DNA of 64,000 nt from Lachnospiraceae bacterium (GTDB lineage Bacteria; Bacillota; Clostridia; Lachnospirales; Lachnospiraceae). Below are positions 1 to 64,000 of the stretch, one piece after another. The stretch is taken from the NCBI GenBank assembly GCA_016283575.1, contig JAEEND010000022.1:62001-126000 (forward strand), given 5' to 3'. Position 1 is the first letter of the stretch, and every line of letters begins with the position of its first letter. Under the pieces are notes generated by a model, which was given only the letters and a program-made list of their open reading frames with translations, did no database searches and was not told the origin of the DNA. Made by a program: the position numbers and the translations under genes.

Positions 1-2
1 CA

Positions 3-1064
3 GTAAAGCTTCCCGGTAATCGCATCGGTCATGTGGGTCATGTGGTAAACGGTGTTGTCAGAAAATGTGTTGTAGAAATGCGTGTTGATGCTGAAAATCG
101 TAAGAGTACATCAAGAAACCATTCCGCAACTCACTTACTTCAGGCAGCACTTCAGGAAGTGCTCGGTGCAGGAGTTGAACAGCAGGGTTCTTATCAGGAT
201 CCTTTAAGAACAAGATTCGACTTCAGCTACGGAAAGGCCATGACTCAGGAAGAAATCGATACCGTAGAAAGAATCGTTAATGAAAAGATTTCCGATAATC
301 TTTCCGTTATCACAGAAGAAATGAGCATTGAAGATGCTAAGGCCAGCGGAGCAATGGCTCTCTTCGGAGAAAAGTACGGCGAAACCGTAAGAGTGGTTTC
401 CATGGGCACCTTCAGTAAAGAACTTTGTGGCGGTACACATGTTGCTCATACAGGTGACATCCTTTCCTTCAAGATCCTTTCAGAAAGCGGTGTTTCCGCA
501 GGCGTAAGAAGAATAGAAGCCATTACCGGTCTTAATGTATTATCTTACTACAAAGAAATTGAAAATCTTCTTGATACGGCATGTAAGACAGTTAAGACCC
601 AACAGTCTAATCTCGTAGACAGACTTGAGCATCTTGTAAGCGAAAATAAGGCTTTGGCTTCCGAAGTTGAATCCTTAAAGAGCAAGGCTGCCGGAGAAGC
701 AGCAGGAGATGTTCTTAAGGATGTTAAGAATATTAATTCTGTAAAGGCTATATTCGCAAGAATCGATTCCGTAGATATGAACGGACTTCGTGATTTAAGT
801 GATAATCTTAATGAAAAGATTGGCGGTGGCGTAGTATTCTTGGCTTCCAGCCTTGATGACAAGGTAAATCTTGTGTGTAAGGCATCCGATGAAGCCATGA
901 AGAAGGGCGCTCATGCAGGTAATCTTATTAAAGAAGTAGCTTCCCTTGTTGGCGGTGGCGGCGGCGGTCGTCCCAATATGGCACAGGCCGGCGGTAAAGA
1001 TCCAAACGGAATTGATGCATGCTTAAAGAAAGCTGAAGAAGTTCTTTCAAATATGATAAAATAA
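3..1064 (+). CDS. alaS: Alanyl-tRNA synthetase, C-terminal part (5' end outside window)
   Basis: Frame open from window start; RNHSATHLLQAAL, second HxxxH-type motif (CGGTHV), and C-terminal Gly-rich DHHA1 region (GGGGGGRPNMAQAGGKDP). Confidence 0.96.
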   Translation, partial: VKLPGNRIGHVGHVVNGVVRKCVVEMRVDAENRKSTSRNHSATHLLQAALQEVLGAGVEQQGSYQDPLRTRFDFSYGKAMTQEEIDTVERIVNEKISDNLSVITEEMSIEDAKASGAMALFGEKYGETVRVVSMGTFSKELCGGTHVAHTGDILSFKILSESGVSAGVRRIEAITGLNVLSYYKEIENLLDTACKTVKTQQSNLVDRLEHLVSENKALASEVESLKSKAAGEAAGDVLKDVKNINSVKAIFARIDSVDMNGLRDLSDNLNEKIGGGVVFLASSLDDKVNLVCKASDEAMKKGAHAGNLIKEVASLVGGGGGGRPNMAQAGGKDPNGIDACLKKAEEVLSNMIK

Positions 1065-1070
1065 TAAAAA

Positions 1071-1104
1071 AGCAACCACATTATATTTGTGGTTGCTTTT
1101 TTTA
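1071..1104 (+). terminator. Rho-independent terminator after alaS
   Basis: agcaaccaca-ttatatt-tgtggttgct followed by T-run. Confidence 0.9.
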
Positions 1105-1172
1105 TGCTATAATGAAAATAGCTTTTTGTGTGCAGTAAAGAATTTTTAGCGTAAACAGGAAAGGGGATACTT

Positions 1173-3110
1173 ATGGTACACGCTAAGAGACTGAGATTTG
1201 CCGTTATACTAGCCAATATGCATGGGGAATATGCAGCATTTACATTGACGGGCATTAAAGAAAGAGCCTGTGAGTTTAATGCGGACATTTATATTTTTAA
1301 TGCGGACGTCGTTGCGGATGATACCGTTAAACATACAATAGGCGAATACAATATTTATAAGCTGGCCAATTTGGAACAATTTGACGGCGTTATTTTCTTT
1401 GCAAATCTTATTCTTGGTCATTCCATTCACAAAAAGATTATTGAAAAAATCAAAGAATCCGGCAAGCCTACTGTTTGCATAGACTCTACCATTGAGAACT
1501 TCTATTATGTGGGAGTTGAAAACTATCCAGCCATGAAAGCTATCGTGGATCACATGATTGAGGTTCATCATTTCACAAAAATCAATTATATTTCCGGCCA
1601 GGATTTTAACTCAGATTCCACAGAAAGATTGGCAGCATACGTTGATTCCATGAAGGAACACGGCCTGCCTGTTAAAGATGAAAATATATTTAAGGGTGCC
1701 TTTACCAATGTTTGGGGTATGGAAGCCGTTAGGCAGATGTTTGAAAATGACAACATTCCCGAAGCCATTGTGTGTGCTACGGACTGGGTTGCTTTTGGTG
1801 CTCAGGAAGAACTTGAACGTCGCGGATATAAAGTGCCCGAAGATATCAGTATTTCGGGTTTTGATAACGGTTTCGACTCAAGAAACTCCGTCCCCAGTTT
1901 GACAACAGTGGACAGAAACTTAGGTCTTGTGGGGGCTTCCGCAGTAGATACTCTTATAAAAATTGTTACCGGTGAAGACGTGCCTAAGTCTCAGAGATTT
2001 CCTTCTTTCCCCTGTATCAGAGAAAGCTGCGGATGTAAGTTTTCATCTGAAGACAATCTTGAAGTGCGCATGATGCATTTAAAATATAAAAGAGACATTA
2101 CTAAGAATCTTAACGGCTTAACCTATATGGTGGAAGAGCTTAACGACGCCGGCACCTTCGAAGAATTCATGGATAAGTTAAAGCACAGCATTTCCGAACT
2201 TGATTTAAGAAATTTCTATTTGTGTCTTGATGAAGAATTATTGGAAGACTTAAGATTCGTAGGTCATGATGATTATGTGGGCGAATTCCATGATTCATTG
2301 TTACTTGACGGTATTCCCGAAAAGCTTGCCGTTGCCATGGCTTATGAAAGCGGCGAGTTTAAGAAGTTCGGATCCTTCTATTCAAAGGATATGGTGCCTT
2401 CCGAAGCTTCATTTGACGATAAGCCTCATTGCTATGTATTCGCACCCATCCATTTCAGAGAATCTTTTATGGGCTATACCATTATGGACGATTCTGAATT
2501 TGCCATTGAATCCAGTATTGCAAATGCATGGTTTATATATCTTTCCATCAGTATCGAGTCCCTGCGTAAGCAGTCAAGACTCCAAAGCGCCTTGAGAAAG
2601 CTTGACAGCATGTATGTTATCGAGCCTCTTACAAAGCTATATAACAGATTCGGTTTTGCAAGATATACAACGGATTCCTTCCAAAAATGTATTGATGAAG
2701 GTAAGCAGTTTATGATTCTGTTTGCAGATATGGACGGACTTAAGAGGATCAATGATAAGTTCGGCCATGAAAGTGGAGATATTGCCATTAAGACTTTGGC
2801 TGATTCGCTTAAAGATGCATGTACCGACAGAGAAGTGGTTGCTCGTTTCGGTGGCGATGAATATGTAGTTTATGCCGAAGAATATACAGAAAATGATGCT
2901 CTTGCTTTCTCCGCAAGATTCCTGAAAGCTCTATCCGAACGTAATGAAAAGATCGCTGATTTCAATGTTTCCGCAAGTTACGGTTATATGATCGTATCTC
3001 CCAAGGAAGGCGAAAATCTTGATAAGTATGTTGATATGGCAGACAGTATCATGTATGAAAAGAAGAAGGCAAAATACAATAATACCGAGATGGACAGAAG
3101 GAAGAATTAA
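1173..3110 (+). CDS. LacI/PBP-like sensor domain - middle sensor-like region - GGDEF diguanylate cyclase fusion
   Basis: N-terminal LacI C-domain-like sequence (DGVIFFAN, PEAIVCATDWVAFGAQEELERRGYKVPEDISISGFDN) without an HTH; C-terminal LTKLYNRFGF and RFGGDEYVVY. Confidence 0.88.
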   Translation: MVHAKRLRFAVILANMHGEYAAFTLTGIKERACEFNADIYIFNADVVADDTVKHTIGEYNIYKLANLEQFDGVIFFANLILGHSIHKKIIEKIKESGKPTVCIDSTIENFYYVGVENYPAMKAIVDHMIEVHHFTKINYISGQDFNSDSTERLAAYVDSMKEHGLPVKDENIFKGAFTNVWGMEAVRQMFENDNIPEAIVCATDWVAFGAQEELERRGYKVPEDISISGFDNGFDSRNSVPSLTTVDRNLGLVGASAVDTLIKIVTGEDVPKSQRFPSFPCIRESCGCKFSSEDNLEVRMMHLKYKRDITKNLNGLTYMVEELNDAGTFEEFMDKLKHSISELDLRNFYLCLDEELLEDLRFVGHDDYVGEFHDSLLLDGIPEKLAVAMAYESGEFKKFGSFYSKDMVPSEASFDDKPHCYVFAPIHFRESFMGYTIMDDSEFAIESSIANAWFIYLSISIESLRKQSRLQSALRKLDSMYVIEPLTKLYNRFGFARYTTDSFQKCIDEGKQFMILFADMDGLKRINDKFGHESGDIAIKTLADSLKDACTDREVVARFGGDEYVVYAEEYTENDALAFSARFLKALSERNEKIADFNVSASYGYMIVSPKEGENLDKYVDMADSIMYEKKKAKYNNTEMDRRKN

Positions 3111-3119
3111 AAATAATTG

Positions 3120-3147
3120 TTGACGTATTGAAATCTTCTGTTATAAT
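3120..3147 (+). promoter_or_regulatory. SigmaA-type promoter for rpsU
   Basis: TTGACG-N16-TATAAT upstream of rpsU. Confidence 0.7.
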
Positions 3148-3217
3148 AATTTTGTGTGTGTGCACAAATAACTTTCAGTCAAGTACATGAAAGACTGAAG
3201 GGAGGGTAAGAAGCTAG

Positions 3218-3394
3218 ATGTCAAATATCATCGTAAAAGAAGGCGAGTCTTTAGACAGCGCATTACGCAGATTTAAAAGAAGTTGTGCAAAGGCCGGTAT
3301 CCAGCAGGAAATCCGCAAGCGTGAGCACTATGAAAAGCCCAGCGTAAAGCGTAAGAAAAAGTCTGAAGCTGCAAGAAAGCGTAAATATAACTAA
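3218..3394 (+). CDS. rpsU: 30S ribosomal protein S21
   Basis: 58 aa [58 protein letters not shown]; gggaggg RBS; missed by the ORF track because it is <60 aa. Confidence 0.97.
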
Positions 3395-3450
3395 TGTAAA
3401 TTTCGGTAAGCCCTTTGCGTATGCAGAGGGCTTATCTTTTAGGCGAAAAT

Positions 3451-4284
3451 ATGACATATTTAATTATTCTGATCATTTTAATAATTTTAATCGCAATAGA
3501 CTCTAACCGTTTTGTGGTAAGAGAGTATACCGTGACATCGGATAAAATCACCCGGGATGAAGATATTCTTCTTTTGGCAGATCTTCATGGTAAGAGATAT
3601 GGTGAAAGTAACAGAAGGCTTTTAAAAAGGATCAATAAGCTCAAGTTTGATCGCATATATACAGTGGGAGATATGCTGAATGCACCATCCACTCTTGATA
3701 ACTTCGACACCTCGGTTGAATTTATGAGAGCCATGGCTTCCTATGGGAAGGTTTATTATTCTCTCGGTAATCATGAGTACAGAGCAAAGAACAATACCGA
3801 TGCCTACGGTATTCTTTTTGATGCCTACGAAACCATCATGAATGCCTTCGGGATCAAGCTTATGGATAATGAAAAGGCTTCTTTTGAAAATACCGATGTG
3901 TATGCTCTGTCCATTTCAAAAATGTATTATAACCGCGGGAAAAGGCTTCCCATGGAAAAAGAAGATGTATCGAACCTGATCGGCGAACCTGATCCTTCAA
4001 AATTTAATATATTACTTGCTCATAATCCGGAATATTTTGATGCATACGCTTCCTGGGGCGCGGACCTTGTATTATCCGGTCATATGCATGGCGGAGTGAT
4101 AAGACTCTTTAAAGGCATGATCTCTTCAAGATTTACCCTTTTCCCTAAATATGACGGCGGTTACTTTAAGAAAAACAATGCTCAAATGGTGGTGAGCCGT
4201 GGTCTTGGCGCTCATACCATACCATTCAGACTCTTTAATCCTGCAGAAATTGTACTTATTCATTTAAAAAGTGTTGAAAGATGA
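3451..4284 (+). CDS. Membrane-anchored metallophosphoesterase (YkuE-like)
   Basis: N-terminal hydrophobic segment, ADLHGKRYG, GDML, SLGNHEYR, LLAHNPE, LSGHMHGG motifs. ATG at 3451 preferred over track start 3415. Confidence 0.88.
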   Translation: MTYLIILIILIILIAIDSNRFVVREYTVTSDKITRDEDILLLADLHGKRYGESNRRLLKRINKLKFDRIYTVGDMLNAPSTLDNFDTSVEFMRAMASYGKVYYSLGNHEYRAKNNTDAYGILFDAYETIMNAFGIKLMDNEKASFENTDVYALSISKMYYNRGKRLPMEKEDVSNLIGEPDPSKFNILLAHNPEYFDAYASWGADLVLSGHMHGGVIRLFKGMISSRFTLFPKYDGGYFKKNNAQMVVSRGLGAHTIPFRLFNPAEIVLIHLKSVER

Positions 4285-4336
4285 TAAAAAAGCAGGTACA
4301 ATATATAGGGATTAGAAATTAGGAGTTACACAAGAT

Positions 4337-5083
4337 ATGTCGATTTCTGTTAAATTGCAAGCCTTTGAAGGCCCTTTGGACCTGCTGCTTCATCTGATAG
4401 AAAAGAATAAAGTCGATATTTATGATATTCCCATTGTGGAAATTACCGCTCAATACATGGAATATATCAGAGCCATGGAAGAGGCGGACATGAATATCAT
4501 GAGCGAGTTTCTGGTTATGGCGGCTACTTTGGTCGATATCAAATGCCGTATGTTACTTCCTAAAGAAGTTAATGAAGAAGGCGAAGAGGAAGATCCCAGA
4601 GCTGAACTTGTTGAAAAACTTTTGGAATATAAGATGTATAAATATATGTCTTTTGAACTTAAGGACATGCAGCTTCAGGCAGGTTTCTCTTTGACCAAGA
4701 AGGAAACCCTTCCCAAGGAAGTGCTTAATTACCGGGAACCGATAGATTATGAAAAGCTTATCGGCGATATTAATTTAAATAAATTACATGAAATATTTAA
4801 TTTCATGCTTCAGAGAAAGGAAGATAAGATCGACCCTATCCGAAGCAAGTACGGAAATATCGAAAAAGAAGAAATAGATACCGAAGCAAAAGCATTATTT
4901 ATTGAGGCATTTATCAATGCTCACAAGAAATTTTCTTTTGTTGATCTGCTTGAAAAGCAAAATTCCAAATTGGAGCTTATTGTCACTTTCTTAGTGGTTT
5001 TAGAGCTCATAAAGACGGGAAAGATCGTTATTTCTCAGGAAGAACTTTGCGGCGATATAATCATTACAAGCAATGCCGCGTAA
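4337..5083 (+). CDS. scpA: Segregation and condensation protein A
   Basis: FEGPLDLLLHLIEKNKVDIYDIPI N-terminus and ScpA-like C-terminus; followed by scpB. Confidence 0.95.
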   Translation: MSISVKLQAFEGPLDLLLHLIEKNKVDIYDIPIVEITAQYMEYIRAMEEADMNIMSEFLVMAATLVDIKCRMLLPKEVNEEGEEEDPRAELVEKLLEYKMYKYMSFELKDMQLQAGFSLTKKETLPKEVLNYREPIDYEKLIGDINLNKLHEIFNFMLQRKEDKIDPIRSKYGNIEKEEIDTEAKALFIEAFINAHKKFSFVDLLEKQNSKLELIVTFLVVLELIKTGKIVISQEELCGDIIITSNAA

Positions 5084-5094
5084 GGAGAGTTATT

Positions 5095-5664
5095 TTGAAT
5101 AAGAATTCCATAATGGCAACATTGGAAGCGGTTCTCTTTGCAATGGGTGCCTCCGTAGAAGTATCAAAGCTTGCGGAAGTTATTGAATGTGACATCGAAG
5201 AAACTAAAAAATACATATACGAATTAAAAGAAAGGTTTGATTCTGAAGATCACGGTATTACCATAATCGAGCTTGAAGATTCATTCCAGCTTGTTACAAA
5301 GCCTGAAATGTATGATGCACTCGTAAAAATCGCAAAGACTCCTCAGAGAATGAGCCTTTCCGATTCAGTGATCGAGACTCTTTCCATCATTGCTTATAAG
5401 CAGCCAATCACAAGACTTGAAATTGAAAATGTCCGCGGCGTTAACTGCGACTATGCTTTAAATAAGCTTATTGAATATAATCTGGTTTGTGAACTGGGGC
5501 GTAAAGACGCTCCCGGCCGACCCCTCCTTTTCGGTACAACGGAGGATTTTTTAAGATCCTTTGGAGTAAAGAGTTTAAGTGACCTTCCTGAAATCGACAA
5601 TCTTAAGGTTGAAGAATTTAAACAAGAGGCGGAAGAAGAGGTTCAGATGTCCTTGAAACTTTAG
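5095..5664 (+). CDS. scpB: Segregation and condensation protein B
   Basis: SVIETLSIIAYKQPITRLEIENVRGVNCDYALNKLIE; APGRPLLFGTTEDFLRSFG. TTG start at 5095 with aaggagag RBS. Confidence 0.94.
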   Translation: MNKNSIMATLEAVLFAMGASVEVSKLAEVIECDIEETKKYIYELKERFDSEDHGITIIELEDSFQLVTKPEMYDALVKIAKTPQRMSLSDSVIETLSIIAYKQPITRLEIENVRGVNCDYALNKLIEYNLVCELGRKDAPGRPLLFGTTEDFLRSFGVKSLSDLPEIDNLKVEEFKQEAEEEVQMSLKL

Positions 5665-5666
5665 TT

Positions 5667-5694
5667 AAAAGAGCTCATTTCGAGCTCTTTTTTT
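5667..5694 (+). terminator. Rho-independent terminator after scpB
   Basis: aaaagagctc-atttc-gagctctttttt. Confidence 0.88.
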
Positions 5695-5790
5695 ATGCAA
5701 AATTCTTTTGATTTTTAGGGGCCCGTATGCTATAATTCGATAGAATGTGCTTAAATAAGTATTATTAATATAAATGGAGGGCAAAACCAT

Positions 5791-7218
5791 ATGAGTACTA
5801 CTTCAAAAGCAGGTCAGAGAATTCTTTCTCTCCTGGATGAAAACAGTTTCGTTGAAATCGGTGCTCTTGTTACAGCAAGAAGTACTGACTTTGATTTGAA
5901 ACAGGCCGAAACTCCTTCCGACGGTGTTATCACCGGATACGGTTTGATTGACGGCAATCTCGTATTCGTTTACAGCCAGGATTCTTCCGTTCTTAACGGA
6001 ACAGTCGGCGAAATGCATGCGAAAAAAATTGCCAATCTTTATGATATGGCTCTTAAGATGGGAGCTCCTATCGTAGGATTACTTGATTCTGCCGGACTTA
6101 GACTTCAGGAAGCTACAGACGCACTTGATGCTATGGCTTCTATCTATGCAAAGCAGTCCATGGCCAGCGGTGTTATTCCTCAGATTTCCGCTATCTTTGG
6201 AAATTGCGGCGGAGGTCTTGCAATCGCAAGTAAGATGGCAGACTTTACCTTTATGGAAGAAAAGAACGCTAAGTTATTCGTCAACACCCCCAATGCGCTT
6301 GACGGTAATTACACAGCAAAGTGTGACACAGCTGATGCGGCTTATGTTGCTAAAGCAGGTGTTTGCGATGTTTATGGCGAAGAAGAATACATCTTAACTC
6401 AGATCAGAGAACTTGTATCCATGCTTCCTAAGAACAACGATGTAGAAGCTGAAATCGCTGATACTGAAGACGATTTAAACAGAGCTTTGGAAGGCGTTGA
6501 AGCTTGCACCGGAGATACTGCAATTCTTATTTCTCAGATCGCAGATGATAATAATTTCGTAGAACTTAAGGCTGAACATGCAAAGAGCATGGTTACCGGA
6601 TTTATCCGTCTTAACGGAAATACAGTCGGTGTTGTTGCCAACAGATCCGAAGTTTATGGTGAAGACGGCAAGGTAGCAGAAAAGCTTGATACCGTTCTTT
6701 GCCCTTGCGGATGTAAGAAGGCTACGGATTTTGTTAATTTCTGTGATGCTTTCTCAATTCCCGTTCTTACGATCACTAATGTCACAGGCTTTAAGGCAAC
6801 TGTTGAAGCTGAAAAGAAAATGGCTGACGCAGCAGCTAAGCTTGTTAATGCATTTGCAAGTGCAACCGTTCCCAAGGTTAACGTTATCGTAGGCAAGGCT
6901 TACGGCAGTGCTTACACCGTTATGAATTCAAAGGCAATCGGATGTGATATCACGATCGCTTGGCCCAATGCCGAAATCGGAACAATGGATGCAAAGATTG
7001 CAGCTTCCATCATGTATCAGGATGCAGATGAAGAAACCCGTAACGCAAAGGCTTCAGAATATGCTGCATTACAGAACAATGTTGTTTCAGCTGCCAAGAG
7101 AGGATATGTGGACCAGATTGTTGAGCCCCGTGATACACGTAAGTATGTGATCGGAGCTTTCGAAATGCTTTATTCCAAGATGGAAGAACGTCCTTACAAG
7201 AAACACACAACAAAATAG
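5791..7218 (+). CDS. Biotin-dependent carboxyltransferase, MmdA/12S-like (acyl-CoA carboxyltransferase)
   Basis: Carboxyltransferase fold motifs (GLLDSAGLRLQEATDAL, GNCGGGLAIASKMADFTFM, AYGSAYTVMNSKAIGCDITIAWPNAEIGTMDAKIAASI). Confidence 0.88.
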   Translation: MSTTSKAGQRILSLLDENSFVEIGALVTARSTDFDLKQAETPSDGVITGYGLIDGNLVFVYSQDSSVLNGTVGEMHAKKIANLYDMALKMGAPIVGLLDSAGLRLQEATDALDAMASIYAKQSMASGVIPQISAIFGNCGGGLAIASKMADFTFMEEKNAKLFVNTPNALDGNYTAKCDTADAAYVAKAGVCDVYGEEEYILTQIRELVSMLPKNNDVEAEIADTEDDLNRALEGVEACTGDTAILISQIADDNNFVELKAEHAKSMVTGFIRLNGNTVGVVANRSEVYGEDGKVAEKLDTVLCPCGCKKATDFVNFCDAFSIPVLTITNVTGFKATVEAEKKMADAAAKLVNAFASATVPKVNVIVGKAYGSAYTVMNSKAIGCDITIAWPNAEIGTMDAKIAASIMYQDADEETRNAKASEYAALQNNVVSAAKRGYVDQIVEPRDTRKYVIGAFEMLYSKMEERPYKKHTTK

Positions 7219-7234
7219 AAAGGTGATTTCACAT

Positions 7235-8032
7235 ATGAATAAGAAATTATTTACACTTATATGTGCCCTTACCTGTGTATTAAGTCTTTCCGCATGTGGA
7301 ACAGAAGCTACCGTAAGCGACAATCAAAGCGCTAAGATACAGCAGGCTGAATCTGTTGCGGATGCCTGCATCCAGATCACAGAATCTACTGTTACTGATG
7401 GTGATTCGGTTGTTGAACTTACTTCTAACTTTAACAAAGAAGAAATGGCAACTCTTTTCGCTCAGGCAACCAACGGTGTTGAAGCTGATTTAGGTGCTGT
7501 GGAAGGATTATTCACTACATATGCTCAGATGAAGAAGGATATGGGCGAAATTATCGGACATGGTGTTGCTGAATCCAAGGTAGTAGGTAAAGAGATTATC
7601 GTTACCTATCCTGTGACCGGCGAAAACTGTGACGGTAGCATGACATTTACTTTTTCCAATGACATATTTACCAGATTTAAAGAAGGTGACTGTAAAGCCA
7701 ATACTACCTTTAAGCAGAGAATGAATGCTGCAGGCGAAAGCATGGGTACTGCAGGCTTAAACACACTTCTTGGTATGGGTACCGTATTTGCAATGCTTAT
7801 TCTTATAAGCATTATCATTTCTTCTTTCTCATTATTCGGAAAGATTGGTAAGAAGAAAGCGGCTGCTTCCACTGCAACAACCAGTGCAGCACCTGTTGAA
7901 ACAGCAGAAGATTTAACAGATGACACTGAACTTGTAGCAGTTATCATGGCAGCAATCAGAGCATATGAAGGATCCGAATCAACAGATGGTTTTGTTGTAA
8001 GATCCATTAAGAGAGCAAACAGGAGGAAATAA
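7235..8032 (+). CDS. OadG/MmdD-like small subunit with lipoprotein-type N-terminus
   Basis: Lipobox LSLSACG, single TM segment GTVFAMLILISIIISSFSLFG, position between carboxyltransferase and BCCP. ATG 7235 has the RBS. Confidence 0.7.
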   Translation: MNKKLFTLICALTCVLSLSACGTEATVSDNQSAKIQQAESVADACIQITESTVTDGDSVVELTSNFNKEEMATLFAQATNGVEADLGAVEGLFTTYAQMKKDMGEIIGHGVAESKVVGKEIIVTYPVTGENCDGSMTFTFSNDIFTRFKEGDCKANTTFKQRMNAAGESMGTAGLNTLLGMGTVFAMLILISIIISSFSLFGKIGKKKAAASTATTSAAPVETAEDLTDDTELVAVIMAAIRAYEGSESTDGFVVRSIKRANRRK

Positions 8033-8035
8033 TCA

Positions 8036-8398
8036 ATGAAGAACTATACAATTACCGTTAACGGAAACGTATATGACGTTACAGTAGAAGAAGGAGCATC
8101 CACAGGAGCAGCTCCCGCACCCAAGGCTGTTAAGAAGGCAGCTCCCGCACCCAAGGCTGCTGCAGCACCTGCAGGCGCACAGGGCGGAGTTAAAGTAGAA
8201 GCCGGCGCAGCAGGTAAGGTATTTAAGATTGAAAAGAACGTAGGAGATGCTGTTAAGAAGGGTGATGCAGTTGTAATCATCGAAGCTATGAAGATGGAAA
8301 TCCCCGTTGTAGCTCCTCAGGATGGTACAGTTGCTTCCATCAACGTATCTGTTGGTGATTCAGTTGACGCAGGAGCATGCCTTGCAACATTAAAGTAA
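8036..8398 (+). CDS. Biotin carboxyl carrier protein (1.3S/MmdC-like)
   Basis: VVIIEAMKMEIPV biotinylation motif (8282-8302) after an Ala/Pro-rich linker. Confidence 0.94.
   Translation: MKNYTITVNGNVYDVTVEEGASTGAAPAPKAVKKAAPAPKAAAAPAGAQGGVKVEAGAAGKVFKIEKNVGDAVKKGDAVVIIEAMKMEIPVVAPQDGTVASINVSVGDSVDAGACLATLK
8108..8159 (+). repeat. 22-bp direct repeat encoding the BCCP Ala/Pro linker
   Basis: gcagctcccgcacccaaggctg at 8108-8129 and 8138-8159, 30-bp period. Confidence 0.9.
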
Positions 8399-8426
8399 TT
8401 CCCAAATAATTCCAGGAGGAAATATT

Positions 8427-9575
8427 ATGTCTTATATAGTTGATACTTTAGACAACCTGGTACATCAGACTGCATTTTTCAACCTGACATGGGGCAATTA
8501 TGTAATGATTGCTGTTGCTTGCTTTTTCTTATACCTTGCAATAGCTAAAGAATTTGAACCCCTTTTGCTGTTACCCATCGCATTCGGTATGCTTCTTGTT
8601 AATATCTATCCCGATATTATCGCAGCACCCGGTACCGACGGCACAGCAGGTGGATTATTGTATTATTTCTATGTACTGGATGAATACGCAATTCTCCCTT
8701 CCCTTATTTTCATGGGCGTAGGTGCGATGACAGACTTCGGTCCCCTTATCGCTAACCCCAAGAGCTTCTGGTTGGGAGCAGCTGCACAGTTTGGTATTTT
8801 TGCAGCATATTTCGGAGCAATTGCTCTCGGATTCAATGATAAAGCCGCAGCGGCTATTTCCATCATCGGTGGTGCTGACGGCCCTACATCCATTTTCCTT
8901 GCAGGAAAGCTTGGACAGACCAACTTACTCGGACCCATTGCGGTAGCTGCTTACTCCTACATGTCATTGGTTCCCATTATACAGCCCCCCATCATGAAGC
9001 TTCTTACCACTGAAAAAGAACGTAAGATCAAGATGGCGCAGCTTCGTCCCGTTTCCAAGTTAGAGAAGATCCTTTTCCCGATTATCGTAACAATCGTGGT
9101 ATGTATGATTCTTCCCACAACAGCACCCCTTATCGGTATGCTGATGCTTGGTAACCTTTTCAAGGAATCCGGTGTTGTAAGACAGCTTACAGAAACCGCT
9201 TCCAACGCCCTTATGTACATTGTCGTAATTTTACTTGGTACATCAGTAGGTGCTACCACAAGTGCCGAAGCCTTCTTAAATGTTTCTACACTTAAGATTG
9301 TTGCATTAGGTCTTATAGCATTTGCATTCGGTACTGCCGCAGGTGTAATTTTCGGTAAGATTATGTGTGTTGCTACAAGAGGTAAGGTAAATCCTCTTAT
9401 CGGTTCAGCAGGTGTATCTGCAGTTCCCATGGCAGCGAGAGTATCTCAGAAGGTTGGTGCTGAAGCAGATCCTACCAACTTCCTTCTCATGCATGCAATG
9501 GGACCCAACGTTGCCGGTGTTATCGGTACAGCCGTAGTAGCAGGTACATTTATGGCTATTTTCGGAATATTCTAA
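8427..9575 (+). CDS. Na+-translocating decarboxylase beta subunit (OadB/MmdB family)
   Basis: Polytopic; LPSLIFMGVGAMTDFGPLIANPK, SIIGGADGPTSIFLAGKL, FLLMHAMGPNVAGVIGTAVVAG. Confidence 0.95.
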   Translation: MSYIVDTLDNLVHQTAFFNLTWGNYVMIAVACFFLYLAIAKEFEPLLLLPIAFGMLLVNIYPDIIAAPGTDGTAGGLLYYFYVLDEYAILPSLIFMGVGAMTDFGPLIANPKSFWLGAAAQFGIFAAYFGAIALGFNDKAAAAISIIGGADGPTSIFLAGKLGQTNLLGPIAVAAYSYMSLVPIIQPPIMKLLTTEKERKIKMAQLRPVSKLEKILFPIIVTIVVCMILPTTAPLIGMLMLGNLFKESGVVRQLTETASNALMYIVVILLGTSVGATTSAEAFLNVSTLKIVALGLIAFAFGTAAGVIFGKIMCVATRGKVNPLIGSAGVSAVPMAARVSQKVGAEADPTNFLLMHAMGPNVAGVIGTAVVAGTFMAIFGIF

Positions 9576-9594
9576 ATTATAAGGAGAAAATAAA

Positions 9595-11031
9595 ATGGCA
9601 GAAGTTGTAAAGAAACCCATCGGCATAACCGAAACCGTTCTTCGTGATGCTCATCAGAGTCTTATCGCTACAAGAATGCCCACCGAGATTATGCTTCCTA
9701 TTTTGGATAAAATTGACAAAGTAGGCTATCACTCAGTTGAATGCTGGGGCGGTGCTACTTTCGATGCTTCTCTCAGATTCTTAAAAGAAGATCCCTGGGA
9801 AAGACTTCGTAAAATCAGAGACGGTCTTAAGAATACAAAGACCCAGATGTTATTCAGAGGACAGAACATTTTAGGTTACCGTCCTTACGCTGATGACGTT
9901 GTATATGCTTTCGTTGAAAAGTCCATTGCCAACGGTATCGACGTAATCAGAATTTTTGACTGCCTTAACGATATCAGAAACCTTCAGGCAGCCGTTGATG
10001 CTACCAATAAGATCAAGAAGCAGGAAGGAAGAGGAGAATCTCAGATCGCTCTTTCTTATACACTTGGTGATGCTTATACTCTTGAGTATTGGGCAGACAT
10101 GGCTAAGAAGATTGAAGAAATGGGTGCAGATTCCATCTGTATCAAAGATATGGCAGGCTTACTTGTTCCTTACAAGGCAGCTGAACTTGTTAAGACATTA
10201 AAGGAAAGCACAAAGCTTCCTATTCAGTTACATACTCACTATACTTCAGGTGTTGCTTCCATGACCTACTTAAAGGCAGTAGAAGCAGGTGTAGACGTAA
10301 TTGACTGTGCAATCAGTCCTTTCGCTCTCGGTACATCACAGCCTGCAACAGAAGTTATGGTTGAAACCTTCAAGGGTACCGAATATGATACAGGCTTTGA
10401 TCAGAACTTACTTGCTGAAATCGCTGATTACTTCACACCTTACAGAGAAGAATGTTTAAAGAGCGGACTTATGAGCACCAAGGTTCTCGGTGTTAACATT
10501 AAGACCCTTCTTTACCAGGTACCCGGCGGTATGCTCAGTAACATGGTATCTCAGTTAAAAGAACAGCATGCTGAAGATAAGTATCGTGAAGTGCTTGAAG
10601 AGATCCCCAGAGTTCGTAAGGACTGTGGTGAACCCCCTCTTGTTACACCTTCTTCACAGATTGTTGGTACACAGGCTATCTTCAATGTACTTATGGGTGA
10701 AAGATATAAGATGGCTACAGGAGAATTCAAGGATCTTCTCCGTGGTAACTACGGACAGACCGTTAAGCCCATGAACCAGGAAGTAATCGATAAGGTTATT
10801 CCCGGTGAAAAGCGTTCAACAGCTCGTTCTGCTGAAGCAACAGGCCATGATAAGCCCGAACTTGAATCCATCGAAGCAGAAATGAAGCAGTACAAGGAAC
10901 AGGAAGAAGACGTACTTTCTTATGCATTGTTCCCTCAGGTTGCTACAGACTTCTTCAAGTATCGTAACGCACAGAAGACCAAGGTTGATGTTACCGTTGC
11001 AGATGCCAAGAATGGTGCTTACCCTGTATAA
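9595..11031 (+). CDS. Oxaloacetate decarboxylase alpha / 5S-like carboxyltransferase, no fused biotinyl domain
   Basis: ITETVLRDAHQSLIATRM, VECWGGATFDASLRFLKEDPWERLRKIR, MLFRGQNILGYRPYADDVV, LHTHYTSG; ends before any biotinyl domain. Confidence 0.93.
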   Translation: MAEVVKKPIGITETVLRDAHQSLIATRMPTEIMLPILDKIDKVGYHSVECWGGATFDASLRFLKEDPWERLRKIRDGLKNTKTQMLFRGQNILGYRPYADDVVYAFVEKSIANGIDVIRIFDCLNDIRNLQAAVDATNKIKKQEGRGESQIALSYTLGDAYTLEYWADMAKKIEEMGADSICIKDMAGLLVPYKAAELVKTLKESTKLPIQLHTHYTSGVASMTYLKAVEAGVDVIDCAISPFALGTSQPATEVMVETFKGTEYDTGFDQNLLAEIADYFTPYREECLKSGLMSTKVLGVNIKTLLYQVPGGMLSNMVSQLKEQHAEDKYREVLEEIPRVRKDCGEPPLVTPSSQIVGTQAIFNVLMGERYKMATGEFKDLLRGNYGQTVKPMNQEVIDKVIPGEKRSTARSAEATGHDKPELESIEAEMKQYKEQEEDVLSYALFPQVATDFFKYRNAQKTKVDVTVADAKNGAYPV

Positions 11032-11048
11032 TCTTTAGATTTTACTTA

Positions 11049-11082
11049 AAAAGGTCGCAAACACTTGCGGCCTTTTTTTTGT
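11049..11082 (+). terminator. Terminator of the decarboxylase operon
   Basis: aaaggtcgcaa-acac-ttgcggcctttttttt. Confidence 0.88.
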
Positions 11083-11123
11083 TCATATATAATAACAGGT
11101 GTTCTTAAACATTGGAGGTAATT

Positions 11124-11672
11124 ATGTCCCGGTTAGAAACAATCAGCAAAGATACCATAAAAGAATCGGCTTTTTCCCTTGCCAAAGAAAAGGGTGTATC
11201 CGAAGTTACGGCAAGAAAGCTTGCAGCCAAAATAGGTTGCTCGACTCAGCCGATCTTCAGAAAATATGAAAACATGGAAGACCTGTTAAAGGATGTTTTC
11301 GATGATTCTTTAAAATACTTTGATGATTTTTATTTGAATTTTGAGAAGAACAGTCCCATACCCTTTGTTAATCTGGGACTTTGCTATATTTCTTTTGCGG
11401 AAAAAGAAAAAGAACTGTTTACGGATCTGTTTATGAAAAAGAATATTTACGGCCATAACATGTACAGCCTGTTAAACGGAAGAACCGGAGCCGTAGTCAG
11501 TGAAATGAACAAAGCCCGTGAAGAAGGTTGCAAAAATACCGAGGATGTATTTATGAAAATGTGGATCCTCATTCACGGTGCTGCATGTATGACAGTTACC
11601 GGTGACTATGATCTGACACAGAGCCAGACAAGGCTTCAGTTGGAAAGTGCTTATAAGGCTTTTGCGAGGTAG
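11124..11672 (+). CDS. TetR-family-like transcriptional regulator
   Basis: N-terminal HTH (IKESAFSLAKEKGVSEVTARKLAAKIGCSTQPIFRKYENMEDLLKDVF). ATG 11124 with ggaggt RBS. Confidence 0.8.
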   Translation: MSRLETISKDTIKESAFSLAKEKGVSEVTARKLAAKIGCSTQPIFRKYENMEDLLKDVFDDSLKYFDDFYLNFEKNSPIPFVNLGLCYISFAEKEKELFTDLFMKKNIYGHNMYSLLNGRTGAVVSEMNKAREEGCKNTEDVFMKMWILIHGAACMTVTGDYDLTQSQTRLQLESAYKAFAR

Positions 11673-11677
11673 ACGAT

Positions 11678-12601
11678 TTGGAAGAACAAAAAGATATTTT
11701 ATCAAGGATAAATGAAAAATTTTCGATTTTAAGTAAAGGACAGAGGCTTATTGCTTCTTTTGTCATCGATCACTACGATCAGGCTGTATTTATGACAGCG
11801 GCAAAACTCGGTGAGACAGTGGGAGTAAGTGAATCAACGGTTGTTCGTTTTGCGGTCACTCTTGATTATGACGGATTCCCGGAATTCAGTAAGGCTCTTG
11901 AAAATTTTTACAAAAACCGCATGAATTCAGTTCAGAAGGTGAATGCCAAATACGGAAAAAGCTCACAGTCGGAAGTCTTAAATTCCGTATTAAAGGCAGA
12001 TATCGAAAAGATTCAGGATACAATTGAAAATATCGACGTTGATGCATTTGAACTTGCCATTGATATTATTTTGAATGCAAAAAAAATCTATATCGTCGGT
12101 ATCAGATCCTGTGAACCTTTGGCAGAGTTTTTGCAGTTTTATTTAAATATGATCCGTCAGGATGTTTATCTTATTAAGACCACCAGCGCTAGCGAAATTT
12201 TTGAACAGATGATAAGAGTCGATGAAAAAGACTGCGTAATCGGTATAAGCTTTCCCAGATACTCCATGCGTACTCTTAAGGCCATGGAATTTGCAACAGA
12301 CAGAAATGCCAAAGTAATTACCATTACGGATTCCATCCATTCGCCCATGAATCTATATTCTTCCTGTAATCTGCTGGCTCGTTCCGATATGGTTTCGATC
12401 GTAGATTCACTGGTTGCTCCTTTGTCGGTTATTAATGCCCTTGTGGTAGCTCTCTGCTTAAAGAGACCCAAGGATGTTAAGGCCAATCTTGAAAACCTTG
12501 AATCTGCATGGAGTAATTATCAGGTTTATCTTAATGATGAGATCAATTTCATTGATGATGAACCCATACTCAATTATTCCCTTAAGAAAGAAGAGGATTA
12601 A
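11678..12601 (+). CDS. MurR/RpiR-family regulator with SIS domain
   Basis: LSKGQRLIASFVIDHYDQAVFMTAAKLGETVGVSESTVVRFAVTLDYDGFPEF HTH; SIS-type KIYIVGIRSCEPLAEFLQFYLNMI. TTG start. Confidence 0.9.
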   Translation: MEEQKDILSRINEKFSILSKGQRLIASFVIDHYDQAVFMTAAKLGETVGVSESTVVRFAVTLDYDGFPEFSKALENFYKNRMNSVQKVNAKYGKSSQSEVLNSVLKADIEKIQDTIENIDVDAFELAIDIILNAKKIYIVGIRSCEPLAEFLQFYLNMIRQDVYLIKTTSASEIFEQMIRVDEKDCVIGISFPRYSMRTLKAMEFATDRNAKVITITDSIHSPMNLYSSCNLLARSDMVSIVDSLVAPLSVINALVVALCLKRPKDVKANLENLESAWSNYQVYLNDEINFIDDEPILNYSLKKEED

Positions 12602-13827
12602 TGAAAGTAATTGTTATTGGCGGAGGTGCCGCAGGCAGCATGGCAGCCATTAATGCCGCTGGCAGTGGCGCCGATGTCACATTAATTGAAAAAAATGAAA
12701 AGATAGGAAAGAAAATATATATAACGGGGAAAGGTCGTTGCAATGTGACCAATTCTTCCGATGCGGATGTTTTCTTTAAAAATGTAAACAGAAATTCCAA
12801 ATTCTTATATTCAAGCTTTTATAACTTCGATAATTTCAGCGTAATGCGTTTTTTTGAAGATCACGGATGCCCCCTTAAGGAAGAGCGCGGAAACAGGGTA
12901 TTTCCGGTATCGGATCATTCTTCAGATATAATTAAGACTCTCACCAATGTCTTAAAAGAATCCGGTGTTAAGATATTATTTAATACATGCGTTAAGGATT
13001 TGATAGTAGAAGAAGGTGTCGTTAAAGGCGTTATCTTAAGTGATGAAAAGAAGCTATTTTCTGACCGTGTTATTGTTGCAACAGGGGGTGTTTCTTATCC
13101 CATGACGGGTTCGGACGGCGACGGTTACAGATTTGCCAAAGAAACAGGCCATGATCTTAAAGAGCCGGAAGCTTCTCTTATACCGATTATTCCGAAGGAA
13201 GATTTTTATAAGGAGCTCCAGGGATTAAGTTTAAAAAATGTAAAACTTACCCTTTTTGATAACAACAAAAAGATTTATGAGGAAATGGGTGAAATGATGT
13301 TTGCTCATTTCGGCTTGACCGGTCCTTTGATATTGACAGTCAGTACAAAGATGACCTTTAAAGACAGATCAAAGCCTCATGAATATAAATTGCTTCTTGA
13401 CTTAAAGCCCGCGCTTTCAAAAGAAATGCTTGATGAACGCCTTCTTAAGGATTTTGGCAAAAATATAAATAAGGCATTTAAAAATTCGCTTGATGAACTC
13501 CTTCCCAAAAACCTTATTCCCGTTATTATTGAATTATCCGGGATCGATCCCATGAAACAGGTGAATGAGATCACAAGAGAAGAGAGAAGAGAATTTGTTG
13601 AATTAATGAAGAATGTTTCTTTTACCCCGGTTGCCTTAAGGCCCATAAGTGAAGCGATCATTACAAAAGGCGGGGTTTCCGTAAAAGATATCAATCCATC
13701 AACAATGGAATCAAAGAAAATAAAGAATCTGTATTTTGCAGGGGAGGTTATCGATGTTGATGCCATGACAGGCGGCTTCAATCTTCAGATTGCCTGGTCC
13801 ACGGGATTTCTTGCAGGTACGATCTAA
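12601..13827 (+). CDS. HI0933/YhiN-family FAD-dependent oxidoreductase
   Basis: VIGGGAAGSMAAINAAGSGADVTLIEKNEKIGKKIYITGKGRCNVTN; C-terminal LYFAGEVIDVDAMTGGFNLQIAWSTG. Confidence 0.94.
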   Translation: MKVIVIGGGAAGSMAAINAAGSGADVTLIEKNEKIGKKIYITGKGRCNVTNSSDADVFFKNVNRNSKFLYSSFYNFDNFSVMRFFEDHGCPLKEERGNRVFPVSDHSSDIIKTLTNVLKESGVKILFNTCVKDLIVEEGVVKGVILSDEKKLFSDRVIVATGGVSYPMTGSDGDGYRFAKETGHDLKEPEASLIPIIPKEDFYKELQGLSLKNVKLTLFDNNKKIYEEMGEMMFAHFGLTGPLILTVSTKMTFKDRSKPHEYKLLLDLKPALSKEMLDERLLKDFGKNINKAFKNSLDELLPKNLIPVIIELSGIDPMKQVNEITREERREFVELMKNVSFTPVALRPISEAIITKGGVSVKDINPSTMESKKIKNLYFAGEVIDVDAMTGGFNLQIAWSTGFLAGTI

Positions 13828-13838
13828 AGGAGATAATT

Positions 13839-14504
13839 ATGAAACAGATTGCCATCGACGGTCCTGCAGGAGCAGGAAAAAGTACAATTGCCAAAGCGGT
13901 TTCAAAAGAGCTTCAGTTTGTTTATATCGATACCGGCGCCATGTATCGCGCCATCGGTTTATATGTCCTTAGAAACAATGTATCGAAGGATGATGAAGAA
14001 AATGTTGTAAAGCTTGCAAAATCATGCGATGTGACCATCTCATATGAAAACGGTGAGCAGGTTGTATCACTTAACGGTGAAAACGTTAACGGTTTTATAA
14101 GAACACCGGAAGTCGGAGAATATGCTTCAGCTATTTCCGTTTTTAAGGAAGTAAGAGAAAAGCTTGTATACTTACAGCAGGAGCTTGCAAAGACCACAAA
14201 TGTGGTAATGGACGGACGCGATATAGGATCTAAAGTATTACCCGATGCAACCCTTAAAGTTTATCTTGATGCGGATGTAAATGTTAGAGCAAAAAGAAGA
14301 TATGATGAACTTACATTAAAGGGTGAAAAGGTTGATCTTAAGGAACTTACCGAAGAAATGAAGGCTCGTGATTACAGGGATATGCACAGGGACAATTCCC
14401 CCCTTGTAAGAGTTCCGGATGCCAAATATGTTGACAGTTCCTATATGACTCCCGAGGAAGTTAAGGACAGGATCATTGAATTATACAGAGAGGCTGATAA
14501 GTAA
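13839..14504 (+). CDS. cmk: Cytidylate kinase
   Basis: IAIDGPAGAGKSTIAKAVSKEL, YIDTGAMYRAIGL, MDGRDIGSKVLPDA, RDYRDMHRDNSPL. Confidence 0.97.
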   Translation: MKQIAIDGPAGAGKSTIAKAVSKELQFVYIDTGAMYRAIGLYVLRNNVSKDDEENVVKLAKSCDVTISYENGEQVVSLNGENVNGFIRTPEVGEYASAISVFKEVREKLVYLQQELAKTTNVVMDGRDIGSKVLPDATLKVYLDADVNVRAKRRYDELTLKGEKVDLKELTEEMKARDYRDMHRDNSPLVRVPDAKYVDSSYMTPEEVKDRIIELYREADK

Positions 14505-15352
14505 TGAATTGTAAAGTGGGAGAGCATGCGGGATTCTGCTTTGGCGCCAACAGAGCGGTTGAATCTCTTGAAGATGCTTTAAAAGAGAATAAGCCCATAT
14601 ATACCTTCGGGCCTATTTTAAATAACGATATATTGGTTGAATCCTACAGAAAACGCGGAGTTACCGTGGTAGAGGATGTTGAGGAATTCGATAAGCTTGA
14701 AAAAGGAAAGATCATAATTAGATCTCACGGAGTGGGTCGTGACATCTACGAGCACCTTCTTGCAACAGGCTTTGAAATCTTCGATGCCACTTGTCCTTTT
14801 GTAAAAAGAATTCATCGAATTGTTGAAAAACAGAGTCAACTCGGTGACAAAATCGTAGTTGTCGGAAATCCCAATCATCCTGAAGTAATGGGTATTGTAG
14901 GATGGGCAGATGGGGATGCATATGTGGTTGAGAAGGAAGAAGATATAGACAAGTTAAATTTCGAAAAAAGCAACAAAATAACTCTTGTTTCCCAAACAAC
15001 CTTTAATCGTAATAAATTTCAAGAATTAGTTGAAATATTTGAAAAAAGAAGTTACAATATTGATGTTATGAATACAATATGCGACGCGACTAGGGTTCGA
15101 CAGGAAGAAGCCGATGCTCTTTCGAAAGAAGCCGATGTCATGATAGTCATAGGAGATAAAAAAAGTTCCAACAGTCGAAAGCTATATGACATATGCAAAG
15201 CAAATTGTGATCAGACATTCTTTATACAGACACTGGAGGACATCAAAGGCAGACTGAACGTGGTGTCAAATCTTGTGGGTATTACAGCCGGGGCTTCAAC
15301 CCCAAAATATATTATTGAGGAGGTTCAAAAATATGTCAGAAATGACTTTTGA
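14504..15352 (+). CDS. ispH: 4-hydroxy-3-methylbut-2-enyl diphosphate reductase
   Basis: EHAGFCFGANRAVE, YTFGPILNN, IIRSHGVG, DATCPFVKRIHRI, GNPNHPEVMGI, VSQTTFN, GITAGASTPKYIIEEV. Confidence 0.97.
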   Translation: MNCKVGEHAGFCFGANRAVESLEDALKENKPIYTFGPILNNDILVESYRKRGVTVVEDVEEFDKLEKGKIIIRSHGVGRDIYEHLLATGFEIFDATCPFVKRIHRIVEKQSQLGDKIVVVGNPNHPEVMGIVGWADGDAYVVEKEEDIDKLNFEKSNKITLVSQTTFNRNKFQELVEIFEKRSYNIDVMNTICDATRVRQEEADALSKEADVMIVIGDKKSSNSRKLYDICKANCDQTFFIQTLEDIKGRLNVVSNLVGITAGASTPKYIIEEVQKYVRNDF

Positions 15353-16478
15353 ACAGATGTTAGATGCATCATTTAAAACAATACATAATGGTGAGGTTGT
15401 TGAGGGTACTGTCATTGATGTAAAGCCCAACGAGATTATTCTTAACATTGGTTACAAATCAGATGGTATTTTAACCAAATATGAATATACAAATGAACCT
15501 AACGTTGACTTGACACAGGCAGTAAAGCTTGGCGACACCATGGAAGTTAAGGTATTAAAGGTTAACGACGGCGACGGACAGGTTCTTTTAACATACAAGA
15601 GAATTGCAGCTGAAAAAGGTTCCAAGAAGCTTGAAGAAGCATTTGAATCACAGGAAATCCTTAAATCCAAAGTTACTCAGGTACTTGAAGGCGGCATCTG
15701 TGTTGTAGTTGATGAAGTAAGAGTATTTATTCCCGCAAGTCTTGTTTCCGATACTTTTGAAAAGGATTTGAACAAGTATCTTGATCAGGAAATCGAATTT
15801 GTTATCAGAGAATACAATCCCAAGAAGCGTCGCTTTATCGGTGACAGAAAAGCAATCCTCGTTTCAAGAAAGTCTGAAGCTCAGGAAAAACTTCTTGCAA
15901 CAATCAAAGAAGGCGATGTAGTTGAAGGTACTGTAAAGAACGTTACAGACTTCGGCGTATTCGTTGATTTAGGCGGACTTGACGGACTTCTTCATATCTC
16001 AGAAATGAGCTGGGGAAGAGTTGAAAATCCCAAGAAGAATTACAAGACAGGTGATAAACTTAAGGTTCTTGTTAAAGAAATCTCTGAAAAGAAGATTGCA
16101 TTAAGCCTTAAGTTCAATGATACAAATCCCTGGGTTGGCGCAGAAAAGAAATATGCAGTAGGTTCAGTAGTAACCGGTAAGGTTATGAGAATGGCTGATT
16201 TCGGTGCTTTCGTTGAACTTGAGCCCGGTATCGATGCACTTCTTCATGTATCTCAGATCTCCAAGGATCACATCAAGAAGCCCGCTGATGTATTAAAGAT
16301 CGGCGATGAAATTACAGCTAAGGTTGTTGATTTCAATCTTGATGAGAATAAGATCAGCATTTCCATTAAGGCTTTAACAGCTCCCGAAGAAGAGAAGGAA
16401 GCTAAAGAAGAATCCGATGCAGATGTTGTTTCCGTAGATATAGAGAAAGCCATCAAGGAAGAAACTAAGGAAGATTAA
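15333..16478 (+). CDS. rpsA: 30S ribosomal protein S1 (four S1 domains)
   Basis: Repeated S1 motifs (VEGTVKNVTDFGVFVDLGGLDGLLHISEMSW; VTGKVMRMADFGAFVELEPGIDALLHVSQIS). ATG at 15333 with gaggagg RBS inside the ispH 3' end. Confidence 0.95.
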   Translation: MSEMTFEQMLDASFKTIHNGEVVEGTVIDVKPNEIILNIGYKSDGILTKYEYTNEPNVDLTQAVKLGDTMEVKVLKVNDGDGQVLLTYKRIAAEKGSKKLEEAFESQEILKSKVTQVLEGGICVVVDEVRVFIPASLVSDTFEKDLNKYLDQEIEFVIREYNPKKRRFIGDRKAILVSRKSEAQEKLLATIKEGDVVEGTVKNVTDFGVFVDLGGLDGLLHISEMSWGRVENPKKNYKTGDKLKVLVKEISEKKIALSLKFNDTNPWVGAEKKYAVGSVVTGKVMRMADFGAFVELEPGIDALLHVSQISKDHIKKPADVLKIGDEITAKVVDFNLDENKISISIKALTAPEEEKEAKEESDADVVSVDIEKAIKEETKED

Positions 16479-16517
16479 AGTAACATTAATTTGATGTTAT
16501 GTTATATTTTGTACATT

Positions 16518-16552
16518 ATAGGTAGTCATTGAACATGGCTACCTATTTTATT
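16518..16552 (+). terminator. Probable terminator after rpsA
   Basis: taggtagtca-ttgaaca-tggctaccta followed by tttta. Confidence 0.6.
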
Positions 16553-16570
16553 AAACAGTGAGGACATCTT

Positions 16571-17347
16571 ATGGTATACGACTACGAGTATTTTAAAAAG
16601 GCAATTTTTGACTTAACACAGATCGATTTGAATTCATATAAAGAAAAACAGATGAAGAGAAGGATCGATACACTTATTGCCAAGCATAAAGTCACAGGCT
16701 ATGAGAACTATGTTCAGTTGATTAAAACTGACAAGGAAAAGTTTGAAGAATTTGTATCATATTTAACCATTAACGTTTCTGAGTTTTACAGGAATCCCGA
16801 TCAGTGGGCATTAATGGATAAAGAGATAATCCCCGAGCTTATTTCAAAATTCGGAAAAAATTTAAAGATATGGAGTGCCGCATGCTCAACAGGTGATGAA
16901 CCGTACTCATTGGTAATGGCTCTCTCAAAGCATATTCCTTTAAATCAGATTAAGATTTTTGCAACAGATATCGATAAACAGATTCTTGAAAAAGCAAGAC
17001 TTGGTTTATATTCCGAAAAGAGTATCGAGAATGTGCCTGATGAGTTTAAAAAGAAATATTTTACTCAGATTGGGGGTTCATACAAGATTTCGGATGAAAT
17101 TAAATCCAGAGTTGAATTTAAGCAGCATAACCTGTTAAAAGATACATATCCTACAGGTGTTCATATGATCGTATGCAGAAACGTGCTTATTTATTTCACT
17201 GAAGAAGCTAAGGACGAAGTATTCAAGAAGTATTATGACTCACTTGCTCCCAAGGGAATTCTCTTTATAGGCAGCACGGAGCAGATAATCAATTATAAAG
17301 AAATCGGATATAATCGTAAGAATTCTTTTTATTATGATAAGCCATGA
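16571..17347 (+). CDS. cheR: CheR-type chemotaxis methyltransferase
   Basis: VSEFYRNPDQW, KIWSAACSTGDEPYSLVMAL, FATDIDKQILEKARLGLYS, HMIVCRNVLIYFTEEAKDEVF. Confidence 0.94.
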   Translation: MVYDYEYFKKAIFDLTQIDLNSYKEKQMKRRIDTLIAKHKVTGYENYVQLIKTDKEKFEEFVSYLTINVSEFYRNPDQWALMDKEIIPELISKFGKNLKIWSAACSTGDEPYSLVMALSKHIPLNQIKIFATDIDKQILEKARLGLYSEKSIENVPDEFKKKYFTQIGGSYKISDEIKSRVEFKQHNLLKDTYPTGVHMIVCRNVLIYFTEEAKDEVFKKYYDSLAPKGILFIGSTEQIINYKEIGYNRKNSFYYDKP

Positions 17348-17351
17348 GATT

Positions 17352-17388
17352 AAAAAGGCGAGGTTATTTACCTCGCCTTTTCTATATT
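17352..17388. terminator. Bidirectional terminator between convergent cheR and RNase H-like gene
   Basis: aaaaaggcgaggt-tattt-acctcgccttttc. Confidence 0.85.
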
Positions 17389-18497
17389 GCCATATGATTA
17401 AGTACGTGTGAAACATATTCAGAGAAGAGTTCTCTGTCGGTTCTTCGCTCATCCGTGAGTTCAAAAAATATTTCTTTTGAAGCATAATCCCTTTTAAAGA
17501 AGGGTGAAAACAGATCGCTCCATTCCGGAAGGTATTTTGAAACCTGTCTTGTGTAACAGTTCTCAGGCTTACATTTTTCCCTGTGTTCCTTATCCACAAA
17601 AGAAGCAACGGATTTATGAAGTGCACAGTCTTCATCGGGAAGATAATAATAGTCCTTGTAATTAGCATAGAAATATTTCATTTCTTCTTCGTAAAGAGGA
17701 ACTTTTACCATTCCCTGATTGCCGCCGCCGGCAAAGTAGCATTTGTCATAAAGAAAAGAAACGGTAAGCGGAAGAGCGGTGGGAAGATCAAATACCATCA
17801 ATACTTCCTGACAGTTGTTTCCTGCTTCGTCGGTATAGTAATTGGCGGCTACCTTGGTAACCTTTATTTTTTCTGAGAAAAGATCACTGAATGCAAGACT
17901 TGGAGTGATCTTTAACATTCCCTGAAGGTCATCGTAGTTGTGAAGTAAGAGTATTTTTCTTAATTCATCATCTTTATTCTTTACAAATGAATGATATATG
18001 CCGATCAGATCTCCGCCGGTAAATTTATCTTCTCGTTCGATTCCCATGAATCTTTCAACGGTTTTTTGCTTACAGTTTTCTAGCTTTAAGAAAGTCTTAT
18101 AGGGTGAAAGCCTTTTATATAAGTCTATTCCATTGAACTTTTCAAAATCGTATGGAAGATTATATTCTTTACATTTTGAAAGAATATAAGGTAAGTCGAA
18201 ATTGTTACCGTTAAAATGAATCAAATGCGTAAAGGATGCGGCAAAATCAAAGAATTCACGCAGCATTTCTTCTTCATCGGTATAGCTTTCCGCAAAAAAC
18301 TGCTTGGTGCACCATGTATCATTGTTAAAATATACAAGGCCGATCAAATATAAATTAGAGGATCTTGCGGTAAAGCCTGTGGTCTCAATATCAATGAACA
18401 GAATCTTATCTAAAGGCGCAATATCCTGCAGGGGATAATTTATTTTTAAATCTTTAATTGTATTTTCAAAAACAAGCATTTTTCTCCCCGCTTTCAT
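17382..18497 (-). CDS. Ribonuclease H-like / YprB-type exonuclease domain protein
   Basis: KILFIDIETTGFTARSSNLYLIGLVYF, THLIHFNGNNFDLPYILSKC, GGDLIGIYHSFVKNKDDELRKILLLHNYDDLQGM (DEDD-like acidic residues). Confidence 0.82.
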   Translation of the reverse strand: MKAGRKMLVFENTIKDLKINYPLQDIAPLDKILFIDIETTGFTARSSNLYLIGLVYFNNDTWCTKQFFAESYTDEEEMLREFFDFAASFTHLIHFNGNNFDLPYILSKCKEYNLPYDFEKFNGIDLYKRLSPYKTFLKLENCKQKTVERFMGIEREDKFTGGDLIGIYHSFVKNKDDELRKILLLHNYDDLQGMLKITPSLAFSDLFSEKIKVTKVAANYYTDEAGNNCQEVLMVFDLPTALPLTVSFLYDKCYFAGGGNQGMVKVPLYEEEMKYFYANYKDYYYLPDEDCALHKSVASFVDKEHREKCKPENCYTRQVSKYLPEWSDLFSPFFKRDYASKEIFFELTDERRTDRELFSEYVSHVLNHMAI

Positions 18498-18664
18498 TTA
18501 AATTTGGTAAACATATTTTACCATTTTATGATATTTACTACAATAAATCCGAACTAAAATAATACAGGAAATTTGCCTCATTTCTTTGACTTACATAGGT
18601 GATTATTGTATATTATTAAATGTAGAATTTTTCACATTTTATTGAGAGGTTGGTACTTTTCTAT

Positions 18665-19981
18665 ATGGCAAAGCTTACCTTTAATGGGGGCATTCATCCT
18701 TTTGACGGCAAAGAAATGTCTAAAAATATTCCTATTAAAGCCGTTAATCCTACAAGAGATTTGGTTTACCCTCTTTCACAATCCATAGGTGCACCTTCAA
18801 AGCCCATTGTTTCAAAGGGCGATTATGTGCTGGTGGGTCAGAAAATCGCCGAAGCCGACGGTTTTGTTTCTTCGCCTTTATATTCATCTGTTTCAGGTAC
18901 GGTTAAGGCAATTGAAGAAAGACTTACGGTTTCAGGTAAAAAAGAAATGTCGATCGTCATTTCCAATGACGGTTTATATACAGAATCCTGGGCATGGGAA
19001 GTTAAGCCCTATGAGTCCATGGATAACTCAGAGATCATCGAACGAATCCGTGAAGCAGGTATCGTCGGTTTAGGCGGCGCAGGCTTCCCCACTCATGTTA
19101 AACTTTCCGTAAAAGAACCACAGAAAATCGATTATTGCATCATTAACGGTGCCGAATGTGAGCCCTATCTTACAAGTGATTACAGAAAGATGATAGAAGC
19201 TCCCGAAAAGATCATCGAAGGTCTGAAGATTTATCTTAAATTATTCCCTTATTCACTTGGCATAATAGCAATCGAAGATAATAAAGAAGACTGTATCAAG
19301 GTATTTAAAGCCCTTACAAAAGAAGAGCCACGCATCATTGTCAAAGCTCTTAAGACCAAATATCCTCAGGGCTCTGAAAGACATTTGATCTATGCAGTTA
19401 CCGGGAGGGAGATAAATTCAAAACTTCTTCCTCTTGATGTGGGATGTATAGTTAATAACATTGATACGGTCATCTCCGTAAGAGATGCGATTTTTGAAGG
19501 AACACCCCTTCTTTACAGGATCATTACTCTTACAGGTAACAGCATCAGAAATCCCCGAAATTATAAAGTGCGTATCGGTACATCATTCCTGGATCTCGTT
19601 GAAGAAAACGGAGGCTTTAAACAGGAGCCTAAAAAGATCATTTCAGGGGGACCGATGATGGGTATTCCCTTATTCAATCTGGATGTTCCCGTAACAAAGA
19701 CATCCAGCGCACTTCTCTGTATGACGGATGACGATGTTATGGAAATGGAACCGTCGGAATGTATCAATTGCGGCAGATGCGTACAGGCCTGTCCTGAACG
19801 ACTTATGCCGAAACAATTGTCCGATTTCGGTGAGCATGGAAATTCCGAAGGCTTTTTACATTATCACGGTCTTGAATGTGTTGAATGCGGCTGCTGCAGC
19901 TTCGTATGTCCCGCAAAAAGACCTTTGGCTCAGGTCATTAAATCCATGCGTAAAATGGAACTTGCTAAAAAGAAACGATAG
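18665..19981 (+). CDS. rnfC: Rnf electron transport complex subunit C
   Basis: GLGGAGFPTHVKLS, INGAECEPYLTSDYR, two CxxCxxC-type 4Fe-4S motifs (CINCGRCVQACPERL; CVECGCCSFVCPAKRPL). ATG 18665. Confidence 0.95.
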   Translation: MAKLTFNGGIHPFDGKEMSKNIPIKAVNPTRDLVYPLSQSIGAPSKPIVSKGDYVLVGQKIAEADGFVSSPLYSSVSGTVKAIEERLTVSGKKEMSIVISNDGLYTESWAWEVKPYESMDNSEIIERIREAGIVGLGGAGFPTHVKLSVKEPQKIDYCIINGAECEPYLTSDYRKMIEAPEKIIEGLKIYLKLFPYSLGIIAIEDNKEDCIKVFKALTKEEPRIIVKALKTKYPQGSERHLIYAVTGREINSKLLPLDVGCIVNNIDTVISVRDAIFEGTPLLYRIITLTGNSIRNPRNYKVRIGTSFLDLVEENGGFKQEPKKIISGGPMMGIPLFNLDVPVTKTSSALLCMTDDDVMEMEPSECINCGRCVQACPERLMPKQLSDFGEHGNSEGFLHYHGLECVECGCCSFVCPAKRPLAQVIKSMRKMELAKKKR

Positions 19982-19993
19982 GAGAATCCTTCA

Positions 19994-20929
19994 TTGAGTG
20001 ACTTATTAAATGTATCTTCCAATCCTCATATAAGATCCAAAACCACCACAAGCAGTCTGATGTTTTCAGTTATAGTGGCTTTGCTTCCAGCAACCGGCTA
20101 TGGAATCTTTCACTTTGGATTGAAAGCCTTTTATATAATTGCCCTTGCTGTATTTACAGCTGTTTGTTCAGAAAAGCTTTTCTGTATTATCACAAAAAGA
20201 AAAAGCACCATCGGTGATTTCTCAGCTATAGTAACTGGGTTGCTTTTGGGTCTTAATCTTCCTGTTTCCGTGCCTCTTTGGATCCCTGTATTGGGTTCCT
20301 TCTTCGCTATTGTAGTAGTTAAGATGCTTTTTGGCGGCCTCGGACAGAATTTTATGAATCCCGCGCTGGGAGCAAGATGTTTTTTGGTCATTTCTTTTGC
20401 TTCGATCATGACTGATTTCAGTATTGACGGCGTAAGTTCCGCAACACCTCTTCAGGCAATGAGAGCGGGAGACAGTGTAAATCTCCTTGATATGTTAAAG
20501 GGTAATACCCTCGGTACCATCGGTGAGACATCAGCTCTTGCATTATTAATCGGTGCCGTGCTTTTGATCATTTTAAATGTTATTGATGTTTCAATTCCTC
20601 TTACCTATATCGGTACATTTGTGGTTTTCATGGGTATCTTCGGAGGAAAAGGCTTTGATGCCATTTTCTTAACACAGCATGTCCTTGGCGGCGGTCTTAT
20701 ATTAGGTGCCTTCTTTATGGCTACCGACTACGTGACCCGACCCATTACATTTGCGGGAAGGATCATTTACGGAATTATCCTTGGACTTCTTACCGGCATT
20801 TTCCGTGTGTTCGGTCCCTCCGGTGAAGGTGTATCCTATGCGATTATACTTTCCAACCTTCTTGTTCCCCTGATTGAGAAGGTTACAGTACCTACATTCT
20901 TCGGAAAGCGAGGTACCAAGAATGCATAA
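19994..20929 (+). CDS. rnfD: Rnf complex subunit D
   Basis: FGGLGQNFMNPALGARCFLVISFASIMTDF, SSATPLQAMR, FFMATDYVTRPITFAGRIIYG. TTG start. Confidence 0.94.
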   Translation: MSDLLNVSSNPHIRSKTTTSSLMFSVIVALLPATGYGIFHFGLKAFYIIALAVFTAVCSEKLFCIITKRKSTIGDFSAIVTGLLLGLNLPVSVPLWIPVLGSFFAIVVVKMLFGGLGQNFMNPALGARCFLVISFASIMTDFSIDGVSSATPLQAMRAGDSVNLLDMLKGNTLGTIGETSALALLIGAVLLIILNVIDVSIPLTYIGTFVVFMGIFGGKGFDAIFLTQHVLGGGLILGAFFMATDYVTRPITFAGRIIYGIILGLLTGIFRVFGPSGEGVSYAIILSNLLVPLIEKVTVPTFFGKRGTKNA

Positions 20930-21605
20930 AGACGAATTTAAAAGTATTGCCGAAATAGAAAAGAACGAAAAAAGAAAAGCCCAGAAAGATAATTCCGATA
21001 CGGTTGAAATCCTTAAGAATTTCATCGTTATTCTTGTTATTTCCGTTGTGGCAGGAGGTGTTCTTGGATTTGTTCATGAGATTACCAAAGAACCCATCAG
21101 ACAGATGGAAGAATTAAAAATACTCAGAGCAAATCAGCGAGTTTTTGCCGGAGCAGCTTCTTTTAATGAAAGCACTGTGTCGGATGAAGATTTAAATTCC
21201 TATATCACGGAATTTGAAAATGTTTCTTTATCCGATTGCCTTGAAGCGGTCGATCAGGACGGAAATCTTCTTGGATATGTATTTAAATGTACTTCTAATG
21301 CAGGATATGGCGGAAATATCAGCTTCTCCATGGGTATTGCTCTTGATGGCACCCTTAACGGTATTTCCATTACCGAGATAAGCGAGACGCCGGGTCTTGG
21401 AATGCGAGCAGAAGAGGTTTTGGTTCCTCAGTTTAAAAATAAAAATGTATCTCTTTTTGAACTGACAAAGAGCGGTGCAATGATGGATTATCAGATCGAT
21501 GCAATAAGTTCGGCGACAATTACTTCAAAGGCTGTAACCGAAGCTGTAAATGCCGGGCTTTTGGCCGGAAGAACAATAATAAACGGAGGTGAAGAACATG
21601 AATAA
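20922..21605 (+). CDS. rnfG: Rnf complex subunit G (FMN-binding)
   Basis: N-terminal TM, ITEISETPGLGMRAEE, YQIDAISSATITSKAVTEAVNAGL flavinylation-type motif. ATG 20922. Confidence 0.93.
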   Translation: MHKDEFKSIAEIEKNEKRKAQKDNSDTVEILKNFIVILVISVVAGGVLGFVHEITKEPIRQMEELKILRANQRVFAGAASFNESTVSDEDLNSYITEFENVSLSDCLEAVDQDGNLLGYVFKCTSNAGYGGNISFSMGIALDGTLNGISITEISETPGLGMRAEEVLVPQFKNKNVSLFELTKSGAMMDYQIDAISSATITSKAVTEAVNAGLLAGRTIINGGEEHE

Positions 21606-22827
21606 TGAAGAAAACCAAAGTTTATTTGCCGTAACTCAGGAGCGTCTGTATAACGGTATTATCAAAGAAAATCCAACCTTTGTGCTTTTGCTCGGCATGT
21701 GTCCCACTCTTGCCGTAACCACCAGTGCGATAAACGGTCTTGGTATGGGCGTTACCACCATGCTGGTACTTGCCATGAGCAACATGTTCATTTCACTGTT
21801 AAGAAAGGTTATTCCAAGCAAAGTACGTATCCCTGCTTATATAGTGATCATAGCTTCCTTTGTAACAATTCTTGAATTGCTGCTTAAAGGTTATATTCCC
21901 ACACTTTATGAAGCATTGGGATTATATATTCCGCTTATTGTTGTTAACTGTATTATTCTTGGAAGAGCTGAAGCTTATGCTTCAAGTCACGGAGTCATCC
22001 CTTCGCTGTTTGACGGCATCGGCATGGGTCTCGGATTTACTTTTGCTCTTACAATTATCGGTTCTGTGAGAGAAATTCTCGGAACAGGAGCGGTATTTAA
22101 TTATCACTTCATGCCCAATGGTTATGTCCCTGTAAATATTTTTGTAATGGCGCCGGGTGCATTCTTTGTACTGGCTCTCCTGACCGCCATTCAGAATAAA
22201 GTTAAAGAGATCGGCGTTAGACACGGTAAGGACATGTCAAAGATTCAATCAGGCTGCGATGGTAACTGCAGCGCATGCCCTTCGAAGTGTGAGGAAGAAA
22301 GTAAAGCTTTAGCTGATGTTGAAGATAAACTCAAAGCTAAAGACAAAGCTGAAGATAAGGCCAAAGATAAGGCTAAGAATAAAGAAAAGAATAAAGAAAA
22401 GAATAAAGAAAAGCCCGAAGAGGAAGTTGATTCTACTGATAATAGCGAAGCTGAAACTGATGAAGCTATTGGAAAAGAAAGTAATAATCCTTCAGATAAC
22501 GCTTTATCCGATCATGAATCCGTTTCTTCCATGGAAGAAACGGTAGAAGAACCTTCTGTGACGGCAGATTTAAAAACCGATACTGAAGCTGATTCCGGAG
22601 TATTAAATGAAGATCTGGATCATAAGGATGATGTGAATTCTGAAGGTTCCACCGATGAGGATGATGATGTCATCGAATTTTTGAATCTTGATGACTATAA
22701 GAAGGTTATTAATAAATCCAAGATATCAGGAAGAAAGCCTTCTCGAAAGAAAACATCCGAAAAAGCTGCAAAGCTTTTATCAAAGGCAGAAGAAAAGATA
22801 AAGGAGGCGGAAGAGGATAATGATTAA
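21598..22827 (+). CDS. rnfE: Rnf complex subunit E with long charged C-terminal extension
   Basis: FVLLLGMCPTLAVTTSAINGLGMGVTTMLVLAMSN, LGLYIPLIVVNCIILGRAEAYAS; followed by about 190 aa K/E/D-rich tail. Confidence 0.93.
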   Translation: MNNEENQSLFAVTQERLYNGIIKENPTFVLLLGMCPTLAVTTSAINGLGMGVTTMLVLAMSNMFISLLRKVIPSKVRIPAYIVIIASFVTILELLLKGYIPTLYEALGLYIPLIVVNCIILGRAEAYASSHGVIPSLFDGIGMGLGFTFALTIIGSVREILGTGAVFNYHFMPNGYVPVNIFVMAPGAFFVLALLTAIQNKVKEIGVRHGKDMSKIQSGCDGNCSACPSKCEEESKALADVEDKLKAKDKAEDKAKDKAKNKEKNKEKNKEKPEEEVDSTDNSEAETDEAIGKESNNPSDNALSDHESVSSMEETVEEPSVTADLKTDTEADSGVLNEDLDHKDDVNSEGSTDEDDDVIEFLNLDDYKKVINKSKISGRKPSRKKTSEKAAKLLSKAEEKIKEAEEDND

Positions 22828-23398
22828 AAATCTTATATTGCTGGCTCTCGGTTCGTCTCTTGTAAATAATGTAGTGCTCAGTCAGTTCCTTGGAATATGT
22901 CCCTTCCTTGGAGTTTCCAAAAAGATCAAGACTGCTCTCGGTATGGGAACTGCGGTTATCTTTGTAATTACATTATCAAGTATCGTAACGGGTCTTATTC
23001 ATGAATTTTTACTTAAGCCCTTTGATCTTACATTTCTTAAGACCATTGTCTTTATTCTTGTAATAGCGGCTCTGGTTCAGTTTGTTGAAATGTTTTTGAA
23101 GAAGTATTTAAAGTCCCTTTATTCGGCTCTGGGGGTATATCTTCCTTTGATCACCACCAACTGCGCGGTTTTAGGTGTTGCAATAACCAATGTTAACAAG
23201 GAATATTCCATTCTCGAAGGCACTGTCAACGGTTTTGCCACCAGTGTGGGATTTACTGTTTCAATTGTGATTCTAGCCGGTATTCGTGAGAAGATGGAAT
23301 ATAATAATATTCCAAAAGCGTTTAGAGGAATGCCCATTGTTCTTGTTTCCGCAGGGCTTATGGCCATTGCATTCTGCGGATTCGCGGGTCTTCTGTAG
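22820..23398 (+). CDS. rnfA: Rnf complex subunit A
   Basis: NNVVLSQFLGICPFLGVSKK, LGVYLPLITTNCAVLGVAI. Confidence 0.95.
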   Translation: MIKNLILLALGSSLVNNVVLSQFLGICPFLGVSKKIKTALGMGTAVIFVITLSSIVTGLIHEFLLKPFDLTFLKTIVFILVIAALVQFVEMFLKKYLKSLYSALGVYLPLITTNCAVLGVAITNVNKEYSILEGTVNGFATSVGFTVSIVILAGIREKMEYNNIPKAFRGMPIVLVSAGLMAIAFCGFAGLL

Positions 23399-23406
23399 GA
23401 GGATAT

Positions 23407-24204
23407 ATGGATTTTAACGGTGTAATGCTTTCTGTAGCGATTCTTGGCGGTGTTGGTGTTTTTGTAGGTATTTTCCTCGGAATTGCAACAAAAGTATTTA
23501 AAGTTGATGTAGATAAAAGACTGGAAGATGTTGTGAATGCTCTTCCAGGTAATAACTGTGGCGGCTGCGGCTATCCCGGATGCGAAGGTCTTGCCAATGC
23601 AATTGTTAAGGGCGAAGCACCTGTTAACCAGTGCCCCGTCGGCGGAGACAAGGTTGCTCGTGTCATTGCTGAAATTATGGGAGAAGAAGCTAAGGAATCC
23701 GAGAGAAAAGTTGCTTTTGTAGCTTGTAAAGCAACCTGTGATGATGTTACCAAAGATTATAATTATTACGGCATTGAAGATTGCCGGATGCTTTCTTTTG
23801 TTCCTAACGGAGGGCCCAAGTCCTGTAATTACGGCTGTCTCGGATTCGGTTCCTGTGTTAAGGCATGCGAATTTGATGCCATTCATGTTATTGACGGTGT
23901 AGCGGTTGTTGACAGAGAAAAATGTAAGGCTTGCGGTAAATGCGTAGCAGCATGTCCCAAGAATCTTATTTCTCTTATTCCCTATGATGCCAAATATCAG
24001 GTTGCCTGCTCCAATAAAGAAAAGGGACCCGTTACCATGGCTCAGTGTAAAACAGGATGTATCGGATGCAGCCTGTGCGCAAGAAACTGTGAGGTAAAAG
24101 CAGTAACGGTTCAGGATTTCAATGCAACCATTGACCCCGAATTATGTGTTAACTGTGGTACCTGTTTTGAAAAATGTCCTAAGAAGAGCATTGTAAAGTT
24201 ATGA
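23407..24204 (+). CDS. rnfB: Rnf complex subunit B (ferredoxin-type)
   Basis: ALPGNNCGGCGYPGCEGLA and multiple CxxCxxCxxxC motifs. Confidence 0.95.
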   Translation: MDFNGVMLSVAILGGVGVFVGIFLGIATKVFKVDVDKRLEDVVNALPGNNCGGCGYPGCEGLANAIVKGEAPVNQCPVGGDKVARVIAEIMGEEAKESERKVAFVACKATCDDVTKDYNYYGIEDCRMLSFVPNGGPKSCNYGCLGFGSCVKACEFDAIHVIDGVAVVDREKCKACGKCVAACPKNLISLIPYDAKYQVACSNKEKGPVTMAQCKTGCIGCSLCARNCEVKAVTVQDFNATIDPELCVNCGTCFEKCPKKSIVKL

Positions 24205-25316
24205 AACTGGATAACGATTTTGATGATTACGGAAATGGAAGAATGACCACTACAGCCTTTGCTATCTGCATGGGTGTTATTTTGCTGATTGTAATTGTTG
24301 TTTTATCCGTAAATAGAGATCGTTTTTCAAGGCGCAAGCCGGTTACTACTGTTTCATTGGAAACTGAGGCAGAGGAAAGCGCCGATATATTGTCGGATCC
24401 CTATAAAGATATAACTGTTTCGGATCTTGATTTTTTCGGAATGTATTCAGAATCCACCGACGAAGAGCTGGAAGTCGGCGATGCCGGTCTTTCCAAGGAA
24501 CGTGAAAAAGAAAAGGCGGAAGAAAATTCAGGAGAAACAGATATAACCAAGGACGGGAAGCATACAAAAATAGTTTATGAAAACGGCAAGGAAGAGTGGG
24601 TCAGCATAAGTCCTTATTTATTAAAGAACGATTATGACTATACAAATCTTATTGAACAGAACGGTTTCATGAAATATTTTGAAGATGGCAGAGAAATAAG
24701 CTATCTTGGTGTGGATATCTCAAAGGATAATGATTATGTTGATTTCGTAAAGCTTTATAAAGCCGGCATTGATTATTGCATGGTCAAGGTTGGACAGCGA
24801 GGTTATCAGACCGGAGACATTACGGAAGATGATTATTATAAAGATAATATAAAGAGAGCTTTTGATGCAGGCATGGATGTGGGTGTTATATTTACCTCCT
24901 TTGCCGTTACCGAAGAAGAGGCAGTGGAAGAAGCCAACTGGCTCATGGATAAGCTTGGAGGATATGTGATTTCTTATCCCGTAGTGCTTAGCATGGAATC
25001 TGTCAGCAATGATTCTTCAAGAACCGATGAAATGTCTAAGGCCGACAGAACAAAAATAGCAAGAGCATTCTTGTCCCGCATTAAAGAATGCGGTTATAAG
25101 CCAATGCTTCTTGCCAATAAAGAGTGGTTATTAAAGCGTTACGATCTATCGAAATTAATAAGTGAATATGACTTCTGGATCTCGGAACCCGAAGCTGATT
25201 ATCCCGATTATCCCTATAAATATAGTATGTGGAGATATACGGAATCAGGTTCTGTGGACGGAATAAAAGGAAAATGCAATTTAGACATATCCTTTGTTGA
25301 TTATTCAATCAGGTGA
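24201..25316 (+). CDS. Membrane-anchored GH25 (lysozyme)-like protein, probably catalytically altered
   Basis: N-terminal TM; GH25-like YLGVDISKDNDYVDFVKLYKAGIDYCMVKVGQRGY and SMWRYTESGSVDGIKGKCNLDISFVDYS; 4-nt overlap with rnfB. Confidence 0.8.
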   Translation: MKLDNDFDDYGNGRMTTTAFAICMGVILLIVIVVLSVNRDRFSRRKPVTTVSLETEAEESADILSDPYKDITVSDLDFFGMYSESTDEELEVGDAGLSKEREKEKAEENSGETDITKDGKHTKIVYENGKEEWVSISPYLLKNDYDYTNLIEQNGFMKYFEDGREISYLGVDISKDNDYVDFVKLYKAGIDYCMVKVGQRGYQTGDITEDDYYKDNIKRAFDAGMDVGVIFTSFAVTEEEAVEEANWLMDKLGGYVISYPVVLSMESVSNDSSRTDEMSKADRTKIARAFLSRIKECGYKPMLLANKEWLLKRYDLSKLISEYDFWISEPEADYPDYPYKYSMWRYTESGSVDGIKGKCNLDISFVDYSIR

Positions 25317-26096
25317 ATTTAAATTTCTGACTCTGTCCGAAATCTTTACGTTAGAATAGATTTCAGCATATTCTTTATTTGAAATATCTTCTATATAATT
25401 CTGGAAGAAATTTCTGTCATAGCCGTTTTTTGTAAGAGTATCAGCCGCCTTGTTATATGCAATGGCGGCTTCTGTTTCAGTTGAATACCTTCCAACCACA
25501 TAATTGGAACGGATGTGGATCGTTGTTTTATATTGAACTTTATTCTTTTTAACTTCCTTCATAACTCCGTGATATTGATTAATGATGATTATATTTTCCC
25601 GGCGATAATCAAGAGAGTCTTGATTTACGAATCTGTAGTCACGTCCTTCAACTGCAAAGCTTTTTATACCGAAGCGTTCACGAAGGGATGTCTGCATGCC
25701 GTATTCCGATACAAAATAATGATTTCCTCTGGCCATGATCTTATGCTGTGAGAAATAGAATAAATCATCCGTATCAAATTTAAATTCTTCAAAGGGCGAA
25801 AGAAAGTAGCTGAAATATCTTTTCCTTAAGTAAATGGGATTTGAAAAGTAAATATTATTATCCCTTAAATTTATCAGAGATATATATTTATCAAATTTAA
25901 TGGGGTAATCAAAAGAATAATTATAAAGGGAATGCTCCCTGTTTTTTAAGATTTCTTCAGCAAAAGAATACGTAGCTGACGCTTGGATTTCTGTGTCATA
26001 ACTTCCGAGACTTATATGCTTGTGATTATGGGTTATGGACGCTCTGAAATAGGGCGTATTATCTTTTTTTGTTTCTTTATATACTCCCGGTAACAT
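25305..26096 (-). CDS. AP2-like / HNH-like / AP2-like DNA-binding protein
   Basis: Two GV(Y/M)KE-x-KK...Y(F/K)...H(K/R)...G(S)Y-T-E-A---Y--A segments flanking DSLDYRRENIIIINQ. Start at 26096 with aggaggt RBS. Confidence 0.6.
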   Translation of the reverse strand: MLPGVYKETKKDNTPYFRASITHNHKHISLGSYDTEIQASATYSFAEEILKNREHSLYNYSFDYPIKFDKYISLINLRDNNIYFSNPIYLRKRYFSYFLSPFEEFKFDTDDLFYFSQHKIMARGNHYFVSEYGMQTSLRERFGIKSFAVEGRDYRFVNQDSLDYRRENIIIINQYHGVMKEVKKNKVQYKTTIHIRSNYVVGRYSTETEAAIAYNKAADTLTKNGYDRNFFQNYIEDISNKEYAEIYSNVKISDRVRNLNSPD

Positions 26097-26199
26097 AGAA
26101 ATACCTCCTAAAAAGTATAATAACATTTTATAATATCTATTGAAAGTATTTGGATTTTCGGTTATTTTAATGTAAGTATGAAAATAAGGAGAATTTAGG

Positions 26200-27687
26200 A
26201 TGTTTTACACAAGTACAAGAAATAATTCCATTAAAATAACAGCTTCTCAAGCTATTTTAAAAGGTCTTTCCGATGAAGGCGGTTTATTTGTGCCCGAAGA
26301 ATTTCCTAAGTTGTCGGTTGATTTGGAAACACTGGCTGACATGAGCTATAAAGAAGTGGCATATATCGTTATGAAGGACTTCTTAAGCGACTTCACGGAA
26401 GAAGAGCTTAAGTATTGCATTGATAATGCTTATGATTCCAAATTTGATACAGAAGAGATTGCTCCTTTGGTTGAAGCTGAAGGTACATATTATCTTGAAC
26501 TTTTCCATGGAAAAACCATTGCATTTAAGGATATGGCTCTTTCCATTCTTCCCTATTTACTTACAACAGCAGCTAAAAAGAATGATTTCCATAAAGAAAT
26601 CGTAATTTTGACAGCGACCAGCGGCGACACCGGTAAGGCTGCTCTTGCAGGTTTTGCTGATGTTAAAGGCACCAGAATCATGGTATTTTACCCCAAGGGA
26701 GGCGTTTCCAAGATCCAGGAACTCCAGATGCTCACTCAGCAGGAAAAGAATACCTGCGTATATGGAGTAAAGGGTAATTTTGATGATTGCCAGACTGCCG
26801 TAAAAGAATTATTCAATGACGAAGCTCTTAAAAAGGAAATGGATGAAAAGGGCTTTGCATTCTCAAGCGCCAATTCCATTAATATCGGTCGTCTTGTTCC
26901 TCAGGTAGCTTATTATGTATATGCATATGCAAAGCTTGTAAAAGAAGACAGGATACTTCCCGGTGAAAAGATCAATTTCTGCGTACCCACCGGTAACTTC
27001 GGTAATATCCTTGCAGGTTTCTATGCTAAGAATATGGGACTTCCCATTAACAAGCTTATTTGTGCATCCAATGAAAATAAAGTTTTGTTTGATTTCTTTA
27101 AGACAGGGGAATATGACAAGAACCGTGATTTTGTTCTTACAAAATCACCTTCCATGGATATTCTTATTTCTTCAAATCTCGAAAGACTCATTTATTTACT
27201 TATGGATCGCGATTCTAGTAAGCTTGCTTCTCTTATGAAGAGTCTTAAGGAGAACGGTTCCTATAATGTTAAGAAGGAACTTGAAGCTTTTAATGATACA
27301 TTTGTAGGTGAATATTCCGACTGGAGCGATTCTTCAAAGAAGATTCACGACTTATATGAAGATACAGGTTATGTGATCGATACGCATACTGCAGTTGCTG
27401 CCGCAGCTCTCGATAAATATGTTCATGATACCAAGGATCATACAAAGACAGTTGTTGTTTCTACAGCAAGTCCTTTTAAATTCGGTCCAGCTGTTATGAG
27501 CGCGATCGACAAGAAATATGAAGGCAAGGATGCACTCAAGCTCCTTGATGAACTTTCTAAGATTGCCAATGTGGAAAAGCCCAATGCGATCAAGGAAATC
27601 TTAAGCCTTCCCATTAAGGCTGAAAATGTATGCGAGATCAAAGAGATGAAAGCCTGCTTAAAGAAAGAACTTAATATGAATAATTAA
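26200..27687 (+). CDS. thrC: Threonine synthase
   Basis: FHGKTIAFKDMALSILPYLL, TATSGDTGKAALAGFADV, VPTGNFGNILAGFYAKNMGLP. Confidence 0.96.
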   Translation: MFYTSTRNNSIKITASQAILKGLSDEGGLFVPEEFPKLSVDLETLADMSYKEVAYIVMKDFLSDFTEEELKYCIDNAYDSKFDTEEIAPLVEAEGTYYLELFHGKTIAFKDMALSILPYLLTTAAKKNDFHKEIVILTATSGDTGKAALAGFADVKGTRIMVFYPKGGVSKIQELQMLTQQEKNTCVYGVKGNFDDCQTAVKELFNDEALKKEMDEKGFAFSSANSINIGRLVPQVAYYVYAYAKLVKEDRILPGEKINFCVPTGNFGNILAGFYAKNMGLPINKLICASNENKVLFDFFKTGEYDKNRDFVLTKSPSMDILISSNLERLIYLLMDRDSSKLASLMKSLKENGSYNVKKELEAFNDTFVGEYSDWSDSSKKIHDLYEDTGYVIDTHTAVAAAALDKYVHDTKDHTKTVVVSTASPFKFGPAVMSAIDKKYEGKDALKLLDELSKIANVEKPNAIKEILSLPIKAENVCEIKEMKACLKKELNMNN

Positions 27688-27748
27688 TTATTATTCAATT
27701 GACAGGTAATCTTTAAGTAAGAAATCTCAATAACTACCGGGGGTTCTT

Positions 27749-29089
27749 GTGAAGAAAAAGAAACACATTATTATTGTGGATGACGTTACAACAAATTTGA
27801 AATGTGTCGGGGAGATTTTGAGAGACGATTATTCGCTGTCTATGGCAAAGTCAGGAGAACAGGCCATATCAATGATTGAGAAGACTCAGCCTGATCTGAT
27901 CCTGCTTGATATTAAGATGCCCGGAATGGATGGCTTTGAAACTCTAGAATGTATCAGAAACAATCCTGCAAATACTGACATTCCTGTCATTTTCCTAACT
28001 GCCGATAATGACAATGAAAGCGAACTCAAATGTCTTAAATTAGGCGCAAGCGACTTTATTAAAAAGCCTTTTGAACCTGAGATAATGTTGAGCCGCATCG
28101 AAAGGGTTCTTTTGCAGGAAGAAAAAAATAAATCCATTCGAATGGAAGCGCTTACGGATCCCTTAACAGGGTTATGGAATCGTAAATATATAATGGAACA
28201 GGTAAATTCTTTTACTACAAGAGAAAATGTAACAGGTTCCTTTATAATACTCGACCTTGATAATTTTAAAGGTATCAATGATACTTACGGGCATGTGGTG
28301 GGAGATGAAGCTCTTATTGCTTTTGCAAAGACTCTTACTTCATTTGTTCATAAAGATGATATCGTTGCCAGAATCGGTGGCGATGAATTTGCCATTTTCC
28401 TTAAGAATTCTTATGGTAAAGAGCTTCTTTCAGACAGGATCGCAGGTCTTATCAAAGATGTGGAAACTGCCCTTAATGTAATTAAGATCAATGAAAATAT
28501 TTCATCGGTTTCAGTGGGTATTTCTGCTTTTCCTTTCGATGGAAGATCTTTTATAGAGCTTTATAACAATGCGGATAAAGCATTATATTATGTAAAAAAC
28601 AACGGAAAGAATAATTATCATTTTTATGACAGCAATGAAAAATATTCCATCGTTGATAATATGCACACTGAGGTGCTGGATCTTTCTCATTTAAAGGATG
28701 TTATTTCCGACAAGGATCTTGATAACGGTCCTTTTAAAGTTGAAGTGTCCGATTTTAAAGCCATTTACCAGTTTTTACAAAGATATGTTCAGAGAACAAA
28801 AGGAAAGGTACAGGTTGTTCTTTTTACCATAAAGGATTTATCTTTAAGCGTAAAAACTTGCGATCTGCCTGAATCAATGGCGGTTCTTGAAACAAGCATT
28901 AAAAATTCACTTCGAAAGAATGATGTTTCAAGCCGATATTCGGAAAGCCAGTTTGTTGTTATATTAATGGATGTTGATGATATAAACAGATCCATTGTAG
29001 TGGACCGTATAATGGAAAACTGGAATAAAAATAACAGAAATCACAATTTCTTTTTAAAGTATGACATAGAAGAGATTGCTTCTAAGTAA
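27749..29089 (+). CDS. Response regulator receiver - GGDEF - degenerate GGDEF-like domain
   Basis: REC: IIIVDDVTTNLK, PDLILLDIKMPGMDG, FLTAD, IKKPFEP; GGDEF: DPLTGLWNRKY, ARIGGDEFAIFL; C-terminal GGDEF-like fold with SRYSESQFVVIL. GTG start. Confidence 0.9.
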   Translation: MKKKKHIIIVDDVTTNLKCVGEILRDDYSLSMAKSGEQAISMIEKTQPDLILLDIKMPGMDGFETLECIRNNPANTDIPVIFLTADNDNESELKCLKLGASDFIKKPFEPEIMLSRIERVLLQEEKNKSIRMEALTDPLTGLWNRKYIMEQVNSFTTRENVTGSFIILDLDNFKGINDTYGHVVGDEALIAFAKTLTSFVHKDDIVARIGGDEFAIFLKNSYGKELLSDRIAGLIKDVETALNVIKINENISSVSVGISAFPFDGRSFIELYNNADKALYYVKNNGKNNYHFYDSNEKYSIVDNMHTEVLDLSHLKDVISDKDLDNGPFKVEVSDFKAIYQFLQRYVQRTKGKVQVVLFTIKDLSLSVKTCDLPESMAVLETSIKNSLRKNDVSSRYSESQFVVILMDVDDINRSIVVDRIMENWNKNNRNHNFFLKYDIEEIASK

Positions 29090-29103
29090 TTCGGAGGTTT
29101 GTT

Positions 29104-29451
29104 TTGAATCTTAATCTCGCACTTGAATTTATGATTTTTATAGCGGGTGCATATTTTGCGTCCCTTTTCTTTAAGCTTAAATATCAGGGAGAAATTCCCA
29201 AAAGCCTTGTTTCACCTAGAAATGCCAATGGCATGGTCAGAGATAAGGAAGGTTATACCAACTACGTATTCTTAAGAGGAGTCATAGGATGCGTTGTTTT
29301 ATGTATAACAAGTCTTGTGATCCTGGCCTGTGATGTATACGCGCTTAACCCACTTGTTGATCTTACTGCAAGCGTATTAAACGCAGTAAGCATTGTTTAT
29401 CTTGCTGTTATCTGCTTAAAGGGTCAGAAGAAATTCTTAGATAAAGAGTAG
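29104..29451 (+). CDS. Small hypothetical membrane protein
   Basis: TTG start with cggaggt RBS; three hydrophobic segments. Confidence 0.75.
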   Translation: MNLNLALEFMIFIAGAYFASLFFKLKYQGEIPKSLVSPRNANGMVRDKEGYTNYVFLRGVIGCVVLCITSLVILACDVYALNPLVDLTASVLNAVSIVYLAVICLKGQKKFLDKE

Positions 29452-29465
29452 TACAAGAGGTTAAT

Positions 29466-30125
29466 ATGAAAAATCAGGAAATCTTTTCTTATATCGATCA
29501 TACATGTCTTAAACCTACTGCGACATGGGAAGACATCGTAAAATTATGTAATGAAGCCGTAAAATATCATACGGCTTCAGTTTGTGTTCCCCCTTCTTTT
29601 GTTAAAAAAATACATGAAAACTATCCGAAACTTAATATCTGTACCGTAATCGGTTTCCCCCTCGGTTATCAAACCACTGAAACCAAGGTATTTGAAGCAG
29701 AAGATGCCATTAAATCAGGAGCATCGGAAATTGATATGGTTATAAATATCAATGATGCAAAGATGGGTTCTTTTGATAAGATCCGGGAAGAGATCAAAGC
29801 ATTAAAAAATGCATGCGGAGAGAAAATCCTTAAAGTAATAATCGAAACCTGCTATTTAACTTACGATGAAAAGATAGAGCTTTGTCGATGCGTTACGGAT
29901 GCGGGAGCAGATTACATTAAAACATCTACCGGTTTTGGCACTGCAGGAGCCAATGCCGAAGATGTAAAGCTACTTCATGATAATGTAGGCCCTAACGTTA
30001 AAGTGAAGGCTGCAGGCGGAATAAAGACAAAAGAAGATATGGAAGAATTTATCGCTCTCGGAGCAGACCGTCTGGGAACTTCTTCGGGAATAAGTATTTT
30101 GGAGGCATCAAATGAATCCCATTAG
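29466..30125 (+). CDS. deoC: Deoxyribose-phosphate aldolase
   Basis: IDHTCLKPTATWEDI, VCVPPSFV, TVIGFPLG, EIDMVININDAKMG, KVIIETCYLT, DYIKTSTGFG, KAAGGIKT. Confidence 0.97.
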   Translation: MKNQEIFSYIDHTCLKPTATWEDIVKLCNEAVKYHTASVCVPPSFVKKIHENYPKLNICTVIGFPLGYQTTETKVFEAEDAIKSGASEIDMVININDAKMGSFDKIREEIKALKNACGEKILKVIIETCYLTYDEKIELCRCVTDAGADYIKTSTGFGTAGANAEDVKLLHDNVGPNVKVKAAGGIKTKEDMEEFIALGADRLGTSSGISILEASNESH

Positions 30126-31917
30126 AGAAAGATTAGCGCTTTTACGACGCGAAATGAAGAATGAAAAAGTAGACTGGTATTATATGACGGGATCAGATTA
30201 TCACAATTCCGAATATGTATCGGATTACTTTAAGATCTGTGAGCATTTCAGCGGCTTCACGGGAGAAAATGTTTATTTTATCGTTGGCGTGGAAAGTGCA
30301 TATCTTTGGACGGACGGAAGATTCTTTATCCAGGCGGAAAAAGAGCTTAAGGATACAGGTATTACTCTCATGAAGATGGGAGAGGAAAATGTCCCTACCG
30401 TAAAAGAATTTGTTAAGAATAATATTAAATCCGGTGAAACCTTCGCATTTAACGGTCGTTTGATCAGCGCTTCCTTCGGAAGTGAATTAGAAAAGATCTG
30501 TGAAGTAAATAATGCCGATTGCATTAATTTGATCGATATCCCTGAAAAAGTATGGAACGATAGACCATGTAAGCCCGCTACTGAAATATACGTACTTTCA
30601 GAAGAAATAACGGGAGAGAGCACTGAGTCCAAATTAGATAAAATAAGACGCGTAATGGATGAAGAAAATTGCGATTATCATTATCTTTCAAAGCTTGATG
30701 ATATTATGTGGATCCTTAATTTAAGAGCCGCTGATATCGAATGTAATCCCGTTGCGCTTTCTTATTTGATAATCGGAAAAGAAAAGGCTTTCTTTTTTGC
30801 AGATAAAAAAGCCGTTAATAGTAATGTATTAAATTATTTAAATAGCAACAATATAGAATACCGCGAGTATGATCATATTCTTGATGCCTTAAATAAAGAT
30901 TGCAAAGATCATATCATTTCCGGTCGGGTAATGCTTGATGTAAATTCTATTGATGTTTCTTCTTATAATCTTATTAAAGCTGCGGCAGAGATTGTTAATA
31001 AAAAGAATCCCTCCCTTTACTTAAAATCCGTTAAGAACGAAACCGAGATCAAACGACTTAAAAAGGCTTATGAGCTTGACTCCGTATGCGTGACTAAATT
31101 CATATACTGGATCAAGAATGCCATAAAGAATGAAACCCTTACGGAAATTGATGCAGCCGATTATATTGATAACTTAAGAAGAAAGGTGCCGGGATTTTTG
31201 GATTTATCCTTCCCTACGATTTCCGGATACGGTCCCAACGGCGCCATTGTCCACTACAGCGTATCGGAAGAATCAAATGCTGTATTAAAGCCTGAAGGTA
31301 TGATCTTAGTTGATTCCGGCGGACAGTATGATATGGGTACCACAGATGTTACCAGAACTGTTTCTTTGGGACCTGTTACGGACAGCATGAAGCTTCATTA
31401 TACAAAGACCGCCATCGGCATGCTGACCCTTGCAAAAGCAAAATTCCTTGAAGGCTGTACCGGAAGAAATCTTGATATTCTTTGCAGAGCACCTTTATGG
31501 AATATGGGAGTTGATTTCAAGCACGGAACCGGTCATGGAGTCGGTTTCATTTTAAATGTTCATGAAGGCCCTCAGAATCTTCGCTGGAAATTTCTTGAAG
31601 GAATGGAAGAAGCCGTGTTTAAACCCGGCATGATCACCAGTGATGAACCCGGTGTTTATATTGAAAATCAGTACGGCATCAGAATTGAAAACATAATTCT
31701 GTGTGTTAAGGATGTATTAAATGAATTCGGTCAGTTCCTGGGATTTGAGCATTTAACATATGCTCCGTTAGACAGAGATCTTATTGATGTAAGCATATTA
31801 AGTAATACGGAAATAGATCTTATTAATGAATATCAGGCTTCCGTTTATGAAAAAATGAAAGACCATTTGACAAAAGAAGAGGAAGAATGGCTTAAATCCG
31901 AAACAGCAAAACTTTAA
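30112..31917 (+). CDS. M24-family Xaa-Pro aminopeptidase-like metallopeptidase
   Basis: ILVDSGGQYDMGTTDVTRTV, FKHGTGHGVGFILNVHEGPQ, GMITSDEPGVYIENQYGIRIENI. Confidence 0.94.
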   Translation: MNPIRERLALLRREMKNEKVDWYYMTGSDYHNSEYVSDYFKICEHFSGFTGENVYFIVGVESAYLWTDGRFFIQAEKELKDTGITLMKMGEENVPTVKEFVKNNIKSGETFAFNGRLISASFGSELEKICEVNNADCINLIDIPEKVWNDRPCKPATEIYVLSEEITGESTESKLDKIRRVMDEENCDYHYLSKLDDIMWILNLRAADIECNPVALSYLIIGKEKAFFFADKKAVNSNVLNYLNSNNIEYREYDHILDALNKDCKDHIISGRVMLDVNSIDVSSYNLIKAAAEIVNKKNPSLYLKSVKNETEIKRLKKAYELDSVCVTKFIYWIKNAIKNETLTEIDAADYIDNLRRKVPGFLDLSFPTISGYGPNGAIVHYSVSEESNAVLKPEGMILVDSGGQYDMGTTDVTRTVSLGPVTDSMKLHYTKTAIGMLTLAKAKFLEGCTGRNLDILCRAPLWNMGVDFKHGTGHGVGFILNVHEGPQNLRWKFLEGMEEAVFKPGMITSDEPGVYIENQYGIRIENIILCVKDVLNEFGQFLGFEHLTYAPLDRDLIDVSILSNTEIDLINEYQASVYEKMKDHLTKEEEEWLKSETAKL

Positions 31918-32043
31918 TAAAAATTTATCACTTTAAAGCATGTTTTTATTGTTTTCTTTTTCAAATTACGTTATTATATTTCCTGAAAGTTTCATCAGGG
32001 AATGATGTTACAATAAATTATATTTAAAGAAAGAGGTATACAT

Positions 32044-33654
32044 ATGGCAATTGATTTAACCAAGTATGGTATCACCGGAACAACAGAAGTTGTTTACAAT
32101 CCTTCTTATGAAACTCTTTTTGAAGAGGAAACCAAGGCAGGACTTGAAGGTTTTGAAGTAGGTCAGGTTACTGAACTTGACACTGTTAATGTTATGACAG
32201 GTATCTACACAGGACGTTCTCCCAAAGACAAGTACATCGTTATGGATGCTAACTCCAAGGACACTGTATGGTGGACAAGCGATGAATACAAGAACGACAA
32301 CCATCCTATGGATGAAAAGACATGGGAAGTTGTTAAGGACCTTGCTAAGAAGGAACTTTCCAACAAGAGACTTTTCGTTGTTGATGCTTTCTGTGGTGCT
32401 AACGCTGATACACGTATGGCAGTTCGTTTCATCATGGAAGTAGCTTGGCAGGCACATTTCGTAACAAATATGTTCATCAGACCTACAGCAGAAGAACAGG
32501 CTAACTTTACTCCTGATTTCACTGTTTATACAGCTTCCAAGGCTAAGGTTGAGAACTATGCAGCACTCGGTCTTAATTCCGAAACATGTGTAGCATTCAA
32601 TATTACTTCCAAAGAACAGGTTATCTTAAATACCTGGTACGGCGGCGAAATGAAGAAGGGTATGTTCTCCATGATGAACTACTTTCTTCCTCTTAAGGGC
32701 ATCGCTTCCATGCACTGCTCTGCAAACACCGATATGGAAGGTAAGAACACAGCAATCTTCTTCGGTCTTTCCGGAACAGGTAAGACAACTCTTTCAACCG
32801 ATCCTAAGCGTTTACTTATCGGTGACGACGAACACGGTTGGGATGATAACGGCGTATTCAACCTTGAAGGTGGTTGCTATGCTAAGGTTATCGGTCTTGA
32901 TAAAGAACATGAACCCGACATCTATGGCGCAATCAAGAGAAATGCTCTTCTTGAAAACGTTACCGTTGATGCAGCAGGCAAGATCGATTTCGATGATAAG
33001 AGCGTAACAGAAAATACTCGTGTATCTTATCCTATCGATCACATTAAGAATATTGTTAAGAAGGTTAACGGAGTTTCAGCAGGTCCTGAAGCTAAGAGCG
33101 TTATCTTCCTTTCAGCTGATGCATTCGGAGTACTTCCTCCTGTATCAATCCTTACACCCGAGCAGACACAGTACTACTTCTTAAGCGGTTTCACAGCTAA
33201 GCTTGCAGGTACAGAACGTGGTATCACAGAACCCACACCTACATTCTCAGCTTGCTTTGGTCAGGCATTCCTTGAATTACATCCTACCAAGTACGGTGAA
33301 GAACTTGTTAAGAAGATGAAGAAGTCCGGAGCTAAGGCTTATCTTGTAAACACAGGTTGGAACGGAACAGGTAAGAGAATCTCCATCCCTGATACAAGAG
33401 GTATCATCGATGCAATCCTTAACGGATCCATCAACTCTGCTCCTACAAAGAAGATCCCTTACTTCGATTTCGAAGTTCCTACAGAACTTGCAGGTGTTAA
33501 CAGCGGAATTCTTGATCCTCGTGATACTTATGCTAATGCTTCCGAATGGGAAGAAAAGGCTAAGGATCTTGCAGGAAGATTCATTAAGAACTTCAAGAAG
33601 TACGAAACCAACGATGCAGGTAAGGCACTTGTTGCAGCTGGTCCTCAGTTATAA
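32044..33654 (+). CDS. pckA: Phosphoenolpyruvate carboxykinase (ATP)
   Basis: [62 protein letters not shown]. Confidence 0.97.
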
Positions 33655-33663
33655 GATTTTTAA

Positions 33664-33697
33664 GAGCCCGAGAGTTAAACTCTCGGGCTTTTTTTGT
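33664..33697 (+). terminator. Terminator after pckA
   Basis: agcccgagagttaaactctcgggcttttttt. Confidence 0.92.
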
Positions 33698-33709
33698 TAT
33701 AATGAATCT

Positions 33710-34456
33710 ATGAAAAATGTTAAGCTTACTATTTCTTACGACGGAACTAAATATTTCGGCTGGGAGCATCAGCCCAATACCGACATGACAATTCAGGGAA
33801 AACTTGAAAATGTCGTTAATAAAATGGTAGATGCAAAAGAATGTGTTGAAATTATCGGAGCCGGAAGAACCGATGCGGGTGTTCATGCCCGTGCTTTTGT
33901 ATGTAATATGTTTATCGATACGGAAATGAATGAGCAGGAGATCAAGGTATATTTAAATAAATACCTTCCGGAAGATATTTCCGTTGATAAAGTTTCTTTT
34001 GCGGCAGACAGATTCCATTCAAGATATAAGGCTACCGGAAAGACATATTGTTATACACTGGCTTTTGGTGACGAAAAGCCTGTATTTGACAGAAAATATG
34101 TCTGGTACATCGATGAAAAGCCGGATTTAAATGCAATGAAGCGTGCGGCGGAATTATTAACGGGAGAGCATGATTTTGCATCATTTTGTTCCAATCCTAA
34201 GATGAAGAAGTCTACTGTCAGATTGGTTGATAAAATTGTAATCAGAGAAAAGGATCAAAGAATATATTTAACTTTTCACGGCACCGGATTTTTACAGCAT
34301 ATGGTAAGAATTCTGACGGGTACCCTGGTAGAAGTGGGACTAAATAAAAGGGATCCTGAAAGCATGCAAAAATTGCTGGAAGCATGCGACAGAAAGCTTG
34401 CGGGTGTCACTGCACCTGCCCAGGGGCTGTGCCTCATAAAGGTTGATTATTCATAG
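33710..34456 (+). CDS. truA: tRNA pseudouridine synthase A
   Basis: ISYDGTKYFGWEHQPN, IIGAGRTDAGVHARAFVCN, FHSRYKATGKTYCYTL, GTGFLQHMVRILTGTLVEVG. Track start 33410 is inside pckA. Confidence 0.95.
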   Translation: MKNVKLTISYDGTKYFGWEHQPNTDMTIQGKLENVVNKMVDAKECVEIIGAGRTDAGVHARAFVCNMFIDTEMNEQEIKVYLNKYLPEDISVDKVSFAADRFHSRYKATGKTYCYTLAFGDEKPVFDRKYVWYIDEKPDLNAMKRAAELLTGEHDFASFCSNPKMKKSTVRLVDKIVIREKDQRIYLTFHGTGFLQHMVRILTGTLVEVGLNKRDPESMQKLLEACDRKLAGVTAPAQGLCLIKVDYS

Positions 34457-34470
34457 AAATGTGGTATAAT
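34443..34470 (+). promoter_or_regulatory. Promoter for the 6S-like RNA, -35 inside truA 3' end
   Basis: TTGATT-N16-TATAAT. Confidence 0.65.
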
Positions 34471-34476
34471 ATACTT

Positions 34477-34676
34477 AACCTGAGGTGTACGTATCTTGCT
34501 ATTTTTGAACCTACAGTAACTTTAAACGGGATTCCAATATTTATATGTGTATGTGCAGCCGGAACACCGGAATACAGAAGCATATGTGAGGTCGCCCACC
34601 TAGCATTGCTAGGAGTCAAAAGGTGAGAACGGCATTTCGGGGGATTAAAAAAGGCGGCGGTGGCTGCCTTTTTTAG
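34477..34676 (+). ncRNA. ssrS: Probable 6S RNA with downstream terminator
   Basis: 5' CCTGAGGTGTACGT pairs with 3' ACGGCATTTCGGGG (6S closing stem, compare CUGAGAUGUUCGC/GCGGCAUCUCGG of E. coli 6S); no coding signal; GAACCTACAG and GAGGTCGCCCACCT segments; ends in aaaaaggcggc-ggtg-gctgccttttt. Confidence 0.75.
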
Positions 34677-34694
34677 TAGCCTTGAGGATGAATC

Positions 34695-35567
34695 ATGAAA
34701 AGATTGCTTCGTGTTATAATTGATTTTGGAAACAGAATGAAGGAAGATAACTTAAATGCCTATGCATCAGGTTCTGCCTTCTTTATTTTCCTGTCTCTTA
34801 TTCCGTTTATGATCCTTGTATGTTCTATTATTCCCTATACACCTATCAAAGAAGAAGACGTACTTTTTATCCTCACATCCAATTTTACCGGGGTCTATTC
34901 CAAAACCTTTGAAGCTGTAATTGAAGATGTATATGCCCGTTCCTTCGGAGTTACCATTATTGCTCTTATTTCCACTTTGTGGTCGGCCGGAAAGGGTGTA
35001 AATTCCATTATTACAGGCTTAAATGCCATCGATCACAGGGTTGACCGACGTAACGGCTTATTGCTTCGATTCATATCAAGTTTATATACATTGATTTTGA
35101 TGTTGGGCATAATATTTATAATGATCATCATGGTTTACGGCCGTACTCTTTATAATTTTTTTAAGGAGCTTTTTCCCAAGGCAGAGCCAATTCTGACGCA
35201 TCTTATAAATGTGCGCGGAATTCTCGCATTTGCTATTCTTACTTTTGTTATCATTCTTTGTTATTCCCTTCTTCCCGTGCAGAAGATGAGATTTCGGGAT
35301 GAAGTACCCGGAGCCATCTTTACTTCCTTATCATGGATGGGATTTTCGTATTTATTTGCTTTTTATATAGAAAGATATAACCCCTTCAGTATGTATGGCA
35401 ACTTTACCGTCATCATTATTTTACTTATCTGGCTTTATTTTTTAATGTATTTTCTTTTTGTTGGAGCTCATTTAAACAGATACTTCAGGCCTGTATTTCT
35501 TGTTTTTTCAAAAAGAAGAACGATTAAATCGGAGAAAGCTCAAATGGAGAGTCTAGAAGAGGATTAA
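34695..35567 (+). CDS. YihY/UPF0761-family inner membrane protein
   Basis: Polytopic; ASGSAFFIFLSLIPFMILVCSIIPYTP, LISTLWSAGKGVNSIITGLNAI, MYGNFTVIIILLIWLYFLMYFLFVGAHLNRYF. Confidence 0.9.
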   Translation: MKRLLRVIIDFGNRMKEDNLNAYASGSAFFIFLSLIPFMILVCSIIPYTPIKEEDVLFILTSNFTGVYSKTFEAVIEDVYARSFGVTIIALISTLWSAGKGVNSIITGLNAIDHRVDRRNGLLLRFISSLYTLILMLGIIFIMIIMVYGRTLYNFFKELFPKAEPILTHLINVRGILAFAILTFVIILCYSLLPVQKMRFRDEVPGAIFTSLSWMGFSYLFAFYIERYNPFSMYGNFTVIIILLIWLYFLMYFLFVGAHLNRYFRPVFLVFSKRRTIKSEKAQMESLEED

Positions 35568-35599
35568 TCCTTGACAAATGCTTTCTTTAAATATATGAT

Positions 35600-35845
35600 T
35601 TTCTAGGTAAAAGCCGTGATGGTGCACAGTAGGATCTTTACTTCATCCAGAGAGGGAAGTTCATTGGCTGCAAGATTTCCCATGTTCAGTACTGATTCAA
35701 AATTCACACCGGAGCTTCTTTTGTGATATGTAGCAGAAGACGTATTCCCTGCGTTAAAGGTTTTAAGTGTCGGATATCCGGAATTTGGGTGGTACCGCGA
35801 TCAAGAATCGTCCCATAGCTTTATGCTATGGTTTTTTTATTTTTT
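35600..35845 (+). promoter_or_regulatory. T-box riboswitch leader of pheST (Phe)
   Basis: AGAGAGGGAAG...GCTG stem I region, T-box core GGGTGGTACCGCG (35787-35799), then terminator hairpin cccatagctttatgctatgg-T7, directly upstream of pheS; candidate TTC specifier in AAAATTCACACCGG. Confidence 0.88.
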
Positions 35846-35868
35846 AGGAAAAAATCCAGGAGGTTTTT

Positions 35869-36912
35869 ATGGCTGATCTTAATGAATTATCAGAAAAGCT
35901 TGCTTTACTTAAGCAGGAAATTGAAGGAGAGATAAAGAATCTTTCAAACTCCAAGGTTGCCTTTGAGTACAGAAAGGGTCTTATGGACTCAAAAACCGGT
36001 AAAATCGGTACTTTAATGAGAGAAATGGGTAAGATTCCCAATGAATTAAAGGCTGAATACGGTAAAAAAGTAAATGAAATCAAGATGTGGGCTCAGGATA
36101 GATTTGAAGAACTTGAGTCAAAGTTAAAAGAAGCGGAAATGGCAGAGCGTTATAACAGCGAAACAATTGATGTTACACTTCCTGCCAAAATGCGTCCCAT
36201 CGGAAATCTTCATCCCAATACACAGGTCAGAAATCAGATTGTTGATATCTTTGGTTCCATGGGCTTTGAAATTTATGAAGGTAATGAAATTGAGACTGAT
36301 TATTACAATTTCTCAGCTTTAAATATTCCCAAGGATCATCCGGCAAGAGATATGCAGGATACATTCTATTTGAGCCCTGAATTCCTTTTACGTACTCAGA
36401 CTTCAGCAGGTCAGATACATGTAATGGAAGAAAAGAAGCCTCCCATTAAGGTTATTTCTCCCGGTAAGGTTTTCAGATCCGATGATGATGCAACACATTC
36501 ACCCATGTTTTCACAGATGGAAGGTCTTGTTGTTGATAAGGGCATTACACTTTGCGATTTACAGGGAATGCTTGATGTATTTGTTCAGAAGATTTTCGGA
36601 GAAGATACAAAGACAAGACTTCGTCCTTCATATTTCCCTTTTACCGAACCCTCTGTAGAAGTAGACGTTTCCTGTTTCCAGTGTCATGGTAAGGGATGCA
36701 AATTATGTAAGGGCACGGGCTGGATCGAAGTTCTCGGAGCCGGCGTAGTCAATAAGAAGGTATTGGAAGGCTGTGGAATTGACAGTAATGTATATTCCGG
36801 TCTTGCCTTCGGTATCGGTATCGATCGTATTGCCATGCTTAAGTACGGCATCAACAATATTAAATTATTATTTGAATCTGATTTGAGAGTACTCAATCAG
36901 ATTAATGACTAA
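35869..36912 (+). CDS. pheS: Phenylalanyl-tRNA synthetase alpha subunit
   Basis: [79 protein letters not shown]. Confidence 0.97.
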
Positions 36913-36931
36913 TGCCGGGAGGAAATAGAAA

Positions 36932-39346
36932 ATGTTAGTACCTATCAGTTGGTTAAGAGATTATGTAGATATAGACGTTACAATGGATGAGCTTGAAGAA
37001 AAGCTTTTTTCCTGCGGTTTTGAAGTAGAAGAAAAGTATCAGGTCGGAAAAGATATTGATAAGGTTGTTGTAGGCCTTGTTAAGACCTGTGAAGCAATTC
37101 CCGATACTCATTTACATTTATGTATGGTAGATGCCGGTGTTCATGGCGAACTTCAGATCTGCTGCGGCGCTGACAATGTATGCGCAGGCAAGAAATTCCC
37201 TCTTGCTCTTGTGGGAGCACAGGTTATTAAAACAGGCAAGGATCATGTTACCGTTGAAGGTGTTATGACCATCGGCGCAGGTAAGTTAAGAGGCTATGAT
37301 TCTTTCGGTATGCTTTGTTCAGGAACCGAATTGGGTGTTACCGAAGATATGTATGAAGGCGCAGGCTATAACGGACTTCTTCTTTTGCCCGATGATGCGG
37401 AAGTTGGTGCTGATGTTAAGCCCATTCTCGGTCTTGATGACTGGATCTTCGATGTTTCCATCACAGCTAATCGTCCCGATTGCCAGAGTATTTTCGGTAT
37501 CGCAAGAGAAGTTGCCGCATGCTTGAACAAGCCTTTAAAGACACCTGATCTAAGCTATACGGAAACTGATGTAAAGAAGGACTTAAAGGTTACTGTTGAT
37601 GCCAAGGATTTATGTCCCCGTTACATCGGTCATTATGTATATGATGTAAATATCAAAGAATCTCCGGTATGGATGAAGAGAAGACTTGCATTAGTGGGCT
37701 TAAATTCCATTTCCAATATGGTTGATATCACCAACTACGTGTTAAAAGAACTGGGACAGCCGATGCATGCATTTGATGCTGATTATCTTGAAGGCTTTGA
37801 GATTAACGTAAGAAGAGCACATGATAAAGAAAAGATCGTGACTCTTGATGAAAAAGAATTTGAATTAAATGAAAATAATCTTGTTATTTGTGACTGTAAA
37901 AAGCCCGTTGCACTTGCGGGAATCATGGGCGGTTTAAATTCAGAGATCCTTGATACAACCAAAGAAGTAGTGTTTGAAGCCGCTAAATTTGCAATGGATA
38001 ATATCAGAAAATCTTCAAGAAGTCTCGGTCAGTCTTCTGATTCTTCCCAGAGATTTTCTAAAGGCGTTGATGAATATACAACCGACATGGCAATGAAGAG
38101 AGCTCTTCATTTGGTAGAAGAACTCGGAGCAGGTAAGATATCCGGAACTCATGTTGATATTAATACAGGCAACAGCCTTGAGCCTCATGAACTTGTTGTT
38201 TCTGTTTCGAAAGTAAACGGTGTACTCGGAATTACCGTTCCCAATGAAGATATTGTAAGAATCTTAAAGAGCTTAAATATGGATCCTGTTATAAACGGAG
38301 ATACTTTAACTTTAAAGATCCCCGCATACAGAGAAGACATGGAATCATATCAGGATGTTGCCGAAGAAGTGATCAGAATGTATGGTTATGAACATATCAC
38401 ACCTACATTTATTCCCACAGCGGAAGTTACAAGCGGAGGCTACAACTTAAGACAGAAGACTGAACTTAAGATCAAAAATGCACTTTGTGCCGAAGGTGCC
38501 TTCGAAGGTGTTCACTATTCCTTCTTTTCACCTGCTGATCTTGACATGTTACGTCTTCCCGAAGATTCAAGTCTGAGACATGCCATAAAGTTGATAAATC
38601 CCATCAATAAGGATTTGTCATTAATGAGAACAACTCTTGTACCTCAGATGATCACTGCAATGGCAAAGAATCAGAAGAATGGCATTCTTTCCGGAAGAAT
38701 CTATGAGATGGGTAATAAATTTATCCCTAAGGATTTACCTTTAACGGAATATCCCGATGAAAGAGAAACTATCTGTATCGGCGTATTTGGTGATGATGAA
38801 GATTTCTTTACATTAAAGGGAATCGTGGATACGGTTGCTTTTGCTCTTGATATCAAGTTTGATTATGAGAAGACCCATGAGCCCTTCTTACATCCCGGAC
38901 GCTCTGCAAAGGTTCTTTGTAACGGTGAAACCGTTGGTTTCTTAGGCCAGATCCTTTATGAGATTCAGGATGAAAAGGACATGAGAGTTAATTCTTATGT
39001 TGCTGAAATTGATTTAAGAAGCTTAACAAAATACTATGGCAAAGAGCGTAAGTTTACTCCGCTTCCCAAGTTCCCCGAAGAAAAGAGAGATTTATGCTTC
39101 GTAATGGAAAAGAATGTTACCTGTGCGGATATTGAAAATACTATTTTAGATACCTGCAAGTATGTAACAAGCATCTCTTTATTTGATATCTACGAGGGCG
39201 CTCAGCTCGGAAACAAAAAGAGTATGGCATTTAATCTTGTATTTACTCCCGGAGAAGAAGAATTCACTTCCGAATTCATCGATTCGCTTGTAAAAGAAAT
39301 ACTTGATAAGTTAAATGAAAAGTTTGGCGTTACTTTAAGAGCTTAA
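36932..39346 (+). CDS. pheT: Phenylalanyl-tRNA synthetase beta subunit
   Basis: MLVPISWLRDYVDI; tRNA-binding domain; ITANRPDCQSIFGIAREVAA; QPMHAFDADYLEG; C-terminal anticodon-binding domain. Confidence 0.97.
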   Translation: MLVPISWLRDYVDIDVTMDELEEKLFSCGFEVEEKYQVGKDIDKVVVGLVKTCEAIPDTHLHLCMVDAGVHGELQICCGADNVCAGKKFPLALVGAQVIKTGKDHVTVEGVMTIGAGKLRGYDSFGMLCSGTELGVTEDMYEGAGYNGLLLLPDDAEVGADVKPILGLDDWIFDVSITANRPDCQSIFGIAREVAACLNKPLKTPDLSYTETDVKKDLKVTVDAKDLCPRYIGHYVYDVNIKESPVWMKRRLALVGLNSISNMVDITNYVLKELGQPMHAFDADYLEGFEINVRRAHDKEKIVTLDEKEFELNENNLVICDCKKPVALAGIMGGLNSEILDTTKEVVFEAAKFAMDNIRKSSRSLGQSSDSSQRFSKGVDEYTTDMAMKRALHLVEELGAGKISGTHVDINTGNSLEPHELVVSVSKVNGVLGITVPNEDIVRILKSLNMDPVINGDTLTLKIPAYREDMESYQDVAEEVIRMYGYEHITPTFIPTAEVTSGGYNLRQKTELKIKNALCAEGAFEGVHYSFFSPADLDMLRLPEDSSLRHAIKLINPINKDLSLMRTTLVPQMITAMAKNQKNGILSGRIYEMGNKFIPKDLPLTEYPDERETICIGVFGDDEDFFTLKGIVDTVAFALDIKFDYEKTHEPFLHPGRSAKVLCNGETVGFLGQILYEIQDEKDMRVNSYVAEIDLRSLTKYYGKERKFTPLPKFPEEKRDLCFVMEKNVTCADIENTILDTCKYVTSISLFDIYEGAQLGNKKSMAFNLVFTPGEEEFTSEFIDSLVKEILDKLNEKFGVTLRA

Positions 39347-39419
39347 TCAATGGATATTTTTTAAAAATAAGAGTAAAATAAATTTTGCGTGTAACAAAAA
39401 AGAATACAGAGGAGCTTAT

Positions 39420-40841
39420 ATGGAATTAAAAAACGTTTGGGAAAAATATAATAAAAAGCAGCTTCAGGAACTTGAAGTGCTCAATAAAGACTACAGAGAC
39501 TTTCTTGATAACGGTAAAACAGAGCGTGAATGTGTGGATGTTATCGTAAATCTCTGCGAAAAGAAGGGCTATGTAGAGCTTTGCGAAAGACTTAAAAAGG
39601 GTACACCTTTAAAGAAGGGCGAAAAGATTTATGCTGTAAATATGAATAAATCCATCGTACTTTTCAATATCGGTGAAAAGCCTCTCAGCGAAGGTATGAA
39701 CATTTTAGGCGCTCATATCGATTCCCCCAGAATGGATATTAAGGCAAATCCCTTATATGACGATTCCGAACTTGTTTATCTTGATACTCATTATTATGGT
39801 GGCATCAAGAAGTATCAGTGGGTTGCGATCCCCCTTTCTCTTCATGGCGTTGTTGCCAAGAAAGACGGCACAACACTTGAATTAAATATCGGTGAAGAAG
39901 AGGATGATCCCGTATTCTTCGTATCAGATCTTCTCATTCACTTATCTCAGGAGCAGCTTGAGAAGAAGGGTGCCAAGGTTGTAGAAGGCGAAGCCCTTGA
40001 TATTATCGTAGGTAACAGACCTTTGGTTATCAAAAAAGATGATAAGAAGGATAAGGACGAAGATAAGAAAAAGAACAGCCCCGTAAAGGAAATGGTTCTT
40101 AAGGTATTAAAAGAAGAATATGACATGGAAGAAGAAGATTTCATGTCAGCAGAACTCGAAGTTGTACCTGCAGGCAAAGCAAGAGAAGCTGGCTTCGACA
40201 GAAGCATGATCTTGGCTTACGGTCAGGATGACAGAGTTTGTGCATTTACTTCACTTTTTGCAATGCTTCAGGTTGAAGAAGTAGAAAGAACATCCTGCTG
40301 TATCCTGGTTGACAAAGAAGAAATCGGTTCTGTAGGTGCTACAGGTATGACAAGCCTTTATTTTGAAAATGTCATTGCGGAACTCATTAACTTAAACGGC
40401 GACTATAATGAACTCATGGTAAGAAGATGCCTTCAGAATTCCACAATGCTTTCAAGCGATGTAAGTGCGGGATTCGATCCTTCTTATGCTTCTGCTTTTG
40501 AAAAGAAGAACGCTGCATTCCTTGGACATGGTATGGTATTTAACAAATTTACCGGTTCAAGAGGTAAGTCCGGTTCCAATGATGCCAATGCCGAATACAT
40601 TGCTTATGTAAGAAAAGTTATGGATGAAGCTGATGTTAATTTCCAGTTTGCGGAGCTTGGCAAAGTCGATCTCGGCGGTGGCGGAACGATCGCTTATATC
40701 ATGGCAAAATATGGTATGAATGTAATCGATGCCGGTGTTGCTGTACTTAACATGCATGCTCCTTTCGAAGCAACCAGCAAGGCTGATGTATACGAAACAA
40801 TGCGTGGTTATGTAGCATTCTTAAATGCTCCCGGATTTTAA
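39420..40841 (+). CDS. M18-family aminopeptidase
   Basis: [79 protein letters not shown]. Confidence 0.94.
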
Positions 40842-40858
40842 GATTTGGAATTTGTTTT

Positions 40859-41893
40859 ATGGAAAAATTGTTAAAAGAAGATTATTATTACGAGCTTCCT
40901 GAAGAGCTCATAGCTCAGGATCCTTTAACGGACAGAGCGTCTTCAAGATTGATGGTACTTGATAAGGAGTCGGGAGAATTTTCTCACGGCTCCTTCAGAG
41001 ATATTAAAAACTATTTAAATCCCGGTGATTGTCTTGTACTAAATAATACAAAGGTTATCCCCGCACGATTGATGGGATCCAGAAAAGACACCGGTGCCGT
41101 TATAGAGGTTCTTCTTCTTAAAAGAAGGGATGCCGATACCTGGGAAACCCTTGTTAAACCCGGTAAAAAAGCCAAGATCGGTCAAAAGATAGTTTTTGGA
41201 GACGGCCTTTTAAATGCTGAAGTTATCGGCATTGAAGAAGAAGGTAATAGAATCATTAAATTTGAATATGACGGTATTTTTGAAGAGATTCTTGATAAGC
41301 TGGGAGAAATGCCTCTTCCTCCTTATATAACTCATAAACTTCAGGATAAGAACAGATATCAGACTGTTTATGCCAAATATGAAGGTTCTGCCGCAGCACC
41401 GACTGCCGGACTTCATTTTACCAATGAACTTCTTGATGAAATTAAGAATATGGGCGTAAATATTGCTTTTGTAACTCTTCATGTAGGTTTAGGTACCTTC
41501 AGGCCTGTAAAAGAAAGTAATATTTTAGATCATCATATGCATTCAGAGTGGTTTGAAGTTTCAAAAGAAACAGCCGATCTTATTAATGAAACCAAGAAAA
41601 AGGGTAAGAGAGTTATATGTGTCGGAACCACAAGCTGCCGTACCGTTGAAAGCGCGGCAAATGATGATGGAACTATTAAAGCATGCTCCGGAAATACGGA
41701 AATTTTCATTTATCCCGGATATAAATTCAAGATACTTGATGCTTTGATAACCAATTTTCATCTTCCCGAATCAACATTGATCATGCTTGTTTCTGCTTTG
41801 GCAGGAAGGGAACATGTTTTAAATGCTTACAATGAAGCCGTTAAGGAAAAATACAGATTCTTTTCTTTCGGCGATGCAATGTTTATTAAATAA
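40859..41893 (+). CDS. queA: S-adenosylmethionine:tRNA ribosyltransferase-isomerase
   Basis: [93 protein letters not shown]. Confidence 0.97.
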
Positions 41894-41905
41894 AAGTGGA
41901 GAATT

Positions 41906-44107
41906 ATGGACTTTTTAGACCTGGATAATAACAAAACTGAAGAAGCCGAGGGCGTCGATACTTTGATAAAAGAAGGTGATTTCGGAAAGAATTCTTTTAA
42001 GCAAGGTGTTTTTAATCAGCTTAAAATGGTTTTGTATTTTTCGGGTCTTATTTTTTATCTTGAAGTCGTATATCATTATTGGGCTTTCCAAAGCTTTGGC
42101 TCATTTTTATGGCTTAAGCTGTTATTCTCCTTTATGACGGGGGCTCTTGTTTCTCTTTTTACCGTTTTCTTTCCTAAGATTTTAAATAAAATCTTTACGG
42201 GAATTTTCACGGCTCTGTTTATAATATTATCAGTTGTAAATATTCTTTATCATTCCATATTTAAGGTTTTCTTTTCCATTGAATTTGTTGATAAAAATAA
42301 TGCAAGAGTAGTTCAGTATTATAGAGAGATTATAGAAGGCATTAAGACCAATGCATTGGTATTATCTCTTTCATTCTTTGTGCCTGTTTTAGTGATCATC
42401 TTATTAAGCGTGTTTAAGATTTTGAATTACGAAAGAGCATCAATAAAAACTATCTTTGTTAATCCTGTTTTACTCTTTATTTTTATAGCTTCTTCTTTCT
42501 TCATTGTTCCTTTATACGGCGATGATATGACAGATCCTGCCAATGTATTGAGCTATGATTTTAATCTTGATTTATCATTTGAAGAAGTGGGTATTTTTAC
42601 AACTCATCAGGTAGAGATAAGGAACCTTCTTTTTCCTAAGGCAGAAAAGGCCGAGGAATTTGAAGCCTGGGTTTATGAAGAGCCGGAAAACGCTGCCGAT
42701 TCTGATTCCGAAGTTACCGATATTGACGAAGCCGGTGAATCCGATAATGAAACGGCAGAAGAATCTGTTATAAAAGAAATCGACAGATCTCCCAATATCC
42801 TTGATATCGATTTCGTGCGCCTTGCAGAAGAAGAGCCGGATCAGAACATTGCCAATATCCATTCATATTTAAGCTCTGTGGAACCTACTTTCAAAAATGA
42901 ATATACAGGTATGTTTAAAGGCTATAATCTTATTCTGTTAACATGTGAAGGCTTTTCGAGCATTGCAGTTGATGAAACTCATACACCTACTTTATATAAG
43001 CTTACTCATGAAGGCTTTGTATTTAATAATTTCTATAATCCGAGAACCGGCGGTTCCACCAGTGACGGTGAATTTGTAATAAATACAAGTCTGCATCCCA
43101 CAAACGGCGGTGCCAAGAACTTTAAAATCGTGGGCCAGCACAATATGGCTTTTTCTCTCGGACATTATTTTAACCGAGAATATGATATTACCAGCCGCGC
43201 ATATCATGATAATGATTTCCAGTATTACGGTCGTGATATTACTTACCCCGGCATGGGATATTATTATACCGGCGTCGGTAACGGCATGAATATTGAAAAG
43301 CATTGGCCGGAATCGGATCTTCAGATGATGGAAGATACATTGCCTGATTACATCGATGATGAAGTATTTAATGTTTATTACATGACTGTCAGCGGTCATA
43401 TGAATTATTCTTTTGCAGGTAACTGGTGCTCCAAGATCCATAAAGAAGAGGTACAGGACCTTCCTTATTCGGATAAATGTAAAGCGTATGTGGCATGTCA
43501 GATGGAACTTGATCGGGCTTTGGAATATTTACTTAAGGAGCTTGAAAAGAAGGGAATAGCCGACAGAACCGTAATATGTTTTACCGGTGACCATTGGCCT
43601 TACGGCCTTGATGATGACTGGAATACATATCCTTATTTCAGTGAACTGCTGGGCCATCAGGTTGATACTACTTTTGAATTATATAAGAGTAATCTTGTGC
43701 TTTGGTGCGGTTCCATCAAGGAGCCCATTGTAATCGATAAACCCTGTTGCAGCCTTGATATTGTGCCTACACTTCTTAATCTGTTCGGATTCGACTATGA
43801 TTCAAGACTTTATATGGGGCGTGATATTTTATCTGAATCGGAAGGATTTGTTGGTATGTTTGATAAATCCTTTATTACGGACAAGGTTATGTATAATTCA
43901 AAGACCAAGGAAGTTATTAATTTAACCGATGAAGAGCTTCCCGAGGACTATGTAAAGAATCTTAAGAACATGCTTGCCAATAAATGGAAATACTCTGACA
44001 GGATCATTGATTATGACTATTATAAATACGTGGCAGAGGCTCTTAATATTCAGGTAAAAGAACCAAAACAGAATTACATTGTGGACTATTCCAAGTTTAA
44101 TCCATAA
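41906..44107 (+). CDS. LTA synthase-like membrane sulfatase (alkaline phosphatase superfamily)
   Basis: N-terminal TM segments, NLILLTCEGFSSIAVDETHTPTLYKLTHEGFVFNNFYNPRTGGSTSDGEFVINTSLHP, VICFTGDHWPYGL, SLDIVPTLLNLFG. Confidence 0.88.
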   Translation: MDFLDLDNNKTEEAEGVDTLIKEGDFGKNSFKQGVFNQLKMVLYFSGLIFYLEVVYHYWAFQSFGSFLWLKLLFSFMTGALVSLFTVFFPKILNKIFTGIFTALFIILSVVNILYHSIFKVFFSIEFVDKNNARVVQYYREIIEGIKTNALVLSLSFFVPVLVIILLSVFKILNYERASIKTIFVNPVLLFIFIASSFFIVPLYGDDMTDPANVLSYDFNLDLSFEEVGIFTTHQVEIRNLLFPKAEKAEEFEAWVYEEPENAADSDSEVTDIDEAGESDNETAEESVIKEIDRSPNILDIDFVRLAEEEPDQNIANIHSYLSSVEPTFKNEYTGMFKGYNLILLTCEGFSSIAVDETHTPTLYKLTHEGFVFNNFYNPRTGGSTSDGEFVINTSLHPTNGGAKNFKIVGQHNMAFSLGHYFNREYDITSRAYHDNDFQYYGRDITYPGMGYYYTGVGNGMNIEKHWPESDLQMMEDTLPDYIDDEVFNVYYMTVSGHMNYSFAGNWCSKIHKEEVQDLPYSDKCKAYVACQMELDRALEYLLKELEKKGIADRTVICFTGDHWPYGLDDDWNTYPYFSELLGHQVDTTFELYKSNLVLWCGSIKEPIVIDKPCCSLDIVPTLLNLFGFDYDSRLYMGRDILSESEGFVGMFDKSFITDKVMYNSKTKEVINLTDEELPEDYVKNLKNMLANKWKYSDRIIDYDYYKYVAEALNIQVKEPKQNYIVDYSKFNP

Positions 44108-44190
44108 AAAACTTTACTTTGCCATTATTTGTCTGTAAAATAAAAATAGATTTACTTGTTTACGAGTGGTTTTTTTCCGGAGGGTTAATA

Positions 44191-44532
44191 ATGAACGAAA
44201 AAAGAAAAAGTAAAAGAACCGAATTACTGTCAAAGATTATTTTAAAGCGTCTTGACGGTAAGAGAGTGGAAGAAGCAACAATTGATGTAACCGATGTTTC
44301 AAAATCCGGCGTTGGTTTCACATCCAGAAAGACCCTTACCATCGGTGCAGTATATGAAGCATATCTTACTATCTGGACAAGAGAAGTGATTCATGCCTTT
44401 GTTGAAATAGTAAGAATTGAAAAAATTAAGGATAATGTCTATTCCTACGGCGGAATTTTCATCGGTATGCCTGAAATGGATGCCATGAGAATCGAGACTT
44501 ATCAGACCGTTGAGGAAAATGTTGACAGATAA
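44191..44532 (+). CDS. PilZ-domain protein
   Basis: N-terminal RKSKR basic motif and DVTDVSKSGVGF (DxSxxG). ATG 44191 with ggaggg RBS. Confidence 0.78.
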   Translation: MNEKRKSKRTELLSKIILKRLDGKRVEEATIDVTDVSKSGVGFTSRKTLTIGAVYEAYLTIWTREVIHAFVEIVRIEKIKDNVYSYGGIFIGMPEMDAMRIETYQTVEENVDR

Positions 44533-44548
44533 GAAATCGCGTAAATTC

Positions 44549-44584
44549 AGGGCTCGAAGCTATGCTTCGGGCTCTTTTTTTATA
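44549..44584 (+). terminator. Terminator after PilZ gene
   Basis: agggctcgaagc-tat-gcttcgggctctttttt. Confidence 0.85.
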
Positions 44585-44661
44585 TAAATAAACAGTTCTT
44601 TTTGATAATAAAAATGACCCCCATGTGATTTATATGAAAATTCAGAAATATTAATATATTG

Positions 44662-44693
44662 TCTTGTAAAATACTTAATCCTCTTGTAAAATA
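44662..44693 (+). promoter_or_regulatory. Direct repeat TCTTGTAAAATA x2 (20 bp period) forming a promoter-like TTGTAA-N17-TAAAAT
   Basis: Identical 12-mers at 44662-44673 and 44682-44693 upstream of the EF-G-like gene. Confidence 0.5.
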
Positions 44694-44777
44694 TAACTAT
44701 GAGTCGGGAAAATTGAAGATGTATTTTGTAATATTTCGACAATTCGGCTCCAAAAAGAATACATTGGAGGACTACAT

Positions 44778-46871
44778 ATGAACGTATATACCGGAGACAA
44801 GATTAGGAATGTCGTGCTTTTGGGACACGGTGGTTGTGGAAAAACAAGTCTTTTGGAAGCTATGGCTTATCTTTGCGGCGTTACTTCCAGAATGGGTAAG
44901 ATTGATGACGGAAATACTTTGAGCGATTTCTCAAAGGAAGAACAGAAACGTAAATTCTCAATCAATACATCCCTTGTTTCATTGGAATGGGAAGGTACAA
45001 AGATCAACGTACTTGACACTCCGGGATATTTCGATTTCATTGGTGAGGTAGAAGAAGCGGTTGCAGCTGCCGATGCGGCCATTATCGTTGTATCCGGAAA
45101 ATCCGGATTTGAAGTTGGAACCGAAAAAGCCTGGGAGTTATGTGAAAAATACAAACTCCCCAGATTTATATTTGTAACTGAAATGGATATCGACAATGCT
45201 TCTTTTAAAAATGTATTGGAAGCAATGACCGAAAAATACGGAAAGCGTATGGCTCCCTTCCATTTGCCCATTCGTGAAAATGAAAAGCTTATCGGTTACG
45301 TTAATGTCATTTCCGAAACCGGTAATAAGTGGCAGGGCAAGGATGCGGTTGAAATTCCCGTTCCCGATTATTCAAAGCCCAATCTTGAACAGTATCGTGA
45401 AACATTAATGGAAACCGTTGCCGAGACCAGCGAAGATATGATGGAACGTTACTTTGCGGGAGAAAAATTCTCCGATGCTGAAATAAGATCCGCACTCAGA
45501 ACCAACATTATTGACGGCTCCGTTGTTCCCATGACTATGGGTTCATCCCTTCTTTGCTACGGTATTTATACATTGCTAGATGATATTGTTAAATACTTCC
45601 CCGATGGAGAAAACGGTAAGATTGCCGGCATCAATATGAAGACCAATGATATCTTTGAAGCTGATTATGATTTCTCCAAGCCCAAGTCAGCATTTATATT
45701 TAAGACTATCGTGGATCCTTTTATCGGCAAGTATTCACTCATTAAAGTCTGCTCGGGTGTATTTAAGACGGACGATCTTATTTACAATCCCGATAAGGAT
45801 ATTGAAGAAAAAATAGGTAAGATTTATACCTTACAGGGTAATAAGCCTATTGAAGTGCCGGAGCTTCATGCAGGCGATATCGGTGCGCTTCAGAAACTTA
45901 CAGCCGCAAGAACCGGCAATTCCCTTTCTACCAAGGCAACTACCATTAAATATGGAATGTTTGATATTTCAAAGCCCTATACCTATATGAGATATAAGGC
46001 TGTAAACAAGGGTGATATCGATAAGATTTCGCAGGCTTTACAGAAGATGACTCATGAAGATCTTACCTTAAAGAATGTAAATGACTCTGAAAACGGTCAG
46101 ATGCTTCTTTATGGAATGGGTGATATGCATCTTGATATTGTTAAATCCATTCTTAAGAACGAATACAAGGTTGATATTGAGCTTTCAAAGCCCAAGGTTG
46201 CATTCCGTGAAACCATTAAAAAGAAATCCGATGTTGAATATAAATATAAAAAGCAGTCCGGCGGACATGGTCAGTATGGTCATGTAAAAATGCGTTTTGA
46301 GCCTTCGGATGATATTACCAAGTCCTATGAATTCTTTGAAGAAGTTGTGGGCGGCGCTGTACCCAAGAATTATTTCCCCGCTGTTGAAAAGGGTCTGCAG
46401 GAATCTGTTTTAAGAGGACCTCTTGCAGCTTATCCCGTAGTGGGAGTTAAAGCTACTTTATATGATGGTTCATATCATCCCGTTGATTCATCTGAAATGG
46501 CATTTAAGACCGCTGCGATCCAGGCTTTCAAAAAAGGATTTATGGAAGCAGGTCCCGTTCTTCTTGAACCCATCGAGAACTTAAAGGTTACCGTTCCCGA
46601 TTCCTATACCGGTGATGTAATGGGCGACTTAAATAAGAGAAGAGGACGTGTTCTTGGTATGACCCCTCAGCCCGGAGGAAAAACAGTTATTGAAGCCAAT
46701 ATTCCCATGATGGGACTCTTTGGATATTGTACTGATCTTCGTTCCATGACCGGCGGAAGAGGAAGCTTTGAATATGAATTTGATCGTTATGAGCAGGCTC
46801 CTTCGGATATTCAGGAAGCAGAAGTTAAGGCAAGAGCCGAAAAGGTTCAGGAATCAAGTGTAGATGCCTGA
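44778..46871 (+). CDS. Elongation factor G-like GTPase (EF-G paralogue)
   Basis: GHGGCGKTSLLEAMAYL, DTPGYFDFIGEVEEAV, domain IV SGGHGQYGHVKMRFEP, TGDVMGDLNKRRGRVLGM; G4 position reads TEMD. Confidence 0.93.
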   Translation: MNVYTGDKIRNVVLLGHGGCGKTSLLEAMAYLCGVTSRMGKIDDGNTLSDFSKEEQKRKFSINTSLVSLEWEGTKINVLDTPGYFDFIGEVEEAVAAADAAIIVVSGKSGFEVGTEKAWELCEKYKLPRFIFVTEMDIDNASFKNVLEAMTEKYGKRMAPFHLPIRENEKLIGYVNVISETGNKWQGKDAVEIPVPDYSKPNLEQYRETLMETVAETSEDMMERYFAGEKFSDAEIRSALRTNIIDGSVVPMTMGSSLLCYGIYTLLDDIVKYFPDGENGKIAGINMKTNDIFEADYDFSKPKSAFIFKTIVDPFIGKYSLIKVCSGVFKTDDLIYNPDKDIEEKIGKIYTLQGNKPIEVPELHAGDIGALQKLTAARTGNSLSTKATTIKYGMFDISKPYTYMRYKAVNKGDIDKISQALQKMTHEDLTLKNVNDSENGQMLLYGMGDMHLDIVKSILKNEYKVDIELSKPKVAFRETIKKKSDVEYKYKKQSGGHGQYGHVKMRFEPSDDITKSYEFFEEVVGGAVPKNYFPAVEKGLQESVLRGPLAAYPVVGVKATLYDGSYHPVDSSEMAFKTAAIQAFKKGFMEAGPVLLEPIENLKVTVPDSYTGDVMGDLNKRRGRVLGMTPQPGGKTVIEANIPMMGLFGYCTDLRSMTGGRGSFEYEFDRYEQAPSDIQEAEVKARAEKVQESSVDA

Positions 46872-46898
46872 TAAAAAATATTTTGAGTGTAATAGAAT

Positions 46899-46924
46899 GC
46901 CCGTCCTTTAACGGACGGGTATTT
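46899..46924 (+). terminator. Terminator after EF-G-like gene
   Basis: gcccgtcctttaacggacgggtatttta. Confidence 0.8.
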
Positions 46925-46984
46925 TATTTCAGATTAATTATTTGCAAATCACTCAAAATTATGATTTTCATAAGAGGTGATACC

Positions 46985-47341
46985 ATGAAAAAGGAGCGGA
47001 TTGAAAGCTTAAAAAGTCTGGGCGTTGATCTTGACGAAACGCTTGAACGCTTTGTCGGAAACGAAGATTTATATTTTAAGTGTCTGAATAAATTTTTAAA
47101 TGATAAAAATTATGGGCATTTAATGGAGGCAATTAAGGATGAAGATTCTTCAGAAGCTTTTGAAGCCGCCCATGCCCTTAAAGGTGTTTCCGCAAATCTC
47201 GGCCTTGATAATCTATATGAAGAGATGAAAGTCATAACCGAAGTTTTCAGAGCAGGTTCCCTTGATTATGATCCTGACAATTTTGAGAAAATGAAGCAAG
47301 AGTATAAACGGGCAATGAATACCATCGAAGGGTTTAAGTAA
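46985..47341 (+). CDS. Hpt (histidine phosphotransfer) domain protein
   Basis: AFEAAHALKGVSANLGLDNLYEEMKVI (HxLKG motif). ATG 46985 with gaggtg RBS. Confidence 0.88.
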   Translation: MKKERIESLKSLGVDLDETLERFVGNEDLYFKCLNKFLNDKNYGHLMEAIKDEDSSEAFEAAHALKGVSANLGLDNLYEEMKVITEVFRAGSLDYDPDNFEKMKQEYKRAMNTIEGFK

Positions 47342-47407
47342 TATTTTGTTGTTTCATGCTCTTTCAATAATTGTTTTTTTATTAGATTAATAAAATTCGA
47401 CATATAA

Positions 47408-47458
47408 TAAAGCTCCCATCGGGAAACGTATATGTTTCCCGATGGGGGCTTTATATAT
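47408..47458. terminator. Long intergenic inverted repeat, probable terminator
   Basis: aaagctcccatcgggaaac-gtatat-gtttcccgatgggggcttt. Confidence 0.75.
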
Positions 47459-47635
47459 TGTCAATTTTTTGCTTTGCAAAAAAGGAGCAAAGCTCCATTT
47501 TATTAATCATTTGAAAAATAGTGCAGATTAAATTCAGTCTGATTTCTCACACAACATCTTGAAAATCCCCTTGTAAATTTTTCAATATATAGTAAAATAT
47601 ATTATGTATAAAATTAAATTAGGGCAACTTTGCAA

Positions 47636-48466
47636 ATGGATCAGAAATTAAAGAATGAAGTTATAAAAGAAATAAAAAGGCAACAGCGAAATCGCAATAT
47701 TTTAGTGCTCTCTCTTTTGCTGGTGGGTCTTCTTTCCATTGGCTATTTTGTTAAATATTATTCCGAAACCGCCAGGACCGAGCGTGAGACCAATAAATGG
47801 TCTGAACTTAAGGATTCGGATTTAAACACTTCATTATCCGTCAAACCCGTTGTGAGACGTGAGTACGAAGAAGACATAGTTATCCCGGATATCCTTGAAG
47901 AATATAAAATTTTATATAATAAGAATAAAAGTCTAATAGGATGGATCAAAATTGCCGATACTAATATTGATTATCCGGTTATGCAAACCGTGAATAATGA
48001 TTATTATCTAAAGCATAATTTTGATCAGGAAGAAGATAAGAACGGCTGTATTTTTCTTGATAAGGATTGTGATGTTATTAAGGGGAATACCAATTTCATA
48101 ATTTACGGACATCATATGAAAAGCGGTAAGATGTTCGGCGGTTTAAGCAAATACGCGAACCAGGACTATTATGAAGAGCATAAGACAGTCACTTTTGATA
48201 CCATTTACGAAAAAGGCACCTATGAAGTAATGTATGCCTTCAGATCGAGACTTTATAACTCCGACGAGATCGTATTTAAGTACTATCAGTTTATAGATGC
48301 CAATTCCGAAGAAGAATTCAACTCCGCCATGGAGGAAATGGCTGAGATGAGCCTCATTGATACCGGTGTTACGGCTCATTACGGAGATCAGCTTTTGACT
48401 CTTTCCACCTGCGATTATCAGGAAAGTAATGGAAGATTCGCAGTTGTATGCAAAAAAATTGATTAG
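47636..48466 (+). CDS. Class B sortase
   Basis: N-terminal TM; GWIKIADTNIDYPVMQTVNNDYYLKHNF, FIIYGHHM, LLTLSTCDYQESNGRFAVV (His/Cys/Arg triad). Start could also be TTG 47630. Confidence 0.92.
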   Translation: MDQKLKNEVIKEIKRQQRNRNILVLSLLLVGLLSIGYFVKYYSETARTERETNKWSELKDSDLNTSLSVKPVVRREYEEDIVIPDILEEYKILYNKNKSLIGWIKIADTNIDYPVMQTVNNDYYLKHNFDQEEDKNGCIFLDKDCDVIKGNTNFIIYGHHMKSGKMFGGLSKYANQDYYEEHKTVTFDTIYEKGTYEVMYAFRSRLYNSDEIVFKYYQFIDANSEEEFNSAMEEMAEMSLIDTGVTAHYGDQLLTLSTCDYQESNGRFAVVCKKID

Positions 48467-48507
48467 ACAAGACACAGATTTAAGTAGATTTTGGGAGGAA
48501 ATGCTTA

Positions 48508-51500
48508 ATGGGATTACTAAGAAAAGGTAAGGGGCTTTCAAGAAGAGCGAAGAAGACCATTCGTCGCTCTATTTCCGGTGTCTGCATGGCTACGGCAATT
48601 ATCGTTGCTTTGGTACCTGCCGAGGTGTCGAGAGGTTATTCGACAATACCTGCAGATAAGGTCGCCGAAAATGATTACACTTACGGTGTAAAGGATGACG
48701 GTACCGATGATACTGACCTTGAAATCGAGGGAAATTCATTTAAACTGGACCGTTATGATTTTACTACATCCAAAGCCTACAATGACGATCACTCAGAGCG
48801 CGCCACATATAAGACCAAGTATGTGCGTCAGTCTTCCGACGGTTCTTTTGAATACGGATGGCAGTTTGTAATTTATCAGGATAACTATAAAGGCGTTAAC
48901 TATGGTATTATCTGTGATTACAACTCCAGTTATCAGGCCAATACTCTTGAAATAGCAAAATCCCTCCCTTATGAATATACAACCGTTACAAAGGATGAAT
49001 TTAACGCATTCTTTGCAAATTATCAGAATACCTATGATGAGTATGTGGAAAATCCTTCAAACGGAATCACTTTTAACATTCCCGGACATGCTAATCCTTA
49101 TAAAGCGCGTTTCAGCATGAAGAAACCCGCCAATTCCGTTCTTACGGATTCCGATGAGTATTATCTTAAAAAGTACTTTAATGATGAATACTTATTGCAT
49201 GTTGAATTATACAGACAGTGGGAAGCTTCCGTTGCAGCCTACGAACAGTATCTTCACAATGTTGAACTTTATGAAAACGGACAGCTGGCACAGGAGCCTG
49301 CCGTTGTTCAGCCGCCGGATGAAGAACCCGAACTTTCTAAGTGGGTTAAGGATATTAAGAATGATGATAACACAGACAGTTTAAGACGTGTATTCTTCTG
49401 CGAAGTTAACCAGGCCTATAATACCAAGGTTAAGGGCTATACCCTTGTGGAAGTTAAAGACTATGTAAATCCTGCAACCGGCATTGAAACTCCCAAGATT
49501 TATCTTGCTCAGGGCGTGCCCAATCCCAATAATGACGCAAGCATTCCTAATGATAAGTTTGGTTTCCATGTAGATGCTTCCACCGATATTATTGCCATCG
49601 GTAATCAGGCATTTAAGGGAACTACCAATGTATATGATCTTCAGTTATCTGATGACCTTGCATTTGTAGGAGATGAAGCATTTAAGGATTCATTCGTACG
49701 TTCCATTGCATTCTCCAATGTTAAAAACATCGGTAACAGAGCATTTAAGTCATGTACACAGCTTACCAATATTACTTTTGATAACGGTACCACCATAATC
49801 GGTACTGAGGCATTTTACGGTTCCGGTTTAAGAAAGGTTTCATTCCCTTATTCCATTAAGGAAATCGGCCCCGGTGCATTTGCTAACTGTGCATATCTTG
49901 CCGAGATCGACCTTTCTCAGGTAGCTCAGGACGGAGCATCCATTGACGGATTTGCTTTCTATGATGATGTTGCACTTAATAAGATTCAGTTTTCAGATAC
50001 CATTGCAACCATCGGAGATGCTGCATTTGCATGTGTAAAGGGTGAAACCGGTACATTGACCGAATTCCAGTTCCCCGATAATGTTACATCCATCGGAGAT
50101 TTTGTGGTTGCCGGCCGTGCCAACTTAAGTAAGGTTATTATGCCTCGTAACTTAGGTAAGTCAGCTTCACCTGTAGTTACTCTTAAAGAAAATATCTTCA
50201 GAAACTGCTTTAATCTCGAATGCCTTGAATTCCCTGATGACTGCGGTTATCTGAATTTTAAAGAATGTGATGATATATTCACATCAATTACCAAGAAGAC
50301 CTTTTATGTAAAGGGTCCGGAAAATAACTCTGCAAAGACTCCCGCAAGTCCCAGGATCAGTACCTGGGGTAAAAGAAACGGACTTGGGGAAATGGTTCCT
50401 TATGTTTATGTAGATGAAAACGGTAAGACTCTTTATGAGATCAGTGATGAAACATACATCCTTGTTATCGACGGAGAGGGCGTATTGCAGTCCTGTAAAT
50501 TTGTTCCGGATCCCGATGTTGTTGTAGGACCTTTCGATATGGTTGTGCCCAGCAAGGTTGGTCAGACTGCGGTTACGGGTATTGCTACAGACTGTTTCTC
50601 GGATCTTGATGTTAAAAACAACATGGAAAGTCTTGTTATTGAAGATGATACCATTTCAGCCATTGCCGACAGCGCATTTAAGAATTTTAAGAATCTTAAA
50701 TATGTGGAACTCGGCAATACCGTTACTCGGATCGGAGCTTCCGCTTTTGAAGGCTGCGATAAGTTAACCCATGTTAAGTTCCATACACCTAAAAACGGAT
50801 ACTCAGATTTTCCTATTGATAATTTAGGTGCAAATGCTTTTGCTACAGGTGCATCAAGCCTTGTTTTTGAAGGTGATATAGATTCAAATTACGGCCCCTT
50901 TAAATGGGCTATGGATGTTAATAACTTTGTAGATGCCGATGAAGGTATAAGAGTATGTTATTATACCGGAGCTCCCGATTATCTTACCGTAATTGTTGAT
51001 AATAAGAACGGTTATCCCACTCTTATCAATTATCCTCATTACGATGAACTTAATGAGCATTCCGGCACTACCAATGATACCCATCCTCTTACCGAAAGAT
51101 ATGAGCACTTAGGTGAAGAAATTACCGAAAATGGTGAATTATATATTTATTCCACCACAGCCTATGAAGATAAGCTCATTGATAAGACTCTTAATATTAA
51201 GGTTCCTGACGGAATTAAGAGCATCGATGTAAAGGGTTACATGACCAACAATTCACTTGCAAACCCTGATTATTCATCGAATCTTTCAAATACAAAGAAT
51301 GTGGCAACTTATTTTGCCAATGCTTCATCCCCCGTATTCTGTAAGTATTACAACACCTACAGAGACTATGGTTTATTTAACGGTTACTATGGTAACGAAA
51401 CAGATAATGAGGGAAAGAAGAAGGAATACAGCTCAGTAACGGAACCTGACAGAACCAATGCACTTAAATACGAAACCGATTCAAGAGGTAATGACCGTAT

Positions 51501-53319
51501 TGATTCAATTGATCTGAATTCCGTAATTTACCTTCCCGAATATGCTTTCTATTCCTGTGAAAAGCTGTCAAAAATGTCACTCGGCGCGGATCTTGACACC
51601 ATGGGACCTGCTCCTTTTACGGGATGTAACAACTTGACTTCCGTAGGCGGTACAACCGATGACTTTACCTGCACCAACGGTATCGTTTATTCCGTTAATG
51701 AAGACGGATCTTACAATATAGTTGAAGTACTTTCATCAAGAGGTCTTTCCGTAGGAAGCCAGAAGATTAAAGTGAGTGATGAAGATCCGAATCTTGCAAA
51801 GGTATCAACTATTTCAGACGGTGCTTTTGAAAATTGTGATTATATTACAGGTGTCAACTTCCAGGATATGAATCTTTTAGAGAACATTCCCGACACCTGC
51901 TTTAAGGATTGTAATAAACTAAATCAGATCATCCTGCCTGAAAACATTACCGAAGTAGGTCATAAGGCCTTTGCCAATACTATGGAAGGTATAGAAGTAG
52001 TATTCTACGGCGAAGAAGTTTATATTCCTCATGACGCTTTTGACGGACTTTCTTCTTTCAGAGTTATTTCTTATGAAGATTCCGCAGTAAGAAAAGCAGC
52101 AAGGGACTTAGGCGCTGATGTTTCAGAAGTACTTGATGACACAGTTAAAGTACAGTTCTTTGATTATGACGGTAAAGAATTGTCACCCATTATATTCGTA
52201 ACGGAAGGAGGAGATGTTTCTTTATCAGACATCCCCGAAAATCCTGAAAGAGAAGGATATAAATTCGTCGGCTGGAACAAAGAACTTACCAATATCAAAA
52301 CTGATACTGTTGTAGTTGCAACTTACGAACGTGTTCCCGGTACCGTTGATCCCGATGATCCCGGTACAAGCACTTCCGATCCCGGAAACGGTAACAGTAC
52401 AAGTAATCCTACAAGCAATTCCAACAGTACATCAAATACTCAGTTATATACTTTGACGGTAACTAACGGTAACGGAAGCGGAAGCTATGCTGCCGGTGCA
52501 ACTGTTATCATTACATGTACCAATCCTCCCGCGGGACAGGTATTCGATAAGTGGGTTCCCGGTTCCGATGATCTTGGAATTGCAAGTGTAAATGTGGCTG
52601 CAACAACATTAGTAATGCCTGCTCACGAAGCAACTGTACAGGCGACATTTAAGAATGCGCCCACCAATACATCAAACAGCGGTTCCAACAACGGCGGAAG
52701 CACCAGTACCAGTACCACGACTTCAACCGGAAATAACAATAACGGTTCCAGCGTTATTATTTCAAAGAACGGCATATCCAATAAAGAACTTGCATCTGCA
52801 ACGGTTTCTGGTTCTACAGATAATTACATCATAAGGATCGCAGAGACAACAGCAGCTACTGCCGCAGTTGAAAAGGCTCTTACCAATGAATACGGAAGTC
52901 TTGATAATGTACGTTACAGTGCAATGGATATAACACTTTATGATGCAACGGGACAGAATCAGATCACTGATTATTCCGGCCTCAGCATTGCTATCACAAT
53001 GCCGTTACCCGATGTAATGACCAAGTATGCAGGTAACAATAAGGTCGCAGGCGTTGTAAATGAAAAGCTTGATAAGCTTTCTCCTAAATTCACAACCATT
53101 GACGGCGTATCCTGCATTACATTTACAGCGACTCACTTCTCACCGTATACAATCTATGTAAACGTTGAGAATATGGGTGAAAGTGTTACGGATGAATCTC
53201 CCAAGACAGCGGACGGAATCCATCCCAAGTGGTTCCTGGTATTCGGTCTTGCAGCACTCAGTATCGGACTATTCTTTATGAAGGATAAGCAGAGCGTTAA
53301 AAATCTGAATCTTGGATAA
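48508..53319 (+). CDS. Large BspA-like leucine-rich-repeat surface protein with InlB-type repeats and C-terminal sorting signal
   Basis: Signal peptide; many LRR_5-like repeats (AFKGTTNVYDLQLSDDLAFVGDEAFKD); FFDYDGKELSPI...PEREGYKFVGWNKE repeat; S/T/N-rich linker; SPKTADGIHPKWF + TM + charged tail. Confidence 0.92.
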   Translation: MGLLRKGKGLSRRAKKTIRRSISGVCMATAIIVALVPAEVSRGYSTIPADKVAENDYTYGVKDDGTDDTDLEIEGNSFKLDRYDFTTSKAYNDDHSERATYKTKYVRQSSDGSFEYGWQFVIYQDNYKGVNYGIICDYNSSYQANTLEIAKSLPYEYTTVTKDEFNAFFANYQNTYDEYVENPSNGITFNIPGHANPYKARFSMKKPANSVLTDSDEYYLKKYFNDEYLLHVELYRQWEASVAAYEQYLHNVELYENGQLAQEPAVVQPPDEEPELSKWVKDIKNDDNTDSLRRVFFCEVNQAYNTKVKGYTLVEVKDYVNPATGIETPKIYLAQGVPNPNNDASIPNDKFGFHVDASTDIIAIGNQAFKGTTNVYDLQLSDDLAFVGDEAFKDSFVRSIAFSNVKNIGNRAFKSCTQLTNITFDNGTTIIGTEAFYGSGLRKVSFPYSIKEIGPGAFANCAYLAEIDLSQVAQDGASIDGFAFYDDVALNKIQFSDTIATIGDAAFACVKGETGTLTEFQFPDNVTSIGDFVVAGRANLSKVIMPRNLGKSASPVVTLKENIFRNCFNLECLEFPDDCGYLNFKECDDIFTSITKKTFYVKGPENNSAKTPASPRISTWGKRNGLGEMVPYVYVDENGKTLYEISDETYILVIDGEGVLQSCKFVPDPDVVVGPFDMVVPSKVGQTAVTGIATDCFSDLDVKNNMESLVIEDDTISAIADSAFKNFKNLKYVELGNTVTRIGASAFEGCDKLTHVKFHTPKNGYSDFPIDNLGANAFATGASSLVFEGDIDSNYGPFKWAMDVNNFVDADEGIRVCYYTGAPDYLTVIVDNKNGYPTLINYPHYDELNEHSGTTNDTHPLTERYEHLGEEITENGELYIYSTTAYEDKLIDKTLNIKVPDGIKSIDVKGYMTNNSLANPDYSSNLSNTKNVATYFANASSPVFCKYYNTYRDYGLFNGYYGNETDNEGKKKEYSSVTEPDRTNALKYETDSRGNDRIDSIDLNSVIYLPEYAFYSCEKLSKMSLGADLDTMGPAPFTGCNNLTSVGGTTDDFTCTNGIVYSVNEDGSYNIVEVLSSRGLSVGSQKIKVSDEDPNLAKVSTISDGAFENCDYITGVNFQDMNLLENIPDTCFKDCNKLNQIILPENITEVGHKAFANTMEGIEVVFYGEEVYIPHDAFDGLSSFRVISYEDSAVRKAARDLGADVSEVLDDTVKVQFFDYDGKELSPIIFVTEGGDVSLSDIPENPEREGYKFVGWNKELTNIKTDTVVVATYERVPGTVDPDDPGTSTSDPGNGNSTSNPTSNSNSTSNTQLYTLTVTNGNGSGSYAAGATVIITCTNPPAGQVFDKWVPGSDDLGIASVNVAATTLVMPAHEATVQATFKNAPTNTSNSGSNNGGSTSTSTTTSTGNNNNGSSVIISKNGISNKELASATVSGSTDNYIIRIAETTAATAAVEKALTNEYGSLDNVRYSAMDITLYDATGQNQITDYSGLSIAITMPLPDVMTKYAGNNKVAGVVNEKLDKLSPKFTTIDGVSCITFTATHFSPYTIYVNVENMGESVTDESPKTADGIHPKWFLVFGLAALSIGLFFMKDKQSVKNLNLG

Positions 53320-53324
53320 GGTAT

Positions 53325-56027
53325 ATGAATAAGCGAAGCGTTAGAAGAATTATTGGCGCGTGTTTATTGATTCTTTCACTGATCATAGTAATGATCCCTG
53401 CTGAAGAATCCGCCGCCGAAACTTCCAAAACATCCGATTTTCAGTTAAACGGAGACATATTGATAAAATATACAGGCACGGCCGATACCGTGTCTGTTCC
53501 TAATGGTGTTAAGAAGATCGGTGAGGAGGCCTTTGCCGACAATTCCTATATCAAGACACTTAAATTATCATCTTCCGTAGAAGAGATCGCTTACGGCGCA
53601 TTTGCAAATTGTAATAATCTTACCAAGGTTGAAATCCCTGATAATGTTGAAACTATCGGAAGTGCGGCATTTTCCAATTGTACCGCCCTTAATACCGTAT
53701 CCATCGGTGCCGGCGTTAAATCCATGGGTACCGGCGTCTTTGTGGGAGACAAGGCTCTTACAACATTTTCAATAAGTGATAAAAATACAAAATTTATTTA
53801 TAAAGACGGTGTCATTTATGATAACAAAAGTGAGACCATAATCTTTGTTCTGCCTGCCAGAAAGGGCGATTCCTATACCATGCCCAATTCGGTAAAAGAA
53901 ATATATCCCTATGCTTTTTATGGTAGCAGCAATATTAAAGATATTACCGTTTCCAATACTATTTACGAAATTCCTGCTTATGCATTTTCATATTGCAATG
54001 GATTAAAGGCTGTCAACCTCCCTTATTCAGTAAACATTATCGATGTTAAAGCTTTTGAAAACTGCGTTAATCTTCAAGACGTAACTATTCCCGAATCTGT
54101 TAATTTTATTCATCCCACAGCCTTTGACGGTTGCCCGAAGCTTAATATTATTGCAAAAGAAGGTACTTATGCCTATAACTGGTTTAAGAATTTTGATAAA
54201 TCCAATGTGGCAATAATCGACAATGAAGATAATGACAGTTCCGGAAACAAGAATAATGGTTCGGAAGAAGAACCGGAAGAAGATAATTATTACAATTCTC
54301 ATAAGATTATTTATAATCCCGATGATTATATGGCTGAAACCATAGTTGCCGGTCGTCATGCCGTTTTCTTTATTGATAATACCAGACCTACCGTTTTGGA
54401 AGGTGAGCTTGGTACCAATATGCCTGCAGTAAGTGAAGGACTTGATGAATTATTGAATAATGAAAATCGCGGAAAGGGAGTATCCCTTCCTAAATTCACC
54501 ATTATTGACGGTTCTGTTGCGGGAAAGGCTTTTTACGGTGATACCGATTTATATTCCTATGAATTTCCTGAAGGAATCAAATCCATCGGTGATTTTTCTT
54601 TTGCCCGAAGTGCATTAAAACAGATCACTATTCCCGATGGAGTTACACATATTGGTTATGGCGCGTTCTATCACTGCGACGATCTTGTTAAGATCGTGGT
54701 ACCTAAAACCGTTACGGAAATCGAACCATATGCCTTTGATAATACCCGTATGCTGGAGAATTTCATGCTGTATGGAGATGAAAGCTTCATGATCCTCGGT
54801 GACGGGATCCTTACAGCCTACCGCGGTACAGGTTCAAGTGTAACAATCCCTGACACTGTTAAGAAAATAGGCCCCGATGTATTTTCTAATCATACTGAAA
54901 TAACTTCCGTAAATATTCCTGACTCTGTAACAGAAGTAGGAGAGGGAGCCTTTGCGGGGTGCAGCAGCTTAGCCAATGTGAATGGCGGAATGAACATTGA
55001 AAAGATAAGTGACAGAGCCTTTGCCGGATGTCCTCTTGATAATATCCGCATGATGGATACTGTAAAAGAAGTAGGATTAAAGGCTTTTGATTATACTTCT
55101 GCAGGATTGCCTGACGAAAGAAAGCTTGTTTATTTCCACGGAAATGGGCTTCCTTCTTTAGGTATTAGTAAGACAACCACGCGTTTAAGTAATGATTCTT
55201 TCAGAAAAGATGCCTTTGAAGGCGTTAAGGTTGCTGTTATTCAGAGCGAGGATATCATACGTAACGGCACCTGCCTTGATCGTAATCTTTCCGGTTTTTC
55301 AGGGCTTATATGTGTTGTTGATGATCCTAATACTGATTATGAAAACGGAACTTTGAAAATTATAGATTGTACATTATCAAGTGAAGAAGCAAGTATTTTT
55401 ACAGTGCCTGATACCATGTATATATATGGTAAAGCCTACAGATTTAAAGATACAGAACTTGAAAATGTACTTAACATGGCTAAAGACGGAGCTTACGCCG
55501 GCGAAGCTGTTGCCGGTAATCCCGTTACTTTTGCGGGAAGCGATGATAAGTATTATTTAAGGATTTCAGATGATAATACTGAATATGTAAAAGAAGCATA
55601 TAAGAGAATATTCGGCGAAACCGCTCCCGGTAACTTTTACGGATTCAAGATCGAATTAAAGGATGGAAAAACAGGAACGGAGATTACCAAGTTCGGTAAG
55701 CAGAAATTAAATGTTACTGTTTTGATACCGGAAAACATGCCTGCAAAAAATATCCATGTTATCTGTACCGATGAAAATCTTCAGTTAGAAGATCTTTCAT
55801 ATGAAAAAACAGAAGTAGATAATAAACTTGCTGTTTCTTTTGATATAACCCATACAGGTCATTATGGATTATATTCATATTCATCGGGTGCTTCATCCGA
55901 TGGAGAACTTGACGATTCCCCCGATACGGGAGACCCCATTCATCCTAAATACTTCCTGGCACTTGGTGTATTTGCCATCGCCATGGCACTTCTTTTATAC
56001 AGGTCGAAAAAGGATATGGCTATTTAA
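53325..56027 (+). CDS. BspA-like leucine-rich-repeat surface protein with C-terminal sorting signal
   Basis: Signal peptide; LRR_5-like repeats (KIGEEAFADNSYIKTLKLSSSVEEIAYGAFANCNNLTKVEIPDNVETIG); SPDTGDPIHPKYF + TM + RSKKDMAI. Confidence 0.92.
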   Translation: MNKRSVRRIIGACLLILSLIIVMIPAEESAAETSKTSDFQLNGDILIKYTGTADTVSVPNGVKKIGEEAFADNSYIKTLKLSSSVEEIAYGAFANCNNLTKVEIPDNVETIGSAAFSNCTALNTVSIGAGVKSMGTGVFVGDKALTTFSISDKNTKFIYKDGVIYDNKSETIIFVLPARKGDSYTMPNSVKEIYPYAFYGSSNIKDITVSNTIYEIPAYAFSYCNGLKAVNLPYSVNIIDVKAFENCVNLQDVTIPESVNFIHPTAFDGCPKLNIIAKEGTYAYNWFKNFDKSNVAIIDNEDNDSSGNKNNGSEEEPEEDNYYNSHKIIYNPDDYMAETIVAGRHAVFFIDNTRPTVLEGELGTNMPAVSEGLDELLNNENRGKGVSLPKFTIIDGSVAGKAFYGDTDLYSYEFPEGIKSIGDFSFARSALKQITIPDGVTHIGYGAFYHCDDLVKIVVPKTVTEIEPYAFDNTRMLENFMLYGDESFMILGDGILTAYRGTGSSVTIPDTVKKIGPDVFSNHTEITSVNIPDSVTEVGEGAFAGCSSLANVNGGMNIEKISDRAFAGCPLDNIRMMDTVKEVGLKAFDYTSAGLPDERKLVYFHGNGLPSLGISKTTTRLSNDSFRKDAFEGVKVAVIQSEDIIRNGTCLDRNLSGFSGLICVVDDPNTDYENGTLKIIDCTLSSEEASIFTVPDTMYIYGKAYRFKDTELENVLNMAKDGAYAGEAVAGNPVTFAGSDDKYYLRISDDNTEYVKEAYKRIFGETAPGNFYGFKIELKDGKTGTEITKFGKQKLNVTVLIPENMPAKNIHVICTDENLQLEDLSYEKTEVDNKLAVSFDITHTGHYGLYSYSSGASSDGELDDSPDTGDPIHPKYFLALGVFAIAMALLLYRSKKDMAI

Positions 56028-56066
56028 GATGTAAACGTTAGAAGAATAAGTAATAAGTAAATTTAG

Positions 56067-56096
56067 CGCAGCAACTTTGTTTGCTGCGTTTTTTAT
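56067..56096 (+). terminator. Terminator after LRR genes
   Basis: cgcagcaa-actttgt-ttgctgcgttttttat. Confidence 0.85.
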
Positions 56097-56151
56097 ATAC
56101 AATTCAAAATAAGGTTTGAGCCTCATAAGAAAAATGCTTTTGTTTGTATGG

Positions 56152-56180
56152 TTGACAGAAATGGTATGATTGTATACAAT
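56152..56180 (+). promoter_or_regulatory. Promoter TTGACA-N17-TACAAT with palindrome ATTGTATACAAT over the -10
   Basis: TTGACA 56152-56157, TACAAT 56175-56180; perfect 12-bp palindrome 56169-56180. Confidence 0.65.
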
Positions 56181-56215
56181 TATCCACAGCATATTAATTT
56201 ACTTTGGAGGTCCCT

Positions 56216-57664
56216 ATGGGCGAGGATAATTTATACTCGGATGATTCCGAAAACATGTTTACAAACAGGCCGGTATCTCTTAATCAAAAGAATAATCTTC
56301 TGGAAATAGAAGAACATATTTATATGTTGAATGATGTTGAAAAACCTAACGTCTTCAGAAATATGTTCCCTTATTCCGAAATTCCCAAGATTCCGTTTAA
56401 TGACAGAATTGTGCCTCATAATATGCCGCATGATATCTGGATCACGGATACAACTTTCAGAGACGGTCAGCAGTCGAGAGCCCCTTATACAACGGAACAG
56501 ATTGTTACTATTTATGATTATCTTCATCGTCTTGGCGGACCCAATGGTATGATCAAGGCCAGCGAGTTCTTTTTATACAGTAAAAAGGATCGCGATGCCG
56601 TATACAAATGTATGGAACGAGGATATGAATTTCCTGAAGTTACCAGTTGGATCAGAGCCAGCAAAGATGACTTTAAACTTGTAAAAGAAATAGGAATGAA
56701 AGAAACCGGAATCTTAGTTTCCTGTTCTGATTATCATATATTTTTAAAGCTTAAGATGACAAGAAAACAGGCCATGGATCATTATCTTTCCGTGGTACGT
56801 GATTGCCTTGACGAAGGTATTGCCGTAAGATGCCACCTTGAAGATATTACCAGAGCTGATATTTACGGTTATGTTGTTCCTTTCTGTCTTGAACTCATGA
56901 AACTAATGGATGAATATAAGATTCCCATTAAGATAAGAGCCTGTGATACTATGGGTTATGGTGTCAACTATTCAGGTGCTGTTATCCCGAGAAGTGTACA
57001 GGGTATCATCTATGCGATCCATACTCATGCCGGGGTTCCTTCCGAACTCATTGAGTGGCACGGACATAATGACTTCTATAAGGCCGTTGTAAATTCATCC
57101 ACTGCATGGTTATACGGTTGCTCCGGCGTAAATACTTCACTTTTCGGTATCGGTGAAAGAACAGGTAATACACCGCTGGAAGCAATGGTATTTGAATATG
57201 CTCAGCTTAAGGGAGACTTAAACGGTATGGATACTACCGTTATAACCGAACTTGCCGAATATTATGAAAAAGAAATTGGATATAAGATTCCTGAAAGAAC
57301 TCCTTTTGTAGGAAAGAACTTTAATGTTACCAGAGCAGGAATTCATGCGGACGGTCTTCTTAAGAATGAAGAGATCTATAACATTTTCGATACGGAGAAG
57401 TTCTTAAACAGACCTGTTATCTGTGCCGTATCAAATACATCCGGTCTTGCAGGTATCGCTCATTGGATCAATACAAAGTATAAACTCACCAAGGATAAAG
57501 CTCTTGATAAGAACTGTGAACTTGTTAAGAAGATCAAAGAATGGGTTGATGCTGAATATGCCAACGGTCGTGTAACCGTTATGACGGATAAAGAATTAAT
57601 TGATGCCATTGACAGAATCACCAAGGAATATAAACTGGAGCCTATATGTCAAACTATGATGTAA
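56216..57664 (+). CDS. DRE-TIM metallolyase superfamily; probable Re-citrate synthase (alternatively isopropylmalate/homocitrate synthase-like)
   Basis: DIWITDTTFRDGQQSRAPYTTEQIV, FEDITRADIYG-type segment (HLEDITRADIYGYVVP), EWHGHNDFYKAVVNS; followed by gntR and icd. ATG 56216 with ggaggt RBS. Confidence 0.7.
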   Translation: MGEDNLYSDDSENMFTNRPVSLNQKNNLLEIEEHIYMLNDVEKPNVFRNMFPYSEIPKIPFNDRIVPHNMPHDIWITDTTFRDGQQSRAPYTTEQIVTIYDYLHRLGGPNGMIKASEFFLYSKKDRDAVYKCMERGYEFPEVTSWIRASKDDFKLVKEIGMKETGILVSCSDYHIFLKLKMTRKQAMDHYLSVVRDCLDEGIAVRCHLEDITRADIYGYVVPFCLELMKLMDEYKIPIKIRACDTMGYGVNYSGAVIPRSVQGIIYAIHTHAGVPSELIEWHGHNDFYKAVVNSSTAWLYGCSGVNTSLFGIGERTGNTPLEAMVFEYAQLKGDLNGMDTTVITELAEYYEKEIGYKIPERTPFVGKNFNVTRAGIHADGLLKNEEIYNIFDTEKFLNRPVICAVSNTSGLAGIAHWINTKYKLTKDKALDKNCELVKKIKEWVDAEYANGRVTVMTDKELIDAIDRITKEYKLEPICQTMM

Positions 57665-58335
57665 AACAGGAAGTTACCGATAAATATTCTTTACGGGGAC
57701 GTGTTTTTAACAGGATTCGTGAAGATATATTATCCGGTCGCTACAAAGAAAATGATGAATTAAAAGAAATAGCCATCGGAGAAGAATTGGGTGTATCAAG
57801 AACTCCTGTGCGTGAAGCATTCAGACAGCTGGAGTTGGAAGGCCTAATCCAGATCGTGCCCAATAAAGGAGCCTATGTAACAGGCATTACCATGGATGAT
57901 GTTAAGGATATTTACATGATCCGTTCTAAGCTTGAAGGCTTGTGCGCAAGAAGAGCCTGCGAACATATAACCGAAGCCCAGATGGAAGAAATGGAAGAGA
58001 ATGTATATCTTGCAAAATTTCATGCTGAAAAAGGACATTTTGACCAGATGTTTGCGCTTGATAACAGATTCCATGAACTTCTTTATGAATCATGTAATTC
58101 CAAGATGCTTGAGCATTTATTGAAGGATTATCATCAATATGTTAAGAGAGTTCGCAGTAAGACTCTTTCAACCATTGAACGTTCCGTTGCTTCAAATGCC
58201 GAACATCAGGGAATTATGGAAGCGATTAAAAATAAAGACGGCGATCTGGCCGAGAAGCTTGCAACTCTTCATGTTGATAAAGCTTTTTCAAATATGATCA
58301 AAAACGGACTTAAGGAGGTCTATCAGAATGACTAA
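57646..58335 (+). CDS. GntR-family regulator, FCD subfamily
   Basis: w[59 protein letters not shown]; helical FCD-like C-domain. Confidence 0.94.
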
Positions 58336-59524
58336 AATCGCAATGACCACACCCCTTGTTGAAATGGACGGGGATGAAATGACCAGAATACTCTGGAAGA
58401 TGATCAAGGATGAACTTATTTTACCTTACGTAGATTTAAAGACAGAGTATTACGATCTGGGTCTTGAAAATAGAAATAATACAAAGGATCAGGTCACAAA
58501 GGACAGCGCTGAAGCAACTTTAAAGTATGGTGTTGCAGTTAAATGCGCAACCATCACTCCCAATGCTGCCAGAGTTAAGGAATATAACTTATCTGAAATG
58601 TGGAAGAGCCCCAACGGAACCATAAGAGCCATGCTTGACGGAACCGTTTTCAGAGCTCCTATTATCGTTAAGGGGATCGACCCCTGTGTAAGGAACTGGA
58701 AGAAACCCATCACTCTTGCGCGTCATGCCTATGGTGATGTTTATAAGAATTCCGAGATCAAGGTTGACGGTCCCGGCAAGGCGGAACTTGTATTTACAAA
58801 AGAAGACGGCACAGAAATCAGAGAACTTATTCATGAATTCAAAGGCCCCGGTATTTTACAGGGAATGCATAATACCGTTTCTTCAATAACAAGCTTTGCT
58901 CACTCATGTTTTTCTTTTGCTCTTGAAACAAAGCAGGATTTGTGGTTTGCCACAAAGGATACCATTTCAAAGAAATATGACCATACATTCAAGGATATTT
59001 TTGAAGAGCTTTATGAAAAAGAATATAAAGATAAATTTGATAAGGCAGGTATCAAGTATTTTTATACTTTGATCGATGATGCCGTTGCCAGAGTTATGAA
59101 AGAAGAGGGCGGATTTATCTGGGCCTGCAAGAATTACGACGGCGACGTTATGAGCGATATGGTATCAAGTGCATTTGGTTCTTTATCAATGATGACCAGC
59201 GTTCTTGTTTCTCCTAAGGGTGTTTTTGAATACGAAGCGGCTCACGGTACAATTCAGAAGCATTATTATCGCTATCTTGAAGGTGAGGAAGCTAAGTCAA
59301 ATCCCGTAGCAAGTATTTTTGCATGGAGCGGTGCGTTAAGAAAGAGAGGCGAGCTTGATAATCTTCCCGAACTTTCCGCATTCGGCGACAGACTTGAAGC
59401 TGCTGTTATTAAAACAATCGAAAGCGGTGTTATGACTGCGGATTTATCAAGGATCACAAGCTTAACCAATGTAAGAACCGTTAATACAAAGGAATTCTTC
59501 GAAGAGATCAAGAAGAATATGTAG
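58328..59524 (+). CDS. icd: NADP-type isocitrate dehydrogenase
   Basis: [80 protein letters not shown]. Confidence 0.95.
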
Positions 59525-59530
59525 ATTTAA

Positions 59531-59560
59531 TCCCCTTATTAATTTAAGGGGATTTTTTTA
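59531..59560 (+). terminator. Terminator after icd
   Basis: tccccttattaatttaaggggattttttt. Confidence 0.85.
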
Positions 59561-59568
59561 AAGATAGA

Positions 59569-59597
59569 TTGACACGGATTTAACAAGTCAATATAAT
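59569..59597 (+). promoter_or_regulatory. Consensus promoter for rex with overlapping Rex-like operator
   Basis: TTGACA-N17-TATAAT; TTGACACGGATTTAACAA (59569-59586) resembles TTGTTAAnnnnTTAACAA. Confidence 0.7.
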
Positions 59598-59629
59598 TAA
59601 ATTAATAAAAAAATGAAGATGGAGTGCTT

Positions 59630-60274
59630 ATGGACGAAAAAACTATTTCTCAGGCAGTCATTTCAAGATTACCAAGATATTTAAGATATCTCGCAGAATT
59701 AAAAGACAATAACATCGAAAGAGTATCTTCCAGTGAATTAAGTCAGATCATGAATCTTACAGCTTCCCAGATACGTCAGGACTTTAACAACTTCGGCGGG
59801 TTTGGTCAGCAGGGATACGGATACAAGGTTAATTATCTTTATGACGAAATCGCGAAGATCCTGGGCCTTGATAAAACCCATCACTTAATTATCATTGGCG
59901 CGGGCAACCTTGGACAGGCTCTTGCCAATTATATGAATTTCGAGAGAAGAGGCTTCCATTTTAAAGGCATCTTTGATTCCAACGAAAAGCTCCACGGGAA
60001 AAAGATACGCGATATGTATGTTCAGCCCATGGAAGATCTCGAAAATTTCGTAAAAGAAAATGATATTGATATTGCAGTACTTACCATTCCCAAAACAAGC
60101 GCTGTCAAAGTTGCGGAGCAGCTTGTTAATTGCGGCGTTAAAGCATTTTGGAATTTCGCGCATGTTGATTTAAAGGTTCCTAAAGATATTGTGGTTGAAA
60201 ATGTACATTTATCGGATTCCCTCATGAAACTTTCTTTTAAGATCAACAGTCAGGACAATGACTTCGAACATTAA
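59630..60274 (+). CDS. rex: Redox-sensing transcriptional repressor Rex
   Basis: ISRLPRYLRYLAEL, SSSELSQIMNLTASQIRQDFNNFGGFGQQGYGYKV, LIIIGAGNLGQALANY. Confidence 0.97.
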   Translation: MDEKTISQAVISRLPRYLRYLAELKDNNIERVSSSELSQIMNLTASQIRQDFNNFGGFGQQGYGYKVNYLYDEIAKILGLDKTHHLIIIGAGNLGQALANYMNFERRGFHFKGIFDSNEKLHGKKIRDMYVQPMEDLENFVKENDIDIAVLTIPKTSAVKVAEQLVNCGVKAFWNFAHVDLKVPKDIVVENVHLSDSLMKLSFKINSQDNDFEH

Positions 60275-60296
60275 TTAAAGGGATTAAGGAGTTAAG

Positions 60297-60950
60297 ATGT
60301 CAAGAAAAGAAGAAGTATTCATACCTGCTTTGGAAAACAAAAAGATTCCCATACTTAGTCTTGATAACAATTGGCACAGATTGTTTACCCAGACGGAACC
60401 CAATCCCGAGATTACTGCCCTCGAAGAAGAGCTTAATGAATTATTGCGTCAGCAGGGAAAAAACAATACTGAATACAAAGAGGTTAAGCTTTTAAAGAAA
60501 AAGCTCATGGATGAAATAGTGGACCAGATGAATGAGCTAAAATCCGCTCCTTCTAAATCCACCGAAAAGAAACTTGACGAAAACAAACGTCTTATCGAAG
60601 AATGCAATGAAAAACTTGAAGAATGTGAAGATAAGACCTTTGAAATCCCGAGAAAGATCAATGAAGTTAATTACAAGCTGATGCTTGCCACCATGGAAGT
60701 GTGCTATGCACAGATCCAGGAAAATAATGAAGAAATAGAAGAAATCAGCAAATGGGTTAATGAAATGCGAATAGAGCTTAAGAAAAAGGTTGTAACGAAA
60801 CAGCAGAAGCTTAAGCGAAACCAGAATTTTTATACTTATATGCATAATATTTTCGGTGCGGAAGTAATAGATATATTCGATATGAAATATAATGTGGAAC
60901 CGCCTAAGACGGATTCCGAAAATCCCGAAAAGAAGGATGGAAATCAGTGA
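60297..60950 (+). CDS. Hypothetical coiled-coil protein
   Basis: Lys/Glu-rich helical sequence with heptad-like pattern; aaggagttaag RBS; 4-nt overlap with nnrD/E. Confidence 0.8.
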   Translation: MSRKEEVFIPALENKKIPILSLDNNWHRLFTQTEPNPEITALEEELNELLRQQGKNNTEYKEVKLLKKKLMDEIVDQMNELKSAPSKSTEKKLDENKRLIEECNEKLEECEDKTFEIPRKINEVNYKLMLATMEVCYAQIQENNEEIEEISKWVNEMRIELKKKVVTKQQKLKRNQNFYTYMHNIFGAEVIDIFDMKYNVEPPKTDSENPEKKDGNQ

Positions 60951-62488
60951 AAAAGATTCTTTCAAAAGAAGAGATGCGAGCTGCAGAACAATTCACAATT
61001 GAGAAGCTTTCTGTTTCGGATGATTGTCTTGTTGAGAGAGCCGCTTTTTCTTCTTTTCTTGAAATTAAAAAGAGATTTCCGGCTGATTCTCAGTGTCTGA
61101 TACTGGCAGGCCCCGGAAATAACGGTGCCGATGCGCTGGCTCTTTCCAGAATCCTTATAGAATACGGATATAATGTATCCGTATATTTTTACGGGAATAA
61201 TTACTCGGAATGTAATCTCATTGAAAAAAAACGTCTTAATGAAGTTAAGAATAATAAGCTCGGAAAACTTAACTTTTTATCGGTACTTGATCTAAGTAAA
61301 GACGGATATTTTGATTTTATAGTAGATGGTCTTTACGGAATAGGCTTAAACCGGGATTTAAGTCCCGATGCATCGATGCTTATAGAAAGAATCAATTCCT
61401 ATAAAGCATTCAAAATTGCTCTTGATATTCCATCAGGCTTAAACAGTAATACAGGTACATGTTCCGCTTGCTTTAAGGCGGATCTCACCGTTACCTTCGG
61501 ATTTATCAAAAAAGGTCTTTTGTTAAATAAAGGGCCTGATTATACAGGTGAGCTGGTTCTTTTAAAAACAGGAATATTTGATAAAGAAAATAGCGAATCT
61601 TCATATAAAGCTTTGGAAGATTCCGATTTTTACAATCTGCTCCCCGACAGAAAAAATGTTTCCCATAAAGGAACCTACGGGAAGACTCTCATTATTGCAG
61701 GAAGCGAAGATATATACGGTGCATGCCTGCTTGCATCCAAAGCCTGCTTTTACGTGGGCGCCGGTATGGTGAAGATTTTTACACATAAAAATAATGTTGA
61801 CAATCTTCAGAGAGAGATTCCGGAAGCCATGATATCTTCCTACGATAATGATCCGGGCAAGCTAAATATTCTTGAAGAAAAGCTTATAAAGGATATTGAC
61901 TGGGCAGATACCGTTATGGTTGGTTCCGGCCTCGGCACCGGGCCTGTTTCTTTTAACATATTGGAAACACTGGTACGTAAAGCCGATTTAGATAAAAAGA
62001 TAGTGATATTTGATGCGGATGCTTTAAATATTTTCGCTGAGAATAAAGAATTATTCTACATTCTTTCAGAAAGAATTAAAAATTCGTTTGTAGAATGTGT
62101 AATGACGCCTCATAAGAAAGAGCTTAAAGGCATTATAAAGATGTTGGGCCTCGATTTTCTTGATCCCGAAGAGGCTTGCGAAAAGATATTTGAGATATCA
62201 AGGATCGTCGTGGTTGATAAGGGACCTGACTCAGGCATCTATGGTGAGGAAAGATTTATTAATCTTACCGGCAATGACGGCCTTGCAACTGCAGGAAGCG
62301 GTGATGTTCTTTCAGGTATTCTTGCGGGACTGTTATTTCAGATAAAAGATAAATGTGATTTTGAGGAAGCTGTTGCCATGGGAGTGTATCTTCACGGCTT
62401 GCTTGCCGACAGAGTGGCAGAACGTAAATCCAAGGCTTCGCTGATGGCCGGCGATCTTATCCTTGAAATCCCTCAGGTCATAGCCTGA
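60947..62488 (+). CDS. nnrD/nnrE: Bifunctional NAD(P)H-hydrate epimerase / ADP-dependent dehydratase
   Basis: N-domain LAGPGNNGADALALSRIL, DIPSGLNSNTG; C-domain SHKGTYGKTLIIAGSEDIYGA, VGSGLGTG, TGNDGLATAGSGDVLSGILAGLL. Confidence 0.95.
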   Translation: MKKILSKEEMRAAEQFTIEKLSVSDDCLVERAAFSSFLEIKKRFPADSQCLILAGPGNNGADALALSRILIEYGYNVSVYFYGNNYSECNLIEKKRLNEVKNNKLGKLNFLSVLDLSKDGYFDFIVDGLYGIGLNRDLSPDASMLIERINSYKAFKIALDIPSGLNSNTGTCSACFKADLTVTFGFIKKGLLLNKGPDYTGELVLLKTGIFDKENSESSYKALEDSDFYNLLPDRKNVSHKGTYGKTLIIAGSEDIYGACLLASKACFYVGAGMVKIFTHKNNVDNLQREIPEAMISSYDNDPGKLNILEEKLIKDIDWADTVMVGSGLGTGPVSFNILETLVRKADLDKKIVIFDADALNIFAENKELFYILSERIKNSFVECVMTPHKKELKGIIKMLGLDFLDPEEACEKIFEISRIVVVDKGPDSGIYGEERFINLTGNDGLATAGSGDVLSGILAGLLFQIKDKCDFEEAVAMGVYLHGLLADRVAERKSKASLMAGDLILEIPQVIA

Positions 62489-62558
62489 AGTACCATTGTT
62501 GCAATTGACTTAGCAATAGGATAATGGTATATTTTTCTTGCGTTTTTACGGAGTGAAT

Positions 62559-63467
62559 ATGGACATATTTTTGAAGTTAATAATTATACTTACATTGATC
62601 TGCGTAGCATTATTTCTTATCTACCTGATCATAAAGCTCATAAAGAAAGATTCCGTAACAAAACCGTCAGAGATCATATCCATGGTTAATGAAGGACATG
62701 AGCAGGGGGTTTTGGAAACTGCGGAAGCGACAATGATCAATAATATCTTTGATTTCGTGGATAAAGAAGCCGGTGAGATCATGACCAACAGAAAGGATAT
62801 TGTTTCCGTTGACAAGAACTCAAAGCTTTCGGATGCCATAAGTTTCATGCTTTCTAATTCGAATTCCCGTTATCCGGTTTTTGATGAAAATCTTGACCAT
62901 ATCATTGGTATTCTTTTCCTTAAGGATGCCATGAGATTTTTGTCAAAGGATGAAACTTTGGGTGAAAAGCCTATTGTTGAGATAAAAGGGCTGATCCGTA
63001 AAGCCATGTTTATTACGGAAACCATGAATATCAATGACCTGTTTAAATCAATGCAGTCTAAAAAGACCCAGCTTGCCATAGTTGTTGATGAATACGGTCA
63101 GACTGTTGGACTTATCGCCATGGAAGATATTCTTGAAGAGATTGTCGGTAATATCATGGATGAATATGATGTGGAAGAAAAGCATATTAAGAAGCGTGGC
63201 GAAGGTGAATATATCGTAGATGGATTCACGCCCTTGTCCGAATTGGAAGAAAGCCTTAAAGTATGCTTTAATACTGAAGAATTTGAAACTTTGAACGGTT
63301 TCATGATTTCGAAGCTTGATCGTCTTCCCGAAAAAGATGAAGTATTCAGCGTAGATGTTGATGATTATGAATTCAGTGTTCTTTCGGTTGAAAACAGAAT
63401 GATAACAAAAGTCGCCGTAAAGAAAATTGGTAATAAAGAAACAGAGAAAGAAGAGGAAAACAAGTAA
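62559..63467 (+). CDS. CBS-domain CorC/HlyC-family protein
   Basis: N-terminal [88 protein letters not shown]. Confidence 0.93.
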
Positions 63468-64000
63468 TGTCAGGACATTCAAAATTTGCCAACATTAAGC
63501 ACAAAAAGGAAAAGAATGATGCTGCAAAGGGTAAGATCTTTACTATCATCGGCAGAGAAATTGCAGTTGCAGTTAAAGAAGGCGGTCCCGATCCTGCCAA
63601 CAATTTTAAGCTTGCTACAGTAATTGCAAAGGCTAAAGCCAACAACGTTCCCAATGATACTATTGAACGCGGAATTAAAAAGGCTGCAGGCGAAGGCAAC
63701 GCCGTTAACTATGAATACTGCTCTTATGAAGGATACGGCCCCAACGGTATAGCGATTATCGTTGATTGTCTTACAGATAACAAGAACAGAACAGCAGCTA
63801 ACGTAAGAAGCGCTTTCACGAAGGGTAACGGAAGCATCGGTACTCAGGGATGCGTATCCTTTATGTTTGATAAAAAGGGTCAGATCATCGTTGACAAAGA
63901 AGAATGCGATATGGATGCCGACACTTTAATGCTTACTGTATTGGATCTTGGAGCTGAAGATTTCAACGAAGAAGATGATTGCTATGAAATTCTTACAGAT
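63467..64000 (+). CDS. YebC/PmpR-family regulator, 3' end outside window
   Basis: [84 protein letters not shown]. Open to window end, not in ORF track. Confidence 0.96.

Follow-up and report, generated by a model that had tools for sequence, protein, structure and literature searches.

Genetic organization of the sortase cassette

We analysed a window of 64,000 nucleotides from the 2.2-Mb assembly (97.5% complete) of a Lachnospiraceae bacterium; coordinates refer to this window, and the cassette features lie on its forward strand. Positions 47636–56027 hold an operon-like cassette, in which a class B sortase (SrtB) gene is followed by two genes for BspA-type LRR surface proteins. The SrtB gene (47636–48466, ATG start) encodes 276 amino acids, with an N-terminal membrane helix and a sortase domain. 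LRR1 (48508–53319) is a secreted protein of 1603 amino acids with BspA-type LRRs (PF13306), an InlB-like repeat (PF18998) and a sorting signal, and LRR2 (53325–56027) is a secreted protein of 900 amino acids with BspA-type LRRs (PF13306) and a sorting signal. By inspection, both carry signal peptides. The ORF positions show the three genes to be co-directional with gaps of 41 and 5 bases, LRR2 starting 5 bases past the LRR1 stop.

A hairpin scan found terminator-like hairpins on both sides of the cassette. The upstream one (47408–47453), a strong hairpin with a 20-pair stem and a weak T-tract, closes the preceding transcription unit, while the one 3' of LRR2 (56065–56090) is accompanied by a T run and marks the end of the unit. 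An earlier note on this DNA had described the locus as self-contained; this holds for the terminators but not for the enzyme, which is not the genome's sole SrtB. The Rfam search gave no match within the cassette region. A stand-alone Hpt-domain protein gene is located directly upstream of the cassette (46979–47341), with the strong hairpin between them. At the position 3' of LRR2, three relatives have a Peptidase_S8 (subtilisin-like) gene (L018:18241-19173, L024:18611-19537 and L030:18646-19596), whose product could trim or shed anchored proteins; unlike in these relatives, no Peptidase_S8 gene occupies this position in the window.

The cassette enzyme is a class B sortase

SrtB scored 161.7 bits against the 'class B sortase' model TIGR03064 (curated cut-off 153.75) and matched PF04203 in the Pfam search. 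Alignment with solved SrtBs located the catalytic residues His159 (48110–48112), Cys259 within TLSTC (48410–48412) and Arg267 (48434–48436). The histidine is invariant in 42 relatives, and the cysteine and arginine are likewise invariant among relatives, so that the His-Cys-Arg triad and the TLxTC signature of class B sortases are both present. The top 19 PDB matches of the AlphaFold model (pLDDT 84.5) are all SrtB structures (including 2oqw and 4lfd). In this model, a helix (225-238) lies between strands 195-204 and 253-258 and helices are present at the N-terminus, corresponding to the long helix between strands 6 and 7 and the N-terminal helical extension of the SrtB fold. By each of these measures, the enzyme is a class B sortase.

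Residues 36-42 (GYFVKYY; 47741–47761) are an aromatic patch on the membrane helix of the sortase, at its outer end. The juxtamembrane Y...Y pattern is found in 90 of the 94 members of the sortase clade described below, in 6 of 42 other SrtBs and in none of the six SrtBs of a separate clade (DPR clade). Across the clade, the positions of the GYF patch are occupied by G in 71, Y in 80 and F in 63 of 80 sequences. The patch is a clade marker, which is no proof of substrate contact.

Extended sorting signals of LRR1 and LRR2

The C-terminus reads ESPKTADGIHPKWF in LRR1 and DSPDTGDPIHPKYF in LRR2, and in both a membrane segment with a basic tail comes next (in LRR1, LVFGLAALSIGLFFMKDKQSVKNLNLG, 53236–53316, as read from the sequence, with a hydrophobicity filter applied to its relatives). 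The shared extended tails that the earlier note had reported behind the SrtB gene, SPKTADGIHPKWF from 53197 and SPDTGDPIHPKYF from 55917, are indeed there, and they are the only two in the genome. When T[GA]DxIHPK[WY]F was searched as a degenerate DNA pattern allowing as many as three mismatches, the 2.2 Mb gave exactly two sites, both of them cassette tails; the reversed control gave none. On the basis of the sequence, the DNA pattern and the family alignment, the LRR1 signal is SPKTADGIHPKWF (53197–53235), with a predicted cut after base 53208 and HPKWF at 53221–53235. The LRR2 signal, from the sequence and the DNA pattern, is SPDTGDPIHPKYF (55917–55955), with a predicted cut after base 55928 and HPKYF at 55941–55955.

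We then compared 58 distinct LRR1 tails and 33 distinct LRR2 tails. In general, the signal reads [ST]P[KDN..]T[GA][DE], then 1-3 residues, then xPK[W]F. P4 is nearly always T or S, T being commoner than S in the relatives' LRR1, and P2 is mostly K in LRR1 tails and D or N in LRR2 tails. P1' is G, with alanine in three LRR1 tails, and P2' is D or E in every collected tail. The distance from TG[DE] to xPK varies by up to two residues. The x of xPK is mostly H, with Q, E, S, N, A or D as alternatives, the P and K are near-invariant, the next residue is mostly W, and the one after it is F, I, V or L. The shared core with IHPK proposed earlier is thus conserved as an extended block, but its fixed part is P-K, its H is variable, and its P4 is more often T in the relatives' LRR1. 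Most tails have the membrane segment's end 16-17 residues past xPK, while the distance from the cut site varies. The regular expression used to collect the tails demands P-[KRG], which mildly conditions these counts at that step; a hydrophobic-tail filter lacking this requirement gave the same picture.

The earlier note had placed the alanine of SPKTA at P1. Sortases cut between T and G, as C. difficile SrtB does (PMC4155245), so the residue is P1'. That this sortase accepts it is plausible from the sequences, since alanine recurs at this site in relatives' LRR1 and in the DPR clade. Such acceptance has a precedent, as B. anthracis SrtA cleaves LPNTA (according to PMC4155245). SPDTG of LRR2 is an SrtB signal of the (S/P)PXTG type and SPKTA of LRR1 is nearly so, differing by the A at P1'; the relatives mostly have [ST]PKTG. 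Against the LPXTG anchor model PF00746, LRR2 reached 13.7 bits (cut-off 20) and LRR1 gave no match, the best score in the genome being 17.9. None of the curated models searched covers the extended signal, and our literature search, with subscription papers outside its scope, found no paper with IHPKWF-type signals and none on a Lachnospiraceae sortase/LRR locus.

LRR1 and LRR2 also share a membrane-proximal beta domain (52795–53160 in LRR1 and 55521–55877 in LRR2), which is homologous between the two proteins (hhalign probability 99.5, E 2e-23) and has no match in Pfam. The LRR1 domain was modelled with a pLDDT of 89.8; its fold matches are weak and ZU5-like, with none below E 0.001.

The signal follows one sortase clade

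We investigated the co-occurrence of sortase and tail in 150 genomes of Lachnospiraceae, including the genome studied here. Any SrtB is uninformative for this comparison, being present in 133 of the 150 genomes. A clade-specific model (A3) was used instead, which gave 343-467 bits for the clade and 300 bits or less for all other SrtBs, and strong tails were those with E below 1e-9. The clade sortase is found in 19 genomes and the tail in 18; both are found in these 18, and no genome has the tail without the clade sortase (Fisher p ~2e-22, a value that overstates independence owing to kinship among the genomes). The locus of the remaining clade genome (G137) is cut off by a contig end shortly after LRR1 begins. 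An absence of co-occurrence, which the earlier note had named as grounds for abandoning its proposal, was therefore not what the 150 genomes showed. In two of the 18 genomes with the tail the block is degenerate, reading PLKWF in G079 and TQTKW in G045; the sortases of both diverge close to the clade's base. In G128 and G079, the sortase and the tailed LRR1 are on different contigs and both are retained, indicating that the association outlasts loss of linkage. A class-wide sample of 391 genomes yielded no strong tail outside the Lachnospiraceae.

Eighty related sortase loci were also gathered by sortase similarity alone, with the tails unused. Essentially every complete next gene in these loci has the LRR1 tail, and 33 loci also have the LRR2 tail. 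The substrates are mostly orthologs across genomes, so that common descent accounts for part of the co-occurrence and of the likeness among tails.

In a tree of 93 SrtBs (a quick method, with unsure long branches outside the clade), all sortases linked to HPK tails fall inside one clade of 45 rows (SH-aLRT 99); the five remaining rows are contig-cut or unlinked loci from genomes that carry the tail. The DPR clade is separate (SH-aLRT 99) and consists of six SrtBs (loci L157, L166, L170, L175, L184 and L190). Their neighbours are shorter proteins, five of the six with BspA-type LRRs, with ends such as ATPKTADGDIDPRYF; most have TAD-x-DPRYF-like tails, and alanine stands at P1' in most of this clade. 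Two sortase clades are thus each accompanied by a form of the block, one by xPKWF and the second by the related xPRYF.

Many of the sampled Lachnospiraceae have 2-8 SrtB matches per genome, and the other SrtBs in genomes with the tail adjoin PKTG[DE] tails without PKWF, such as VPKTGDSLPIALPL or SPKTGETIPVAGCL. In the genome studied here, a PF04203 search had suggested a single sortase; this was rejected, as TIGR03064 gives two matches and the second was read directly. This second SrtB (G000:C2:258947-259825) is on another contig and has 42% identity to the cassette SrtB over 189 residues. It is directly followed, in its own cassette (L263:4948-6654, G000:C2:258947-260653), by a 272-amino-acid protein ending in SVPKTGGFDFTVVFFAIGF / SVPKTGGFDFTVVFFAIGFVFMIGAIVCSKKMYRNE, a tail of the VPKTGG type. 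Judging from these sequences, a single cell holds two SrtB cassettes that differ in the type of signal.

A conserved block beyond the predicted cut

Within 33 genomes, the mean identity between LRR1 and LRR2 is 25% in the pre-anchor domain and 32% in the membrane segment, compared with 78% in PxTGD and 82% in xPKWF. The high identity of xPKWF beside a decayed pre-anchor domain indicates that the block, although on the discarded side of the predicted cut, is held by selection. The pre-anchor domains of LRR1 and LRR2 are homologous, and the tails might accordingly be alike through common descent of a functionless C-terminal module, but this reading hardly survives the contrast of 25% with 82%.

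That the sortase anchors its two neighbours, as previously proposed, is well supported by co-occurrence and clade linkage, and we regard cleavage of LRR1 and LRR2 by this SrtB as very probable. LRR1 and LRR2 would be exported and retained by their C-terminal membrane segments, and the neighbouring SrtB would cut [ST]P[KD]T[GA]D after its second T, ahead of G/A. By analogy with class B sortase chemistry, the acyl-enzyme would then pass the two proteins to peptidoglycan. The conservation and clade specificity of xPKWF favour a role in sorting, and it is likely that the block matters for this process in some way. Lying immediately ahead of the membrane segment, it would most likely set the height of the cut site above the membrane. 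In this reading, xPKWF is fixed relative to the membrane and not to the cut, and the variable spacing between block and cut makes sense.

The block may further dock on the juxtamembrane helix of the sortase (GYFxxYxY) while SPxTGD fills the active-site groove; GYFxxY of the sortase and PKWF of the substrate are at about equal height relative to the membrane. In work on B. anthracis SrtB, models suggested membrane-helix contacts of sortase and substrate, and Tyr39 of the N-terminal helix, a class B feature, was proposed to touch the Asp at P2' (PMC11987632). We put the chance that xPKWF contacts the sortase, and not the lipid interface only, at slightly under even. More tentatively, the signal could consist of two parts, an active-site pentapeptide and an xPKWF block docking on GYFxxYxY, which would give each clade its private clients, with xPRYF serving the second clade.

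Alternatively, xPKWF could be a membrane-interface element only, its charge and aromatic belt fixing the start of the stop-transfer segment while the sortase reads SPxTGD alone. Trp or Phe is commonly found at the interface ahead of a membrane segment, and a Trp adjoining the segment is ordinary. The tight spacing of xPK from the membrane segment's end, beside a variable distance to the cut, is as expected for such an element. The relatives in which LRR2 has lost its sorting motif (L030, L033-L036, L038, L040, L043, L047 and others) speak on both sides. They comprise a form that keeps the membrane segment (16 loci, about one event) and a truncated form without it (11 loci, few events). In the former, most retain the boundary Trp or another aromatic, but P-K went together with PxTGD. 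We do not count the 16 losses as independent cases; as about one event, they are weak evidence. Other SrtB clients of the same cells, moreover, have membrane segments without PKWF, indicating that insertion does not need it, and the ties of xPKWF to one sortase clade and of xPRYF to a second speak against an interface element alone. We consider this explanation rather unlikely, though it is the strongest of the alternatives.

The earlier note had suggested that the sortase may read IHPK itself, which would make IHPK a rigid continuation of the recognised peptide. The block is conserved and specific to a clade, which speaks for this reading, and the residues sensed by class B sortases include P2' and P3' (PMC11987632). 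In B. anthracis SrtB, sensing has been demonstrated up to P3' only (PMC11987632). However, the 1-3-residue spacing between TGD and xPK and the free replacement of H in both paralogs are unlike fixed subsites. The changing distance to the cleaved bond speaks against reading in rigid subsites, and the observations are best fitted by docking at the membrane interface. What stands of the suggestion is a clade-linked part of the signal, and direct reading appears improbable.

Conservation of a part discarded after sorting needs some reason, and the post-cleavage remnant (GDGIHPKWF plus the membrane segment) might signal to a membrane sensor kinase, for which there is a precedent in Streptococcus gordonii (PMC11502775). 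No sensor kinase was recognised within the cassette, and the membrane segment, which sensing would use, is poorly conserved between the paralogs, making C-peptide signalling very improbable here.

Overall, we favour a dedicated SrtB cassette in which xPKWF probably acts as a clade-specific second part of the signal at the membrane. A class B enzyme with an (S/P)PXTG-like signal is already known; what appears to be new, from the sequences compared, is a juxtamembrane xPKWF block tied to one SrtB clade. To our knowledge, there is no settled account of how cells with several SrtBs, all near P-K-T-G motifs, separate their clients. A conserved block past the cut that is tied to one clade makes this question directly testable, and xPKWF, if its role is borne out, would extend the textbook sorting signal. 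The finding also predicts that a large set of bacteria of the gut and rumen have LRR surface proteins anchored to the wall.

Comparison with known systems

Staphylococcus aureus SrtB, which has the class B fold and catalytic residues in common with the cassette enzyme, recognises NPQTN on a haem-protein client and serves haem uptake. The cassette neighbours contain no NPQTN-like motif and no haem or NEAT domain. They have LRR_5 repeats like the BspA/HupY-type LRR surface adhesins (PF13306, NF047961), but differ in having an SrtB-type sorting signal and their own membrane-proximal domain, and with 51 and 136 bits they are far below the HupY/LrrG cut-off of NF047961 (1250 bits).

Bacillus anthracis SrtB is the best structural match to the cassette SrtB. 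It senses residues beyond the pentapeptide, above all Asp at P2', which it needs (PMC11987632), and this published requirement explains the D or E at P2' in all tails here. Its signal is NPKTG, on haem proteins (PMC11987632), unlike that of the cassette. Clostridioides difficile SrtB and its (S/P)PXTG substrates resemble the cassette in the class B fold, the triad, the SPKTG-D core, the cut between T and G and the small client set (PMC4155245, PMC5118464), although the SrtB model matches the structures from B. anthracis and S. aureus more closely than C. difficile SrtB. None of the listed C. difficile clients is an LRR protein; they comprise hydrolases, collagen-binding proteins and further surface proteins (PMC4155245, PMC5118464), and their tails (for example, SPKTGDNTNLYGLLALL) lack the PKWF block that distinguishes the cassette proteins.
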